DNA from: Altererythrobacter sp. XM-24bin4
Lineage (GTDB): Bacteria > Pseudomonadota > Alphaproteobacteria > Sphingomonadales > Sphingomonadaceae
Direction: 5' to 3'
Assembly (NCBI GenBank): GCA_003149575.1
Contig: QCWG01000001.1
Location: 1,928,334-1,992,333, forward strand
Length of the DNA stretch: 64,000 nt
Part shown: piece after piece, positions 1 to 64,000 of the stretch
How positions within the stretch are numbered: position 1 is the stretch's first letter
Layout of the letters: each line of letters opens with the position of its first letter
The notes under the pieces: model-generated
Told to the model about the DNA's origin: nothing
What the model saw: the letters and a program-made list of their open reading frames with translations, nothing else
The model's database searches: none
Program-made: the position numbers and the translations under genes

Positions 1-761
1 TATTTCTGAGAAAATACCCGTGTGCCAGTCGCGCCAATCGCGGCGCGGTTCACAACCGCCACAGGTGTTTCATCAGTGCGCTGGACTGCGATGCGCGTAT
101 CATTCCCGTCCCACCAGAAGCCAGTGAGGCGGGCCATTTCCTCCTGTGCGACGAACTCGGCTTCGCCCCAGCGGATGTTCTCGCCTTCCTTGGGAGTGAT
201 CGACGTAGCTTCCGAGCCTACTTCGCCAACCCAAAGCTGGCGATCGCGCACGAAAGAGACATAGCCAGCGCGGGGGCTGAGCTTGGGGTTGAGCTCGCTC
301 TCTTCAGTGTCAGTCAATTGCGTGACTGATCCATCAAGGCCTGCGAGATAGAGGTCACCGTCCAGCGGCACGAGCACGGACTTGCCATCGCTCGCCCATT
401 GATAGCTGATGATGCCCTTGAGATTGCCGACACGCTGCCGCTCGCGCTGCATCAGCTCATCCTCGGACAGCGTGCGGCCTGAGCTGAGCTTCTCGCTGTC
501 GACCAGCATGGTCCACTCGCCCCTCTCACGATCAAAGCCCCACAGATCATAGCGCGCGCTGTCATCCTCGCGATTGCCCAGCAGCGTGAGATAGCGTCCA
601 TCGGGCGAAAGCTTGGCCTCGCGCGGGCTTGATCCATTGAGGCTTGGCGAAGCGAATACCCGCTCAAATGTCAGTTCTGGCGCATCGCTCATCGCGTGAT
701 CATCCGCGAGTGTTGGAGTGGCAAGAGCAAGCGAAGCGGCAACGGCGATGAGTAAGCGCAT
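1..761 (-). CDS. S9 dipeptidyl peptidase IV-like, N-terminal part (partial)
   Basis: Reading from an ATG at 761 to the left edge gives about 253 codons with no stop, so the gene continues outside the window. The first 20 residues (MRLLIAVAASLALATPTLAD) form a signal peptide. The following sequence has beta-propeller features of the DPP-IV N-terminal domain: REAKLSPDGRYLTLLG, YDLWGFDRERGEW and ISYQWASDGKSVLVPLDGDL. The family cleaves N-terminal dipeptides, usually after proline, in the periplasm. The catalytic serine hydrolase domain lies beyond the edge, so activity cannot be judged. It follows the rplS terminator and is probably a separate transcript. Family assignment is by recognition of the propeller repeats. 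Confidence 0.75.
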   Translation of the reverse strand, partial: MRLLIAVAASLALATPTLADDHAMSDAPELTFERVFASPSLNGSSPREAKLSPDGRYLTLLGNREDDSARYDLWGFDRERGEWTMLVDSEKLSSGRTLSEDELMQRERQRVGNLKGIISYQWASDGKSVLVPLDGDLYLAGLDGSVTQLTDTEESELNPKLSPRAGYVSFVRDRQLWVGEVGSEATSITPKEGENIRWGEAEFVAQEEMARLTGFWWDGNDTRIAVQRTDETPVAVVNRAAIGATGTRVFSQK

Positions 762-835
762 TCCAAGGACAGACCTCTCTCAAATCGGTTTGGCGATGCA
801 TGGCGAAAAACTTGAACGATTGCAAAGTTCCAACG

Positions 836-872
836 AAAAAGGGCGGCCCCGCAGGACCGCCCTTCTCTATTT
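836..872 (-). terminator. Rho-independent terminator of the trmD-rplS unit
   Basis: On the minus strand a stem GGGCGG/CCGCCC with extra inner pairs (841-862) is followed directly by a run of five T. It lies just beyond the rplS stop and before the peptidase start. Confidence 0.85.
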
Positions 873-886
873 CGCTGATGCGAGAT

Positions 887-1255
887 TTACGCCTTCGGCG
901 CATTCTCACGGCGTTCGGCGATACGCGCACGTTTACCGGTGCGGCCACGCAGATAATAGAGCTTCGCGCGACGCACGACACCGCGGCGAACCACAGTGAT
1001 GCTGTCAACGATTGGTGCATAGAGCGGGAATACACGCTCAACACCTTCGCCAAAGCTCATCTTGCGGACAGTGAAATTCGAACCCATTCCGCGGTTGGAA
1101 CGGGCGATCACTACGCCTTCGAAATTCTGAATACGCTCACGTTGTCCTTCGACAACCTTCACGCCCACGCGAACGGTGTCGCCGACGCGAAATTCGGGCA
1201 TGTCCTTGCCAGCTTTGGCAATTTCTTCCGCTTCGATTTGCTGGATCAGGTTCAC
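887..1255 (-). CDS. rplS: 50S ribosomal protein L19
   Basis: 122 residues, the usual L19 length. The body ([56 protein letters not shown]) matches the L19 family, a protein at the 30S-50S interface. It begins 5 bases after the trmD stop, so the two are co-transcribed, and it is followed by a strong terminator. This is the last gene of the conserved ffh-rpsP-rimM-trmD-rplS order. Confidence 0.97.
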
Positions 1256-1260
1256 TGGTC

Positions 1261-2034
1261 CTAGTCCTTCTTTTTTCGCTGCACACCAGAGGCAGATCGG
1301 ACTGGATCGCCACTATAGCGTTCCCATAAGTCCGGCCTGCGTAGCCGAGTGTCGGTTTCCGCTTGCGCTTTACGCCAAGTATCCACCTTCGCATGATCCC
1401 CCGATCGCAGCACTTCAGGGATCGTGCGCCCTTCCCATGTTTGAGGTCGGGTATATTGCGGATATTCGAGCAATCCATCTTCGAAGGATTCTTCGGTTCC
1501 GCTTGAAGGCGCGCCCATTACGCCGGGAAGCAGCCGAATGCAAGCATCAAGTATCGCCAATGCCGCCGGTTCCCCGCCGGAAAGCACGATGTCCGCCAGG
1601 CTGACTTGCTCGATTTCGGGGCGAGCCTCGAACAGCCGCTCGTCAAACCCCTCGAAACGGCCGCAAATGATGGTGACGCCGGACCCTGATGCTATCTCGC
1701 GAATCCGTGCCTGCGTGATGGGTTTCCCGCGCGGTGTCATGGCGAGGATGGGCACTTTGGGCGAGGAAGCCCCCTCCACTTCAGAGGAGCGCTTTTGCAT
1801 TTGCAAAACAGAATCAAGCGCAGCCGCCATTACATCGGCCTTCAGCACCATCCCGGCACCGCCGCCCGCTGGCGTATCATCAACCGTGCGATGCTTGTCC
1901 TCGGTAAAATCGCGCGGATTGACTGTGTCGCAAGACCAGTCCCCGCGCTCGAGCGCCTTGCCTGCGAGCGAAACGCCCAGCGGCCCGGGAAACATCTCTG
2001 GGTAAAGCGTGAGGATGGTGGCAGCGAAGGTCAT
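1261..2034 (-). CDS. trmD: tRNA (guanine-37-N1)-methyltransferase
   Basis: 257 residues from the ATG at 2034 ([20 protein letters not shown]), which matches the family N-terminus; an upstream in-frame start adds 18 residues without family resemblance. The SAM-binding trefoil-knot segment is present ([37 protein letters not shown]), as is [28 protein letters not shown]. TrmD methylates G37 next to the anticodon and prevents +1 frameshifting. In most relatives trmD follows rimM directly; here two extra genes intervene, one on the opposite strand, so trmD-rplS probably needs its own promoter in 2035-2143. Confidence 0.96.
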
Positions 2035-2143
2035 GGCGAGGCGACTAACAGAAGAGTTGAAGGTCCGAAAGCTGACAAAACCCTCCAAAAACCTCTAAAT
2101 ACCTCTTTACAGCTCATAAACCCTCTAAGTCTGGAAAAGAACA

Positions 2144-2608
2144 ATGCGCACTATTGAAATCTCGAACGAAATCTTTGGCAAGATTTGGAGCGCTTCCGTC
2201 GAGGGAGACAAATCGGAGAATGACATACTGGCTAGGATGTTTGCCGAACGAGAATTTCTAGCCGAAGTGGAAGCAGGACCCGAACATGTCGAAACCAAGA
2301 CCATCCAAGTTAAATCGCACGAGAGGACAATCACCATACCCCGCATAGGAAAGATTACATGGATCGACGACGTAGCTTTGGCGCTCGACCATATCGGTGG
2401 CAAAGGTCACTTGGCTGAAATTTACAAATCTGTCCGCGCGATTAGAAGCCGGGGTGGAAGATCACTTCCTCCGAGCACCGAAGCCGTGATCCGAAAAACT
2501 CTGGAGGAAAACTCCTCAGATTCTGACGCGTATAAAGGTGGAATGGATCTTTTCGCGTTGCCCGAAGGGAAAGGGCGAGGCATGTGGGCGCTTCGCTACG
2601 CCAATTAA
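2144..2608 (+). CDS. Putative DNA-binding protein with C-terminal winged-helix domain
   Basis: 154 residues. The N-terminal 35 residues (IEISNEIFGKIWSASVEGDK, then ENDILARMF) resemble a short helix-turn segment. The C-terminal 80 residues (LDHIGGKGHLAEIYKSVRAI ... AVIRKTLEENSSDSDAYKGG ... GMWALRY) look like a winged-helix domain that I associate with restriction- and modification-linked DNA-binding proteins. This is recognition of a pattern, not a search result. The gene lies between trmD and a nitrilase gene on the opposite strand to both, and its base composition appears AT-richer than its neighbours, which suggests acquisition. Function unknown; a small regulator or an orphan of a restriction locus are both possible. 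Confidence 0.65.
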   Translation: MRTIEISNEIFGKIWSASVEGDKSENDILARMFAEREFLAEVEAGPEHVETKTIQVKSHERTITIPRIGKITWIDDVALALDHIGGKGHLAEIYKSVRAIRSRGGRSLPPSTEAVIRKTLEENSSDSDAYKGGMDLFALPEGKGRGMWALRYAN

Positions 2609-2617
2609 CAACATACT

Positions 2618-3571
2618 CTAATCCGCCCAATTCACCCCATCCTTCGCCCGAGTATCGACGTGCAGTTCGAACACATCGGGCCGCGAATAATGGCCATCGG
2701 TGTCGAGGCTCGCGAGGCCTTGGCCGACCTCTGAGAGATCAAGCTCCGCGAAGAGCGTTTCCTCGCCCTCGCCTGCCTGCGCCAAAACCCGCGCATCGGG
2801 GACGATGATCATCGAGCCGCCACGATTGAGTTGTTCGCTTTCGATGGCGTTAAATAACGCGAGCGCTTCGTCGTTTCCGCCAACTCGTTCCAGCCCGTCG
2901 AACAGATCATCGCGATGCTGCACCAGCCCCGCCGCCAGCACAAAGCACCGCCCCTCCATCGCATAATGCCTGCTCGCCAGCGCATATTCCTCTCGCACTG
3001 TCGGCCATGCGGCGACATGCACGCTCTCACCCAGATTGTGCATCGCAGCCCTTGCCAGCGGCATCCAATGTTCCCAGCAGATCAGATTGCCGACCTTGCC
3101 CCACTCGGCCTGATGCACGCTAAGCGTCGAGCCATCGCCGCGCATCCAGATCAGCCGCTCACCATGCGTCGGCACCAGCTTGCGGTGATCCAGCGGTGTG
3201 TCTTCCGGGCGGAACATCAGCTGATTGTTGTAGAGGCTTTGGCGCACCCGCTCATGCGCGCCGATAGAGATGCATGCACCGCTTGCGTCGCACAGCTCCT
3301 GCAAGGGCAGCAAACGCTCGTCATTTGGAACAATCGCCTGCTCGAGCATGATTGCATGCAGCGCTTTCGTGCCCGGATGATCCCACAGCGCCGCGCCCGG
3401 CGCCTCATCCAGCCACAGCGGATATCCGCCAAGAAAAGTCTCACCGAACGCGACCAGCTGCGCGCCATTGTCGATCGCCTCTTTCGCGATCCGCGTCGCT
3501 TTCTCGATCCCGCCAGCAAAATCGAGCGGCACCGGCGCAGCTTGGCATATCGCGACGTTGAGAGAGGTCAT
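2618..3571 (-). CDS. Nitrilase / carbon-nitrogen hydrolase
   Basis: 317 residues from the ATG at 3571, 4 bases after the rimM stop; an upstream start at 3601 would overlap rimM. The nitrilase triad is visible: Glu in AFGETFLGGYPLW, Lys in HRKLVPTHGERLIW and Cys in GNLICWEHWMPLAR. The spacing and the GGYPLW and CWEHWMPL motifs fit aromatic or aliphatic nitrilases better than amidases. The substrate cannot be told from sequence. The gene sits tightly behind rimM in the translation operon, an unusual place for a nitrilase. Confidence 0.88.
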   Translation of the reverse strand: MTSLNVAICQAAPVPLDFAGGIEKATRIAKEAIDNGAQLVAFGETFLGGYPLWLDEAPGAALWDHPGTKALHAIMLEQAIVPNDERLLPLQELCDASGACISIGAHERVRQSLYNNQLMFRPEDTPLDHRKLVPTHGERLIWMRGDGSTLSVHQAEWGKVGNLICWEHWMPLARAAMHNLGESVHVAAWPTVREEYALASRHYAMEGRCFVLAAGLVQHRDDLFDGLERVGGNDEALALFNAIESEQLNRGGSMIIVPDARVLAQAGEGEETLFAELDLSEVGQGLASLDTDGHYSRPDVFELHVDTRAKDGVNWAD

Positions 3572-3575
3572 GCCG

Positions 3576-4106
3576 CTATTCGTCAACGAAATTGGCTGCA
3601 ATCACAAGCTTTTCTGCGTCCCACTCGATCACCGCGTCCTTGGTTATCGGGACCATAAAGGACTTCATGCCCTTTGCAGGCACAGGGTCTTTGGCGATCT
3701 CGATAATGTCGGTCGCGCCGAAATTCTGAACATCCACGGCGCGCCCCACGGCGTCGCCGGTATCGGTGAAAACGGCCAGCCCGATCAAGTCCATGAAATA
3801 GTATTCGCCATCGTCCAGCGAAGGCAGTGCGTCACGCGGAACGCACAGTACGGTGCCGCGCAGTTTTTCCGCCGCGCCGCGCCCAGATACCTCGGCGAAA
3901 CGCGCAATCGCGCCGCCCTTATTGTCTGAGCGGATCTTCTTGAGGGTCAGAGTGAGATCGGACCCTTTGGTTTTGAAGCTCTTGTGCTTGGCTAGCGCAT
4001 CCACGCCTTCGCCAAACAGCTTCAAGCGGACTTCGCCCGCCACGCCATGCGCGCCAGTTACGGCTGCAAGATCGAGATCCTTCGGCGTGACGGGCGTATC
4101 CGTCAT
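3576..4106 (-). CDS. rimM: 16S rRNA-processing protein
   Basis: 176 residues. The N-terminal barrel (LAAVTGAHGVAGEVRLKLF) and the PRC-like C-terminal half (LPSLDDGEYYFMDLIGLAVF, then VPITKDAVIEWDAEKLVI) are characteristic. RimM binds S19 and helps mature the 30S head. It follows rpsP by 8 bases and precedes the nitrilase by 4 bases, so all three are likely on one transcript. Confidence 0.96.
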   Translation of the reverse strand: MTDTPVTPKDLDLAAVTGAHGVAGEVRLKLFGEGVDALAKHKSFKTKGSDLTLTLKKIRSDNKGGAIARFAEVSGRGAAEKLRGTVLCVPRDALPSLDDGEYYFMDLIGLAVFTDTGDAVGRAVDVQNFGATDIIEIAKDPVPAKGMKSFMVPITKDAVIEWDAEKLVIAANFVDE

Positions 4107-4114
4107 GAAAGGGC

Positions 4115-4630
4115 TTACTCAGCCTTCTCTTCGGGTGCTTCTTCAGCAGCCGCTTCTTCAGCCGGAGCTTCTTCGGCCGGAGCTTCTTCGGCTGCGGCTT
4201 CTTCAGCAGGCGCCTCTTCAGCGGCAGCTTCTTCAACCACTGCTTCTTCTTCTGCAGGTGCCTCGGCTGCTTCCTTGGCCGCTTCTTCAGCTTCAGCAAG
4301 CTTTGCAGCTTTCTCTTCAGCGCGTTCCTTCGCAGCTTCGCCCGGCTCACCCTTGTTCGGGTTGTTGCGCGGTGCACGCTCAAGGATGCCAGCCGCATCC
4401 AGGAAGCGGTGCACGCGGTCAGACGGCTTCGCACCGACTGAGAGCCAGTGACGCGCACGGTCTTCGTTGAGCTTCACGCGCTCGTCCGAATCCTTCGGCA
4501 GCATCGGGTTGTAGGTGCCGATCTGCTCCAGATATTTGCCGTCACGCGGCGCGCGGCCGTCTGCGACAACGATGCGGTAGTAAGGACGCTTCTTCGCGCC
4601 TCCGCGCGACAAACGAATTGCAACTGCCAT
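4115..4630 (-). CDS. rpsP: 30S ribosomal protein S16 with long acidic Ala/Glu tail
   Basis: 171 residues. The first ~85 are standard S16 ([60 protein letters not shown]). From about residue 100 to the end the protein is a low-complexity tail built of EEA, PAEE and AAAEE units, encoded by imprecise GCTTCTTC-type repeats on the plus strand. Extended S16 tails occur in alphaproteobacteria, but this one nearly doubles the usual ~80-90 residue core. The tail is probably disordered and highly acidic; its role is unknown. Confidence 0.95.
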
Positions 4631-4673
4631 TGTGTATTACCTTTCCAGTCTAAATCTTTGTAAATTAGTAAAA

Positions 4674-6146
4674 TTATTTCTTGTTCAACATGTCTCTAAG
4701 TTCCGGCGGGAGCGTGTCGGGATCAACCGACGGCCCCTTTGGACCACCCAAGCCGGGCATGCCGCCACCCGGGCCACCGAGGCCGGGCATGGCTGCACCT
4801 AGGCCACCGCCACCAAACATCGATGCGAGGCCTTTGAGGCCACCCATCTTCTTGATTTGCTTCATCGCGCGGCTCATTTCCTTGTGCATCTTCAGAACCT
4901 TGTTCACGGTCTGCACATCGGTGCCGCTGCCTGCCGCCACGCGCTTCTTGCGTTTGGCGTTCATCAATTCGGGCCGCGCGCGCTCTTTACCGGTCATCGA
5001 ACCGATGATCGCGTCCATATGCACCAGCACCTTGTCATCCATGTCGCTCGCCGCGAGCGCTGCCTTGGCTTTCTTCATGCCAGGCATCATGCCCGCCAGC
5101 ATGCCGAGGCCACCCATATTCTGCATCTGCCGCAGCTGGGTACGCAGGTCATTCAGGTCAAACTGACCCTTTGCCATACGCTTGGCGAGTGCTTCGGCGT
5201 CTTCTTCCTTGATCGTCGCCGCAGCCTTCTCGACCAGGCTGACAACATCGCCCATGCCAAGGATGCGGTCCGCAACGCGCGAGGGATGGAATGCTTCAAT
5301 CGCGTCAAGCTTCTCGCCTGTACCGGCAAACTTGATGGGTTGTCCCGTGACGTGGCGCATGGAAAGCGCCGCACCGCCGCGTGCATCGCCATCCATACGG
5401 GTGAGGACAACGCCTGTCAGCGGCACTTCGCCGGTAAAGCTTTGCGCGACATTGACCGCGTCCTGGCCGGTCAGGCTGTCGACCACCAGCAGCACCTCGG
5501 TTGGCGCTGAAACGGCAGAAATAGCCTTCATTTCGGCCATCAGCGCTTCATCAACATGCAGCCTGCCCGCAGTATCGAGCAGCAGAACATCCACGTTCTG
5601 CAATCTGGCCGATTCCATCGCGCGGCGCGCGATATCAACCGGTTGCTGGCCCGCGACGATTGGCAAAGTTGCGATATCGGTCTGCTCACCGAGCACAGCC
5701 AGCTGTTCCTGCGCCGCCGGACGATTGACGTCGAGCGAAGCCATCAACGCTTTCTTGCCGTGCTTTTCGCGGATCAGCTTGGCCAGCTTGGCGGTAGTGG
5801 TGGTTTTACCCGAACCTTGCAGACCGACCATGATGATCACAACCGGCGGTTTGGCATCAAGATTGAGGCCCGGCGTTTCTTCCCCGCCCAGCATCTCGAC
5901 CAGCTCGTCATGAACGATCTTGACCACTTGCTGGCCCGGGGTGACCGAACGCAAAACGTCCTGACCAACGGCCTTTTCAGTGACAGCGTCGATGAAACGG
6001 CGCGCGACCGGCAAAGCGACATCGGCTTCCAGCATAGCAATGCGGACTTCGCGCATCGCATCGCGTACGTCTTGTTCCTTAAGAGCGCCCCGGCCTTTGA
6101 GCTTGTCAAAGACGCCGCCAAGGCGGTCGGACAAATTGTCAAACAT
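4674..6146 (-). CDS. ffh: Signal recognition particle protein Ffh
   Basis: 490 residues from the ATG at 6146 (MFDNLSDRLGGVFDKLKGRG). N, G and M domains are in order: P-loop GLQGSGKTTTTAKLAK near residue 105, DTAGRLHVDE, LTRMDGDARGGAAL, then the methionine-rich M domain (MGGLGMLAGMMPGMKKAKAA) and a Gly/Pro/Met-rich C-terminus. Ffh binds 4.5S RNA and targets membrane proteins to FtsY and SecYEG. It is the first gene of the minus-strand cluster. Confidence 0.97.
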   Translation of the reverse strand: MFDNLSDRLGGVFDKLKGRGALKEQDVRDAMREVRIAMLEADVALPVARRFIDAVTEKAVGQDVLRSVTPGQQVVKIVHDELVEMLGGEETPGLNLDAKPPVVIIMVGLQGSGKTTTTAKLAKLIREKHGKKALMASLDVNRPAAQEQLAVLGEQTDIATLPIVAGQQPVDIARRAMESARLQNVDVLLLDTAGRLHVDEALMAEMKAISAVSAPTEVLLVVDSLTGQDAVNVAQSFTGEVPLTGVVLTRMDGDARGGAALSMRHVTGQPIKFAGTGEKLDAIEAFHPSRVADRILGMGDVVSLVEKAAATIKEEDAEALAKRMAKGQFDLNDLRTQLRQMQNMGGLGMLAGMMPGMKKAKAALAASDMDDKVLVHMDAIIGSMTGKERARPELMNAKRKKRVAAGSGTDVQTVNKVLKMHKEMSRAMKQIKKMGGLKGLASMFGGGGLGAAMPGLGGPGGGMPGLGGPKGPSVDPDTLPPELRDMLNKK

Positions 6147-6263
6147 CGTCTTCAACTCCAAGTCTCGAAGCTCGAAAGCTTCGCAAATGCGAAAAACGCC
6201 GGCGGACGAGAACTCGTCGGCCAGCGTGCGAATCTCATATGAAATCCGACTTTATCAGGTGAC

Positions 6264-6339
<76 letters not shown>

Positions 6340-6417
6340 GCGCCAGTCATGTTGCAGGCTCTTCGACCTGCAGGGAGCGCGCGTTAAACACGCCTTCCGA
6401 GTTATGCAACGATAATC

Positions 6418-6756
6418 TTAGCTATCGTCTTCTTCGTCGTCGCCCTTGCCCTTGCTTACGCCAAGGTCATCGTCACCGCCGAGATCAACATCATTGTCTG
6501 GCGAATCTTCTGCGTCATCGATGTTTTCCAGATCCTTCAGATCATCATCATCGTCGCCGCTCAGATCGCTATCCGGTTCTACGTCCTTCTTCTTCTCGTC
6601 TTCGAACGGAATCGGCTGCTTCGGTTTGAGAACCGGCTCAGGATGCCATTCTTCACCGCATTCGATGCAGGTCGCAGGGTCATCCTTGCCCAGATCGTAA
6701 AAACGTTCCCCGCATTTAGGGCAGGAACGCTTAGTGCCCCATTCTGGCTTAGCCAT
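6418..6756 (-). CDS. TIGR02300-type (FYDLN acid domain) protein
   Basis: 112 residues. The N-terminus has a two-knuckle zinc ribbon (CPKCGERFYDLG and CIECGEEWHPEP) including the FYDLG signature. The C-terminal two thirds are a highly acidic Asp/Glu tail. The family is widespread in alphaproteobacteria and has no assigned function. It stands alone between tRNA-Ala and the divergent aroA. Confidence 0.88.
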   Translation of the reverse strand: MAKPEWGTKRSCPKCGERFYDLGKDDPATCIECGEEWHPEPVLKPKQPIPFEDEKKKDVEPDSDLSGDDDDDLKDLENIDDAEDSPDNDVDLGGDDDLGVSKGKGDDEEDDS

Positions 6757-6917
6757 ATCTTCGTATTCCTTTGGTCGGGCCTGCTGTTCTTGCTAAATCA
6801 GGCCGCGCGAAAAATTCTTTTTCTTTATGGGTAGTAATTCAGCCCGAATCAAGAGCGCGGCGCCTTGCCATAGGGCCATGCGCCTGTCAAAATCCGCGCT
6901 GCTAAAATCTCAGCTCA

Positions 6918-8246
<1,329 letters not shown>

Positions 8247-8250
<4 letters not shown>

Positions 8251-8507
8251 GCGAAGCAATGGACATCTATAGCCTGATCGGCTTTGTCGGGATGGCCTGC
8301 ATCATCGGGGCATATTTCTATCTGACCGCGACGGACGAGCCCAATCCGTTCATTCTGCATGGGACCAATCTGGTGGGGGCGGCGCTGCTCACCGTGTCTC
8401 TAATCGTCCACACCAATTGGCCCAGCCTGGTGCTCGAAGGTTTTTGGGCCGCGATTGCGATCTGGGGCTTGTGGAAGGCTGTAAAGTCGCGGAAAGCGAA
8501 GTCATGA
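8247..8507 (+). CDS. Small membrane protein, CBU_0592-like
   Basis: 86 residues with three predicted membrane segments (around residues 6-26, 37-56 and 60-76) and a basic C-terminus ([10 protein letters not shown]). It overlaps aroA by ATGA at its start and cmk by ATGA at its end, so it is translationally coupled to both. The pattern resembles the CBU_0592 family of unknown function, by recognition only. Confidence 0.75.
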
Positions 8508-9124
8508 TCATCGCAGTCGACGGACCCACTGCTTCTGGCAAAGGCACTATCGCAGAGGCTATCGCCGAGCATTTCGAGCTACCCTATCTTGATACAGGCC
8601 TGCTCTATCGCGCGGTCGGCTATCAGACGGTGGCTGACGGCGGCGATCCGGATAGCCCCGAAGATGCGCTCGCGGCTTGCGAATTTCGCAGCGATTTGCT
8701 GCGATCCTCAGCCCTACGCAGTGAAGAAACAGGCGGATACGCGAGCCGTGTGTCCGTGCACCCCGAAGTTCGCCAAGCACTACTTGAGCGTCAGCGTGCC
8801 TTTGCGCAGCAGCCCGGCGGCGCAGTGCTGGACGGGCGAGATATCGGCACAGTGATCGCGCCAGAAGCCGAAGTGAAACTGTTCATCACGGCCAGCGTGC
8901 AGGAACGCGCGCGGCGGCGCTGGCTCGAGATGCAAGGGCGCGAAATCGACATTCCGCTGGCCGATATCGAACGCGATATCGCCGCTCGCGATGCGCGCGA
9001 TATCAACCGCAAGGATGCACCATTGCGCGCAGCGCCCGATGCGATGGTGATCGACACCACTGCATTCGGCAAGGAGCAGGCGATTGATGCTGCAATAGAA
9101 GCTGTCCGCCAAGCGCTGCGCTAG
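8504..9124 (+). CDS. cmk: Cytidylate kinase
   Basis: 206 residues from the ATG at 8504 ([20 protein letters not shown]), where the P-loop starts at once as expected for Cmk. YLDTGLLYRAV, VLDGRDIGTVIAPEAEVKLF and RDARDINRKDAPLRAAPDA complete the family pattern. The enzyme phosphorylates CMP and dCMP. The aroA-cmk-rpsA order is common in proteobacteria. Confidence 0.96.
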   Translation: MIIAVDGPTASGKGTIAEAIAEHFELPYLDTGLLYRAVGYQTVADGGDPDSPEDALAACEFRSDLLRSSALRSEETGGYASRVSVHPEVRQALLERQRAFAQQPGGAVLDGRDIGTVIAPEAEVKLFITASVQERARRRWLEMQGREIDIPLADIERDIAARDARDINRKDAPLRAAPDAMVIDTTAFGKEQAIDAAIEAVRQALR

Positions 9125-9340
9125 GCTGCAAACCACTTGCTTTCCTGCCCGCTTTCGCCTAGGCGCGCGGCCGTTCTCTTGCATCTCTGTGATGGAAAGA
9201 ACCTCTGCGCTGGTATTCGGCCTCGCGGAGACGTCGGCCTCTTGCCCTGCTAGCCCCCGCAATGGTGCGTGGGAGGCAGTTTAAGACCCGGAGAAAAACT
9301 CCGTGGCCGGTAGCAAACAGTGAACGAGGAAACTCAACCT
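9125..9340 (+). other. Untranslated leader between cmk and rpsA
   Basis: 216 bases without a credible gene. A small hairpin CGGAG-AAAAA-CTCCG lies near 9288-9302, about 40 bases before the rpsA start. The leader may carry the rpsA promoter and autoregulatory structure, but no motif proves this. Confidence 0.35.
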
Positions 9341-11044
9341 ATGGCGACTTCGCCTAACCCTACGCGCGACGATTTCGAAGCGCTTCTTAACGAACAACTC
9401 GGCGGTGCAGAAGATGATGGCTTTGAAGGCCGCGTCGTAAAAGGCACCGTGACCGCCATCGAAAACGGCATGGCGATGATCGATGTGGGCCTAAAATCAG
9501 AAGGCCGCGTCTCACTCAAAGAATTTTCCCGTGGCGAAGACGATCACGGCTTGACTGTCGGCAGCGAAGTCGAAGTCTTTGTCGACCGTGTCGAGAACGC
9601 AGACGGCGAAGCCATGCTCAGCCGCGACCGCGCGCGCCGCGAAGCTGCCTGGGACAAGCTTGAAAACGAATTTGGCGAAGGCAAGCGCGTAGACGGCCGT
9701 ATCTTTGGCCGCGTCAAGGGCGGCTTCACTGTCGATCTCGACGGTGCCGTAGCCTTCCTGCCCGGTTCACAGGTCGACATCCGCCCGGTTCGCGATGTCA
9801 CTCCGCTGATGGATGTGCCGCAACCGTTCCAGATCCTGAAAATGGATCGTCGCCGTGGCAACATCGTCGTTTCACGTCGTGCGGTTCTCGAAGAAACCCG
9901 TGCGGAACAGCGCAGCGAGCTGATCAATGATCTCGCTGAAGGTCAGGTTATGGACGGCGTGGTCAAGAACATCACCGATTACGGTGCATTCGTTGACCTG
10001 GGTGGCATCGACGGCCTGCTCCACGTCACCGACATGAGCTACAAGCGCGTCAATCACCCGAGCGAGATCATCGAGATCGGCCAGACCGTTACTGTACAGA
10101 TTGTCCGTATCAACGAAGACACGCAGCGCATCAGCCTGGGCATGAAGCAGCTCGAAAGCGATCCATGGGGTGGCGTGGTCGCGAAATATCCGGTTGGCGC
10201 GAAACTGTCTGGCACAGTCACCAACATCACCGAATATGGTGCCTTTGTTGAACTGGAAGCTGGCATCGAAGGCCTGGTCCACGTTTCCGAAATGAGCTGG
10301 ACGAAGAAGAACGTGCACCCTGGCAAGATCGTTTCGACCAGCCAGGAAGTCGAAGTTCTGGTTCTCGAAGTCGATAGCGAGAAGCGCCGCATTTCGCTTG
10401 GCCTCAAGCAAGCTCAGGGTAACCCTTGGGAAGATTTCGCACAGAAGCACCCAGTCGGCACTGAAGTCACCGGCGAAGTCAAAAACGCGACCGAATTCGG
10501 CCTGTTCATCGGCTTGGAAGGCGACGTCGACGGCATGGTCCACATGTCAGACATCGCATGGGGCATCTCGGGCGAAGACGCATTGGCGCTGCACCGCAAG
10601 GGTGAAGAGGTCAAAGCAATCGTTCTCGACGTCGACGTCGAGAAAGAGCGTATCAGCCTCGGCATGAAGCAGCTTGAAAAGGGTGCGCCTTCGGCAGACG
10701 GCGCAGACTCAAGTGCACTGCGCAAAGGCCAGACCGTTACTGTCACTGTCCTCGAAGTTCGCGATGGCGGCCTCGAAGTTCAGATCGGCGACGACGGCGC
10801 AACCGGCTTTATCAAGCGTTCCGATCTTGGTCGTGACCGTGACGAGCAACGCCCGGATCGCTTCCAGGTCGGCTCGAAGGTCGACGCCATGATCACCGGC
10901 TTTGACCGTTCGAAGAAGCCTAACTTCTCCATCAAGGCACGTCAGATCGCTGAAGAGAAGGAAGCAGTGCAGCAGTTCGGATCTTCCGACAGCGGCGCTT
11001 CGCTCGGCGACATCCTTGGCGAAGCCTTGAAGAAGGGCGAATAA
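9341..11044 (+). CDS. rpsA: 30S ribosomal protein S1
   Basis: 567 residues from the ATG at 9341 (MATSPNPTRDDFEALLNEQL), preceded by GAGGAAA at a suitable distance; a GTG 21 bases upstream is the alternative start. Six S1/OB repeats are visible, e.g. GVVKNITDYGAFVDLGGIDG, GTVTNITEYGAFVELEAGIE and GEVKNATEFGLFIGLEGDVD, each followed by RISLGMKQLE or RISLGLKQAQ. S1 unfolds and docks mRNA on the 30S. A 216-base leader separates it from cmk, and a terminator follows. Confidence 0.97.
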   Translation: MATSPNPTRDDFEALLNEQLGGAEDDGFEGRVVKGTVTAIENGMAMIDVGLKSEGRVSLKEFSRGEDDHGLTVGSEVEVFVDRVENADGEAMLSRDRARREAAWDKLENEFGEGKRVDGRIFGRVKGGFTVDLDGAVAFLPGSQVDIRPVRDVTPLMDVPQPFQILKMDRRRGNIVVSRRAVLEETRAEQRSELINDLAEGQVMDGVVKNITDYGAFVDLGGIDGLLHVTDMSYKRVNHPSEIIEIGQTVTVQIVRINEDTQRISLGMKQLESDPWGGVVAKYPVGAKLSGTVTNITEYGAFVELEAGIEGLVHVSEMSWTKKNVHPGKIVSTSQEVEVLVLEVDSEKRRISLGLKQAQGNPWEDFAQKHPVGTEVTGEVKNATEFGLFIGLEGDVDGMVHMSDIAWGISGEDALALHRKGEEVKAIVLDVDVEKERISLGMKQLEKGAPSADGADSSALRKGQTVTVTVLEVRDGGLEVQIGDDGATGFIKRSDLGRDRDEQRPDRFQVGSKVDAMITGFDRSKKPNFSIKARQIAEEKEAVQQFGSSDSGASLGDILGEALKKGE

Positions 11045-11075
11045 GCCACTTCAACGCTTTCAGACGGAAACAGAC

Positions 11076-11112
11076 AAGGCCCGCCTGCTCATTTGAGCAG
11101 GTGGGCCTTTTC
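11076..11112 (+). terminator. Rho-independent terminator of rpsA
   Basis: A nearly perfect 16-base-pair stem (AAGGCCCGCCTGCTCA against TGAGCAGGTGGGCCTT, one G-U pair) is followed by TTTTC, 30 bases after the rpsA stop. Confidence 0.93.
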
Positions 11113-11143
11113 TATTGGCGCTCTGGCCACTAGGTAACAGGGC

Positions 11144-11902
11144 ATGACTATACAAATCCACCAATTCCCGTGCCTGTCCGACAACTACGGATTCCTCATT
11201 CATGATCCGGCAAGCGGTGAAACCGCGGCGATCGATACGCCGGATGCGAAGGAATATTTGAAACAAGCCGAGGCCAAAGGCTGGACCATCACGCATACCT
11301 GGAACACGCATTGGCATCCCGATCATGCAGGCGGTAACAAGGCTATCGTCGAGGCCACCGGCGCAAAGGTGATCGCGCCCAAGGAAGTCGAGAAACTTTC
11401 CGAGATCGATCAGGTCGTGGCCCATGGCGACATCGTTTCGCTGGGCGGCTTCAAGGCCGATGTGATCGATGTTTCGGGCCACACTAACGGCCATATTGCG
11501 TTTCACATCCCCGACGCTGGTGTCGCCTTCGTCGGCGACAGTGTGTTCGCGCTGGGCTGCGGCAGAATGTTCGAAGGCGAGCCCAAGCAATTCTGGGACA
11601 GTCTATCGCGGATCAAGCAATTCCCGCCGGAAACCATGCTGTATTGCGCGCACGAATACACCACTTCCAACGCGAAATTCGCTCTACACGCGGATCCCGA
11701 CAATGCGGCACTGCAAGCCTATTCGGACGAGATCGATGCCAAGCGCGCGAAGGACGAACCGACCGTACCGACACGGCTTGCGCGCGAGCTTGAGACGAAC
11801 CCCTTCCTGCGCGCTGACGATCCGGTACTGATGGCGAAGTGGGGCGGAGATGCTCCGTACGAGACATTTGCGGCGCTGCGGGCCGCGAAAGACAAATTCT
11901 AA
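11144..11902 (+). CDS. gloB: Hydroxyacylglutathione hydrolase (glyoxalase II)
   Basis: 252 residues, usual length. The metallo-beta-lactamase signature THWHPDHAGGN gives the first metal ligands, then VSGHTNGHIAFHIPDAGVAF, VGDSVFALGCGRMFEG and YCAHEYTTSNAKFA supply the rest. The C-terminus (TNPFLRADDP) fits the glutathione-binding HAGH domain. The enzyme hydrolyses S-lactoylglutathione in methylglyoxal detoxification. A quinone oxidoreductase gene follows after 5 bases, perhaps co-transcribed. Confidence 0.93.
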   Translation: MTIQIHQFPCLSDNYGFLIHDPASGETAAIDTPDAKEYLKQAEAKGWTITHTWNTHWHPDHAGGNKAIVEATGAKVIAPKEVEKLSEIDQVVAHGDIVSLGGFKADVIDVSGHTNGHIAFHIPDAGVAFVGDSVFALGCGRMFEGEPKQFWDSLSRIKQFPPETMLYCAHEYTTSNAKFALHADPDNAALQAYSDEIDAKRAKDEPTVPTRLARELETNPFLRADDPVLMAKWGGDAPYETFAALRAAKDKF

Positions 11903-11907
11903 TCCGT

Positions 11908-12888
11908 ATGAAGGCGCTACGCGTCTTGGAGCTTACAGAGGATTTGTCAGGCGTATCCTTGAACGAAGTCGAGCCGCCTGAACGCATACCCGGCGAAGTT
12001 CTGGTTCGCGTTCGCGCCGCTTCGCTCAACTTCCCTGACCTGCTAATGACGCAGGGAAAATACCAGTTCAAACCCCGGCCGCCGTTTACCAGCGGGCTGG
12101 AACTGGCAGGCGAAGTCATTGAAGCAGACACTAATAGCGTCTTCAAACCTGGCGACAAAGTGATTGGCGGCAACAAGACCGGCGCCTTCGCCGAGTTTGC
12201 CTGCGTGCCAGAGCGCGGCCTGAGCCCCCTTCCCGTTGGAATAAGCTTTGCCGAAGGCGCGGCCATGGGCGCGGCTTACTCAACAGCTTACACCGGCTTG
12301 ATCGAACTGTGCGGTCTTAAGGCAGGCCAGTGGGTACTAGTAACGGGGGCGAGCGGCGGCGTGGGACTGGCTGCCGTTAATCTCGCCAAGGCGATGGGCG
12401 CAAAGGTAATCGCAGAGACAGGCGTCGATGCAAAGCGCGCGCAGATCGAGCAGCTCTATGCGCCAGATGCGGTGATCGTTAGCGAAGGCCGCTTCCGCGA
12501 ACAGGTTAGCGAGATTACCGGCGGCAAGCTGTGCGATGTCGTGTTCGACCCGGTGGGCGGCGATGTGTTCGATGAATGCACGCGCTGCGTCAGCTTTGCG
12601 GGCAAGTTGGTGGTGGTTGGATTTACCAGCGGGCGGATCGCTGACATCGCGACCAATATCCCGCTGATAAAGGGCTTTTCTATTGTAGGTCTACGCGCGG
12701 GAGAGTATTCGCGGCGTTTCCCGGAGCGCGGTGCCGCGATCAGTGGCGAAATAGCAAAACTTGCCAGCGAAGATCGCATCAAACCTGCAATCGATCGCAT
12801 GCTGCCACTCTCACAGTGGCGCGAAGGCTTCGAAGCTATGGCCAACCGTGAACTGGTCGGCAAAGTAGTGTTTGAGCTGGGCGAATAG
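11908..12888 (+). CDS. NADPH:quinone oxidoreductase family (zinc-free MDR)
   Basis: 326 residues from the ATG at 11908. The GroES-like N-terminal half (VLVRVRAASLNFPDLLMTQG) and Rossmann half (GQWVLVTGASGGVGLAAVNL) are typical of zinc-independent medium-chain reductases of the quinone oxidoreductase or crotonyl-CoA-reductase-like group. FTSGLELAGEVIEA and VVVGFTSGRIADIATNIPLI fit the same group. The substrate is unknown. It lies 5 bases after gloB, consistent with a reactive-carbonyl defence unit, which is inference. Confidence 0.85.
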   Translation: MKALRVLELTEDLSGVSLNEVEPPERIPGEVLVRVRAASLNFPDLLMTQGKYQFKPRPPFTSGLELAGEVIEADTNSVFKPGDKVIGGNKTGAFAEFACVPERGLSPLPVGISFAEGAAMGAAYSTAYTGLIELCGLKAGQWVLVTGASGGVGLAAVNLAKAMGAKVIAETGVDAKRAQIEQLYAPDAVIVSEGRFREQVSEITGGKLCDVVFDPVGGDVFDECTRCVSFAGKLVVVGFTSGRIADIATNIPLIKGFSIVGLRAGEYSRRFPERGAAISGEIAKLASEDRIKPAIDRMLPLSQWREGFEAMANRELVGKVVFELGE

Positions 12889-12904
12889 AGAATATACGCG
12901 CAGA

Positions 12905-12932
12905 CAAAAAAGGCGACCATCGCTGGCCGCCC
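12905..12932 (-). terminator. Rho-independent terminator of the ATP synthase F0 operon
   Basis: On the minus strand GGCG-CCA pairs with TGG-CGCC (one internal mismatch, TCGC-type loop), followed by TTTTTT. It lies just past the b-subunit stop. Confidence 0.85.
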
Positions 12933-12957
12933 CATTTGCTCTAATGCAAGCCTAAGC

Positions 12958-13482
12958 TCAGATCGAAGAGATCATTTCGTTAGCGAGCTTCTTGTCGGCT
13001 TCAGCATCGTGTCTATCGGCAATCAGAGTGCGCGCTGCCGCAGCTGCGGCATTGACGGCAACCGATTTGACTTCAGCAACAGCCTCACGCTCTGCTGTTG
13101 CAATTTTATCTTCGGCCATGCGCTTGCGGCGCTCGACCATCAGCTTGCCATCAGCTTCGGCTTTCTTGAGGATTGCGTCGGCATCACGCTCTGCATTGGC
13201 AAGCATGTCTTCCGCGTGCTTTTCAGCATCCTTGATCTTGGTAGCATATTCGTCGCGAAGGGCTTCGGCCTCTGCCCGCAGATTCTTCGCTTCGTCCAGC
13301 TGGTCCTTGATCTCCTGAATCTTGGAATCAAGCCCGCCCGTGATCAGGCCAGGGACCTTATTCCAGATGAAGATACCGACCAGAACAAGCATCGCGATCG
13401 ATACCCATTGGTAGGAGTCGAGACCCAGAGCCGCTGGCTCGTTATCGCCCGCAGCGATCAGAATTGTGAGAGCATCAACCAT
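12958..13482 (-). CDS. atpF: ATP synthase F0 subunit b
   Basis: 174 residues. One N-terminal membrane segment (SIAMLVLVGIFIWNKVPGLI, about residues 28-47) is followed by a long charged helix rich in Ala, Glu and Lys that forms the peripheral stalk. It overlaps the preceding b' gene by 8 bases and is the last gene of the F0 operon. Sphingomonad F0 and F1 genes lie in separate operons, which fits the absence of F1 genes here. Confidence 0.93.
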   Translation of the reverse strand: MVDALTILIAAGDNEPAALGLDSYQWVSIAMLVLVGIFIWNKVPGLITGGLDSKIQEIKDQLDEAKNLRAEAEALRDEYATKIKDAEKHAEDMLANAERDADAILKKAEADGKLMVERRKRMAEDKIATAEREAVAEVKSVAVNAAAAAARTLIADRHDAEADKKLANEMISSI

Positions 13483-13969
13483 TGGTCATGGCCTCCTTCA
13501 CCGCGGCCTTTGCAGCTGCACCATCAACCGATGCTCCAGCAATACGCGCCACGATATCCTGCGCTGCCTCAGCAGCCACGTCCTCTACTTCGGCCATTGC
13601 CGCACCGCGCGCTTCACCGATCCGCTGCTCAGCTTCTGCCAGCTTCTTGTCCAGTCGCTTCTGCGCGGCGGCGATCTTCTTTTCATTCTTAGCCGCGGCA
13701 TCCGCCTTGGCTTTGGCGATCACGGCCTGCGCCTTCGCATGGTTCTTATTCTCGCGCTTGCGCCATGCCTCTTCCTGCTCGTCAGCAATGTCACGCGCAG
13801 CTTGAGCGGCAGCCAGATCGTCTGCGATCTGCTTGTCACGCAAAGCCACGGTCTCCATCACCTTCGGCACCATTCCGCGCCCGATGACGAAGAAAGTGAG
13901 ACCGAAGAAGATCAGTGTCCAGAAGACCTGGCTGGACCAGACTTCGGCAAGTTGAGCTATCTGAGGCAT
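13475..13969 (-). CDS. atpF2: ATP synthase F0 subunit b' (second b-type subunit)
   Basis: 164 residues. An N-terminal membrane segment (FWTLIFFGLTFFVIGRGMVP) and a long Ala/Lys/Glu coiled-coil stalk follow the typical b' pattern. Photosynthetic and other alphaproteobacteria carry b and b' as a heterodimer in place of a b homodimer. The gene lies between atpE and atpF, overlapping atpF by 8 bases. Confidence 0.92.
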   Translation of the reverse strand: MPQIAQLAEVWSSQVFWTLIFFGLTFFVIGRGMVPKVMETVALRDKQIADDLAAAQAARDIADEQEEAWRKRENKNHAKAQAVIAKAKADAAAKNEKKIAAAQKRLDKKLAEAEQRIGEARGAAMAEVEDVAAEAAQDIVARIAGASVDGAAAKAAVKEAMTNG

Positions 13970-14046
13970 GCGTAGGGTCCGAAAATCAATTCCATAGAGA
14001 CACTGCCCGGTCGGCTGATGGAGCCGACCGGATAATGCAAATCGTC

Positions 14047-14274
14047 TTAAGCAACGAAGATCAGGATCATCGCAACGACGAAGGCCAGCAGACCGAGAAG
14101 TTCTGCTGCGGCGAAGCCGATGAACAGACGGCCCTGCTGGCTGTCTGCTGCGCCCGGGTTACGCAATGCTGACTCAAGGAAAGAGCCGAAAACGTTGCCC
14201 ACACCGATGGCTGCGGCGCCGCAACCAATCGCTGCGAGACCGGCACCGATAAGCTGTGCTGCTGCTGGTTCCAT
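14047..14274 (-). CDS. atpE: ATP synthase F0 subunit c
   Basis: 75 residues forming two membrane helices. The first has the glycine-rich pattern GAGLAAIGCGAAAIGVGN, the polar loop is RNPGAADSQQG, and the second helix contains Glu58 in GFAAAELLGLLAF, the proton-carrying carboxylate. No sodium-binding motif is seen, so a proton-driven ring is likely. Confidence 0.96.
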   Translation of the reverse strand: MEPAAAQLIGAGLAAIGCGAAAIGVGNVFGSFLESALRNPGAADSQQGRLFIGFAAAELLGLLAFVVAMILIFVA

Positions 14275-14323
14275 TGTGAAAAACTCCTTTAGGTGGAAAC
14301 TTGAAAATTGAGTGAGAAAAAAC

Positions 14324-15115
14324 TCAGTGAAGATTCTCTGCGTCGTTGATGTACAGCGACGTCAGAAGAGCGAAAACATAGGCCTGAATTCCCGCGACCA
14401 GGATTTCCAGCGCGCTGATGGCAACCATCAGGATCAAGCTTGGGATACCGATCAAGCCACCGTAAACCGCGCCCGCATTCACACTGCCAATCACGAAGCT
14501 GGCGAGCACTTTCAACAGTACGTGGCCGGCCATCATGGCAACGAACAGACGCAACGCCAGGCTGAACGGACGAACGAGGAAAGAGATCAACTCGATCACC
14601 GGGATAAGCCAGATCAGCCACAGCGGCGTGCCGTGCGGCACGAACAGGCTGAAAAAGTGCAGGCCGTGCTTCCAGAAACCAACAATCAAAACGATCGCAA
14701 AGCTGAGGATCGCCAGAACGCCGGTTACCGTGAAGTGACTGGTAAAGGTGAAGGCGTGGACACCAGGCACCACACCCACTGGCAAAAGGCCCAACAGGTT
14801 GGCGAATAGGATGAACATGAAAAGGCTGAAGATGTAAGGCACATATTTGCGCCCTTCCTTGCCCACATTGGCTTCCAGCATGTCATCAATAAAGCCGGTG
14901 AAGCTTTCGACGGCCATCTGCCAGCGGCCAGGCACGAGCTGACGCTTCATGCCGCCTGCGACGAATACCCAAAGCAGCACAGTGGCAATCAGCATCCACA
15001 GTGCGGAATTGGTAAAAGCGAGATTGTAACCGGCCACCGTGAAATCGCCTGTGCCGAACAACGGCTCAATGGCGAATTGCTTCATTGGGTCTACCTTGCC
15101 TTCTTCGGCTGCCAC
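14324..15115 (-). CDS. atpB: ATP synthase F0 subunit a
   Basis: 263 residues from a GTG start at 15115. Several membrane helices are visible. The essential arginine lies in LVRPFSLALRLFVAMMAGHV, and the last helix in LEILVAGIQAYVFALLTSLY. Subunit a forms the proton half-channels against the c ring. It sits between atpI and atpE as is usual. Confidence 0.96.
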   Translation of the reverse strand: MAAEEGKVDPMKQFAIEPLFGTGDFTVAGYNLAFTNSALWMLIATVLLWVFVAGGMKRQLVPGRWQMAVESFTGFIDDMLEANVGKEGRKYVPYIFSLFMFILFANLLGLLPVGVVPGVHAFTFTSHFTVTGVLAILSFAIVLIVGFWKHGLHFFSLFVPHGTPLWLIWLIPVIELISFLVRPFSLALRLFVAMMAGHVLLKVLASFVIGSVNAGAVYGGLIGIPSLILMVAISALEILVAGIQAYVFALLTSLYINDAENLH

Positions 15116-15154
15116 GATCGTCTGGTCCCTAACGCCTAAAACTCTTGGGCACTG

Positions 15155-15490
15155 TTACTGATCCTTGTCAGGATCGGCAGAGTGCGCGTTTGCTGAACGA
15201 ATAACGTTTCTGAAGGCAACAATGATCCCGAGGAACAGCATCACCAACAGGCCCCAGGGCGATGTTCCAGCGAAGTGATCAATCACCCAGCCGATAACAA
15301 AGCCGCCAAAGATCCCACCAAGCAGATCCGCCAGCACCCGGTTGCCCATGCGATAATTCGCATCAGCACCCTGCACCTTTGGCTGGTTGCGTTCCTCTTC
15401 ACGCTCGCGTGCGGCCTTCAGCCGCGCTTCGAGCGCGTCAATTCGCGCATCCTCAGCGATGGGTTCTCGTGCGGGTTTTTCTTCACTCAT
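15155..15490 (-). CDS. atpI: AtpZ/AtpI family protein
   Basis: 111 residues from the ATG at 15490. A charged N-terminal coil (IDALEARLKAAREREEERNQ) precedes two membrane helices (LLGGIFGGFVIGWVIDHF and WGLLVMLFLGIIVAFRNVIR). AtpI-type proteins assist c-ring assembly or magnesium uptake. It is the first gene of the F0 operon. The region 15491-15668 upstream holds no gene and should contain the operon promoter. Confidence 0.87.
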   Translation of the reverse strand: MSEEKPAREPIAEDARIDALEARLKAAREREEERNQPKVQGADANYRMGNRVLADLLGGIFGGFVIGWVIDHFAGTSPWGLLVMLFLGIIVAFRNVIRSANAHSADPDKDQ

Positions 15491-15668
15491 GCCAGCCTCC
15501 AGATATGGAATGCGCAGCACGCGCAAAAAGGTGCCCGCCGAGGGCGCCTGCCCACTAGGCGAGGCCTATAGGCAAGTCAACCGCAAGCGGGCCGCTTTAC
15601 GCTGAAAGTCAGCGCTATTTTGCAGTGCAGCGAAAAATCAACGTATTTCGCCCGATTTCAGCCAGCAT

Positions 15669-16031
15669 TTAGCCCGGAGGAAAGCGCGAATCGCGCAGCG
15701 GCGAGGCCGATGTGCGCGTTTGCCACGAACCATCAGGTGCCTGATACATCTCCCCCGGCACTGTCTTGAGAATCAGCTGGCAACCAGTCGACAGCGCGTA
15801 TTCCTCAAGCGTTATGCCATTCTCGCGGGCTTGCTGTGCATAGACTGCTCGACGCTTGATATTGATGTCGCTCACCAACCGTTGAAGTTCGGGGGTCGCG
15901 GAACCTACTATTGCTAGATAGCCGTCCATTTTCTCGCCCACTTGGCCGGACGAACGCGCGGCGGCATAGGCCGGGTCTCGCTGCGCCATAGCAGGCACTG
16001 TAAGCACACCCAAAGCGACGGCGGACATCAT
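15669..16031 (-). CDS. YdbL-like (DUF1318) secreted protein; start uncertain
   Basis: About 120 residues. The mature part (AQRDPAYAAARSSGQVGEKM, LVSDINIKRRAVYAQQARE, YQAPDGSWQTRTS) matches the DUF1318/YdbL family seen in sphingomonads, a periplasmic family linked to AsmA-like lipid transport proteins. The N-terminus (MMSAVALGVLTVPAMA) is signal-like but lacks the usual basic residues. Its usual partners (YnbE- and YdbH-like genes) are absent here. The region just upstream in another frame has a very good ribosome binding site, so a frameshift may have separated the true start from this body. Confidence 0.65.
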   Translation of the reverse strand: MMSAVALGVLTVPAMAQRDPAYAAARSSGQVGEKMDGYLAIVGSATPELQRLVSDINIKRRAVYAQQARENGITLEEYALSTGCQLILKTVPGEMYQAPDGSWQTRTSASPLRDSRFPPG

Positions 16032-16200
16032 ACAGGCCCAGCAAAAGCACCGGGTACAGGGTGACACTTGGATGCACACCGCTGATCATGAATGCGGCCA
16101 CGACCGTAGTGCCGACGTATACGCGGGCGAGTTTACGCCAAAGCGTACTTTCCTTGCCCGCTTGCACGCCTGTTTCCGCGGTCTTTGCCTGCCCGGCCAT
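15805..16200 (-). CDS. Open frame with strong RBS overlapping the YdbL-like gene (likely frameshifted 5' part)
   Basis: An ATG at 16200 is preceded by AGGAGGAAACAG, an excellent ribosome binding site. The frame begins MAGQAKTAETGVQAGKE and contains a possible membrane segment (ARVYVGTTVVAAFMISGV), then runs about 75 residues into the YdbL-like gene in another frame, where it has no coding character. The first ~45 codons are probably real and may be the original 5' end of the YdbL-like gene, cut off by a frameshift near 16030-16080. Confidence 0.35.
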   Translation of the reverse strand: MAGQAKTAETGVQAGKESTLWRKLARVYVGTTVVAAFMISGVHPSVTLYPVLLLGLYDVRRRFGCAYSACYGAARPGLCRRAFVRPSGRENGRLSSNSRFRDPRTSTVGERHQYQASSSLCTASPREWHNA

Positions 16201-16368
16201 CTGCTGTTTCCTCCTGCCCCTCTGGTTCGCGCCAGATGCAGGACCGTTACATTGCAGCAGCATGGTAGCAGGGGAAAGCGCAAGTTCCGTACCCCTACCC
16301 CCTTGCCATTCTTGGCTGCACCGCATAGCCGCGCCTCACACGTTTAATACCTCGATCGGAGTTCGAAG

Positions 16369-17682
16369 ATGGTTCCTCGCTATGCCCGCCCTGCCATGAC
16401 GGCGATTTGGGAGCCGGAGAGCAAATATCAAATCTGGTTCCTGATCGAAGCGCATGCGACGCAGAAGCTCGCCGATCTGGGCGTTGTACCGGAAAGCGGG
16501 GCGAAAGCGCTGTGGGACTGGTGGGCAACCGGACCCAAGATCGATGTGGCCGCAATTGATGCCAAGGAAGCCGTTCTCAAGCACGATGTGATCGCGTTCC
16601 TTGACTGGGTGGCAGAACAAGTCGGCCCCGAGGCACGCTTCATGCACCAAGGCATGACCAGCAGCGACGTACTCGACACCACGCTCGCGGTGCAGCTGGT
16701 GCGGGCAACCGACATTCTGCTGGAAGATATGGATGCACTGCTTGCGGCGATCAAACGCCGCGCAGAGGAGCACAAGTTCACTCCAACCATCGGGCGCAGT
16801 CACGGCATCCATGCAGAGCCGGTCACTTTCGGACTGAAGCTCGCGCAAGCCTATGCCGAATTTGATCGATGCAAGACGCGCCTCGTCAATGCACGCGCCG
16901 AAATCGCGACTTGCGCGATCAGCGGAGCGGTAGGCACCTTTGCCAATATAGATCCTTCGGTTGAAGAATATGTCGCCGAGCAGCTGGGCCTGACACCGGA
17001 GCCAGTCTCGACGCAGATAATCCCGCGTGATCGCCATGCGATGTATTTCTCTACACTCGCTGTCATCGCCAGCTCGATCGAGCGCCTTGCGGTCGAAGTG
17101 CGACATCTGCAGCGCACCGAAGTTCTGGAAGCCGAGGAATACTTCGCGCCGGGACAAAAGGGCTCAAGCGCGATGCCGCACAAGCGCAATCCTATCCTTA
17201 CAGAAAACCTGACCGGACAGGCCCGCATGATCCGCGGCTATGCCGTGCCTGCGCTGGAGAATGTCGCGCTTTGGCACGAGCGCGATATCTCGCACAGTTC
17301 GGTTGAGCGCTTTATTGGCCCGGATGCGACGATCACGCTCGATTTTGCTTTGGCTCGCCTGACAGGCGTGGTGGACAAGCTGCTGGTCTATCCGGAACGT
17401 ATGCAGAAGAACCTCGATATGATGGGCGGTCTGGTTCATTCGCAGCGCGTGCTTTTGGCGCTGACGCAAGCGGGGATCACGCGCGACAATGCGTACCGCC
17501 TGGTTCAGCGCAACGCGATGAAGGTGTGGGAATCGGACGGCAAACTGTCGCTGCTCGAGCTTTTGAAAGCCGATGAGGAAGTCACCGCAGCGCTTTCGAC
17601 CGAGGAACTCGAGGAAAAATTCAATCTGGATTACCACTTTAAGCACGTCGACACTGTCTTTGCTCGTGTGTTTGGCTCCTAG
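16369..17682 (+). CDS. purB: Adenylosuccinate lyase
   Basis: 437 residues. The fumarase/lyase signature GSSAMPHKRNPILTEN is present, with MTSSDVLDTTLAVQLVRA, GRSHGIHAEPVTFGLKLAQA and HERDISHSSVERFIGPDA supplying the catalytic histidine and serine segments. PurB acts twice in purine synthesis, on SAICAR and on adenylosuccinate. A GGAG lies about 10 bases before the ATG. It is divergent from the YdbL-like locus. Confidence 0.96.
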   Translation: MVPRYARPAMTAIWEPESKYQIWFLIEAHATQKLADLGVVPESGAKALWDWWATGPKIDVAAIDAKEAVLKHDVIAFLDWVAEQVGPEARFMHQGMTSSDVLDTTLAVQLVRATDILLEDMDALLAAIKRRAEEHKFTPTIGRSHGIHAEPVTFGLKLAQAYAEFDRCKTRLVNARAEIATCAISGAVGTFANIDPSVEEYVAEQLGLTPEPVSTQIIPRDRHAMYFSTLAVIASSIERLAVEVRHLQRTEVLEAEEYFAPGQKGSSAMPHKRNPILTENLTGQARMIRGYAVPALENVALWHERDISHSSVERFIGPDATITLDFALARLTGVVDKLLVYPERMQKNLDMMGGLVHSQRVLLALTQAGITRDNAYRLVQRNAMKVWESDGKLSLLELLKADEEVTAALSTEELEEKFNLDYHFKHVDTVFARVFGS

Positions 17683-17759
17683 GCGCTTGAGACGAGCCGC
17701 CTAGACTCCTTCGCGAAAACGCTTAGGCTTCGGATACAAAGGTTTGAGGGGATACAACA

Positions 17760-18116
17760 ATGCAGATTGTCCGCACGATTCTTTGGGTACTGATCTTTGT
17801 CGGGATCGCACTGTTTTCGGCCATCAACTGGAAGGCTGTTGACGTGAACCTTTGGGGAGACTTCGTGGTCGAAACGAAGGTGCCGGTTCTGGTCATCGTA
17901 TCATTCCTGCTCGGACTTGTACCGATGTGGCTGTACCATCGTGGCGCGAAATGGAGCCTGAACCGCCGGATCGCGAGCCTGGAAAACGCGGTGCGTTCAA
18001 ACGCTCTCAGCAGCCGCCATAGCGCGCCGCCGCCCTCTCCGGCGTCAACTGCGCCTGCGCCGCCAGCCACAGATCCTGCCCCTACTGACGACACACTGAA
18101 ACAAGACAGCAACTAA
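17760..18116 (+). CDS. LapA-like (DUF1049) membrane protein
   Basis: 118 residues with two membrane segments (TILWVLIFVGIALFSAINW and VLVIVSFLLGLVPMWLYH), a short coiled coil and a Pro/Ala/Thr-rich tail. This is the LapA/DUF1049 pattern, linked in E. coli to control of lipopolysaccharide synthesis. Its stop overlaps the pyrF start, so the two are coupled. Confidence 0.82.
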   Translation: MQIVRTILWVLIFVGIALFSAINWKAVDVNLWGDFVVETKVPVLVIVSFLLGLVPMWLYHRGAKWSLNRRIASLENAVRSNALSSRHSAPPPSPASTAPAPPATDPAPTDDTLKQDSN

Positions 18117-18793
18117 TGAGCAACCCCGTCTACCTTGCCCTGGATTTGCCTCAGATTGAGCCGGCGAAGGCGCTGCTTAACAAGGTGAAATCGCATATTG
18201 GCGGAGTAAAGCTGGGCCTGGAATTCTTCTGCGCGCATGGCCATCACGGGGTACACGAAATCGCGCACGCCACCGGCCTGCCGATCTTCCTTGACCTGAA
18301 ACTGCACGATATCCCCAACACCGTTGCCGGAGCGATGCAGGCGATCCATGTTCTGGAACCAGTGATTGTCACGATTCACGCCAGTGGCGGGCGCGCGATG
18401 ATGGAAGATGCCAAGACCGCAGCGGCTGACGGGTGCAAGGTGGTTGCGGTGACTATGCTCACCAGCCTTGATGAGCGCGACATGACCCGCACTGGCATTA
18501 AGGGTTCGCCGCATGATCAGGTTATGCGGCTGGCCGAACTCGCGCATGATGCCGGGCTCGATGGAATTGTCTGCTCAGGGCAAGAAGTGGGCGCGGTACG
18601 CCAGCAATGGAGAGACGGCTTCTTCGTCGTGCCCGGCCTTCGCCCCGGCGGAAAGGCCACGGGCGATCAGAAACGCGTGGTCACTCCGCGCAAGGCTCGA
18701 GATGATGGCGCCAGCGTGCTGGTGATTGGCCGCCCGATCAGCAAAGCGGATGACCCGCTGGAGGCCGCTCGCGCAATCGAAGCGACGCTTTAG
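18116..18793 (+). CDS. pyrF: Orotidine-5'-phosphate decarboxylase
   Basis: 225 residues. The active-site array FLDLKLHDIPNTV is intact, and VKLGLEFFCAHG, VVAVTMLTSLDERDM and FFVVPGLRPGGKATGDQKRV match the family. The enzyme makes UMP. It lies between the LapA-like gene and trpF, an order common in alphaproteobacteria. Confidence 0.96.
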   Translation: MSNPVYLALDLPQIEPAKALLNKVKSHIGGVKLGLEFFCAHGHHGVHEIAHATGLPIFLDLKLHDIPNTVAGAMQAIHVLEPVIVTIHASGGRAMMEDAKTAAADGCKVVAVTMLTSLDERDMTRTGIKGSPHDQVMRLAELAHDAGLDGIVCSGQEVGAVRQQWRDGFFVVPGLRPGGKATGDQKRVVTPRKARDDGASVLVIGRPISKADDPLEAARAIEATL

Positions 18794-18802
18794 AGGCCAA
18801 GA

Positions 18803-19435
18803 ATGTCAGTTCAGATCAAAATCTGCGGGCTTTCAACGCCCGAGACTATCGACGCCGCTGTAGATGCGGGCGCGACACATGTCGGCCTCGTGCATTTCGA
18901 GCCGAGCGCACGGCATGTCTCGCTGGAAGATGCGGCCAAGCTGCGTGCGCGTGTGCCGGCCAACGTTAAAGTGGTGCTCTTGCTGGTCAATCAGCAACCC
19001 GATGCGACCGCCAAGGCGCTTGCCGCCGTCAAACCCGATGTGGTCCAGTTCCATGGTCGCGAGACCCCTGAGTGGACCGAAATGGTCCGCGAAAAGACAC
19101 AACTCAAAGTGTGGAAAGCGTTGGGCCTGAGAGATGCGGGCACACTGGAACGCAGCGCGGCATATGTCGGCAAGGTCGACCGTCTGCTGTTTGACGCTCC
19201 TGCAAAAGCGCTGCCTGGGGGCAATGGCACCGCCTTCGACTGGAACCTTCTGGCGGGGCACAAGCACCTGGTCGATTGGGGCATTGCGGGCGGTCTGACG
19301 CCCGACAATGTCGCTGAGGCAATCCGGGCAACCGGCGCGCCGCTGGTCGACGCATCCAGCGGCTTGGAAAGCGCGCCGGGCGTGAAGGATGTGGACTTGA
19401 TCCGCGCGTTCTGCAAAGCGGCTCTGGAAGCTTGA
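18803..19435 (+). CDS. trpF: Phosphoribosylanthranilate isomerase
   Basis: 210 residues. The catalytic Cys and Asp are seen in [10 protein letters not shown] and [20 protein letters not shown]. The C-terminal phosphate site is [16 protein letters not shown] and [15 protein letters not shown]. It catalyses the third step of tryptophan synthesis and starts 9 bases after pyrF, with trpB 7 bases downstream. Confidence 0.96.
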
Positions 19436-19442
19436 GAAATCC

Positions 19443-20660
19443 ATGACAGAAAATACCCCCAATTCATTTCGCAACCAGCCTGACGAGCGCGGGCATTTCG
19501 GCCAGTTTGGCGGGCGTTATGTCGCCGAAACGCTGATGCCGCTGATCCTCGATCTCGAAAAGGAATATCGCAAGGCGCAGGCCGACCCCGAATTCGCGCG
19601 CGAGTTCAACGACCTGATGAAGCATTATGTCGGGCGCCCTTCACCACTCTACTTCGCGGAGCGGCTGACAGAGGCGCTGGGCGGCGCACAGGTCTGGTTC
19701 AAGCGCGACGAACTCAACCACACCGGCGCGCACAAGATCAACAATTGCATCGGGCAGATCCTGCTCGCGATCCGCATGGGCAAAACGCGGATCATCGCGG
19801 AAACCGGTGCAGGCCAGCATGGCGTCGCCACCGCGACCGTCTGCGCACGCTTTGGTCTGCCTTGCGTGATCTACATGGGCGCAGAGGACGTGAAGCGGCA
19901 ATCGCCCAACGTCTTCCGTATGAAGCTGCTCGGCGCGGAAGTTGTCCCCGTCACCAGCGGCGGTGCGACGCTGAAAGATGCGATGAACGAAGGGCTGCGT
20001 GACTGGGTCGCGAACGTCCATGACACCTTCTACATCATCGGTACGGCAGCAGGGCCGCATCCCTATCCGGAGATGGTGCGCAACTTCCAGAGCGTGATCG
20101 GTAAGGAAGCGCGCGAGCAGATGCTCGATCGCGTAGGCCGCCTGCCGGATCTGCTGGTTGCCTGCATAGGCGGCGGTTCGAATGCGCTCGGGCTGTTCCA
20201 CCCCTTCCTCGATGATCCGGAAGTGAAGATGCTGGGCGTCGAGGCGGCGGGGCATGGGCTGGATGGAGATGAACATGCGGCAAGCCTTTTGGGCGGCGCG
20301 CCCGGTGTGCTCCACGGCAACAAGACTTACCTGTTGCAGGATGAGGACGGTCAGATCACCGAAGGCCATTCGATCAGCGCCGGGCTGGATTATCCCGGTA
20401 TCGGTCCGGAGCATGCGTGGCTGAAAGAGTCAGGCCGCGTCGAATATACCGCTGTTACCGATGACGAAGCATTGGACGGCTTCCAGCTGCTTTGCCGCAC
20501 CGAGGGGATCATTCCGGCGCTTGAACCATCACACGCCATCGCCGCCGTTGCCGACCGCGCGAAGCAGATGCGCGATAATCAGATCATCCTGATGAATCTG
20601 TGCGGCCGCGGCGACAAGGACATTTTCACAGTGGCTGAAAAGCTGGGAGTGGAGATGTGA
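19443..20660 (+). CDS. trpB: Tryptophan synthase beta chain
   Basis: 405 residues. The PLP lysine is in [15 protein letters not shown], the phosphate loop is [12 protein letters not shown], and [19 protein letters not shown] and ALEPSHAIA are typical of TrpB1. The enzyme joins indole to serine. In most relatives trpA follows at once; here a small ORF and a repeat separate them. Confidence 0.97.
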
Positions 20661-20845
20661 GTGCGAAGGCTCTTTTCGTCCGAAACGTCGCCGTAATTGC
20701 AGTGCTCTTCTTCTTGGCAATGCTTGGCGCAGACATAGTATTTGAACGCGATCCTGGGCCGATGTTGGAACGTATTGGCTTAGCGGTTTTTATGGGAATC
20801 CTCAGCGAAGCCAGCCAACTGATCTACCTCAGGCACACGAAATGA
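20657..20845 (+). CDS. Small membrane protein of unknown function between trpB and trpA
   Basis: 62 residues from a GTG that overlaps the trpB stop (ATGTGA context). Two hydrophobic stretches ([19 protein letters not shown] and [19 protein letters not shown]) suggest two membrane helices. I do not recognise a family. Translational coupling to trpB supports expression. Confidence 0.5.
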
Positions 20846-20858
20846 ATGACACTCTGCT

Positions 20859-20941
20859 CGTCATTCCGGGCTTGACCCGGAATCCAGAGCGGCTCGAACT
20901 GCGCCCTGCAATTCTGGATTCTCGCTTTCGCGTGAATGACG
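20859..20941. repeat. Palindromic REP-like repeat element
   Basis: An 83-base element with arms CGTCATTCCGGGCTTGACCC and TTCGCGTGAATGACG. Inner arms GAATCCAG and CTGGATTC are also complementary, so it can fold into a long imperfect hairpin. The sequence type (TCATTCCGGGCTTGACCCGG) is a familiar dispersed palindrome in sphingomonad and other alphaproteobacterial genomes. It occupies the trpB-trpA gap; the rest of 20942-21106 holds nothing I recognise. Confidence 0.75.
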
Positions 20942-21106
20942 ATTGTTGGCCTGTCCTACACACCCGCAGCAATGCCATAAGACACATATGAAGAATGCTT
21001 CAAACCTCTGGAACCGCGCCGAAAATTGCACTCGAATTGACGCAAGATTTTTCGCCCCTAGGACAGTGTTCCATGTGTTCCATACTGTAGGACTTCACGC
21101 CCGGAA

Positions 21107-21895
21107 ATGACCGAATCCAACCGCCTCTCAAACGCCTTCTCCAAGCCGCACCCCGCGCTCGTGTGCTTCATCACCACTGGCGATGGCGACACCGCGGCCA
21201 ATCTCGACGCGCTGGTCGAGGGCGGTGCGGATGTGATAGAGCTGGGCATGCCTTTCACCGATCCGATGGCCGATGGGCCGGCGATTCAGGCCGCGAACCT
21301 GCGCAGCCTGGGCAAAGGCACAACCACGGCAGACGTGCTTATGATCGCGAATGAATTCCGCGAGCGGCACCCGGACATTCCGCTGGTTCTGATGGGCTAT
21401 GCCAACCCGATGATCCGGCGTGGGCCGGGGTGGTTTGCCGAGCAATGCATGGGCTGCGGCGTTGATGGCGTGATCTGCGTCGACATTCCCCCCGAAGAGG
21501 ACGAGGAACTCGGCCCCGCCCTGCGCGAAGCAGGCGTTGCACCGATCCGCCTCGCGACACCCACAACCGATGCAGCGCGGCTTCCCTCCGTGCTCCAAGG
21601 GTCCGAGGGCTTCGTCTATTACGTTTCCGTTGCGGGCATCACCGGCAAGCAACAGGCCGCAATCGACTCCATCGAAGACAATGTCAGCCGCATCAAGCAA
21701 TCGACCGATCTGCCTGTTGCGGTGGGTTTCGGCGTGCGCACGCCTGAACAAGCCGCAGAAATCGCAAAGGTCGCCGATGGCGTGGTCGTCGGCTCGGCTC
21801 TGGTCGAACTGGTCGGAAAGTTTGGCAAAGACGCGCCGGAGCAGCTAAAGGAACTGACGTCGGCTCTCGCACTTGCGATCCAAACCGCGCGATAG
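21107..21895 (+). CDS. trpA: Tryptophan synthase alpha chain
   Basis: 262 residues. Catalytic Glu and Asp lie in [20 protein letters not shown], and [34 protein letters not shown] and [10 protein letters not shown] complete the TIM barrel. It releases indole for TrpB. accD follows after 8 bases, so trpA-accD-folC form a unit. Confidence 0.96.
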
Positions 21896-21903
21896 GACAA
21901 CAG

Positions 21904-22752
21904 ATGAACTGGTTTACACGCGTTCGAAACTCCATCGGCTTCGGCGAAAAGCGAATCAGCGAGAAGGATTTGTGGGTCAAATGCCCGTCCTGCGCAGAGA
22001 TGCTGTTCGAGCAGGAATATAAGGACAATCTGTGGGTCTGCCCGCGGTGCGACCATCATGGCCGGATCAGCGCGGATCAGCGGCTGAAGCTGCTGCTGGA
22101 CGATGGTTTCGAGATGCTCGATCAGCCTGAGGTCGAGGAAGACCCGCTCAAGTTCAAGGACAGCAAGAAATACACTGACCGGCTCAAAATGGCGCGGGCG
22201 AACAATACGCATGCCGATGCCTTCAGCGTCGGTTCCGGCACGATTGACGGCCGCGTGGCGGTGGTCGGCGTTCAGGATTTCGGCTTCATGGGCGGATCGA
22301 TGGGCATGGCGGTGGGTGCGGCCTTTGTCGCGGGCGCGCAAAAGGCATTGGAGCGCCGGTCGGCATATGTCGTGGTGACCGCCGCAGGCGGTGCACGCAT
22401 GCAGGAAGGCATCCTCAGCCTGATGCAAATGCCCAAGGCAACCGTGATGACGCGCCGCCTGAAAGAAGCGGGCTTGCCCTATATCGTCGTGCTGACAGAC
22501 CCGACCACCGGCGGCGTAACCGCCAGCTATGCCATGCTGGGCGATATTCAGATCGCGGAGCCAGGTGCACTGATCGGCTTTGCCGGACAGCGCGTGATCC
22601 AGGATACGATCCGCGAGCAATTGCCCGAGGGGTTCCAGCGCGCGGAATATCTCTACGAGCACGGGATGGTCGACATGGTGGTGCACCGTGCGGACCTGAA
22701 GGAACAGCTTGCAACCGTGCTCGGCTATTTGCAGCCGCGCAAGGCCGCTTAA
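21904..22752 (+). CDS. accD: Acetyl-CoA carboxylase carboxyltransferase subunit beta
   Basis: 282 residues. The N-terminal zinc ribbon [11 protein letters not shown]...[10 protein letters not shown] and the crotonase-like core ([54 protein letters not shown]) are typical. AccD with AccA transfers CO2 from biotin to acetyl-CoA for fatty acid synthesis. The trpA-accD-folC order is common in proteobacteria. Confidence 0.97.
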
Positions 22753-22764
22753 GGCGTCACCGCT

Positions 22765-24003
22765 ATGCGCGATATGGGGCGCTCGGACGATCCGCGCGTT
22801 CAGGCCCAGCTCGACCGACTTGGCAGCTTAAGCATTCAGCGTGACACGCTGGGGCTCGATGCGATCCAAGAATTGATGCGGCAACTTGGCGATCCGCACA
22901 AGCGATTGCCGCCTGTGTTTCACGTCGCGGGGACCAATGGAAAGGGATCAACCTGCGCCTTCCTGCGCGCGATGCTGGAGGCGGAGAGGTACAAAGTCCA
23001 CGTCACCACCAGCCCGCATCTGGTGCGCTATAACGAGCGGTTCCGGGTGGCGGGCAAACTGATCGAAGACGCACGGTTGGCGGAACTGCTGGAGCAGGTG
23101 TTTGACGCCGCCGAGGGGCTCGATTGCAGCTTCTTCGAGATCAGCATTGCGGCGGCGTTTGTGGAATTCGCGCGCGTTCCAGCCGATGCGTGTGTGGTGG
23201 AAGTCGGCCTTGGTGGGCGGTTGGATGCAACCAATGTGCTTGAGCCGGGTGCGCTGGCAGCTTGCGGAATTGCTGCGCTGGGGATCGATCACGAGAAGTT
23301 CCTCCTCGCGCCAGAGGAAGGCGTACCGCAAGAACCAATGGCTCGGATTGCATTCGAGAAAGCGGGGATCGCGAAACAGGGCGTGCCGCTGGTGACGATT
23401 GCTCAGCCGGAGCAAGAGAAGCAGGCAATCGAAGCAGTCGCAAACCCAGCTGGAGCGCCTGTGTTCGTCGCATCGCGCGTGGATGGACGCGAACTGGCTC
23501 TTCCCGGCGAACATCAGGGTCTGAATGCCGGCTTGGCGATAGCAATGCTGCGTTCCCAATCAAAGATCGACGTTTCAGACAATGCAGTTGCGGTCGGGCT
23601 TCGCACTGCGAGCTGGCCTGCGCGGCTTCATCGACTGGCCGATGGTCCGTTGACGCAAGGGCGCGAGGTTTGGCTAGACGGTGGGCACAACGCTTCGGCG
23701 GGGGCCATGCTGGGCGCGTATTTTGCCGGACATAAAGTGCATCTGGTGATTGGCATGATCGAAGGCAAAGATCCTGCTTCGCTGGTCGCTCCGCTCGCAG
23801 CTTCACTGGAGACGATCACGGTTGTTCCCGTGCCTGGCTTCCCTTGCCATCCGCCAGAGGCGTTTGGCGCGACGGCTGCATCTGCCTCTGATGTTAGCAA
23901 GGCGATTGACAGATTGCGCGATGACGGATTGCCGGTCCTTATCGCTGGTTCGCTCTATCTCGCGGGCGAGGTGCTGCGCCTCAATGACGAGATTCCGGAC
24001 TGA
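22765..24003 (+). CDS. folC: Bifunctional folylpolyglutamate / dihydrofolate synthase
   Basis: 412 residues. The P-loop FHVAGTNGKGSTCAFLRAML, then TTSPHLVRYNERFRVAGKLI, FFEISIAAAFVEFARVP, GLGGRLDATNVLEP and the C-terminal LDGGHNASAGAMLG mark the Mur-ligase-like FolC family. It starts 12 bases after accD. Its stop abuts the stop of the convergent ampG gene with no base between. Confidence 0.95.
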   Translation: MRDMGRSDDPRVQAQLDRLGSLSIQRDTLGLDAIQELMRQLGDPHKRLPPVFHVAGTNGKGSTCAFLRAMLEAERYKVHVTTSPHLVRYNERFRVAGKLIEDARLAELLEQVFDAAEGLDCSFFEISIAAAFVEFARVPADACVVEVGLGGRLDATNVLEPGALAACGIAALGIDHEKFLLAPEEGVPQEPMARIAFEKAGIAKQGVPLVTIAQPEQEKQAIEAVANPAGAPVFVASRVDGRELALPGEHQGLNAGLAIAMLRSQSKIDVSDNAVAVGLRTASWPARLHRLADGPLTQGREVWLDGGHNASAGAMLGAYFAGHKVHLVIGMIEGKDPASLVAPLAASLETITVVPVPGFPCHPPEAFGATAASASDVSKAIDRLRDDGLPVLIAGSLYLAGEVLRLNDEIPD

Positions 24004-25725
24004 CTACTCCGCCGCAAGCGCTTCTAGCGCGATGACACCTGAATTGCGCCCCGCGCGCCGTTCGCGCCACCATTCAAGGCACACCAGCACGACAGCAGCA
24101 AGCCCGATGAAAGTCGTCAGTACGAACACGTCGAAATAGCCCTGATCCTCTATCATCTCACCCAGCGCTCCACGCCCCAGCGTGCCCACCAGCAGAGTGA
24201 GTGATGATAGCAGGGCATATTGCACCGCGCTGAACTTCTTCGACACGATCGAGCTGAGCCAGGCGATATAGGCCGCCCCCGCAATGCCAATCGCCAGATT
24301 CTCGAAGAAAATCGTGAAGGTGAGTTTAGCGAGCGCAGCGCTGCCAATTCCGGGCACCTGCATGATCAGCCATGTGAAGCCGACAAGATCGCTCAGCGCT
24401 TGCATATTGTGCCCGCCAATCGCCAGATCGGCATAAAGCAGGTTCGTCAGTGCCGCGAGCAATCCGCCGATGAATAGCGTAGCCATGCGGCCGATCACAG
24501 TGAGCAAGAAACCACCCAATGCAAGGCCGCCGATAATCGCGCCCACGCCGAAGAACTTGGAGGCAAACGCCACTTCGTCGTTGGTGTAATTCAGCTCTCC
24601 CAAATAAAACGGATAGGCAAACGTGCCCCAGATCGCGTCGCAAATCCGGTAGGTCAGCACGACCGCCAGTATAAGGACCAGGCTCCATCCCATCCGCCCA
24701 ACAAACTCAACCAGCGGCAGCACAAGAGCGCGATAGAGGTGGTCCATCGCAAAGCCCGCGCCGCTTGATGGCGGAGCGTCTTGCTCTAACAAATAGTTGC
24801 CCTGCTTTTTTTGGCTTGCGAGCCAGCCAGCGATCAGAGCTGGCAGTATGATCGTGGCAACAATAATCCAGGGACCGAAGTTGAGCGTGAATTGGGTGGG
24901 GTTTGGCCTGTCCGCTGGCGCATAGGTCATCGACATGATCATGAAGCTCAACACGACGCCAATCGCACCGGCCCAGAGCACGCCGACAATCGCTAATGCG
25001 CGGGCGCGGATTTTCGGATCAAGCTCGCCCGCCTTGCGCAATTCGCGCACCAGTTCATCACTCGCGGCCATAGTGTTTGCGGCATCTCCATCGCCATTGG
25101 GCGCAAACAGCCCCAGAAATCCTGCCGTCAGCAAGATTGCTCCCATCAGCATATAGGTTTCCGGCCATCCGATCCGTGCCGCGATAATCAGTCCCAACGC
25201 GCCACCAACCAGCGAGCTGAACCGATATCCCATCTGGTAAATGGTCGAGAGGATATCGATCGTTGCAACATCGTCGGCTACGTCGATACGCCAGGCATTT
25301 ATTGCAATATCCTGCGTCGCACTGGCAAACGCCCCGATCCCGGCCAATAGCGAAAACAAGCCAAGTTGCGACTTGGGGTCTAGCAGGCTGAGCGTGACGA
25401 GAATCGTGCCCAACGCCACTTGCATCGGCACAATCCATTGCTTGCGCTTGCCAAGCTTGCGCAGCAGCGGAAGATCGACCTTGTCGATCAATGGGGACCA
25501 CAGGAATTGGAAAGCGTATGCAAGCCCGATAAGCGAGAAAATGCCCATCGTCTCCAGCTCGACCTCGGCCTCTGTTAGCCATGCGAACAGCGTGCCGAGG
25601 AACAGTGCGAACGGCAGGCCACTGGCAAAGCCGAAAATCAGCATAAAGCCGGTTTTCCGGTTGGTCAGCGCTAATACCAGCGCCTTCCATGCAGATTTCT
25701 TCTTGTCGGCAGTGGCAACAGCCAT
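24004..25725 (-). CDS. ampG: AmpG-type muropeptide MFS permease
   Basis: 573 residues, about 14 membrane helices. The N-terminus (TGFMLIFGFASGLPFALFLG, WLTEAEVELETMGIFSLIGL, YAFQFLWSPLIDKVDLPLL) and ASATQDIAINAWRIDV are the AmpG pattern. AmpG imports anhydro-muropeptides for peptidoglycan recycling. It converges on folC and is divergent from the Rieske oxygenase gene. Other peptide-importing MFS members are an alternative. Confidence 0.88.
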   Translation of the reverse strand: MAVATADKKKSAWKALVLALTNRKTGFMLIFGFASGLPFALFLGTLFAWLTEAEVELETMGIFSLIGLAYAFQFLWSPLIDKVDLPLLRKLGKRKQWIVPMQVALGTILVTLSLLDPKSQLGLFSLLAGIGAFASATQDIAINAWRIDVADDVATIDILSTIYQMGYRFSSLVGGALGLIIAARIGWPETYMLMGAILLTAGFLGLFAPNGDGDAANTMAASDELVRELRKAGELDPKIRARALAIVGVLWAGAIGVVLSFMIMSMTYAPADRPNPTQFTLNFGPWIIVATIILPALIAGWLASQKKQGNYLLEQDAPPSSGAGFAMDHLYRALVLPLVEFVGRMGWSLVLILAVVLTYRICDAIWGTFAYPFYLGELNYTNDEVAFASKFFGVGAIIGGLALGGFLLTVIGRMATLFIGGLLAALTNLLYADLAIGGHNMQALSDLVGFTWLIMQVPGIGSAALAKLTFTIFFENLAIGIAGAAYIAWLSSIVSKKFSAVQYALLSSLTLLVGTLGRGALGEMIEDQGYFDVFVLTTFIGLAAVVLVCLEWWRERRAGRNSGVIALEALAAE

Positions 25726-25797
25726 TCCCTAGCGTCCTTCCAGAAACGTCAAACTTGTGCGACACTACCCATGGTTGAGAGGAATAGGAACGTCCGG

Positions 25798-26958
25798 ATG
25801 AACGAGGCTGCAACGAAATCACCACCTTTGCGCCCGACAGAGGGACAATTGGCACTGGCGCGGGCTGTTGCACGTGGAGAGGAGCGCAGCGGAAACGGCA
25901 TCACGCAAGTTCCCGCGAGCGTTTACACCGATCCGGCGCACTGGACGCGAGAGAAAGCGGCATTGTTTGATCGATTGCCACAAATCCTCTGCCCCAGCGC
26001 GGTCTTGCCTCATGCGGGAATGGCCTTGCCGCATGACGCAACCGGGCGCCCGCTGCTGATCACGCGCGATGCAGATGGCACGGCGCATGTGTTCCTGAAC
26101 GTTTGCCGCCATCGCGGTACGCGGCTGGTCGAAGGTGACGACGTGCAATGCGCCAAGCGGCTGGTCTGCCCTTACCATGCCTGGACCTACCGGTTGGACG
26201 GTAAATTGCTTGCCCTGCCCCGTCCGGAAACCTTTCCCGGGATGGACAAGGAACACTACGGCTTGATCGAATTGCCAAGCTGCGAGGCTGGCGGACTAAT
26301 CTGGTTCGCTCCGCAAGATAACGCTGACTTTATGCATGCACGCATCCTTGGCGAAGATTTTGACGCGTTTGGAATGGCGGAGCACGTGTTGTTCCGCCGC
26401 AAGACGCACACAGTCAAAGGCAATTGGAAGCTCATCATGGATGCGTTCCTTGAAAGCTACCATGTCACCCGGCTGCATTCGCAAACCATCGGCCCCTTCT
26501 TCAAGGATGGCGTGACCAGCGGTGATCAGATAGGCCCGCACCAGCGCAGCGCCGTGGGCAGGCTCGAAGACATGGAAGGCGTTGACCTGAACGATATGGC
26601 CGCGCTGCGCAGGGTCGTCACATACGCCTATCAATTGTTGCCAGCTACCATCATCATCCCCAGCCCGGATTATCTAAATGTAATGGTGCTGATGCCTCAA
26701 GCGCACGATCTGACTCTGGTTGAGGACTTCATGTTGATCCCGGAGGCTCCTGCCACGGACAAGGCACGCGATCACTGGGAACGCAGCTGGGCGCTGTTGG
26801 ACGGAGGCGTCTTCGCTTCAGAGGATTTTCGCGCGGCGGAGCTTGGTCAGCAGGGCTTGTCGACAGGAGCAATTCCAAATTTGACTCTCGGCACGCTCGA
26901 AGGCGGCATTCACCGCTTCCACGAAGTGGTTCAAGAAGCGTTGCGCGGAATCAATTGA
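25798..26958 (+). CDS. Rieske-type ring-hydroxylating oxygenase, alpha subunit
   Basis: 386 residues from the ATG at 25798, which has an AGGAA-rich region upstream; an ATG at 25771 would add nine residues. The Rieske cluster motif is CRHRG (residues ~106-110) and CPYHAW. The mononuclear iron site is IMDAFLESYHVTRLH with two histidines. No ferredoxin or reductase partner lies nearby, as for many single-component-annotated oxygenases. The substrate is unknown; similar proteins act on aromatics, carnitine-like amines or sterols. Confidence 0.87.
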   Translation: MNEAATKSPPLRPTEGQLALARAVARGEERSGNGITQVPASVYTDPAHWTREKAALFDRLPQILCPSAVLPHAGMALPHDATGRPLLITRDADGTAHVFLNVCRHRGTRLVEGDDVQCAKRLVCPYHAWTYRLDGKLLALPRPETFPGMDKEHYGLIELPSCEAGGLIWFAPQDNADFMHARILGEDFDAFGMAEHVLFRRKTHTVKGNWKLIMDAFLESYHVTRLHSQTIGPFFKDGVTSGDQIGPHQRSAVGRLEDMEGVDLNDMAALRRVVTYAYQLLPATIIIPSPDYLNVMVLMPQAHDLTLVEDFMLIPEAPATDKARDHWERSWALLDGGVFASEDFRAAELGQQGLSTGAIPNLTLGTLEGGIHRFHEVVQEALRGIN

Positions 26959-26977
26959 GCGCGTAACCGGCTGGGAT

Positions 26978-27757
26978 ATGCCAAAGGCTCCTCCCCCCTC
27001 CGCAGACCGCCCAGATGGTGACCGCATTGCCAAGCTGCTTGCGCGTGCGGGAATTGCCAGCCGTCGCGAGATCGAACGGATGATCGCTGACGGGCGGGTC
27101 GCCATTGATGGCAAACCAGTCGATACGCCGGCAACCTTTCTGACAGATCTCAAAGGTGTGACGGTTGATGGCAAGCCTGTCGCTGCGCCAGAGCCCACAC
27201 GGCTGTTCGCCTTCCACAAGCCAACCGGGCTGATTACCGCTGAACGCGACCCCATGGGTCGGCCCACAATCTACAGCGCGCTGGTCAATGCCTTGCCCAA
27301 GAGGACCCCGCGATTGATGCCGATCGGGCGGCTGGACCTCAATACTGAGGGCCTATTGCTGCTCACCAATGACGGTGAACTCAAACGCGAGATGGAGCTT
27401 CCTTCTAGTGGAATCCCACGTATTTACCGCGCGCGCACCTTTGGCGATGTGACTCAGGAACAACTCGAAGAACTGATCGACGGCATTTCAATTGATGGTG
27501 TGAATTATGGCCCAATCGACGCTAATCTTGAGCGCAGCACGGGTCGCAACCAATGGATTGAAGTCAGCATCACCGAAGGCAAGAACCGGGAGGTGCGCAA
27601 AGTTCTGGAACATCTGGGGCTCCAGGTCAGCAGGTTGATCCGCACCGCCTATGGTCCGTTTGAACTGGAAGATTTGCCACGCGGTAGAGCACGCGAGATT
27701 CGCAAACACGAATTGGGCAAGTTCCGCAGTCGATTGAAGCGCGGTTTCAAATTATGA
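26978..27757 (+). CDS. 23S rRNA pseudouridine synthase, RluB type
   Basis: 259 residues. An N-terminal S4 domain (RIAKLLARAGIASRREIERM) is followed by the RsuA/RluB catalytic motif GRLDLNTEGLLLLTNDGEL with the catalytic Asp, and by GKNREVRKVLEHLGLQVSRL. The family makes pseudouridine at one or few rRNA sites; RluB (position 2605) is the likeliest subgroup. It overlaps rsmD by 4 bases. Confidence 0.9.
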   Translation: MPKAPPPSADRPDGDRIAKLLARAGIASRREIERMIADGRVAIDGKPVDTPATFLTDLKGVTVDGKPVAAPEPTRLFAFHKPTGLITAERDPMGRPTIYSALVNALPKRTPRLMPIGRLDLNTEGLLLLTNDGELKREMELPSSGIPRIYRARTFGDVTQEQLEELIDGISIDGVNYGPIDANLERSTGRNQWIEVSITEGKNREVRKVLEHLGLQVSRLIRTAYGPFELEDLPRGRAREIRKHELGKFRSRLKRGFKL

Positions 27758-28299
27758 GAATCATCGCAGGCGAATGGCGCGGGCGGAAACTGATCGCACC
27801 GCGCGGCGATGCGACACGGCCAACAGCTGACCGCACACGCGAAACGCTGTTCAACATGCTTGTTAGCCGGATCGGTGATTTCGATGGGTTGCGTGTGGCC
27901 GATCTGTTCGCAGGTTCCGGCGCGCTTGGACTCGAAGCACTTTCAAGAGGTGCAGCGCATTGCCTGTTTGTAGAACAAGAAAAGCCGGCCGTGGACGCGA
28001 TCAAGGCAAATGTTCTGGCACTTGACGCGCGCGGCCGCAGTGATGTCCAGCATGCCTCGGTCATGTCGCTGCCTCCCGCGCGCGAACCGCTCGATCTGAT
28101 TCTGCTTGATCCGCCCTATCGCACTGGCGCAGCATCTGTTGCCTTAGACCGGATGCTGCGGCTGGGCTGGATCGGTGATGCGACCTGGATCGCTGTCGAG
28201 ACTTCAGACAAGGAAGCAGTCGAAGTCGCGGGGCTCGAGCCAATGGCCGACCGCAAGGTAGGTAAAGCGCGATTGACGCTGTTGACCAAGGCGGAGTGA
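27754..28299 (+). CDS. rsmD: 16S rRNA (guanine-966-N2)-methyltransferase
   Basis: 181 residues. MRIIAGEWRGRKLIAPRGDA, TADRTRETLFNML, VADLFAGSGALGLEALSRGA and the catalytic LDPPYRTG are the RsmD pattern. The ATG overlaps the upstream stop (ATGA), so it is coupled to the pseudouridine synthase gene, giving a two-gene rRNA-modification unit. Confidence 0.95.
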   Translation: MRIIAGEWRGRKLIAPRGDATRPTADRTRETLFNMLVSRIGDFDGLRVADLFAGSGALGLEALSRGAAHCLFVEQEKPAVDAIKANVLALDARGRSDVQHASVMSLPPAREPLDLILLDPPYRTGAASVALDRMLRLGWIGDATWIAVETSDKEAVEVAGLEPMADRKVGKARLTLLTKAE

Positions 28300-28319
28300 G
28301 GCTTGCCGACAAGGCAAAC

Positions 28320-28334
28320 GTTCTCTACCTGTTC
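28320..28334 (+). promoter_or_regulatory. LexA/SOS box upstream of uvrD
   Basis: GTTCTCTACCTGTTC fits the alphaproteobacterial SOS operator GTTC-N7-GTTC exactly. It ends 10 bases before the uvrD ATG at 28345, so LexA bound here would block transcription or initiation. Its position also argues against the TTG start at 28303. Confidence 0.8.
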
Positions 28335-28344
28335 ACATCAAACG

Positions 28345-30654
28345 ATGACCGATCCAGCCCCCCTTCCCGCTACGCAAGGCCGCGAAAATGTTCCGGCGTA
28401 CGCCGCGCAGCTGAACCCGCCGCAGCGCGAAGCAGTGCTGACGACAGAGGGCCCGGTCTTGATGCTGGCGGGCGCAGGCACGGGTAAAACCGCTGCACTT
28501 ACGTCTCGATTGGTGCATCTCGTTGCAACCCGCCGTGCATGGCCAAGCCAGATCCTGTGCGTCACCTTCACCAATAAGGCGGCGCGCGAAATGCGCGAAC
28601 GCGTGGCAGGGCATTTGGGGCAGACCGTTGAGGGGATGCCGTGGCTCGGCACGTTCCACTCAATTTGCGCAAAAATGCTGCGCCGCCATGCCGAGCTAGT
28701 CGGGCTGCAAAGCAATTACACCATCATCGATACAGACGATCAGCTGCGCCTTCTGAAACAGCTGATCCAGCAGAATGATCTGGATGAGAAGCGCTGGCCG
28801 GCGCGTCAGCTTGCGGGCTTAATCGACCGCTGGAAGAACCGCGGGCTTAATCCAGGCGATCTGGATGCGGTAGAGAATGAAAGCTACGCCAATGGGCGCG
28901 GGCAACAATTCTACCAGCTTTATCAAGACCGGATGAAGGCTCTCAACGCCTGCGACTTCGGTGATCTGATGCTTCATATGCTGAACATCTTCAGGCAATA
29001 CCGCGAAGTGTTAGAAGATTATCAGCAACGCTTCAAATACATACTGGTTGACGAGTATCAGGACACGAATGCGGTGCAGTATCTGTGGCTGCGCCTGCTG
29101 GCACAAGCGCACAAGAACATCTGTGTCGTCGGAGACGATGACCAGTCGATTTACTCATGGCGCGGAGCCGAAGTCGCCAATATCCTGAAATTCGAGAAAG
29201 ACTTCCCCGGCGCCAAGGTTGTGAAGCTGGAGCAGAACTATCGCTCAACACCGCACATTCTGGGTGCAGCCTCCGGCCTGATCCAAACCAATTCAGAACG
29301 CCACGACAAGACGCTTTGGACCGAGACCAACGGCGGTGACAAAGTGCGCGTCATCGGCGTTTGGGACGCTCCCGAAGAAGCACGCCGGGTGGGCGAAGAG
29401 ATTGAGCGCTTGGAACGTGAAGGCGCGCCGCTAGACAAAGTCGCAATCCTTGTGCGCGCGCAATACCAGACGCGTGAATTCGAAGATCGCTTCATCCAGA
29501 TCGGGATCAACTACCGAATCATTGGCGGCTTCCGTTTCTACGAACGCGCGGAAATCCGCGATGCGCTGGCTTACCTGCGGGTTATCGCTCAACCGCAAGA
29601 CGATCTCGCTTTCGAGAGAATTTATAACCAGCCCAAGCGCGGGCTTGGCGCAAAGACACTGGAAAAGATGCACCAGCATTCGCGCAAAACCGGTCTGCCG
29701 CTAGCTGCCGCGTCACTGCAGATGGCCGATAGCGACGAGCTGCCTAAGCGTGCCGCTGGCACTATTGCCGCGCTATTGGGCCAATTCCTACATTGGCGCG
29801 AACAGTCTGAAGCAGTCACCCCGGCGGACCTGTTGCGCATGGTGTTGGACGAGAGTGGCTATACCGAAATGCTCAATGCGGAACGCACCGCCGAAGCCGC
29901 TGGACGATTAGAGAACCTGTCAGAGCTCGCGCGGGCGATGGAAGAATACGAAACGCTTGGCGATTTTCTAGAGCATGTCAGCCTGGTGATGGACAATGAC
30001 GCGGCCGACGATGGTGAGAAGGTCACCATCATAACCATGCATGGCGCAAAGGGTCTGGAGTTCGATCACGTTTTCCTGCCCGGGTGGGAAGAAGGCGTGT
30101 TCCCCTCGCAACGCTCGCTCGATGAAGGCGGATTGGCCAGCCTGGAGGAGGAACGACGCTTGGCCTATGTCGGGATCACGCGCGCCCGGCGCCGCTGCAT
30201 AATCCTGCATGCAGCAAACCGGCGTATCTACGGCCAGTGGACCAGCAGCATTCCCAGCCGCTTCATCGAAGAATTGCCTGAAGAACATATCGATCAGGAA
30301 ACCACGCTGACAGGCGGCGCATCACTTTGGCAAGCGAACTGGTCTGAAAGCGAAGACCCGTTTGCACATGTGGCGCAAGATCGGCCACAGCGTTCCTCTC
30401 AGCGTGGCCCTGGATGGCAGCGCGCTATCTCTACCGGCTACGAGACCAAGCAAGCCCGCGTACGCGAAAACAAGCGCTCTGCCGCCAGTTTTGCGGCCAA
30501 GCCGCGCAGCGATATCGCGATTGGACAGCGCGTCTTCCATGACAAATTCGGCTATGGCATTGTTGTGTATCAAGAAGGCAACAAGCTCGAGATCAACTTC
30601 GAGCATTCGGGCACGAAACGCGTGATCGACAGCTTTGTTAGCCTTGCGGATTAA
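28345..30654 (+). CDS. uvrD: UvrD/PcrA-type DNA helicase
   Basis: 769 residues from the ATG at 28345. SF1A helicase motifs: LMLAGAGTGKTAALTSRLVH (I), CVTFTNKAAREMRERVAGHL (Ia), ILVDEYQDTNAVQYLWLRLL (II), VGDDDQSIYSWRGAEVANIL (III), KVVKLEQNYRSTPHI (IV), TIITMHGAKGLEFDHVFLPG (V) and EERRLAYVGITRARRR (VI). The C-terminal DKFGYGIVVYQEGNKLEI is the UvrD Tudor-like tail. It unwinds DNA in nucleotide excision and mismatch repair. An SOS box immediately upstream predicts DNA-damage induction together with recA. Confidence 0.95.
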   Translation: MTDPAPLPATQGRENVPAYAAQLNPPQREAVLTTEGPVLMLAGAGTGKTAALTSRLVHLVATRRAWPSQILCVTFTNKAAREMRERVAGHLGQTVEGMPWLGTFHSICAKMLRRHAELVGLQSNYTIIDTDDQLRLLKQLIQQNDLDEKRWPARQLAGLIDRWKNRGLNPGDLDAVENESYANGRGQQFYQLYQDRMKALNACDFGDLMLHMLNIFRQYREVLEDYQQRFKYILVDEYQDTNAVQYLWLRLLAQAHKNICVVGDDDQSIYSWRGAEVANILKFEKDFPGAKVVKLEQNYRSTPHILGAASGLIQTNSERHDKTLWTETNGGDKVRVIGVWDAPEEARRVGEEIERLEREGAPLDKVAILVRAQYQTREFEDRFIQIGINYRIIGGFRFYERAEIRDALAYLRVIAQPQDDLAFERIYNQPKRGLGAKTLEKMHQHSRKTGLPLAAASLQMADSDELPKRAAGTIAALLGQFLHWREQSEAVTPADLLRMVLDESGYTEMLNAERTAEAAGRLENLSELARAMEEYETLGDFLEHVSLVMDNDAADDGEKVTIITMHGAKGLEFDHVFLPGWEEGVFPSQRSLDEGGLASLEEERRLAYVGITRARRRCIILHAANRRIYGQWTSSIPSRFIEELPEEHIDQETTLTGGASLWQANWSESEDPFAHVAQDRPQRSSQRGPGWQRAISTGYETKQARVRENKRSAASFAAKPRSDIAIGQRVFHDKFGYGIVVYQEGNKLEINFEHSGTKRVIDSFVSLAD

Positions 30655-30705
30655 AAACGCCGCGCCCGGCATGCTGCACCATCGTGACTAGCTGAAGCGA
30701 CAGTA

Positions 30706-30723
30706 TCGAAGCTGCAGCTTCGA
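30706..30723. promoter_or_regulatory. 18-base perfect palindrome upstream of the SDR gene
   Basis: TCGAAGCTGCAGCTTCGA is perfectly self-complementary and lies about 50 bases before the SDR start region and 50 bases after the uvrD stop. It could be an operator for a dimeric repressor. It has no T-run, so a terminator is less likely. Confidence 0.4.
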
Positions 30724-30755
30724 CCTATCGTTCCTAAACGAACTGACGCAGACGT

Positions 30756-31544
30756 TTGAGGGAGGCCGCTATCAGCATTCTGGACAATTTTCGCCTTGAT
30801 GGAGAGGTGGCAGTCGTCACCGGTTCAGGCAAGGGCATTGGCCGAGCGATCGCAATTGGCCTTGCCGAGGCAGGGGCCGATGTGGCGTTGGCATCGAGGA
30901 CGCAGTCCGATCTTGACGCTGTAGCCGAAGAGATCCGTGCGCTCGGCCGGCAGGCATTACCCATTGCCACTGACGCAACCGACCGGTCTGCGCTTGAGCG
31001 ACTTGCGGACGAGACAGTCGCCAAACTGGGTAAACTGACGATCTGGGTCAACAATGCGGGCGGTATACCCGATGGCACGCCGCGTTATCTCACCCGTACG
31101 TCGGAAGAGAATTTCGATGCTCAGATCGCCCTGAACCTGAAAGCTGTCTGGATGGGTTCGACCGTTGCGGCCGGAAAAATGGCGGAGAGCGGCGGTGCAA
31201 TCATCAACATCTCGTCCCGCTCTGCCTTTGGCCCGCAGGTCAAAAATGGGCCCTATGGCGCTGCAAAGGCGGCGGTCAACAGCCTGACCAGCACCATGTC
31301 CGTAGAAGTTGCCCCACGGATCCGCGTCAATGCCATCGCGCCGGGGCCGGTACCGACAGAGAATTTTGACGACTGCATGGGCACAGACACGGAGGAAAAA
31401 CGCGAAGAGCTACTCAAGATGATCGGCGTTCCGATGCAGCGCTATGGCCGACCGGAGGATATAGCAGCGGCCGTCGTCTATATGGCATCACCCGCGGCAA
31501 GCTGGGTGGCCGGACAATGCCTGTACGTGACCGGCGGTCGCTAG
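30756..31544 (+). CDS. Short-chain dehydrogenase/reductase
   Basis: 262 residues as counted from a TTG at 30756. The cofactor motif GSGKGIGRAIAIG, NNAGG and the catalytic S..Y...K (SSRSAFGPQVKNGPYGAAK) are intact, and the C-terminus APGPVPTENF ... YVTGGR fits classical SDRs. The start is odd: GAGGGAGG, an ideal ribosome binding site, covers the TTG, and the codon at the right distance is ATC at 30771 (ATCAGCATTCTG), which could be a mutated ATG. Substrate unknown; 7-alpha-hydroxysteroid dehydrogenase-like members are the nearest type I can name. Confidence 0.85.
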   Translation: MREAAISILDNFRLDGEVAVVTGSGKGIGRAIAIGLAEAGADVALASRTQSDLDAVAEEIRALGRQALPIATDATDRSALERLADETVAKLGKLTIWVNNAGGIPDGTPRYLTRTSEENFDAQIALNLKAVWMGSTVAAGKMAESGGAIINISSRSAFGPQVKNGPYGAAKAAVNSLTSTMSVEVAPRIRVNAIAPGPVPTENFDDCMGTDTEEKREELLKMIGVPMQRYGRPEDIAAAVVYMASPAASWVAGQCLYVTGGR

Positions 31545-31740
31545 CGCATCGCTCTTGTGAAGCCGGTGTGCTGCAGGCGAAATCATGAACTCGCCAACGA
31601 TGCCAAGCGTCCATGACACATCGGCATGAGTGAAAAAACCGCCAACTGCTCATTACGCCAGCCAGAACGACAATTCCCATCGATAGCCCAAGCAAAATCG
31701 CGAACGGCCCGTCAAACACGACGCTGAGCAGCTTGCCTAA
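31545..31740 (-). pseudogene. Fatty-acid hydroxylase / sterol desaturase-type remnant
   Basis: Two adjacent minus-strand frames together give a recognisable piece of this family: VVFDGPFAILLGLSMGIVVL in one frame, then GGFFTHADVSWTLGIVGEF and MISPAAHRLHKSDA in another. The FTHADV...SP..HR.H pattern is the second histidine cluster of the family. The N-terminal part is missing, there is a frameshift near 31635-31640, and the remnant ends against the SDR stop. Non-functional. Confidence 0.6.
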
Positions 31741-31743
31741 CGG

Positions 31744-32093
31744 GTGTTTTCGCAGAAGCGATTGCCAATGTCGAGAAGCTGACAGGCACGGCGATCACAT
31801 TTCTGGCGAAGATATTCCTTGGACGTAGCTTTGGCATTGTGCCTGCAAATCGCGTAGTAAAACAGTATGGCGTATACAGGTTTGTGCGCCATCCGATGTA
31901 CCTGGGATACATCCTGAATCAGCTGGGTTTCCTCTTGTTCTTCTTCTCACTGCACAACGTGGCAGTATACACAGTGGCGTGGATCGAATTCTGGTTGCGC
32001 GCCAAAGAAGAAGAAAAATTTCTCGAAGCCGATGAATAGTATCGCACCTATCGTGAAAAAGTAGGTTATCACCTTTTCCCTGGCATAGCTTAG
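31744..32093 (+). pseudogene. Isoprenylcysteine carboxyl methyltransferase (ICMT)-family remnant
   Basis: The frame reads ITFLAKIFLGRSFGIVPANR, then YGVYRFVRHPMYLGYILNQL and WLRAKEEEKFLEADE, the C-terminal ICMT signature, then meets TAG at 32037-32039 where a Glu codon is expected. After it YRTYREKVGYHLFPGIA continues to the natural stop at 32091-32093. The 5' half is missing and replaced by a 32-base fragment of the neighbouring helicase gene, in frame. No start codon is seen. Confidence 0.75.
31752..31783 (+). repeat. 32-base exact copy of a DEAD-box helicase gene segment (copy A)
   Basis: This stretch, encoding AEAIANVEKLT, is identical for 32 bases to the helicase coding strand at 32474-32505 (inverted relative to it), and the match extends to about 37 bases with one mismatch. 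It lies in frame at the broken 5' end of the ICMT-like remnant. Confidence 0.85.
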
Positions 32094-32178
32094 GAACCGA
32101 AGCGTTTGCTAGGCCCGGTTTGCCACCTCGAAAGGATGATCCTGAGGTTGCAGACTGGGTTTGTTCATTCCCGAATTT

Positions 32179-33555
32179 CTAGCCGACCCCGACATCAAGA
32201 AAACCGGGCTTCGGACCGTTCCACTCGCCAGCTGGAATCGGCTCGTCATCTTCGTCATAGCGATGCGAACGTGGTTTCTTTTCAGGCTGTTCTTCCGACT
32301 TGGGCTTTTTCTCACGTCGCGGCTTCTTGGGAGCATCCTGCTCGACGTCGTCCACTTTCCGGCGACTGTTGCTGCGTGCCTTCTTCTCTTCGCGCGGCTT
32401 TTCCGCCTCCGGATTCGGCTGCTTCAGCTCGACGCGCACGTCCTTCTTGCTGAACAACGCGATTTCACTGCCGGTCAGCTTCTCGACATTGGCAATCGCT
32501 TCTGCATCTTCTTTCGAAATAAACGTGAATGCGCGCCCCTTTGCACCCGCGCGACCAGTGCGGCCAATGCGGTGGACATAGTCATCGGGATGCCATGGCG
32601 TATCAAAGTTGAATACGTGGCTGACGCCTTTGATATCAAGTCCGCGCGCCGCAACATCAGAGGCGACCAGGATGTTCACATCACCGCTCTTGAACCGATC
32701 CAGCTCTTTCAAACGCGAGCCCTGGTCCATGTCCCCGTGGATCTCGCTGCTGGCAAATCCATGGCGCTGCAAGCTCTTGTTGAGTTCGCGCACCGTCGTT
32801 TTCTTGTTCGCGAAAATCATCGCGGTTTCGACCAGATCGTGACGCAGTAGCCAGCGCAAGGTCTCGCGCTTCTGTTTTGTCTGAACCGGGATCTTGAAAG
32901 CGGTGATATCTTTGTTCGTGCTTGCCGCACGGCTCACTTCGATCCGTTTTGGATTGTTGAGGAATTTCTTCGCCAGCTTCTCGATCGGCGAAGGCATGGT
33001 GGCCGAAAACAGCATCGTTTGACGCGTTTCGGGCAATTTCGAACAGATAAACTCAATGTCCGGAATGAAGCCCATGTCCAGCATCCGGTCAGCTTCATCG
33101 ATCACGAGCAGTTCGCAGCCGTTGAGCAGTATCTTGCCGCGCTCGAACAAATCCATCAGCCGACCTGGTGTAGCGATCAAAACGTCGACGCCTTCATCAA
33201 GCGCTTTCAACTGATCGCCCATTTGAACACCGCCAATAAGCAGTGCCATTTTCAGGTCATGGTTCTTGCCGTATTTCTCAAAATTCTCGGCAACTTGAGC
33301 GGCCAACTCTCGTGTTGGCTCAAGAATTAGAGAGCGCGGCATCAGCGCGCGCCGCCGGCCAGCCGCCATGACATCAATCATTGGGAGCACGAAACTCGCG
33401 GTCTTGCCCGTTCCAGTCTGCGCGATCCCGATCAAATCCTTCATCATCAGAATCGCAGGGATCGCTTCCGCCTGAATATCGGTCGGAGTGGTATAGCCAG
33501 CGGAATCAACCGCCTTGAGCAATTCAGGTGAAAGGCCGAGATCGGCGAAAGTCAT
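32179..33555 (-). CDS. DEAD-box RNA helicase
   Basis: 458 residues from the ATG at 33555 (MTFADLGLSPELLKAVDSAG); an upstream start at 33627 adds 24 residues. Motifs: Q motif TPTDIQAEAIPAIL, AQTGTGKTASFVLP (I), PTRELAAQV (Ia), ATPGRLMD, VIDEADRMLDMGF (II), FSATMPS (III), VASDVAARGLDI (V) and HRIGRTGRAG (VI). The C-terminus is a Lys/Arg/Glu-rich tail typical of RhlE-type helicases that act on ribosome assembly or RNA decay. A piece of this gene is duplicated in the adjoining remnant region. Confidence 0.93.
   Translation of the reverse strand: MTFADLGLSPELLKAVDSAGYTTPTDIQAEAIPAILMMKDLIGIAQTGTGKTASFVLPMIDVMAAGRRRALMPRSLILEPTRELAAQVAENFEKYGKNHDLKMALLIGGVQMGDQLKALDEGVDVLIATPGRLMDLFERGKILLNGCELLVIDEADRMLDMGFIPDIEFICSKLPETRQTMLFSATMPSPIEKLAKKFLNNPKRIEVSRAASTNKDITAFKIPVQTKQKRETLRWLLRHDLVETAMIFANKKTTVRELNKSLQRHGFASSEIHGDMDQGSRLKELDRFKSGDVNILVASDVAARGLDIKGVSHVFNFDTPWHPDDYVHRIGRTGRAGAKGRAFTFISKEDAEAIANVEKLTGSEIALFSKKDVRVELKQPNPEAEKPREEKKARSNSRRKVDDVEQDAPKKPRREKKPKSEEQPEKKPRSHRYDEDDEPIPAGEWNGPKPGFLDVGVG
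32474..32505 (-). repeat. 32-base segment of the helicase gene duplicated at 31752-31783 (copy B)
   Basis: This is the copy in its original context, encoding AEAIANVEKLT in the helicase. The two copies form an inverted repeat about 690 bases apart. Confidence 0.85.
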
Positions 33556-33715
33556 ACGTTTTTGAATGTCCGGATCTGGAAGCGTTAAGCGCTCCGTGGA
33601 TTGTGCAGTTGCGAAAGGTGTTCGCAATGCGAGCCGCGCACTTGCTCAAAAACTGACAAAAGTCAAGAAATCACGATGCAGCAACGCCTCTGCTGAACCA
33701 GCACAAGTCGCATGA

Positions 33716-34291
33716 TCAATTGTAGATGGGTGTCAGCTCGCGCATTCTGCTTAGCGCGCATTTTGCGCCTGCGCGCGATTGGAGCTTGTCACGATTAACG
33801 CAAATGTTTCCGTGTTCGCCCCGTTCCACGTAAAATCCCGAATAGAAATCGCGCGCGCGGCAACTCTTTTCCAGCCGTGCGCTGAGCATGCGCTGATCGC
33901 GCAGGTAGAGCACTAACCGATCACCACTGCCGGTCTGAACACCCGCAATGCTGTTGATCGAAACACACTCTGTGTTGTCGCCCTCTTCATATCGAATGGG
34001 CTGCGGGAGCTCCTCCAGATCAGCGGCAAGATTCTGCCTAGGGCTAACTCTGCGAGGAGAGATACGCACAGTCACGCGGCGGTCGATACGGACTTGATAG
34101 GCGACATTTGGCGGCAAGCCAGTGAAACTGTTTGCGGTAGCTTCCAGTTTGCTTGACGGCCCTGACAATACCTCAACTTCGCGCGGATCGAGCCTTGCGC
34201 TCTTATCGATTTCGCCAACAATCGAACCGTCGGACACGCCGAACGGCAAGATCAGCGCTAGCGGCGCAAGATAGGCGAGCATGCTGGGCAT
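33716..34291 (-). CDS. Conserved secreted protein of unknown function
   Basis: 191 residues with a signal peptide (MPSMLAYLAPLALILPFGVS). The C-terminal half carries RLVLYLRDQRMLSARLEKSC, then RARDFYSGFYVERGEHGNIC and LQSRAGAKC, with several cysteines that could form disulphides. I associate this pattern with an uncharacterised sphingomonad family. No neighbour suggests a role. Confidence 0.72.
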   Translation of the reverse strand: MPSMLAYLAPLALILPFGVSDGSIVGEIDKSARLDPREVEVLSGPSSKLEATANSFTGLPPNVAYQVRIDRRVTVRISPRRVSPRQNLAADLEELPQPIRYEEGDNTECVSINSIAGVQTGSGDRLVLYLRDQRMLSARLEKSCRARDFYSGFYVERGEHGNICVNRDKLQSRAGAKCALSRMRELTPIYN

Positions 34292-34447
34292 GGTGGTTCA
34301 ATCTTTTGGGCTAAATTTCACCCGATCTCTGACCCCTGTTTGGCTACTGTGCCACGCGATACCACAATGGGTTGAATAGCGGCTTAATGCGTTTGGGGTT
34401 ATCTGCAAAGTCTGGAAACACTTGTTTGCCTGTGGCAATGAGCAGGC

Positions 34448-35881
34448 ATGAGCGACGTCCAGACTTTTGTACGACAGGCCACAGACCTTCTGGGACCGCG
34501 CGGATTTTCATGCGATCCCGATCTGGTGGAGCCCTGGCTGACCGATTGGCGTGGCCGATTTCATGGCCGGACCATCGGGCTGGCATCACCCGCCTCAACG
34601 CAAGAAGTTGCTGAATTCGTCAAACTTTGCCGCAAACACCATATCCCGATTGTCCCCCAGGGCGGCAATAGCGGCATGGTTGGTGGTGCCACGCCTGACG
34701 AGAGCGGTCATTCTGTGCTGCTATCCTCACGGCGGATGGATGCGGTGCGGTCATTCGATGTCGACGCGCGCCAGATCGTCTGCGATGCCGGTGTCATCCT
34801 TCAGAATCTGCACGAAAAAGTCGAAGAAGAAGGGCTGCGCCTCCCACTGACTCTGGGCGGCAAGGGCTCAGCCACAGTTGGCGGGCTTATCGCGACCAAT
34901 GCTGGCGGAACACAGGTGCTACGCCACGGAACGATGCGTGCGCAGGTTTTGGGACTTGAAGCCGTTCTTGCAAATGGCGATATTTTTGAGAGCCTTACTG
35001 CTCTGAAGAAAGACAATCGCGGCTTTGACCTAAAGCAACTCTTGATCGGATCAGAGGGCACGCTGGGCATCGTAACGGCGGCAAACCTGCGCCTGCTTCC
35101 GCAAATTGGCGAACGTGTGGTCGCTTGGGTAGGTGTGGAGAGCATCCACATGGCGCGCGAACTCCTCCTACATTTCGAGGCATGCATGCCGGAAGAACTC
35201 GAAGGCTTTGAGGTTGTGCCGGACCATTGCCTTGAAAGCGTACTTGCGCATCTTCCCGATGCCCGTGCACCATTGGCTGAGCGCTATCCGTGGAACGCTT
35301 TGATTGAGCTTGTCGCCGCGCCGGCGCAAAGCGCCCTGCTGCGCGAGGCGACTGAGGCCGCCTTTGCTGGAGCGATGGAGAAGGATCTGCTGCTCGATGC
35401 AGTCATTGCAGCCAATGAAACACAGGCTGACAACTTTTGGTTGCTGCGAGACTCCATAGCTCCGGCAGAGCGCGCGTTGGGCCCGGCGATGCAACACGAT
35501 ATTTCCGTCCCCGTCGAGCGCATGCCAGATTTCGTGGAAGCTGCCATCCCGCATGTTGAAGCGCAGTTCCCTGGCACGAAAGGTTTGGCATTCGGGCATT
35601 TGGGGGATGGCAATGTGCATTTCCACGTGCTTGCTCCAGACGGGGCAGTGCCGGGAGAATGGGAAAACACCCAAGGCAAGTTGGTAAGCCGTGTGATCTA
35701 CGAAATGGTCACTGAATGGGGCGGTTCAATCAGCGCAGAACATGGTATCGGTCAGGTCAAACGTGACGAGCTGGAGCGGCTGGGTGACCCGGTAGCACTC
35801 AACATGATGCGTAGCGTTAAAGCCGCGCTCGATCCGGACGGGCTGCTCAACCCTGGTAAACTTGTCCCGGGCTCAGGTTAG
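34448..35881 (+). CDS. FAD-linked D-2-hydroxyacid (2-hydroxyglutarate-type) dehydrogenase
   Basis: 477 residues. The FAD-binding PCMH domain is seen in IVPQGGNSGMVGGATPDES, RLPLTLGGKGSATVGGLIAT and NAGGTQVLRHGTMRAQVLGL. The C-terminal substrate domain has AFGHLGDGNVHFHV and GSISAEHGIGQVKRDEL, metal-binding histidines of the D-2-HGDH and GlcD/D-lactate dehydrogenase group. Length and pattern favour 2-hydroxyglutarate dehydrogenase. A terminator follows. Confidence 0.87.
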   Translation: MSDVQTFVRQATDLLGPRGFSCDPDLVEPWLTDWRGRFHGRTIGLASPASTQEVAEFVKLCRKHHIPIVPQGGNSGMVGGATPDESGHSVLLSSRRMDAVRSFDVDARQIVCDAGVILQNLHEKVEEEGLRLPLTLGGKGSATVGGLIATNAGGTQVLRHGTMRAQVLGLEAVLANGDIFESLTALKKDNRGFDLKQLLIGSEGTLGIVTAANLRLLPQIGERVVAWVGVESIHMARELLLHFEACMPEELEGFEVVPDHCLESVLAHLPDARAPLAERYPWNALIELVAAPAQSALLREATEAAFAGAMEKDLLLDAVIAANETQADNFWLLRDSIAPAERALGPAMQHDISVPVERMPDFVEAAIPHVEAQFPGTKGLAFGHLGDGNVHFHVLAPDGAVPGEWENTQGKLVSRVIYEMVTEWGGSISAEHGIGQVKRDELERLGDPVALNMMRSVKAALDPDGLLNPGKLVPGSG

Positions 35882-35927
35882 AGCGGCTTGCTTATGAGAG
35901 CCTGAAGGCCTAAAGCGCGCATCGCGC

Positions 35928-35958
35928 GGCCCGCTGGCGATCCAGCGAGGCCTTTTTT
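35928..35958 (+). terminator. Rho-independent terminator after the dehydrogenase gene
   Basis: The stem GGCC-CGCTGG/CCAGCG-GGCC with a CGAT loop and one bulged A is followed by six T. Confidence 0.88.
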
Positions 35959-35988
35959 GAATTTTGCACTATTTCTCGGAGACGTTTC

Positions 35989-36765
35989 ATGGCCAGCGCG
36001 CCGAAGCCCAATCTGCCTATCTTTTTCAATGACTTGATGCCACTTAACAGCCGTGATCACTCCAGCTGGCACAGCAAACAGTTTCCGGATGTGAGCTTTT
36101 TAGGGAAGCATCACGCGATTCCTGTAACGGTTGACGAGTTCATCGACACACAGCGTCATTATCCGATCGTGTTTAGCGCAGGCGACAACCCTGTCCCACT
36201 GGCATTGATGGGCCTTAACGAGGGCGTGAACACGTTTGTCGACGATGAAGGTAAGATTACTGACGACGTATACATCCCCGCCTATGTGCGTCGCTATCCA
36301 TTCATGCTCGCAAAGTTACAGCCCAATAGCGAAGAACTGTCGCTATGCTTTGACCCGAGCGCGGGCGTAGTTGGCGATCACAGCGACGGCAATGCGTTGT
36401 TTGACGACAAGAACGAACCGACCGATTACACCAAGGGCGTTCTCGACTTTTGCCAGAAGTTCGAAGAGTCGGGTGCTCGCACCAAGGGCTTCATGGAAGA
36501 GATCAAGAAGCATGGCCTTCTGATGGATGGCGAGATCGCTATCACGATGCAGGAAAACCCGGACAAACCGTTTGTTTATCGCGGTTTCCAGATGGTCGAT
36601 GAAAACAAGCTTCGCGAGCTTAAGGGCGAAGTGCTAGAGAGCCTTGCTGGTAATGGCATGCTGATGTTGCTGCACGCACATCTGTTCTCGCTCAACCTGA
36701 TGCGTGTTATCTTCTCTCGCCAATCACGGCTGGGCAAGGTTCCACAACCTGAAGCGAGCACCTGA
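35989..36765 (+). CDS. SapC family protein
   Basis: 258 residues with no signal peptide or membrane segment. LPIFFNDLMPLNSRDHSSWH, FADN-like core YPIVFSAGDNPVPLALMGLN and PAYVRRYPFMLAKL match the SapC family, named after a Campylobacter S-layer locus gene but of unknown function in alphaproteobacteria. It has its own terminator upstream and a structured RNA region downstream. Confidence 0.87.
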   Translation: MASAPKPNLPIFFNDLMPLNSRDHSSWHSKQFPDVSFLGKHHAIPVTVDEFIDTQRHYPIVFSAGDNPVPLALMGLNEGVNTFVDDEGKITDDVYIPAYVRRYPFMLAKLQPNSEELSLCFDPSAGVVGDHSDGNALFDDKNEPTDYTKGVLDFCQKFEESGARTKGFMEEIKKHGLLMDGEIAITMQENPDKPFVYRGFQMVDENKLRELKGEVLESLAGNGMLMLLHAHLFSLNLMRVIFSRQSRLGKVPQPEAST

Positions 36766-36767
36766 AC

Positions 36768-36940
36768 GAGGTAAAATTGTGGTCCGCGGGGCTTGAAAAA
36801 GCTCCGCTAAATCCCAAATCTGGACCGTTCAGGCGCGGCTCCCCTCATTGCCCGCCTGGACATCGCGCTGCTTTTACAACAGCGCGATCCTCCCTGAACC
36901 TTGGCCACCTCGTGCAGATTGCACGGGGTGGTTTTTATTT
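36768..36940 (+). ncRNA. Structured 3' region of sapC, candidate small RNA
   Basis: Four successive hairpins fit in ~155 bases: 36786-36807 (GCGGGGCTT-GAAA-AAGCTCCGC, a GNRA-type loop), 36827-36861 (GTTCAGGCG/CGCCTGGAC), 36862-36888 (ATCGCGCTG/CAGCGCGAT, perfect) and 36905-36931 (terminator). Single-stranded or loop segments carry CTCCCCTC and CCTCCC, complementary to Shine-Dalgarno sequences, as in several known alphaproteobacterial trans-acting sRNAs. A weak -10-like TAAAAT lies at 36771. It may be a separate or 3'UTR-derived sRNA, or only a long 3' UTR. Confidence 0.45.
36905..36938 (+). terminator. Rho-independent terminator of sapC / candidate sRNA
   Basis: CCACC-CGTGC pairs with GCACG-GGTGG around a short AGATT loop, followed by TTTTTATTTT. 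Confidence 0.9.
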
Positions 36941-36969
36941 TGATTTCCAAGGCTTAATGACCAATCTTG

Positions 36970-37917
36970 TCATTCAGCCGCATTTCGCAAATCACCTCTG
37001 CCCATCATTCTGGCGGTCATCGCGCCGAGATCTTGAACCAAACCAGCAAGCATTTTGACGAGCGTTCGTGCCTTGGGTGAAAGTTGTTCTTGGCGGGCAT
37101 CGAGATAGGTCGACCGGCAAACTTCAATCTGGATGGCATGAATGCCATTTTGCACCGCACCATGAGTATCCAGGACATAACCGCCGGCATAGGGTCGGTT
37201 ATGCGAAACGACCTGCCCCTTCTCTTCAAGAAAGCGATAGGCATGGTTAACCAGGCTTGCATCGCAACTTGTGCCAAATCGATCGCCCAGAACAAACTTG
37301 GGCATCTGGCTCTCTCCATTTGATGGCTTGAGTGGCGGCATGGAATGCAGATCCAATAACAATGCTTGCCCCCATTGGTCGCGCACCCTTGCCAATTCGC
37401 GGCCCAATGCGGCGTGATATGGTTGATGGATGCCTTCAATTCGCGCGTCGAGTTCTTCGCGGGTGAGCGATTGCCGCCAAATCTCGCCAAATCCGGGCAA
37501 GCGCCGGGGGACTAGCCCCAGTCCGCTGCGGGCACGCCGGTTGGCCTGCGAATGCCGGATGGGATGCGGCTTTGCTCCCTTGATCATGCCCCAATCGACA
37601 TCATCGCGCGATCTATTGAGGTCGAGCATCGCGCGCGGCGCGTGCGCTTCAAGCAATACAGCGCCAGTCAGCTTTGCGACCTCTACTCCGATCTCGTCAA
37701 TCAACCGGTCTTCCAAACGCAAGCTGGAGAATTCGGGATCCCGCATCGCGCGCAGCACGTGCTCTGGATAGTCGCGCCCGCCATGTGGAACCGCGATCAC
37801 AACGGGTACTGGCGAGGTAGCAGGTGCCTTGAGCGTAAATGAGGGGTAATCCAGACTAGGAATTGCGCCACCGCGCTCCATCCGCCCGCCTACCGATTCG
37901 CGCTTGCTTGTTGTCAT
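36970..37917 (-). CDS. N-formylglutamate amidohydrolase-type hydrolase
   Basis: 315 residues from the ATG at 37917; in-frame starts at 37971 and 37881 are alternatives. VVIAVPHGGRDYP, LEAHAPRAMLDLNRSRDDVD and ALLLDLHSMPPLKPSNGE supply the metal-binding residues of the family. N-formylglutamate amidohydrolase yields glutamate from the histidine degradation product, but no hut genes are nearby, so the physiological substrate is open. Confidence 0.85.
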   Translation of the reverse strand: MTTSKRESVGGRMERGGAIPSLDYPSFTLKAPATSPVPVVIAVPHGGRDYPEHVLRAMRDPEFSSLRLEDRLIDEIGVEVAKLTGAVLLEAHAPRAMLDLNRSRDDVDWGMIKGAKPHPIRHSQANRRARSGLGLVPRRLPGFGEIWRQSLTREELDARIEGIHQPYHAALGRELARVRDQWGQALLLDLHSMPPLKPSNGESQMPKFVLGDRFGTSCDASLVNHAYRFLEEKGQVVSHNRPYAGGYVLDTHGAVQNGIHAIQIEVCRSTYLDARQEQLSPKARTLVKMLAGLVQDLGAMTARMMGRGDLRNAAE

Positions 37918-37978
37918 ATCAAGTCTGCTGCCTGCTCTCGCGCAGGGTGTCAAAGCAGTTTGGCTTGTCAAATCGCAT

Positions 37979-38040
37979 CCAAATTATCCTCTTCTCGTCT
38001 GTCCCGCAGCCAAATTATTCTCTTCTCGTCTGTCCCAAAG
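37979..38040. repeat. Two-copy tandem 31-base repeat in the cpdR upstream region
   Basis: Copies at 37979-38009 and 38010-38040 differ at only a few positions and share CTCTTCTCGTCTGTCCC. They lie 58 bases before the cpdR ATG, between divergent genes, so they could contain paired regulator sites or be a slippage duplication. Confidence 0.75.
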
Positions 38041-38097
38041 CAGGTCACCGCTTATGTTCAGTAAGATTTCTTAAGCCCTTGGCGCTATGAAAACGCC

Positions 38098-38487
38098 ATG
38101 AACAACGGGTCTAAACTGCGAATCCTCTTGGCTGAGGACGAAGATGCCATGCGCACATACCTTGCGCGCGCGCTCGAAAATGCGGGATATGAAGTGGTCT
38201 CTGTCGACCGCGGGACGTCCGCAATACCTCATTTAGAAAACGAGCATTTCGACCTGCTGCTTTCGGACATCGTAATGCCGGAGATGGACGGGATCGAGCT
38301 CGCGCAACGCTGCGCAGAGATCACCCCTCGAACCAAAGTTATGTTTATTACGGGTTTTGCTGCCGTTTCACTGCGAGCGAGCCGCGAACAGCCTCACGCC
38401 AAGGTGCTGTCGAAGCCATTCCATTTGCGCGATCTCGTGCTTGAAGTGGAGCAAACATTCGGCGAAGCGCAAGAAGTCAGCCTTTAG
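38098..38487 (+). CDS. cpdR: CpdR-type single-domain response regulator
   Basis: 129 residues, a receiver domain only. The acidic pocket is LLAEDEDAMR, the phosphoryl Asp lies in DLLLSDIVMPEMDGIELAQR, and VMFITGFAAVSL and AKVLSKPFHLRDLVLEVE complete it; the ITGFAAV and KPFHLRDLV forms are the CpdR pattern. In Caulobacter unphosphorylated CpdR brings ClpXP and its substrates together, and CckA via ChpT phosphorylates it. cckA is 10 kb downstream in this window. Confidence 0.87.
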   Translation: MNNGSKLRILLAEDEDAMRTYLARALENAGYEVVSVDRGTSAIPHLENEHFDLLLSDIVMPEMDGIELAQRCAEITPRTKVMFITGFAAVSLRASREQPHAKVLSKPFHLRDLVLEVEQTFGEAQEVSL

Positions 38488-38566
38488 TCCGCGCGAATCG
38501 CTTGCGTCTATGGCAGGTGCAGGTTAATGGCGCGCCCTGTCCTTAAGCGGACATGTTCGATAGCGT

Positions 38567-38641
38567 GGGCGTATAGCTCAGTGGTAGAGCACTGTATTGA
38601 CATTGCAGGGGTCGGGAGTTCAACTCTCTCTACGCCCACCA
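38567..38641 (+). tRNA. tRNA-Val (anticodon GAC)
   Basis: 75 bases with encoded CCA. GGGCGTA pairs with TACGCCC, the D arm is GCTCAGTGGTAGAGC, the anticodon stem CTGTA/TGCAG encloses TTGACAT, and the T arm is GGGAGTTCAACTCTCTC-like. Confidence 0.96.
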
Positions 38642-38653
38642 TCGAAACACAAA

Positions 38654-38679
38654 TCCGCCCTCACCCGGCGGGTTTTTTG
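38654..38679 (+). terminator. Probable terminator of tRNA-Val
   Basis: CCGCC (38655-38659) pairs with GGCGG (38668-38672) and a TTTTTT run follows. It lies 13 bases after the tRNA. Confidence 0.75.
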
Positions 38680-38767
38680 TTAGCATCTGTCTCACTTGCG
38701 CGCGCGCGCTCCTCTGCTAAAGCGCGGCAAAACCTATTCCGGACAAATTGCAGCACACAGGAACATC

Positions 38768-39988
38768 ATGCAGAAAATTCAGGTCAAGAACCCGGTTGTC
38801 GAACTCGACGGCGACGAAATGACAAAAATCATCTGGCAGTGGATCCGCGAGCGATTGATCCTCCCCTACCTCGATGTTGACCTGAAGTATTACGATCTCT
38901 CGATCGAGAAGCGTGATGAAACCGATGACCAGATCACCATCGATGCGGCAAATGCGATCAAGGAACATGGCGTTGGCGTGAAATGCGCCACGATCACACC
39001 TGACGAAGCGCGCGTGCAAGAATTCAGCCTGAAGAAAATGTGGCGTTCGCCAAACGGCACGATCCGCAACATTCTGGGCGGTGTAGTTTTCCGTGAGCCC
39101 ATCGTGATCGACAACGTACCGCGTCTTGTGCCTGGCTGGACCGATCCAATCGTTGTTGGTCGCCACGCTTTTGGTGACCAATATCGCGCAACCGACACGC
39201 TGATCCCGGGTGCAGGCAAGCTTCGCCTCGTATTCGAAGGCGCAGACGGACAGAACATTGATCTTGATGTGTTCGAGTTTGAATCTCCAGGCGTCGCAAT
39301 GGCGATGTACAATTTGGACGATAGCATCCGTGACTTCGCGCGCGCATGCATGAACTATGGCCTCGATCGCGGCTGGCCGGTCTATCTTTCGACCAAGAAC
39401 ACCATTCTCAAGAAATATGACGGCCGCTTCAAGGACCTGTTCCAGGAGGTGTTCGACGAAGAATTCGCCGACCGCTTCAACGAAGCCGGCATTCACTACG
39501 AGCACCGCCTGATTGATGACATGGTTGCTGCGGCCATGAAATGGAGCGGCAAGTTCGTTTGGGCCTGCAAGAACTATGACGGTGACGTTCAGTCGGATGT
39601 CGTCGCGCAGGGCTTTGGCTCGCTTGGCCTGATGACTTCGGTCTTGATGACCCCTGATGGCAAGACAGTGGAAGCTGAAGCCGCGCACGGTACTGTTACG
39701 CGCCATTATCGCCAACATCAGCAGGGCAAGGCGACTAGCACTAACCCGATCGCATCGATTTTCGCCTGGACACGTGGCCTGATCTATCGCGGCCGCTTCG
39801 ACAACACCCCTGATGTTGTCCGGTTTGCTGAAACGCTTGAGCGCGTCTGCATCGAAACAGTCGAAAACGGCCAAATGACAAAGGATTTGGCATTGCTGAT
39901 CGGCCCAGAGCAGAACTGGCTCACGACAGAACAGTTCTTTGAGGCGATTGTGACCAATCTAGAAACAGAGATGCAAAGCTGGAGCTGA
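38768..39988 (+). CDS. icd: NADP-dependent isocitrate dehydrogenase
   Basis: 406 residues from the ATG at 38768 ([20 protein letters not shown]). [20 protein letters not shown] and [19 protein letters not shown] give the substrate-binding pattern of the eukaryote-like type II dimeric enzyme, and [20 protein letters not shown] is typical. [19 protein letters not shown] is the NADP-binding region. The enzyme makes 2-oxoglutarate and NADPH in the TCA cycle. A terminator follows. Confidence 0.96.
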
Positions 39989-40020
39989 TTGTCGGAACCA
40001 GCTCCCTTGCACAACGTACC

Positions 40021-40058
40021 AAAAGGGCGAACGGTCTTTCGGGCCGGTCGCCCTTTTT
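40021..40058 (+). terminator. Rho-independent terminator of icd
   Basis: AAAGGGCG-CGG pairs with CCG-CGCCCTTT around a TCTTTCGGG loop, followed by T5. Confidence 0.9.
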
Positions 40059-40082
40059 GATTCCGGAGATCAAGTAAACGCC

Positions 40083-41724
40083 ATGACTCAATCTCGCGCC
40101 AAGGCTCGTCTCGAAGTTCGCCAAGCCAAGTTGTGCGATGTCCGCGCGATAGCGGATCTGGTGCGGCGCGTGTACGACGACATGCCTGCCTATACGCATG
40201 GCGAGATCCGCGGACGTTGAACAACTATCCCGAAGGCTGTTTTATCGCAAAACTCGACGGCAAGCTGGTGGGCTATTGTGCGACCATGCGGCTGAGCAAA
40301 CGGATCGCACTTGCGAACCATAGCTGGGATGAAGTGACGGGCAATGGATTTGGCAGTCGCCACAATCCCAAGGGCGAATGGCTGTACGGCTATGAAATGT
40401 GCGTTGATGCGAAAACACGTGGTACGCGTATCGGACGGCCACTCTACGAAGAACGTCGCGCTCTCGCAGAACGACTAGATCTGACCGGCATTGTGTTCGG
40501 CGGGCGGATGCCCGGCTTTGCCAAAGCGACGCGCCGCAAGAACAACCGTGCGGAAACGCCGGAGGAGTATCTCGATCTCGTGCTCGAAGGCAAAGTGCAC
40601 GATCCGGTCCTGCGCTTCCAACTCGCAAACGGGTTTGAGCCAGACGGGGTACTTCATAACTATCTACCGGAAGACAAGCAGTCGAAGTCGAACGCTGTCA
40701 GGATGGTCTGGCGCAACCCCTATGTCGACGGAAACACACCCAAGAAACACCGCATCCCGCGCGACGTGGAGAGCATACGGATCGCGACGTGCCAGCTACA
40801 AGCGCGCGCGGTTGCAGACTTTGACGAGTTCATGAAGCAGATCGAATACTTCGTCGACGTTGCGGCCGACTATGAAGCTGATTTCATTGTCTTTCCGGAA
40901 CTGTTCACGCTGATGCTGCTTAGCGCGGAAGAGCAAGAGCTGAATCCGCAGGAATCGATCGAAGCGCTTAGCCGCTACACGCCTCGAATTCGCAAGGCGC
41001 TGAGCGAAATGGCGCTCAACTTCAACATCAATATCATCGGTGGTTCACACCCGACCCGAATGGATGATGGGGACATTCACAACGTTGCCCATGTCTGCCT
41101 ACGCGATGGATCGATCCATACTCAAGAGAAGATCCATCCCACCCCGAATGAGGATTACTGGTGGAACATCAAGGGCGGCGACAGCATCGATGCCATTCAG
41201 ACCGATTGCGGGCCGATCGGCGTGCTGATCTGCTACGATAGCGAGTTCCCGGAATTGGCCCGCAGGCTGGTCGATGAAGGTGCGCGGATCATCTTTGTGC
41301 CCTTCTGCACCGATAGCCGCCAAGGCTATATGCGCGTGCGATACTGCGCTTAGGCACGGGCAATTGAGAACCAGTGTTACGTCGTGATGAGCGGCAATGT
41401 CGGCAATCTGCCCAATGTCGCCAATATGGACATTCAGTACGCCCAAAGCTGCATCCTGACACCGTGCGATTTCCCTTTGCACGAGACGAAATTGCCGCTG
41501 AAGCGAGCGAGAATGTAGAGACACTGACCATCAGCGACGTCAATCTGGCGGACCTCAGCTGGGCCCGCGCTGAAGGGACAGTCCAGAACCTCGCCGACCG
41601 CCGTTTCGACCTTTACCGCATCGAATGGGACAAGCGGGTTGGACAGGTCAGCACTCCAATAGGCGAGGCCGGTGAAGGACGAGCGACCGCTCCCGGTGGC
41701 AGATATGCTCCCGGCGGCGGTTAA
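40083..41724 (+). pseudogene. GNAT acetyltransferase-nitrilase fusion gene with three lesions
   Basis: The full-length reading frame is recoverable across three breaks. From the ATG at 40083 the GNAT part ends at TGA 40218-40220 because one base is missing near 40215-40216 (GGAC-GTTGAAC). The +1 frame then encodes NNYPEGCFIAKLDGKLVGYC and a complete nitrilase domain with Glu in FPELF, Lys in EKIHPTP and Cys in GVLICYDSEFPELA, up to TAG 41351-41353 (a Gln codon is expected). After it [20 protein letters not shown] continues to about 41475, where one C is missing in TTCCC, and the last part [19 protein letters not shown] runs to TAA at 41722. The intact family joins an N-acetyltransferase and a carbon-nitrogen hydrolase. 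Lesions look recent, or are sequencing errors. Confidence 0.85.
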
Positions 41725-41773
41725 GCCGTATTCTGTCAGTGACATGAGGCAAACGCCCAGCTAACCCAGAACC

Positions 41774-43537
41774 GTGGCTGGCGAACTGACCCTTTCTCCG
41801 ATGTTATCTGACGCGCTGGTGATCCTTGGCGCAGCAGGCATCGTGATTCCGGTCTTTACACGCTTCCGCATAACACCGATTATTGGTTTCATTCTGATCG
41901 GGATCGCAGTTGGGCCCTACGGTTTGGGTTCATTGGTGCCAGAGGTCCCGTGGCTCAGATACATAACGATCACCGAAGCGGATCGATTGACGCCCTTCGC
42001 AGATTTCGGGATCATACTTCTTCTGTTCGCGATTGGGTTGGAGCTCTCGTTCAACCGGCTGTGGCAGCTGCGAAAACTCGTTTTTGGCCTAGGTAGTCTT
42101 GAACTGCTGATCATAGGCTGTGTGGGGGCGGCATTTTTTGCTTATGTCAGCGGCATGGGCACCACCGCCGCAATTGCCCTGGGTTTCGCACTTGCATTCT
42201 CATCCACGGCTATCGTTCTGCCAATTTCCGGGACCAAGACGCCGGTTGGCCGGGCAGCACTATCCATGCTGCTGTTCGAAGACATCATGATCGTGCCGAT
42301 TATCTTCATTCTGGGCGCGCTTGCGCCAACCGCAGCGAACGAAGGCGTAGGAGGGCTAACCACCACACTGATTCAGGGCGGCCTTGTTGTTCTCGTTCTG
42401 CTGGTGGCCGGGCGGTTTTTGCTACCTAAGCTGTTCAGCCAGGCCGCGCGAACAAAGAATCCAGAGCTGTTTCTATCTGCTTCATTGTTGGTTGTTATCG
42501 GTGCCAGTCTGGCCACGTCCGCCGCTGGCCTGTCACCGATTGTTGGTGCGTTGATCGCAGGCCTGCTAATTGCCGAGACCGAGTATCACAGCGAAGTCGA
42601 AACGATCATGGAGCCTTTCAAAGGCCTCGCGCTCGGTGTGTTCCTTATCACCATCGGCATGAGCATTGATCTGATGGAGATATGGGCCAATCTGGGCGAG
42701 ATCGCCTTCGCTGTTGTCGGCGTCCTCACATTCAAGGCAATCGTGACTGGCGTGTTGCTGCGCATGATGGGAGCGCGCCGCAGCACTGCGGCGGAAACCG
42801 GTGTGTTGATGGCCAGCCCCAGTGAGACGACCTTGATCGTGCTGGCCGCAGCAACCACGGCATTGGTGATCGATCAGGATACGGCGCAGTTCTGGCAGAT
42901 CGTCGCTGCGATAGGCCTGACTGTGACACCATTGCTTGCCAAACTGGGTCGCGTCATCGCTCGCCGGATAGAGCCAATTCCTGAGCTGGATGAGGACGAA
43001 ACTGACGAATCACGCACGATAATCATTGGTGCCGGTCGCGTCGGTCGTCTGGTAGCGGATATGCTCAAGGTACATGACAAACACTATGTCGCAATTGATT
43101 CAGACCCTGATTTGATTGAGCGCGCCGCGCGTGACGGATACCGCGCCATATTTGGCGATGCAGCACGTGGAGATGCCTTGTCCCGGTTAGGTGTCGAAAC
43201 GGCACCGGCGGTCGTTTTGACCATGGACGAGCCCGTACTTGCGCAGCGTTTGGTCTCCAAGCTTCGGAAGGAGCATCCTGAGCTGCTGATCGTTGCACGC
43301 GCCCGCGACACGGACCATGCAGCGGAACTGTACCGTGCCGGCGCAAGTCATGCGGTGCCGGAAAACCTCGAAAGTTCGCTTCAACTTTCCGAAGCTGTGC
43401 TCGTTGATATTGGCGTGGCGATGGGGCCGGTTATTGCCTCAATCCATGAGAAACGTGACGAGTTTCGCGAAATGCTTGAGCGCGAAGGCCAACTTGAGCA
43501 TCGCCCGAAACTTCGAACTTCAACGGGCGAAGCTTAA
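41774..43537 (+). CDS. Kef-type cation:proton antiporter with RCK/TrkA-N domain
   Basis: 587 residues from a GTG start; ATG at 41801 is an alternative. The N-terminal ~390 residues form about 12 membrane helices ([60 protein letters not shown]). A cytoplasmic Rossmann domain follows ([49 protein letters not shown]). This is the KefB/KefC pattern of potassium efflux; no KefF or KefG partner is near. Its stop overlaps the alaS stop on the other strand. Confidence 0.9.
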
Positions 43538-46185
43538 CCGGCGATAGCTGCACGTACCGCGGCAATCGCATCCTCGCCCTTGCTGCCGTCCGGGCCGCCA
43601 CCTTGCGCCAAGTCAGGGCGACCACCGCCGCCCTTGCCGCCCAAGGTCTCAACGCCTACACGGACCAGATCAACGGCACTGAAACGCTCGGTCAGGTCGT
43701 CAGTTACTGCAACGGCAAAAGCTGCCTTGCCATCATTCACTGCGACCGCCGCCGCAATGCCTGAGCCGAGACGCTGCTTTGCCTCATCAAGCAGCGGGCG
43801 CAGCTCCTTTGGGCTAAGGCCGTCAAGCACCTGACCGCTGAACTTCACGCCGGCAATTTCTTCGTCCGCAGATTGAGCCGGGCCGCCGCCGCCTGCAAGC
43901 GCGAGGGCCTTTTTGGCGTCCGCGAGTTCCTTCTCCAATGCTTTGCGCTCGCTTAGCAGAGCGGCAATTCGTGCGGGCACCTCTTCCGGTGTGGCGCGAA
44001 TCTCGCTTGCGGCGGACTTGAGCGCTTCTTCGCGGGATACGAGCCATTCTCGCGCTGCTTCACCGGTCAGCGCTTCGATACGGCGTACGCCGGAGCTGAC
44101 CGCGCCTTCTGACACAATCCGGAAGATGCCGATGTCGCCTGTCGCTTTGACATGTGTGCCGCCGCACAGCTCGACTGAGTAGTTCCGATTGCCGTCGGCC
44201 TTGCGCCCGATGCTAAGCACGCGAACTTCATCGCCATACTTCTCGCCGAACAGCGCTAGGGCACCAGCTTCGACTGCATCATCCGGGCTCATAAGCCGTG
44301 TCTGAACAGCTTCGTTCGCGCGGATTTCTGCGTTTACTTCGGCTTCGACTGCCGCAATCTCTTCAGGCGTCAATGGCTTAAGGTGGGAAAAGTCGAAGCG
44401 GAATTTGTCATCCGCAACCAGCGATCCCTTCTGCGTTACATGGTCACCCAAGGCGTTCCGCAAAGCCGCATGGACAAGGTGCGTTGCCGAGTGGTTTGCA
44501 CGAATGCGATCTCGACGCTCGACATCGACTTCCAGATGCAAACTATCGCCCACCTTTATCGTACCGGTCGAAATCTTGGCGTGGTGTGCATGCAATCGGC
44601 CCAGCGGCTTGGATGTATCCGTAACATCGGCCGAAAGACCCTCGACGTTGGTGATTGAACCCACATCCCCGGTCTGACCGCCACTCTCGCCATAGAAAGG
44701 CGTCTGGTTGGTTAGGATAACAACCTCGTCACCTGGGAACACAGCTTTGACTTCCGCACCGTCTTTGACGATTGCGACAACGGTTCCTTCACCACTGGTG
44801 GACGTGTAGCCAGTGAACTCCGTGCCGCCTTCACGCTCGGCAATATCAAACCAGACCTCGCCCGAAGCAGCGTCGCCCGAACCCTTCCAGGCCGCGCGTG
44901 CCGCCGCCTTCTGTTGCTCCATGGCGGCGTCGAAACCTGCGCGATCCACCCCAAGCCCACGCGCGCGTAGAGCGTCTTCGGTCAGATCATAAGGGAACCC
45001 GAACGTGTCATAGAGTTTGAATGCTGTCTCACCATCAAGCTCTCCCCCTTCGGCCATATCGCTGGTCGCATCGTCGAGCAGCCGCAGACCTTTTTCCAGT
45101 GTCCTGCGAAACTGCGATTCCTCGCGCTCAAGCACTTCTTCGATCAGCGCCTGCCCACGAACCAATTCCGGATAGGCCTGCCCCATCTCGGCCACTAGCG
45201 CGGGTACAAGGCGATACATCAAAGGCTCTGACGCGCCCAGCAAATGTGCGTGCCGCATTGCGCGACGCATTATCCGGCGCAGCACATAACCGCGACCTTC
45301 GTTGGAAGGCAGAACGCCGTCCGCCATCAGGAAACTGGTCGACCGCAAATGGTCCGCGATAACGCGGTGGCTCGCGGTATGATCCCCCTCCGCAGCCACA
45401 CCAGTAAGTGACACAGAGGCACCGATCAGAGCTTTAAACGTGTCAGTATCGTAGTTGTTGTGCACACCGTGCATTACAGCTGCAATACGTTCGAGTCCCA
45501 TACCAGTATCGATAGATGGCTTGGGCAAATTGCTGCGCGAACCATCCGCAGCCTGATCGAACTGCATGAAGACCAGGTTCCAGATCTCCACGAAACGATC
45601 GCCATCTTCATTAGGGCTGCCCGGAGGCCCACCTTCGATGTGATCGCCATGGTCGAAGAAAATTTCCGAGCACGGACCGCAAGGACCAGTATCACCCATT
45701 GACCAGAAATTGTCATTGGTGGGGATACGAATGATCCGATCTTCCGGAAGACCGGAAATCTTGCGCCACAGATCAAACGCTTCGTCATCCGTGTGATAAA
45801 CAGTCGCAGTCAGCCTGTCGGGCGAAAGACCCCATTCCTTGGTTAGAAGTGTCCACGCATGATGGATCGCCTGTTCCTTGAAATAGTCACCGAAGGAAAA
45901 GTTGCCGAGCATCTCGAAGAAGGTGTGATGCCGCGCGGTATAGCCAACATTGTCGAGATCATTGTGCTTGCCACCCGCCCGCACACATTTTTGCGAGCTT
46001 GCTGCACGCAATGCCGGAGGCGCTTCAAGCCCGGTGAATGCATTCTTGAACGGCACCATCCCCGCATTGACGAACATGAGGGTCGGATCATTGTAAGGCA
46101 CAAGCGGCGAGCTCGCGATCTCGGCGTGATCAGCAGCGGAGAAGTACTCAAGAAAAGAGCGGCGGATATCATTGGTCGACGTCAT
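43534..46185 (-). CDS. alaS: Alanyl-tRNA synthetase
   Basis: 883 residues from the ATG at 46185 ([20 protein letters not shown]). The catalytic domain ([39 protein letters not shown]), the editing domain with zinc-type ligands ([20 protein letters not shown] and [17 protein letters not shown]) and the C-Ala domain with [13 protein letters not shown] are present. It charges tRNA-Ala; one tRNA-Ala lies at 6264-6339. It shares TTAA at its 3' end with the antiporter gene. Confidence 0.97.
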
Positions 46186-46235
46186 GCTTGGGCAGTTAAA
46201 GGCTAAGCCAGCCAGCGACAAGCCAGATAAAGCAT

Positions 46236-47066
46236 TCAATCGCGTGTGGCCGTGACGATCCAGGCAGCTGCACCAAGTGCAACCTCATCTGCTGAAAGAT
46301 GCTCTCTCACGAATCCCTCAAGTTTCATGCGGAATGATTGCTTTGCCATGTCATCCATCAGGGAGATCGCCCGTGCCGCCGGGCCAATCCTGCTGAAATA
46401 GCTTACCGCGTCGCTGACCGGATCTTCACCCGAACCAGCAATCATCTGGAAGTCAAACGGCACAATCGATACATTGCACCAACCAGCATCAGACAAAATT
46501 CCATGTACCCGCTCAACACCCGCAAATGCGAAAGGCCCCGGTGCGTGGGGATCGGGCAACGAAACCCCACCGTCGACCAGTTTGCCAGCCAATCCGAAAA
46601 AAGGATTTTCCTCTAACGAGCGAAAGCAGGAGAATATCAAGTTGGCGCCGGGCGCAGATATTGCCCGCAGATTGGCGAAAGCGGCAACAGGTTGATCGAA
46701 GAACATGACCCCGTGTCGTGAAACCTGAAGGTCAAAACTCTCCCCATCGCCAGGCCGCCAGCTGGCCGCGTCCGCGAGTTCAAACCGCACATTCGGTATA
46801 CCGGCGGAGCGTAGCCGTGCGACATCGATAAGGTCAGGTGAGATATCAACGCCCGTCACCCGCGCTTCCGGACGCGCCTGCGCCGCTACAAGCGACAGCT
46901 CTCCGGCCCCGCAACCGACATCGAGCAAATTCGCATATGGGCTTCCCGCAATTCTGCGCTCTAACTCGCTAGTTAGCATTCGGAAGCTTCGATCCGTGCG
47001 TTGCCACTCGCTTGCCCATGATTTGCCAACGCGGCCTTGCCATTCTTGAGTGTCGGAACTTGCCAT
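46236..47066 (-). CDS. Class I SAM-dependent methyltransferase
   Basis: 276 residues. The SAM-binding motif is [17 protein letters not shown], followed by [15 protein letters not shown] and [20 protein letters not shown]. The rest is not diagnostic of a substrate. It lies upstream of alaS with 50 bases between, so both may be co-transcribed. It is a UbiE-like or small-molecule methyltransferase of unknown target. Confidence 0.82.
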
Positions 47067-47164
47067 AGATGTCTCCCACGTCAGTATCGGACCTGTCTGC
47101 TTACTACGCTATTGTATTGTCTCAACACGACAAAGTAACGCAAGGCATCCATAAGCAGTATACG

Positions 47165-47214
47165 GAAAAGCCGATGTGGGCCGCTCGAGGAGATGAGCTA
47201 CGCACACCGGCTTT
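47165..47214 (-). terminator. Rho-independent terminator of recA
   Basis: On the minus strand AAAGCCGGTGTG pairs with CACATCGGCTTT (one G-U pair) and TTTTCC follows. The loop is long (about 24 bases). The remaining spaces between 47067 and 47279 hold no gene. Confidence 0.7.
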
Positions 47215-47279
47215 CCAGGTTTCCGGGAACGCAATCACGAGAGTTACTTGAACTCGGCGCGCCCGCTTGAAGATATGTG

Positions 47280-48338
47280 TCAGGCCTCCGCGTCAGGCCC
47301 TGCCATCATTTCCCCGGCGACTTCGTCGGTGCGGCCGCGAATAGCAGCTTCCAACTTGTCGCAAATTTCCGGGTTCTCCTTCAGATAGGTCTTGGCGTTC
47401 TCACGGCCCTGACCGATCCGGATACTGTCATAGGAGAACCAGCTACCTGACTTCTCGACTATACCGGCCTTCACACCAAGATCGAGAATCTCACCAATCT
47501 TGGAGATCCCTTCGCCATACATGATGTCGAACTCGACCTGTTTGAATGGAGGTGCAACCTTGTTTTTGACTACTTTTACGCGGGTGGTGTTGCCAACCAC
47601 TTCATCGCGATCCTTGATCTGACCTGTGCGGCGAATGTCCAGGCGAACCGATGCGTAAAACTTCAGCGCATTGCCGCCAGTTGTGGTTTCAGGGTTACCA
47701 TACATCACACCGATCTTCATGCGAAGCTGGTTGATAAAGATCACCATGCATTTCGAACGGTTAATCGAACCAGTAAGCTTGCGCAGGGACTGCGACATCA
47801 GGCGCGCTTGCAAGCCGACGTGGGTGTCGCCCATTTCGCCTTCGATCTCAGCGCGCGGCACCAAAGCAGCCACCGAGTCCACCACCAATACGTCGATCGC
47901 GTTCGAGCGAACCAGCGTATCGGTGATCTCAAGTGCCTGCTCACCGGTGTCCGGCTGAGAAATAATAAGTTCGTCAATATCTACACCTAAAGCCTTGGCA
48001 TAAACCGGATCCAGCGCATGCTCTGCGTCGACAAAGGCAACAGTACCGCCATTCTTCTGCGCTTCTGCAAGAACATGGAGTGCCAGCGTGGTTTTGCCTG
48101 AACTTTCCGGACCGTAAACTTCGATGACACGGCCCTTAGGCAGGCCGCCAATACCAAGCGCGATATCCAGGCCCAACGAACCGGTCGAAATCGATTCGAC
48201 GTTCATCGCTTCTTTGGAGCCCAGCTTCATTGCCGAACCTTTACCAAAGGCCCGATCAATCTGTGCAAGTGCAGCGTCTAACGCCTTCTGACGATCCACG
48301 GATGATTCCTTTTCAACCAGTTTCAGATTAGTCGCCAT
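47280..48338 (-). CDS. recA: DNA recombination and SOS protein RecA
   Basis: 352 residues. Walker [20 protein letters not shown] near residue 75, DALARIDR-type N-terminal helix ([20 protein letters not shown]), [19 protein letters not shown] and [20 protein letters not shown] all match RecA. It drives homologous recombination and LexA self-cleavage. An SOS box lies upstream. Confidence 0.98.
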
Positions 48339-48423
48339 CGCATGGCCTCCCTTGCTTGCCTAGAGCTTTAAATCGGTTATCGACCGCCCTGTTGGAACAG
48401 TATGTACCCGATTTGTTCTTATA

Positions 48424-48438
48424 GAACAAGTAGGGAAC
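48424..48438 (-). promoter_or_regulatory. LexA/SOS box upstream of recA
   Basis: The plus strand reads GAACAAGTAGGGAAC, that is GTTC-N7-GTTC on the recA strand. It lies 86 bases before the recA start, in the region 48339-48482. A neighbouring GTTCTTATAGAAC palindrome partly overlaps it. Confidence 0.85.
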
Positions 48439-48482
48439 TTAATTTTTTTCACCCGGGTGTTTTTGTTCGAATTGCTGGGCTT

Positions 48483-48741
48483 TTAGCGCTTAGACCTCTC
48501 GTACCAGAGGACGGGCTTGCGTTCCTCCCCGGCGCCAAGACTGGTCTTAATGATATGCTCCCCATTACGAAGTTTTAATCCACGTGTGCGGCGCACTTCG
48601 AGACTTGCGGAACTCCCGATCCCGAACCGAACCTGTGCGCTTTGCGAGCCGGAGTTCCTGACAACCGCGCGCAGTTCGCGCCAGCCGGCCTGGCCTTCAC
48701 CCGTTCTTTCGATCTCGCCTGTTCGACGACTATTTGCGCGC
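48483..48741 (-). pseudogene. Start-less coding-like frame between cckA and recA
   Basis: A frame ending TAA (48483-48485) encodes GQAGWRELRAVVRNSGSQSA, then RFGIGSSASLEVRRTRGLKL and ERKPVLWYERSKR, protein-like in composition. No ATG, GTG or TTG precedes it between the upstream TGA and a late GTG, and its 5' end overlaps the cckA stop. It may be the 3' end of a lost gene, or a reading frame fused to an upstream gene in relatives. I do not recognise a family. Confidence 0.35.
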
Positions 48742-51192
48742 GGACCCTCGCATCACATCGGCAACCTTGTCGCCGATCTGCTGCACGCTGAATGGCTTTG
48801 GCAGAAAATACATCTTCGGGATATCGATATCCTTGCGCAACTGCTCCTCGGCATAGCCCGACATGAACAGTACCGGCAGGTCCGGATGCGTTTCACGAAT
48901 GACGCGCGCCATAGTTGGCCCGTCCATCCCAGGCATCACAACGTCACTCACAATCACATCGAACTCGCCGCCTGATGTGATCGCAGAAAGGCCGACCTCG
49001 CCATCATCACATGCGGTCACATCATATCCGGCGCGCGTGAGCGCACGTTCCGCAACTGCGCGCACCATGTCTTCGTCTTCAACCAGCAGGATGCGGCCTC
49101 CGCCGGACCACTCGCTCGATGGAACTTCGACCGGAGCTTCTGGCGCAGGCGCCATGGGCCCTTCGTGCACTGGCAGGTACATTGTGAAGCGCGCGCCGAT
49201 CGTGCGCCCGCCAGTGCCTTTGACATTGTCCGCGAACAAAAACCCACCTGACTGCTTTACGATACCGTAAGCTGTCGAAAGCCCAAGCCCTGTGCCCTTG
49301 CCTTGCTCTTTGGTTGTAAAGAATGGCTCGAACAGCTTGGGCATCACCTCTTCCGGAATGCCGCCACCAGTGTCCTCAATAACCAGAACGGTATAGTTGG
49401 CCACGGGCAGGATTTCAGACCCCATCTGCTCGACCTCGCGCATGTTGACACGCTGCGTGGTCAGAGAGATTTTTCCAGTCCCTCCGCGGTGCATGTTGAT
49501 CGCATCGCGCGCATTCACCGCCAGATTCATGATCACTTGCTCAAGTTGCTGCGGGTCAGCCCGCACCACACCCAGATCGCGGTCATGTTTGATGCTATAC
49601 TTGATCTTTTCGCCTAACAGCCGGGTGATCAGCGGACCAACTTCGCTCACCACATCGGGCAATTGCAGTATCTCGGGGCGAAGGGTTTGTTGGCGAGAGA
49701 AGGCGAGCAACTGGCGCGTCAGGGAAGCTGCACGGTTGGAGTTTTGCTGGATCTGCTGGATATCATCATAATCGCTGTCGCCGGGCGTGTGGCGGAGCAG
49801 CATCAGATCACAGGTACCAATGATTGCGGTGAGCACATTGTTAAAGTCGTGCGCAACGCCGCCAGCGAGCTGACCCACGGCTTGCATCTTTGTCGCTTGT
49901 GCGACTTGCCGCTTGAGCTGTGTTTCCTGACTGGAATCGGTCAGGCTAAGCAAGACTGATGCATTACCCATCCCCCGAACGCCAGCCAGTCCCAATGAGA
50001 CCGTATTATCAGGCGCGCTAGCGAGCCTGATTGCCATGTTCCCACTAGTTGATGGGCCTCGCCCATGGCGGCGCACCGCATCAGACAATGCCGCTTTGTC
50101 ATCACGCACAACCAGATCGGTCGGGAATGCGGGTAGTCCCAGTTCATCGCGGTTGACGGCCCTTAGGAATGCCTGATTGCCGAACAAGAAACGGCCATCT
50201 CGATCCGTCATCGCCAAGCCAAGCGGCAATTGCCCAAGCAACCTTTCCAACTGGGCTGTACCTTGGGAAGAATTTTCCCATCCGCCGCCAATCCCGACTC
50301 CTGCATCGATGAGTAGCATCAGCGAAGGTACTTCGTCAGGACCTAGGGCTCGCTCGTCATTGGGATCATCCAGCGGAATATGAATGAGCGTCTGCGGCGT
50401 GCCGCTTCGTCCCTCTCGAGAGAAGAATATCCGGTCTCGATCATCCGAGCGCAGGAACGAAACGAAGTCTTGTCCAGCCAACGTAGTCTTCTCGTCCCCG
50501 GCGGCGCGGCGTGCAAAGCCGGCACTTGCATTTTTGATCGTCCCGTCGGGCGCGGTGATCGCCGCTTCAATCCCGGCCTTTGCCAGCATTCGCCCGAACG
50601 CACCGGTTACGTCATAACTTGCCAGCGGGTCGGCAATTTCGGTCTCGATCTTTCGGAAACGCCAAATCAGATGATCATCGCCGCGACCGACGCGTTGGGC
50701 TGTCACTTTCCATTGGCGTTCGATATCCAGCCCTTCCAGCCGATCCGAATGGGCAGATCCATCGCGCCATGCTTGACGGATCAAACGCAGCATTTCCTCT
50801 TGACTTGCACGTGTCAGAGCAAGGTTTGGTGGCGCTGAATCCAACCCGAACCATTCGATGTAAGCCGAATTGGCACAAGTAAGACGATTGGCGCGGTCTG
50901 TTATCGCAACAGCTTCGCCTGGCTGTTCAATAGCAGCGACGGTGACGGACCAGTCGGGAATCCCAAGCGCTTCAGTTTCGGGCGCAGCTTGCATCCTCTG
51001 AAAGGCCAAACCGCCGGCAAGCAGGACGGCAAGCCCCAGCGCATAGGCCAGAACCAACAGTACTTCGCCCGTTGCGAACCATAGTACGGCAGTGCTCGCG
51101 ATGAGCGCGAGAGTCAGGCCCAAGAAGAGCTTCAAACGCTGATCTCCGACCTGTTTCGAAAGCGCCCCCCGCGCGCCCTCCAGATATGTCAT
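48730..51192 (-). CDS. cckA: Hybrid sensor histidine kinase CckA
   Basis: 820 residues from the ATG at 51192. Two N-terminal membrane helices (LFLGLTLALIASTAVLWF, VLAYALGLAVLLAGGLAF), then PAS-like domains, the H-box KMQAVGQLAGGVAHDFNN, the ATPase boxes (QVIMNLAVNARDAI, GKGTGLGLSTAYGIVKQSGG) and a C-terminal receiver (RILLVEDEDMVRAVAERALT, VSDVVMPGMDGPTMAR). The AVGQLAGGVAHDFNN and LLAFSRQQTLRPE strings are strong CckA signatures. CckA controls CtrA and CpdR via ChpT in the Caulobacter cell-cycle pathway. It overlaps the DUF2062 gene by ATGA. Confidence 0.92.
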   Translation of the reverse strand: MTYLEGARGALSKQVGDQRLKLFLGLTLALIASTAVLWFATGEVLLVLAYALGLAVLLAGGLAFQRMQAAPETEALGIPDWSVTVAAIEQPGEAVAITDRANRLTCANSAYIEWFGLDSAPPNLALTRASQEEMLRLIRQAWRDGSAHSDRLEGLDIERQWKVTAQRVGRGDDHLIWRFRKIETEIADPLASYDVTGAFGRMLAKAGIEAAITAPDGTIKNASAGFARRAAGDEKTTLAGQDFVSFLRSDDRDRIFFSREGRSGTPQTLIHIPLDDPNDERALGPDEVPSLMLLIDAGVGIGGGWENSSQGTAQLERLLGQLPLGLAMTDRDGRFLFGNQAFLRAVNRDELGLPAFPTDLVVRDDKAALSDAVRRHGRGPSTSGNMAIRLASAPDNTVSLGLAGVRGMGNASVLLSLTDSSQETQLKRQVAQATKMQAVGQLAGGVAHDFNNVLTAIIGTCDLMLLRHTPGDSDYDDIQQIQQNSNRAASLTRQLLAFSRQQTLRPEILQLPDVVSEVGPLITRLLGEKIKYSIKHDRDLGVVRADPQQLEQVIMNLAVNARDAINMHRGGTGKISLTTQRVNMREVEQMGSEILPVANYTVLVIEDTGGGIPEEVMPKLFEPFFTTKEQGKGTGLGLSTAYGIVKQSGGFLFADNVKGTGGRTIGARFTMYLPVHEGPMAPAPEAPVEVPSSEWSGGGRILLVEDEDMVRAVAERALTRAGYDVTACDDGEVGLSAITSGGEFDVIVSDVVMPGMDGPTMARVIRETHPDLPVLFMSGYAEEQLRKDIDIPKMYFLPKPFSVQQIGDKVADVMRGSARK

Positions 51193-51776
51193 CACTGTTG
51201 CGCTCCCAGTCGCTCATCCAGCCGTGCTTCCATCCGGCGCAATCGCTTCGTGCGACGGCGCGCAACCATCACGCGCCAAGTGCGGCCTGCGATCAGGTAA
51301 CCCATCGCAGCCGACACGACTGCAAGCACCACAAATCCGAATGCCGTTACACCCGCGAGCTGCCAGAACTCCGCAAGCCATGCGAACTGGTCGGCGGCCA
51401 TACCTTCGGTTGCAACCCCGGTAGTCGCAGCATCAATCGCGAGCGTAAAATTGCCAACCCGATTGGCAATTACCAGCCAGAACGGGAGAGTGAACGGGTT
51501 CGTGACAAATGTGACCGCGGCCGCAAGCGGCATGTTTGCTCTGAAAGGCAACGCCAGAAATGCAGCCAGGAAGATTTGTCCGATGGGCACGATAAATGCG
51601 GCAAACAGCCCAAGCGCGACGCCGCGCGGCACAGAACGGCGCGTAAAGCGCCACAACTCAGGCGACAAAAACCGATGCGCTATGGGAGCCAGATAGCGAT
51701 TGCTGGCCAATTCTTCCCGATCTGGGAAGTGTGACTTCAGCTTATCTGCCAACCAGGTTTTTGAACGTGTCGCCAT
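51192..51776 (-). CDS. DUF2062 membrane protein
   Basis: 194 residues. The DUF2062 pattern FTRRSVPRGVALGLFAAFIV, PIGQIFLAAFLALPFRANMP and FVTNPFTLPFWLVIANRVG is clear, with two or three further helices and a basic C-terminus (RRRTKRLRRMEARLDERL). Function unknown. Its stop overlaps the cckA start, so it is coupled to cckA; this adjacency is common in alphaproteobacteria by my recollection. Confidence 0.85.
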   Translation of the reverse strand: MATRSKTWLADKLKSHFPDREELASNRYLAPIAHRFLSPELWRFTRRSVPRGVALGLFAAFIVPIGQIFLAAFLALPFRANMPLAAAVTFVTNPFTLPFWLVIANRVGNFTLAIDAATTGVATEGMAADQFAWLAEFWQLAGVTAFGFVVLAVVSAAMGYLIAGRTWRVMVARRRTKRLRRMEARLDERLGAQQ

Positions 51777-51928
51777 TTCGATTCCGTGTTCGCCTTGCGC
51801 TTCTGAACGCGTGTCCGCAAGTGCAGCGAGCCACGTAATTCGGCAAAGCGTTTACTCTTGTCGATATGGGTAGCAGAAACAGTCTGACAATATTGTGAAT
51901 TCGCGACAGAACGCGCTTAGCTGTCTGC

Positions 51929-52411
51929 TCAGCCTTTTTCGCGCATCAATCGCGCCTTGTCGCGTTTCCAATCGCGGTCCTTGATATAGTCACGCTTGTC
52001 TTGCGCCTTGCGCCCTTTGCCCAGCGCCAGCTCTAGCTTCGCGCGGCCGGTCTTGTTGAAGTACATCGACATCGGGATCAATGTCATGCCCTTGCGTTCG
52101 ACCGCACCAAACAATTTGTTGATCTCACGCGCCGATAACAGCAGTTTTCGCGGACGCTTCGGCTCGTGGTTGAGGCGATTGCCGTGGCTGTATTCGGGAA
52201 TGTTGGCGTTGATCAGCCAAACCTCACCATCGCGAACCTCAGCGTAGCTCTCGGCGATCGTCGCCTGACCCGCACGCAGAGCCTTCACTTCCGTGCCTTG
52301 AAGCGCCAAACCGGCTTCAAACTTATCCTCGATGGCATAGTCAAACTTCGCGCGACGATTGTCAGCGACGATATTGTGCTTGTCGAAGGTTTCAGGTTTC
52401 GGGCGAGCCAT
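51929..52411 (-). CDS. smpB: SsrA-binding protein
   Basis: 160 residues from the ATG at 52411 ([20 protein letters not shown]). The OB-fold [40 protein letters not shown] and the C-terminal [20 protein letters not shown] are typical. SmpB with tmRNA rescues stalled ribosomes. No ssrA gene lies in the window. 51777-51928 upstream of the DUF2062 gene holds nothing I recognise. Confidence 0.96.
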
Positions 52412-52526
52412 GGTGACGCCCATGTAGGCATTTGTGAGCAAATGCGAAAGGGTTGAGAGACAACCGATTATTCTTGCTTTGACGCGGGCTTCAGGGAAAG
52501 CGCTGCAAGAGAGGAGTCGACGGGTA

Positions 52527-53597
52527 ATGGGCGAAGCAGAGCAGAACGAGTTCGAGATTGGCGGGCATCATGTCCCGGCATGTAGCTCCTCTGACATTTC
52601 CATACCGATCACTACCTTGGCGACTGGATATTCATCGATGTTGTCCGTTCGCGTTTTTCATGGTGCGGAGCCTGGTCCGACCGTATTCGTCAGCGGCGCT
52701 GTTCATGGTGACGAGATTGTCGGCACGGCTGTGATCCAGCATCTGGCGCAACAGATTGATCCCAGCAGGCTTTCCGGAACCGTTCTGCTCGTGCCGGTCA
52801 CGAATATCTTCGGGTTTCTCAATCGGTCACGCTACCTGCCTGACAGGCGCGATCTCAACCGCTCGTTCCCGGGCAGCGTAAGCGGCTCGCTCGCTTCGCA
52901 GTTGGCTCAGGTTTTCTTCTCGGAAGTGGTACAACGCGCATCGCTCGGGATCGACATACATACCGCCGCTGTACACCGGTATAATCTGCCACAGATCCGT
53001 ATCGACAAAGGAAACCCCCGCCTGGTCAAGCTGGCGATGGCATTTGGTGCGCCGGTGATCATCGAGAGCCCATTGCGCGAAGGTTCCTTGCGATCCAAAG
53101 CCAAGGAAGAAGGCGTGGATATGCTTCTACTTGAGGCGGGTGAAGCGCTGAGGTTTGACAATCTATCAATCGAAACGGGGGTAGCCGGAGTTTTGAGAGT
53201 TCTGGCACATCTGGGAATGATCGACGCCGATGATGGGCTCGCAGGGGTCAGTGTGCCCGCCCGTTCGAACAAGTCCACCTGGGTCCGGTCGACACGCGGC
53301 GGCGTAGCGCATCCCGCGAAAACTTCAGGCGATCCGGTGCGCAAGGGGGACTTGCTCGCAACTGTCGCAGGGCTGTTGGGAGAAGAACCAGAGGCCGTCA
53401 TAAGTCCAATCGACGGAATCATTATCGGACACGCGACTCTGCCAGTGGTGCATCAGGGAGACGCGCTGTTCCATATCGCAGAAGTGTCCCACCCGGAGCA
53501 AGTCGGTGCTCAGATAGACTCGATTAAAGAAGCGATCCGCGCGAGCGAACCGGAAGGTCTGGCTGAAGTTCTGCTCGACGAAGACGAAGTGCTCTAG
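52527..53597 (+). CDS. Succinylglutamate desuccinylase / aspartoacylase-family protein
   Basis: 356 residues from the ATG at 52527, with GAGAGGAG 5' of it; the upstream GTG at 52434 is less likely. The zinc ligands are in [18 protein letters not shown] and [19 protein letters not shown], and [20 protein letters not shown] is the family motif. A beta-sandwich C-terminus follows. The family deacylates or deacetylates amino acids; substrate unknown. Its CTAG stop overlaps the dapA stop on the other strand. Confidence 0.83.
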
Positions 53598-54475
53598 ATC
53601 AATCCGGCGATTTCCAGCGCTTCATCGACCTGCCGCTTGGCCTCATCCGAGCATTCCACCAATGGCAGGCGCACGGTCGGCTCAACCCAGTCGTGCACGC
53701 GGCTGAGCGCATACTTCACTGGCGCCGGCGAAGCATCGCTGAACATTGCATAATGCAGCGGGAACAGCTTGTCGTTCAGCTCGCGCGCGCGCTTCAATTC
53801 ATTGGCTGCAATCGCTTCATGAAACTCCACGCACAGCGCCGGGGCAACATTGGCGGTCACCGAAATCGCACCTTTGCCGCCAGCAGCCGAATGCGGCAGC
53901 CACAGTTCGTCATTGCCTGAAAGCTGACAGAATTCGCGCCCGATGCCCATGCGGTGATCAGCGACTCGCGACAGGTCTCCACTCGCATCCTTGATCGCCA
54001 CGATCCGCTCCGGGTATTTACGCACCAGTTCGACCACCGTTTCATCTTCGATATCTGTCACGGTGCGGCCCGGCACATTGTAAAGAACAATCGGCAAGTC
54101 GCTGTTTTCCGAAAGAAAGCTGAAATGGGCAATCAGCCCGCGTTGGCTCGGGCGATTATAGTAAGGCGCAACGCAAAGCCCCGCGGCAGCGCCGGCCTTC
54201 TTGGAAAAATTCATATGCAGCAACGCGTTGCGCGTATCATTCGATCCACAGCCGGCGATAATCGGAACACGGCCCGCTGCTTGCTCTATGCAAACTTCGA
54301 TCACCCGGTGATGCTCTGCATTCGAAAGAGTCGATGCTTCACCGGTTGTTCCGCATGGCACCAATGCCGAGCTGCCCTGCTCGATTTGCCAATCGACCAG
54401 GCGGCGAAAGGCCCCTTCATCAAATTGTCCACCGCGAAATGGTGTAACCAGAGCCGGTATTGAGCCAGAGAACAT
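53594..54475 (-). CDS. dapA: 4-hydroxy-tetrahydrodipicolinate synthase
   Basis: 293 residues from the ATG at 54475 (MFSGSIPALVTPFRGGQFDE). LVPCGTTGEASTLSNAEHHR, the Tyr in VLYNVPGRT and the Schiff-base Lys in ERIVAIKDASGDLSRV are intact. DapA starts the diaminopimelate and lysine branch. It diverges from the slt gene, 104 bases away. Confidence 0.96.
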   Translation of the reverse strand: MFSGSIPALVTPFRGGQFDEGAFRRLVDWQIEQGSSALVPCGTTGEASTLSNAEHHRVIEVCIEQAAGRVPIIAGCGSNDTRNALLHMNFSKKAGAAAGLCVAPYYNRPSQRGLIAHFSFLSENSDLPIVLYNVPGRTVTDIEDETVVELVRKYPERIVAIKDASGDLSRVADHRMGIGREFCQLSGNDELWLPHSAAGGKGAISVTANVAPALCVEFHEAIAANELKRARELNDKLFPLHYAMFSDASPAPVKYALSRVHDWVEPTVRLPLVECSDEAKRQVDEALEIAGLI

Positions 54476-54578
54476 TGATTTCAGACCTTTCTTGATGGCA
54501 TAATGCAATTGAGGGGAAATCTTAGCGCCGTGAGCTTTTCCAAGCCGTTCACAGCCTGATAAGGAGCGCACTGGCAAG

Positions 54579-56570
54579 ATGTCCAGCATGCAAAACACCT
54601 CGAGCCGAAAATTCGGTATGAAATACCTTGTCGCGACAGTCCTTCTCGGCACGACCGGGCTGGCCATGGGGGCGCCTGCAGCAACGCAGAACGCCAGTGC
54701 ATCAGACATGGCACGCGCGCAAATGGTGGCGCAGCAGCCAACCCGCATGGAGCAAGTCATCAACCGTTGGGAATATCTCAACGAGAATGATGATCTGGAT
54801 TTTGATGCCTATTCCGGCTTCCTGCTTGCCTATCCCGATTTTCCGCGCACAGCCCGCTTGCAAATACGCGCCGAGAATGTGCTGGACAGCACAGCCGCGT
54901 CTTCGGAACAGCTGGTCGCCTATTTCGATGCGCACCCACCGCTAACCAATACCGGGCGTGCGCGCTACGCTCTGGCGCTCAACACTCTACGACGCCCTGA
55001 AGCCGCCGAAATGGCGCGTACTGCCTGGCGCGGTGGGCCAATGAAGGAAACCACCGAAGTCTACCTTCTCGGCCTGTTTGCAGGGCAATTTACACAGGCC
55101 GACAATGACGCTCGGATGGAAGCGTTGCTGTGGGAAGGTGATGCTGATGGCGCAGTTCGCCATATGCTCATGACGTCTCTCGACAAGCGTGACCTGTTTG
55201 GCAAACGCCTCGCCCTGGTGCAGGATAAACTTCCGCAAGACGAAGGGCTGGCAATTCCGCGCACCGCGCTCGACAATCCGGGCACGGTGTACAACCTTGT
55301 ACGCTACTACCGTGAAAACCGGCAGATGAACCAGGCGATCAATATTCTGACTAATCGCCCGCAAGCGACTTCATTGCCGTTTGAAGAATCTGACATGATC
55401 AATGAGATGCTGATTGCTGCAAAGGGCGCCGGTGCACGCCGTGCGGTCCAGATTGCCGCATCGGCGGATGACCTTTTTGCCCCAAACACCGACATTAGCG
55501 AGGGGTCGTTCCGTCTTCGTGACAAATACACCGATCTTATGTGGCTGGGTGGCACACAAGCTCTGTGGGATTTGGGTGACGGCGCAGCCGCTGCCCCTCT
55601 GTTCTATCGTTATGGCGCAGCAGCAAAGACTCCGCTGACGCGGGCCAAGGGATTCTACTGGGCGGGCAGAGCGTCGAGCCAGGCAGGCAACGCAGGCGAA
55701 GCAACCCGCTACTACGAAATGGCCGGGCAATATGCCGATCAGTATTATGGCCAGCTTGCGCTGAGCGCTTTGAACAAGCCGGTGCCAGAATTCGCGCAGC
55801 TTCCCGAACTTGAAGTCAGCGACGAGCAGCGCCGTGAGTTTCGTGCGAAACCGCTTGCGCAGGCGCTGCGTACACTTGCTTCCTCACGCCGCGACTGGCG
55901 CACGGAACGCGCATTCTTTGAAGCGCTGGCCGACAAGGCGAGAACTCCCGAAGATATGGTCTTGCTGTCCGAGCTATCGCAAGAGCTGTTGATGGATGAA
56001 TTCGCGGTCGTGGCTGGCGCAACAGCGCCGGAGCATGGCCTGACAGGGTTTGAAAGGTTCGCGCATCCGACAGTACGCGTGCCATCAACTTCAAACTGGA
56101 CCATGGCACATGCGATCATGCGCCAGGAAAGTGAGTTCGACCAGAACCGCGTCAGCCATGCCGGCGCACGCGGGATGATGCAGCTGATGCCGGGCACCGC
56201 GCGTGAGCAGGCGGGCAAGCTGGGCGTCAATTACATGTCAGCCAGCCTGACCGATGACACACAATACAACATTCGCCTGGGCGATGCATATTTCCGCCGG
56301 ATGCTGGACTATTACGGCGGGTCATACCCGCTTGCGCTGGGTGCCTACAACGCGGGCCCGGGTCGCGTAAACCAGTGGCTGCGCCTGAACGGTGATCCGC
56401 GGACCGGGGCTATCGATTACGTCACCTGGATCGAGAAGATCCCGGCCAATTTCGAGACACGCTATTACATTATGCGCGTTCTCGGTAACGCAGTGGCATA
56501 TGACAATATGCACCCCGATCGCGCGCCTGGCGGCCAACCGCGGCACATCGATTACTTCCTTCGTAGCTAG
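54579..56570 (+). CDS. slt: Soluble lytic murein transglycosylase
   Basis: 663 residues with a signal peptide (FGMKYLVATVLLGTTGLAMG). The alpha-superhelical N-terminal part is followed by the SLT domain: catalytic Glu in MAHAIMRQESEFDQNRVSHA, GARGMMQLMPGTAREQAGKL, and YPLALGAYNAGPGRVNQWL. It cleaves glycan strands to anhydro-muropeptides, the substrate class of AmpG (24.0-25.7 kb). GreB follows after 6 bases. Confidence 0.93.
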   Translation: MSSMQNTSSRKFGMKYLVATVLLGTTGLAMGAPAATQNASASDMARAQMVAQQPTRMEQVINRWEYLNENDDLDFDAYSGFLLAYPDFPRTARLQIRAENVLDSTAASSEQLVAYFDAHPPLTNTGRARYALALNTLRRPEAAEMARTAWRGGPMKETTEVYLLGLFAGQFTQADNDARMEALLWEGDADGAVRHMLMTSLDKRDLFGKRLALVQDKLPQDEGLAIPRTALDNPGTVYNLVRYYRENRQMNQAINILTNRPQATSLPFEESDMINEMLIAAKGAGARRAVQIAASADDLFAPNTDISEGSFRLRDKYTDLMWLGGTQALWDLGDGAAAAPLFYRYGAAAKTPLTRAKGFYWAGRASSQAGNAGEATRYYEMAGQYADQYYGQLALSALNKPVPEFAQLPELEVSDEQRREFRAKPLAQALRTLASSRRDWRTERAFFEALADKARTPEDMVLLSELSQELLMDEFAVVAGATAPEHGLTGFERFAHPTVRVPSTSNWTMAHAIMRQESEFDQNRVSHAGARGMMQLMPGTAREQAGKLGVNYMSASLTDDTQYNIRLGDAYFRRMLDYYGGSYPLALGAYNAGPGRVNQWLRLNGDPRTGAIDYVTWIEKIPANFETRYYIMRVLGNAVAYDNMHPDRAPGGQPRHIDYFLRS

Positions 56571-56576
56571 CGACTG

Positions 56577-57056
56577 ATGAAACCAATCGGTGATCCGATC
56601 ACGCCGTCAGGGATGGCGGCGCTAAAAGAGCGATATCACCATCTGCTGGGGACTGAACGCCCTGAAATCGCAGAGATCGTCAGCTGGGCGGCGGGCAATG
56701 GTGACCGCAGCGAAAACGGCGATTATCTCTATGGCCGCAAACGCATGCGCGAGATCGACCGCGAACTGAGCCATCTCTCGCGCCGTATGAAAAAGCTGCG
56801 TGTTGTCGATCCCAGCGAGCAACCCGATCAATCGCGGGTGTTTTTTGGTGCCACTGTCGAGCTGGCCGATGAAAACGACAATCACAAAACCGTTACACTG
56901 GTCGGCGATGACGAGCAGGATGCGGGCAATGGCCGGATTGGCTGGAATTCGCCCATGGCCAAGGCCTTGCGCGGCGCATCAATCGGGGATTTGCGAACAG
57001 TCAGGCTTCCCACTGGGCTGAAGGAATGGGAAGTATTGGCGATTAGCTATGATTAG
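56577..57056 (+). CDS. greB: Transcription elongation factor GreB
   Basis: 159 residues. ITPSGMAALKERYHHLLGTE, IVSWAAGNGDRSENGDYLYG and the FKBP-like C-terminus (VTLVGDDEQDAGNGRIGWNS) are the GreB pattern, with the Asp/Glu coiled-coil tip. GreB stimulates cleavage of backtracked RNA in RNA polymerase. It overlaps the next gene by 8 bases. Confidence 0.93.
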   Translation: MKPIGDPITPSGMAALKERYHHLLGTERPEIAEIVSWAAGNGDRSENGDYLYGRKRMREIDRELSHLSRRMKKLRVVDPSEQPDQSRVFFGATVELADENDNHKTVTLVGDDEQDAGNGRIGWNSPMAKALRGASIGDLRTVRLPTGLKEWEVLAISYD

Positions 57057-57573
57057 ATCGCTCTCTCCTGTTCTGGCCATTCTGGCCGTTGCCTCGCCGT
57101 TCGCAGCCAAAGACAGCCTCGGCGTGTTTTCTGATTGGGCAGCGTTTCGCGATCTCGAGGCACCAAGATGCTATGCGATCACCGCAGCCGAACCGGTTGG
57201 CCCACGTACAGATGCCGCGCGCGACTATGAGCCCTATGCAAGTGTCGGCACCTGGCCCCTGCGCAAGGTCCGCAATCAACTGCATTTGCGGCTATCTCGC
57301 GAGATGACGCAGGGCGCTTCGATCAGCCTGCGCGTCGGCGGGCGCAGCTTCGCTTTGACCGGCGGTGGCGGCGATGCATGGGCCGCAGATCAAGCAATGG
57401 ATGCGGCGATCATTGCTGCCATGCGTTCCGCCGACACCATGCGCGTTACGTCGACTTCCAAGTCAGGCCGGCGTTTCACAGACACCTATCAGCTGTCTGG
57501 CGCAGCGACCGCAATTGATGCCGCCACGCTAGGCTGCGCGCCTGCGGCCTTGAACGAAGCGCGCCGCAGCTAG
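57049..57573 (+). CDS. Secreted protein of unknown function, weakly IalB-like
   Basis: 174 residues with a signal peptide (MIRSLSPVLAILAVASPFAA). DSLGVFSDWAAFRDLEAPRC and a later Cys give a motif resembling IalB-type proteins, in which conserved cysteines form a disulphide; the match is weak. The C-terminal half (FALTGGGGDAWAADQAMDAA, TDTYQLSGAATAIDAATLGC) is not recognised. It overlaps greB and precedes rlmN by 36 bases. Confidence 0.6.
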   Translation: MIRSLSPVLAILAVASPFAAKDSLGVFSDWAAFRDLEAPRCYAITAAEPVGPRTDAARDYEPYASVGTWPLRKVRNQLHLRLSREMTQGASISLRVGGRSFALTGGGGDAWAADQAMDAAIIAAMRSADTMRVTSTSKSGRRFTDTYQLSGAATAIDAATLGCAPAALNEARRS

Positions 57574-57609
57574 CCAAACGGTCAAACCAGCCCTATATGC
57601 GCGGCCTCC

Positions 57610-58854
57610 ATGGCAGACACTGCACTCATGAGTATACCGGGACAGATTGATCCCGTGCCCGCGCCGCGTGACGTCACGCCGCGCGCCGACGGTCGTATCG
57701 ATCTGATGGGTTTGCCAAAAGAACGCATCCAGGAACTGTTCGCGGAAGCTGGCTTCGACGCCAAGCAGGCCAAACTGCGCAGCAAGCAGGTGTTCCACTG
57801 GATCTATCACCGCGGCGTTGGCGAGTTCGCGGATATGACTGATATCGCGAAAACCATGCGCCCGTGGCTAACAGAGCGGTTTGTGATCGCCCGACCCGAT
57901 GTGGTCGAGGCGCAGCATTCGACCGACGGAACGCGCAAATGGCTGCTCAAGACCGCTGATGGTCACGAATACGAAATGGTCTTCATCCCTGATGCCGATC
58001 GCGGAACTCTGTGTGTTTCCAGCCAGGTTGGCTGCACCTTGAATTGCACTTTCTGCCACACTGGTACGATGAAGTTGGTTCGCAATCTGACACCGGGCGA
58101 AATCGTAGGGCAAGTGATGCTCGCACGCGACGCGCTGGGGGAATGGCCCAAAGGCTCGATGGCCGGCCTTGATGGCGCTGAAGACAGCAGCGAATATCGC
58201 GCCGATGGCCGCCTGCTGACCAACATCGTGATGATGGGCATGGGCGAACCGCTGTATAATTTCGACAATGTCAAAGCTGCACTGAAGCTGGTGATGGATG
58301 GCGCAGGTCTTGCGCTGTCACGCCGGCGGATCACGCTTTCCACAAGCGGTGTTGTGCCGATGATGGAGAAGTGCGGCGAAGAGATCGGCGTGAACCTGGC
58401 GGTTTCACTCCACGCGGTGACCAAGGAAATTCGCGACGAAATCGTGCCGCTCAACAAGAAATACGGCATTGAAGAGCTGCTCGCGGCTTGTGCCGCCTAT
58501 CCGGGTGCCAGCAATGCACGCCGGATTACATTCGAATATGTGATGCTGAAGGACAAGAATGACAGCGACGAGCACGCGCATGAGCTCGTCCGGCTGATCA
58601 AGGAATATGATCTTCCCGCCAAAGTGAACCTGATCCCGTTCAATCCATGGCCGGGATCAGCCTATGAATGCTCTACGCCGGAACGGATCAAGAGCTTCTC
58701 CAACATCGTGTTCGAGGCCGGGATCAGCGCGCCAGTGCGCACACCGCGTGGCCGCGATATCGATGCGGCCTGCGGTCAGCTCAAAACGGCTGCGGAAAAG
58801 AAGAGCCGCGCCGAGCGTGACCGCGAAGCTGCCGCGGCCGCTGCGCAAGCGTGA
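57610..58854 (+). CDS. rlmN: 23S rRNA (adenine-2503-C2)-methyltransferase, radical SAM
   Basis: 414 residues. The radical SAM Cx3Cx2C motif is [11 protein letters not shown], preceded by [29 protein letters not shown] and [20 protein letters not shown], and the C-terminal catalytic Cys region ([18 protein letters not shown]) fit RlmN/Cfr. The enzyme methylates A2503 of 23S rRNA and also A37 of tRNAs. A second in-frame ATG lies at 57628. Confidence 0.95.
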
Positions 58855-58989
58855 GTTTCAACTACACTGAATTTCGTCGCAATTGAGGCTAGCTTAATCC
58901 CTAATACCGCGGAAACCACCCGCGTTCATGCAAGGTTTTGATCGCGATCTGCATATGCTGCGCATGAAATTATCTTGGGAGGTACCCAA

Positions 58990-59367
58990 ATGAAGAAGTT
59001 CGCTTTGGCAATCGCCGCCGCCACTTTGACAATTCCTACGGCACCAGCGCTGGCTGATCCGCCCGCGCATGCCCCCGCGCATGGCAAGCGCGCGAAAGAC
59101 CGTGCCGCTATCTAAGATGCCAATGGTTATTACATCTCGCCGCGCCGGATCTCTCGGGATTCACGCATATGGCGCGGCCGCGACGGGAAATATTACTGCA
59201 AGCGGGATAAAGGCACGACCGGCCTGGTGATCGGTGCTGGTGTTGGCGCATTGGCTGGTCACGAGCTTGCCGGTGACGGTGACAAGACGCTGGGAGTTTT
59301 GCTCGGCGCGGCGCTTGGTGGCGTGCTAGGCCGCGCCATTGATCGCGGCGATTTGCAGTGCCGCTGA
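58990..59367 (+). pseudogene. Glycine-zipper 2TM outer-membrane protein with premature TAA
   Basis: From the ATG at 58990 a signal peptide (MKKFALAIAAATLTIPTAPA) and ~20 residues precede an in-frame TAA at 59113-59115, where a Tyr codon is expected. In the same frame the rest, DANGYYISPRRISRDSRIWR, then GTTGLVIGAGVGALAGHELA and LGAALGGVLGRAIDRGDLQC, runs to TGA at 59365-59367 and is an intact glycine-zipper 2TM domain. The single change makes it non-functional, or could be a sequencing error. Confidence 0.85.
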
Positions 59368-59399
59368 TCAGAAGATAACATTGCTAAAGGTTCGGTACC

Positions 59400-59433
59400 G
59401 GGCCGTCTCTCATCTTAAGAGGCGGCCCTTTTC
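59400..59433 (+). terminator. Rho-independent terminator after the glycine-zipper gene
   Basis: GGGCCG-CTCT pairs with AGAG-CGGCCC around CATCTTA, followed by TTTTCTTT. Confidence 0.9.
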
Positions 59434-59438
59434 TTTAC

Positions 59439-60284
59439 CTAAGCGATCGGTTGCAGCGCCCCACCCTGCGCAACCATCGCACAGCGCCCCCCGATCCAGA
59501 TACTTCCATCTGTTTCCTGTCTGCAATCGACCAGACCGTCCGCACCGGTCTCGCGCCCCTGCGCAGCGCGGTAACTACCTCGTGCCAGCCCGCTGCCGAA
59601 CAAATGCATCGCCACGCCCGCGTTGAAACTGCCGGTCACGGGGTCCTCTACAAAACGACCCGCGGCGTTGGCGAAGAATGCGCGCAATTCCCAATCCGCA
59701 TCCGCACCTTTCTCGCATGGCCCGGCTAGCCCGATGTCGGTTCCCAACGGCGCTTTCGATACCGGATCCGCTGCCAAAACATCTGCCGCGCTTGAGAGCC
59801 TGAGCAATTGCCATTGCGGGCCATTTTGAACATGCACCGCTTCGACAACAGCATCTGGGTCAACCCCTGTCAGCTTGATCGCATTGTCGCGCTCTTCGGC
59901 AGTCAGATCGCCTTGCTTGGTAAACGGCGGCGCCTTGAATGCCAGTTGAGTTCCCTTTCGACGAACTTCGACCAGCCCCACCCCGCATTCCTGTATCACC
60001 ACCCCGTCTTGCTGCGGCGATCCGCCCGCCTCGAGCCAAGCGTAACAGCTTCCCAATGTGGGGTGGCCGGCAAACGGCAGTTCGCCGCCCGGATAGAATA
60101 TCCGCACACGATAATCGGCCGCAGAATCGCTAGGTGGCAACAGAAAGGTCGTCTCGGAAAACCCCAACCATTGTGTAAGCGCCAGCATCTGATCTGCTGA
60201 CAAGTCGCCCGCACCATGAACCACCGCCAACCGATTGCCGCTGAGCGGGCCGGATCCGAATACATCCACCAGATCAATTTTCAT
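59439..60284 (-). CDS. PhzF family isomerase/epimerase
   Basis: 281 residues. VDVFGSGPLSGNRLAVVHGA, GFSETTFLLPP with the catalytic Glu, and FYPGGELPFAGHPTLGSCYA are the PhzF pattern; EDPVTGSFNAGVAMHLF is the second half motif. The family isomerises diverse small molecules; no phenazine genes are present, so its substrate is unknown. Confidence 0.9.
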   Translation of the reverse strand: MKIDLVDVFGSGPLSGNRLAVVHGAGDLSADQMLALTQWLGFSETTFLLPPSDSAADYRVRIFYPGGELPFAGHPTLGSCYAWLEAGGSPQQDGVVIQECGVGLVEVRRKGTQLAFKAPPFTKQGDLTAEERDNAIKLTGVDPDAVVEAVHVQNGPQWQLLRLSSAADVLAADPVSKAPLGTDIGLAGPCEKGADADWELRAFFANAAGRFVEDPVTGSFNAGVAMHLFGSGLARGSYRAAQGRETGADGLVDCRQETDGSIWIGGRCAMVAQGGALQPIA

Positions 60285-60347
60285 CGCGTTTCTCCAACCT
60301 TCGCACGCTCTCTAGCCAAGTTGACGCATTTCTGCTGAATAGATTTG

Positions 60348-61121
60348 ATGTCCAGGCCAGCAATTCTCGTTACCGGCGGAGCAGCGCGTATCGGCGCAAG
60401 CATCGTTCAGGCATTTGCGAATGCAGGCTGGCACTGTGTGATCCACTATCGCGGCTCTGACGAGGAAGCGCGCGCACTGGCAAATACATTGCCCTCAGCC
60501 GAGATTGTCCGATGCGATCTGCTAGACGGGGATGCGGCAGTCGCAATGGTGCACGAGCTTGCGGGCAAGCTGACCGACTGGCGCGTGCTGGTCAACAATG
60601 CTTCGGTATTTTCATATGACGATGCAACCAAACTTGATCCCGCAACGAACAAGTATGCGATGCAGGTCAACGCAGAAACTCCCACGCGCATGGCGCAAGC
60701 ATTCCTGGCGGCAGCGCGAAGCGGCGCCGGGCGCACTGTAATCCACGTCACAGATCAGAAGCTCGAGAATACCAATCCGGACTTCTTCAGTTACACCATG
60801 AGCAAACATGCGCTCGCATCGACGATCAAAATGCTGGCAAAGGACACGACCGATCCCGATGACCGCGTGTACGGCATCGCTCCAGGTGCGATACTGCCTA
60901 GTCACGACCAATCACCCGACGAAATCGAAATCTCGCATCGCTTGAATCCACTTGGCCGAAAGACTGGCCCGGATGAAATTGCCGATGCTGCGCTTATGCT
61001 GTCACGCGGTCATGTTCGCAGCGGCGAGTCCATCTTTGTCGATAGCGGGCAGCATCTGCTCGATCAGGATCGCGATGTGATCTATCTCGCTCGCGAAATG
61101 GCTGAGGGAACCGCACGATGA
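60348..61121 (+). CDS. SDR family oxidoreductase, FolM / pteridine reductase-like
   Basis: 257 residues from the ATG at 60348, next to a TTG at 60345. The cofactor motif is TGGAARIGASIV, with NNASVFSYDDA and the catalytic Tyr-Lys in FSYTMSKHAL. The TGGAARIG form and the GRKTGPDEIADAALMLSRG C-terminus favour the FolM/pteridine reductase group, which reduces dihydromonapterin or dihydrofolate. It overlaps the cytochrome b gene by ATGA-like spacing (61118-61121). Confidence 0.75.
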   Translation: MSRPAILVTGGAARIGASIVQAFANAGWHCVIHYRGSDEEARALANTLPSAEIVRCDLLDGDAAVAMVHELAGKLTDWRVLVNNASVFSYDDATKLDPATNKYAMQVNAETPTRMAQAFLAAARSGAGRTVIHVTDQKLENTNPDFFSYTMSKHALASTIKMLAKDTTDPDDRVYGIAPGAILPSHDQSPDEIEISHRLNPLGRKTGPDEIADAALMLSRGHVRSGESIFVDSGQHLLDQDRDVIYLAREMAEGTAR

Positions 61122-61789
61122 AAAAGAAGCACTCCCTGCTCACGCGTATCTGGCACTGGCTCAATACGCTATGTGTGATTGTGTTGTTTATGAGCGGTCT
61201 CGGCATCTCCAACGCGCACAGATACCTCTATTGGGGTGATGCGGGGTCGCAGCCGTCAGAGGCGTGGACCGCAGTCATCCGGTTCCCGGATTGGGCGACA
61301 CTTCCGCAGCGCTATGATCTGGCCGAATCGCGCGATTGGCACGTGCTGTTTTCATGGCCTTTTGCCGTCGGATTGCTAGTGTTCTGGATCGCGATGCTGA
61401 TCGGCGGGCATTTCTGGCGTGACCTGCGAACACGCCAGGAAGAATGGAAACCAGCTGCAATATGGGCTGATGTTGTCAAACACGCGAAGCTCGATTTCAC
61501 CCATGTTGGCGCGAAATACAGCTTTCTGCAAAAGCTGACTTACGGGATCGTACTGGTTGTCTTGCTGCCCGTTATGGTTTTCACCGGTCTTGCAATCAGC
61601 CCCGGTTTCGAGCCGGCCGCGCCGTGGCTGGTGGATATGTTCGGGGGGCGGCAAAGCGCCCGGTCGATCCACTTTCTTGCTGCTTGGGCGCTGTTCGCAT
61701 TCTTTGTCGTTCACATCCTGCTCGTGCTGCTTTCCGGCCCTGCGAAGCAAATGCGCGACATGATCACCGGAGGCGTGGATGAAACGTAG
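61118..61789 (+). CDS. Cytochrome b561/b6-type membrane protein
   Basis: 223 residues with four or five membrane helices. His residues in LLTRIWHWLNTLCVIVLFMS, SRDWHVLFSWPFAVGLLVFW and ARSIHFLAAWALFAFFVVHI are suitable heme ligands. This is the cytochrome b subunit seen with periplasmic molybdoenzymes and hydrogenases. It overlaps the molybdopterin gene by 11 bases, so it likely takes electrons from or gives them to that enzyme. Confidence 0.83.
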   Translation: MKKKHSLLTRIWHWLNTLCVIVLFMSGLGISNAHRYLYWGDAGSQPSEAWTAVIRFPDWATLPQRYDLAESRDWHVLFSWPFAVGLLVFWIAMLIGGHFWRDLRTRQEEWKPAAIWADVVKHAKLDFTHVGAKYSFLQKLTYGIVLVVLLPVMVFTGLAISPGFEPAAPWLVDMFGGRQSARSIHFLAAWALFAFFVVHILLVLLSGPAKQMRDMITGGVDET

Positions 61790-62519
61790 AACAGCCCTCG
61801 TTGGCCTTGGTGCGTTATTCGCCGGGGCATGCTCGAAAATCTCTGAAAGCCGTGCGGGCCAATCGCTGTTCGACATGGCGGAAAACTGGCATTTGAAGGC
61901 GCATCGCGCGCTGGCAAACCGTCAGGCTCTTGCTCCTGAATTTGCCAAGTCCGATATTTCTCCGGTCTTTAAGGGCAATGGTTCGATAACGGTCGACAGT
62001 GACATCTATCGCGATCAGCTGAGCAAAGGCTTCCCCGATTGGCGTCTGCGGATCGGCGGATTGGTCAAGAACGAGATGTCATTCTCGCTCGAAAACCTTC
62101 GCACCCTGCCCCAGCGGACACAGATTACCCGGCACGATTGTGTCGAAGGTTGGAGTGCGATCGGGGAATGGACCGGGCCGCAGCTATCGTTGCTGCTTGA
62201 CGCCGCCGAAGTGCTTCCGGCAGCCAACTTCATTGTCTTCTATTGCGCGGATATTCTCTACGGCAAGCGCTATTACGAGAGCGTCGATATGGTCGATGCC
62301 TACCATCCGCAGACAATCGTGGCGCATGCACTCAATGGCGAGCCGCTACCGGAAAAGAACGGCGCTCCGTTGCGGATGCGCATTGAACGTCAACTTGGCT
62401 ACAAGCATCCCAAGTATCTTACCGGCATCGAAGCGGTAGCCAGCCTTGACGATATCGAAGGCGGCAAAGGCGGCTTCTGGGAAGATAACTACGGATATCA
62501 GTGGTATGCCGGGATGTGA
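61779..62519 (+). CDS. Sulfite oxidase-like molybdopterin oxidoreductase
   Basis: 246 residues. The N-terminus MKRRTALVGLGALFAGAC has a twin-arginine pair followed by a lipobox-like LFAGAC, suggesting a Tat-exported lipoprotein. The molybdopterin domain has TRHDCVEGWSAIGEWTGPQL, where the Cys should ligate molybdenum, and LNGEPLPEKNGAPLRMRIER. It resembles YedY/MsrP and sulfite oxidase-type enzymes, but the substrate is not evident. The cytochrome b gene next door is its probable membrane partner. Confidence 0.85.
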   Translation: MKRRTALVGLGALFAGACSKISESRAGQSLFDMAENWHLKAHRALANRQALAPEFAKSDISPVFKGNGSITVDSDIYRDQLSKGFPDWRLRIGGLVKNEMSFSLENLRTLPQRTQITRHDCVEGWSAIGEWTGPQLSLLLDAAEVLPAANFIVFYCADILYGKRYYESVDMVDAYHPQTIVAHALNGEPLPEKNGAPLRMRIERQLGYKHPKYLTGIEAVASLDDIEGGKGGFWEDNYGYQWYAGM

Positions 62520-62556
62520 TTGATCCCTATTTGGCGGGCTTCCGTCCGAGATAGTG

Positions 62557-63059
62557 CTAAATCACTAGCGGTGCGCGCATCATTTCATCCGGCGTGCCGG
62601 AAAAAATTACCCGCCCTTCATCCAGTACATATGCACGCTCAATCAGGCTGAGCATTTCGGGCACGTTCTGATCGGTGAGCAAGATACCAATGCCGCGCGT
62701 CCGCATCTCGCGGATCAGTTGCTTGATGCTGGCGATGGTAAGCGGATCAATTCCCGAGAATGGTTCATCGAGCAGCATAATCGCCGGATCAAGCGCGAGC
62801 GCCTTAGCCACTTCGCATCGCCGCCTTTCACCGCCCGAAAGGGAATTGGCCGACGCCTTGCGCAGCCGGGCAAGATCGAGCGACTCAAGAATCTCCTCGA
62901 GTTTGGCGTCCCGTTGCTCGCGCACGGGTTCGACTATTTCCAGCATGGACAGGATGTTCTGCTCGACGGTAAGTCCACGAAAGATCGATGGTTGCTCGGG
63001 CAAATACGCAAGTCCCAGCATCGCCCGACGGTAAAACGGCAATGCCGTCACGTCCGCGC
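62557..63059 (-). pseudogene. lptB: LptB ATPase, C-terminal remnant lacking Walker A
   Basis: The frame keeps the C-terminal ~168 residues of LptB: RRAMLGLAYLPEQPSIFRGL with the Q-loop, NSLSGGERRRCEVAKALALD signature, IMLLDEPFSGIDPLTIASIK Walker B and GILLTDQNVPEMLSLIERAY, where the H-loop histidine is Gln. Upstream of ADVTALPFYRR the homology stops at about 63059, so the N-terminal ~90 residues including Walker A are absent. LptB drives LPS transport with LptFG and is normally essential, so an intact copy must lie elsewhere or the join is artefactual. Confidence 0.75.
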
Positions 63060-63486
63060 TGGCAAGCCTGGCTTCACCGATGCCTGGACGCGCAAATACA
63101 TCTTTCCTGGCGGCTACATTCCGGCACTGTCCGAACTTGTCTCTGAAAGCGAGAAGGCCGGCTGGCAGATTATGGATGTGGAGGCGATGCGCTTCCACTA
63201 CTCCTACACGCTTGAGGAATGGTACAAACGCACCGTCATGCACCGCGAGGAAATCACGGAGATGTCTGACGAGACGTTTTACCGCATGTGGTTGTTCTAC
63301 CTCGCCGGCGCAGAGCAAAGCCTCCGTAATGGCACGATGGTGAACTGGCAAATCCAGTATGTGAAAGATCGCGCAGCGGTGCCGATGACCCGCGAGTATA
63401 TAGTCGAGGAGTCGGCCCGTTTGCGCGAGAAAGGCGAAGTACCCAAATGGCGCTTCGATCCGGAGTTAAAGGAAGCGGCAGAGTAG
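63059..63486 (+). pseudogene. Cyclopropane-fatty-acid synthase-like methyltransferase, C-terminal remnant
   Basis: From about 63059 the frame reads GKPGFTDAWTRKYIFPGGYI, PALSELVSESEKAGWQIMDV, EAMRFHYSYTLEEWYKRTVM and FYRMWLFYLAGAEQSLRNGT to the stop at 63486, the C-terminal half of the SAM-dependent cyclopropane synthase family. The SAM-binding N-terminal part is missing. The upstream part of the open frame (from 62719) is antisense to lptB and not coding. It joins the lptB remnant head to head. Confidence 0.75.
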
Positions 63487-63492
63487 CCACCC

Positions 63493-64000
63493 TCACCCCT
63501 TTGGCGGGCGCGGAAACAGCTTTGGCGTGTTCTTGCGATAATTCTGATAATCCGGATCATCCCCCCAGCGTTCTTTGGCGATGCCATCGAGCAGGTTGAT
63601 CCCGCTCACCCGCGTCAGCAGCAGGAAGACGAAAATGGGCGATATCACCGCCAGCCATGACCAGCCTGAAAGCAGCGGCATCGCAATCACAAGAATGCCG
63701 GTCCACAGCGTGATCTCTCCGAAATAGTTCGGATGTTGAGACCATGCCCACAGGCCGCTCTGGATGAATTTGCCCTTGTTCGCCGGATCTTTCTTGAACT
63801 GCCGTTTCTGGTTATCCGCGACCACTTCCAAGCCGAATCCGATCACCCAGATCGCTGCGCCCACCCAGAAGAATAGTCCCAGCGGCGCGCTTTCTTGCTC
63901 TGTGATAATAACCAGTGCTGCGGACGCGGTGAAGATCACCCACACCGCTTGCAATGTCCATGCAACCAGGAAACGCGGAGGATTTACCTTGATCTTCTCG
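63493..64000 (-). CDS. DUF1295 membrane protein (partial)
   Basis: The frame runs to the right edge without a start. It has several membrane helices (FFWVGAAIWVIGFGLEVVAD, ILVIAMPLLSGWSWLAVISP) and the C-terminal DUF1295 motif (FIQSGLWAWSQHPNYFGEIT, RVSGINLLDGIAKERWGDDP). The family is related to steroid 5-alpha reductases and ICMT-type methyltransferases and often lies near cyclopropane-synthase-like genes, as here. Confidence 0.85.
   Translation of the reverse strand, partial: EKIKVNPPRFLVAWTLQAVWVIFTASAALVIITEQESAPLGLFFWVGAAIWVIGFGLEVVADNQKRQFKKDPANKGKFIQSGLWAWSQHPNYFGEITLWTGILVIAMPLLSGWSWLAVISPIFVFLLLTRVSGINLLDGIAKERWGDDPDYQNYRKNTPKLFPRPPKG

Follow-up and report, generated by a model that had tools for sequence, protein, structure and literature searches.

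Head-to-head relics of an lptB-like paralogue and a cyclopropane-fatty-acid synthase gene in Altererythrobacter sp. XM-24bin4, most probably left by one deletion

The closest described counterparts of the locus studied here are pseudogene remnants born of deletions, which it resembles in having two truncated genes that are attributable to one deletion and have lost their catalytic parts, nonsense mutations that arose afterwards in individual strains, and intact orthologues in relatives. It is ordinary bacterial gene loss, and its only unusual trait is that both breakpoints lie within divergent genes, so that the stumps stand head to head. The gene on one side resembles that for LptB, the LPS export ATPase (TIGR04406), in which the H-loop histidine is essential in Escherichia coli (H195; PMC6703430). 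Intact relatives of the truncated gene pass the curated TIGR04406 cut-off of 240 bits, with scores of 298 and 304 bits, but differ from core LptB, to which they are 55-57% identical, in having LPEQ rather than LPQE in the Q-loop region and TDQNV rather than TDHNV at the H-loop. The copy studied here additionally lacks Walker A and scores below the cut-off. The gene on the other side corresponds to cyclopropane-fatty-acyl-phospholipid (CFA) synthase (PF02353; NF053839, CPFASynBruc). Its C-terminal third is retained and is 88-90% identical in protein sequence to intact relatives, but everything up to residue ~297 is gone, and the SAM-binding domain with it.

The junction and its two stumps

In the 64,000-nucleotide stretch of DNA that we analysed (the window), a minus-strand lptB-like stretch and a plus-strand CFA stretch meet head to head near position 63067. 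The former ends there, represents three quarters of LptB on the C-terminal side and matches TIGR04406 over profile positions 52-225 of 239 (203 bits); the latter starts there and matches NF053839 over positions 281-406 of 410 and PF02353 over positions 182-272 of 273. The N-terminal part is missing from both, cut at one shared point, and these matches bear out the initial annotation in its reading of an lptB and a methyltransferase gene truncated head to head. That both had lost their N-terminal halves was right as to the end affected and wrong as to the extent, since the lptB-like protein has lost ~27% of its length and CFA synthase 68%. The features of the region are as follows.

61779..62519, plus strand: molybdopterin-domain oxidoreductase (PF00174), intact flank and synteny anchor on the lptB side
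62527..63067, minus strand: relic of the lptB-like paralogue (TIGR04406), residues ~66-244 of the intact protein, without Walker A
63054..63068, no strand: deletion junction; 63054-63063 similar in both parents, 63064-63067 lptB-derived, CFA-derived from 63067/63068
63067..63486, plus strand: relic of the cyclopropane-fatty-acid synthase gene (NF053839), residues ~298-436 of 436, without the SAM-binding methyltransferase core
63493..64000, minus strand: DUF1295 gene (PF06966), intact flank extending past the window and synteny anchor on the CFA side

Base-by-base comparison with relatives (G080, G050, G011, G007 and G100 for the lptB side; G050, G011, G100, G115, G014, G007 and G129 for the CFA side) placed the crossover at ~63067/63068 within an ambiguous stretch, 63054-63068. 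The single shared point proposed earlier is upheld, while its position, ~63059, has to be moved. The closest undeleted lptB side, that of G080, has 92% nucleotide identity over 510 bp and matches the window up to 63067; from 63067/63068 onward, the window is matched by the CFA sides of several relatives. Ten bases just before the crossover, 63054-63063 (CCGCGCYGGC), are similar in both parents. The AAGC that follows them is lptB-like, so that at most 1-2 bases are common to both sides at the crossover itself, and clean microhomology at that point was rejected on these grounds. It is plausible that the CCGCGCYGGC similarity beside the crossover helped the deletion.

The undeleted locus and the extent of the loss

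Relatives were searched with each half, and both full genes were found at one locus in same-genus genomes. Three close relatives (G050, G011 and G007) carry an intact, collinear, undeleted locus which reads, in window orientation, phzF-like (-), SDR (+), cytochrome b561 (+), molybdopterin oxidoreductase (+), lptB-like (-), DUF1801 (-) and CFA (+); in G050, DUF1295 (-) follows CFA. The window runs from phzF (-) through SDR (+), cytochrome b561 (+) and molybdopterin oxidoreductase (+) to the lptB-like stump (-), after which come the CFA stump (+) and DUF1295 (-). The oxidoreductase likewise lies beside the lptB-like gene in G050, G011, G007, G080 and G100, and DUF1295, whose full open reading frame (ORF) is seen in L079, likewise adjoins CFA in G050. 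A single deletion between divergent genes had been proposed for the window, and the ancestor which it predicts is thus found in three genomes, with the same neighbours and with one small gene in addition between the two.

Mapping of both sides shows that the segment absent from the window measures 1,658 bp in G050 coordinates and 1,660 bp in G011 coordinates. It takes in all of DUF1801, CFA up to residue ~297 of 436 and the lptB-like protein up to residue ~65 of 244; Walker A and the SAM-binding core of CFA synthase (residues 186-292 of the intact protein) both fall inside it. The CFA N-terminus and DUF1801 are missing altogether from the genome carrying the window (G000) and from another genome of its species (G056), and a further lptB-like N-terminus was not found in G000. 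For the methyltransferase N-terminus, for which a genome-wide search had been suggested, this absence is what a deletion leads one to expect. The sister genome G080 (Altererythrobacter sp. SS_bin_45, identical to public record JABDKI010000196.1) has an undeleted lptB-like gene, followed immediately by DUF1801 and then by the end of the contig. The region is variable within the genus, since G014, G129 and G100 have a somewhat different arrangement: the lptB-like gene lies on the opposite flank of CFA, or a match to DUF1801 is missing.

Based on these comparisons, we are highly confident that one deletion of ~1,660 bp produced a recent scar with two relic pseudogenes. The event would have fused the interiors of the minus-strand lptB-like paralogue and the plus-strand CFA gene, and would have removed the intervening DUF1801 gene at the same time. 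It is placed in the species ancestor, after the split from the G080 lineage and before that of G000 and G056, because G080 keeps the lptB-like gene and DUF1801 while G000 and G056 have the same junction. The original promoter and start are missing from both stumps, which, lacking Walker A in one case and the SAM-binding core in the other, are presumably non-functional pseudogenes. We infer a single event rather than two; independent truncations that happened to meet at one point would be a less parsimonious account.

Decay of the stumps and reality of the junction

The junction was sought among 114 same-genus genomes, and G056, a single contig of 2.3 Mb, was the match of the same species. The full 930 bp of the region align with it at 98%, with no difference from the window over 63000-63110. 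Each of the two genomes carries a nonsense codon in a different stump. In G000, the lptB-like stump has a strain-specific one at 62557-62559 (the difference being at 62559), while in G056 this frame continues to the inherited stop at 62527-62529; in G056, the CFA stump has a nonsense codon at window position 63201. No nonsense mutations were found in neighbouring genes in the G000/G056 comparison. Each strain has gained its own nonsense mutation, one per stump, after the deletion. Substitution counts in the stumps are not above those of neighbouring intact genes, either between G000 and G056 or on the stem relative to G080; in both comparisons the changes are too few to tell decay from constraint. 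The case for decay accordingly rests on the nonsense mutations and missing domains and not on relaxed Ka/Ks, and the unremarkable counts fit a recent event, which the deletion probably is.

Two ORFs of 264 and 255 aa span the junction in G000, each a genuine stump that reads on into its partner gene's antisense strand. A natural, compact gene pair, in which either the shortened proteins or these longer products are made and used, would agree with two facts: in G000 both frames run open through the junction (302 and 305 codons from stop to stop), and the substitution pattern is no worse than that of the neighbours. We nevertheless consider it highly improbable: the CFA frame is stopped in G056 and the lptB-like frame is stopped early in G000, and neither Walker A nor the SAM-binding core is left. 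Moreover, what the 264-aa ORF adds at its N-terminus is the CFA antisense frame, already an ORF of 434 aa in G014, an intact relative, so that the extensions do not speak for a new gene. We infer that the stumps yield no useful translation product. More improbable still is a role for the lptB-like stump, which retains the signature motif, a Walker B motif and the C-terminal part: it would have to be produced to this day and would modulate core LptB2FG, for instance through mixed dimers.

An assembly, binning or cloning artefact linking two distant loci, as the initial annotation had considered, might be suspected in G000, a draft of 12 contigs. The join, however, is internal to its 2.29 Mb contig, the missing parts are on no other contig of G000, and in relatives both halves belong to one locus with the same outer neighbours. 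With the same junction present in single-contig G056, an artefact is practically excluded. The exact 30-base junction had no match in genome_contigs, a collection that may not include the genome of the window or those closest to it. Just past the window, beyond a window-equivalent position of ~65000, the alignment of G000 and G056 ends (L079 vs L111). In G000 that stretch holds a cluster of CusA/CusB-like RND efflux and outer-membrane-factor genes, which G056 does not have at that place, a difference that probably reflects a genomic island or rearrangement.

The canonical lptB, its paralogue and the loss of CFA synthase

A complete second gene lies directly beside rpoN (G000:C1:737276-737990) and is ~54% identical to the stump. 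It scores 358 bits against TIGR04406 and has standard Walker A, Q-loop and H-loop motifs, by which we identify it as the canonical, intact lptB; of the three escapes from LptB essentiality that the earlier reading offered, a second copy is the correct one. The truncated gene, judged by sequence, is a paralogue and not the essential gene, and its earlier designation as lptB holds for homology only. Some sphingolipid formers lack LPS, among them Sphingomonas koreensis (PMC11324152), but with a canonical lptB complete in all three motifs, the view that sphingolipids, in taking the place of LPS, led this lineage to lose lptB itself has virtually no probability left. Loss of the paralogue needs no special sphingolipid explanation.

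Among the same-genus relatives searched, 5 of 24 have an lptB-like paralogue besides the core gene. Members of the paralogue group (L112:3189-3920, L114:8500-9213, L074:7767-8531, L077:8440-9159, L145:1416-2237 and others) have a Walker A of the form GxDGAGK[TS], LPEQ for LPQE at the Q-loop, and Gln (in one case Leu) for the H-loop His. In the window copy Walker A is deleted, and the H-loop position is Gln throughout the paralogue group sampled. A 59-sequence tree set Gln-bearing and core His-bearing sequences cleanly apart with support of 100/98, on a sampling biased by the choice of genome_contigs Gln rows by motif. No permease gene was seen adjoining the paralogue. In other sphingomonads (L077:7324-8136, L145:973-1413, L145:2237-3898), it adjoins stress-type genes, for a universal stress protein, DUF2267 and a beta-CASP nuclease, and not CFA. 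Our literature search found no paper describing an alphaproteobacterial lptB paralogue.

Of the 41 genomes searched, 31 match the C-terminal part of CFA synthase well at least once, while neither G000 nor G056 has another CFA match at an E value of 1e-5 or better. One CFA gene is seen in G050 and none intact in the window species; some relatives have two adjacent CFA genes, ~50% identical to each other (L074:4666-5649 and 5918-7225). Literature on CFA loss in Erythrobacter was sought, and none was found. By these matches, the species has lost its only detectable CFA gene, and cyclopropane-fatty-acid synthesis by the usual enzyme is predicted to be absent from it.

Long ORFs across a deletion scar, as seen here, can be mere antisense frames. 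The apparent paradox of a broken essential gene is resolved, the broken gene being a dispensable paralogue, and the locus provides a dated case of genes being lost from an erythrobacterial lineage with small genomes.
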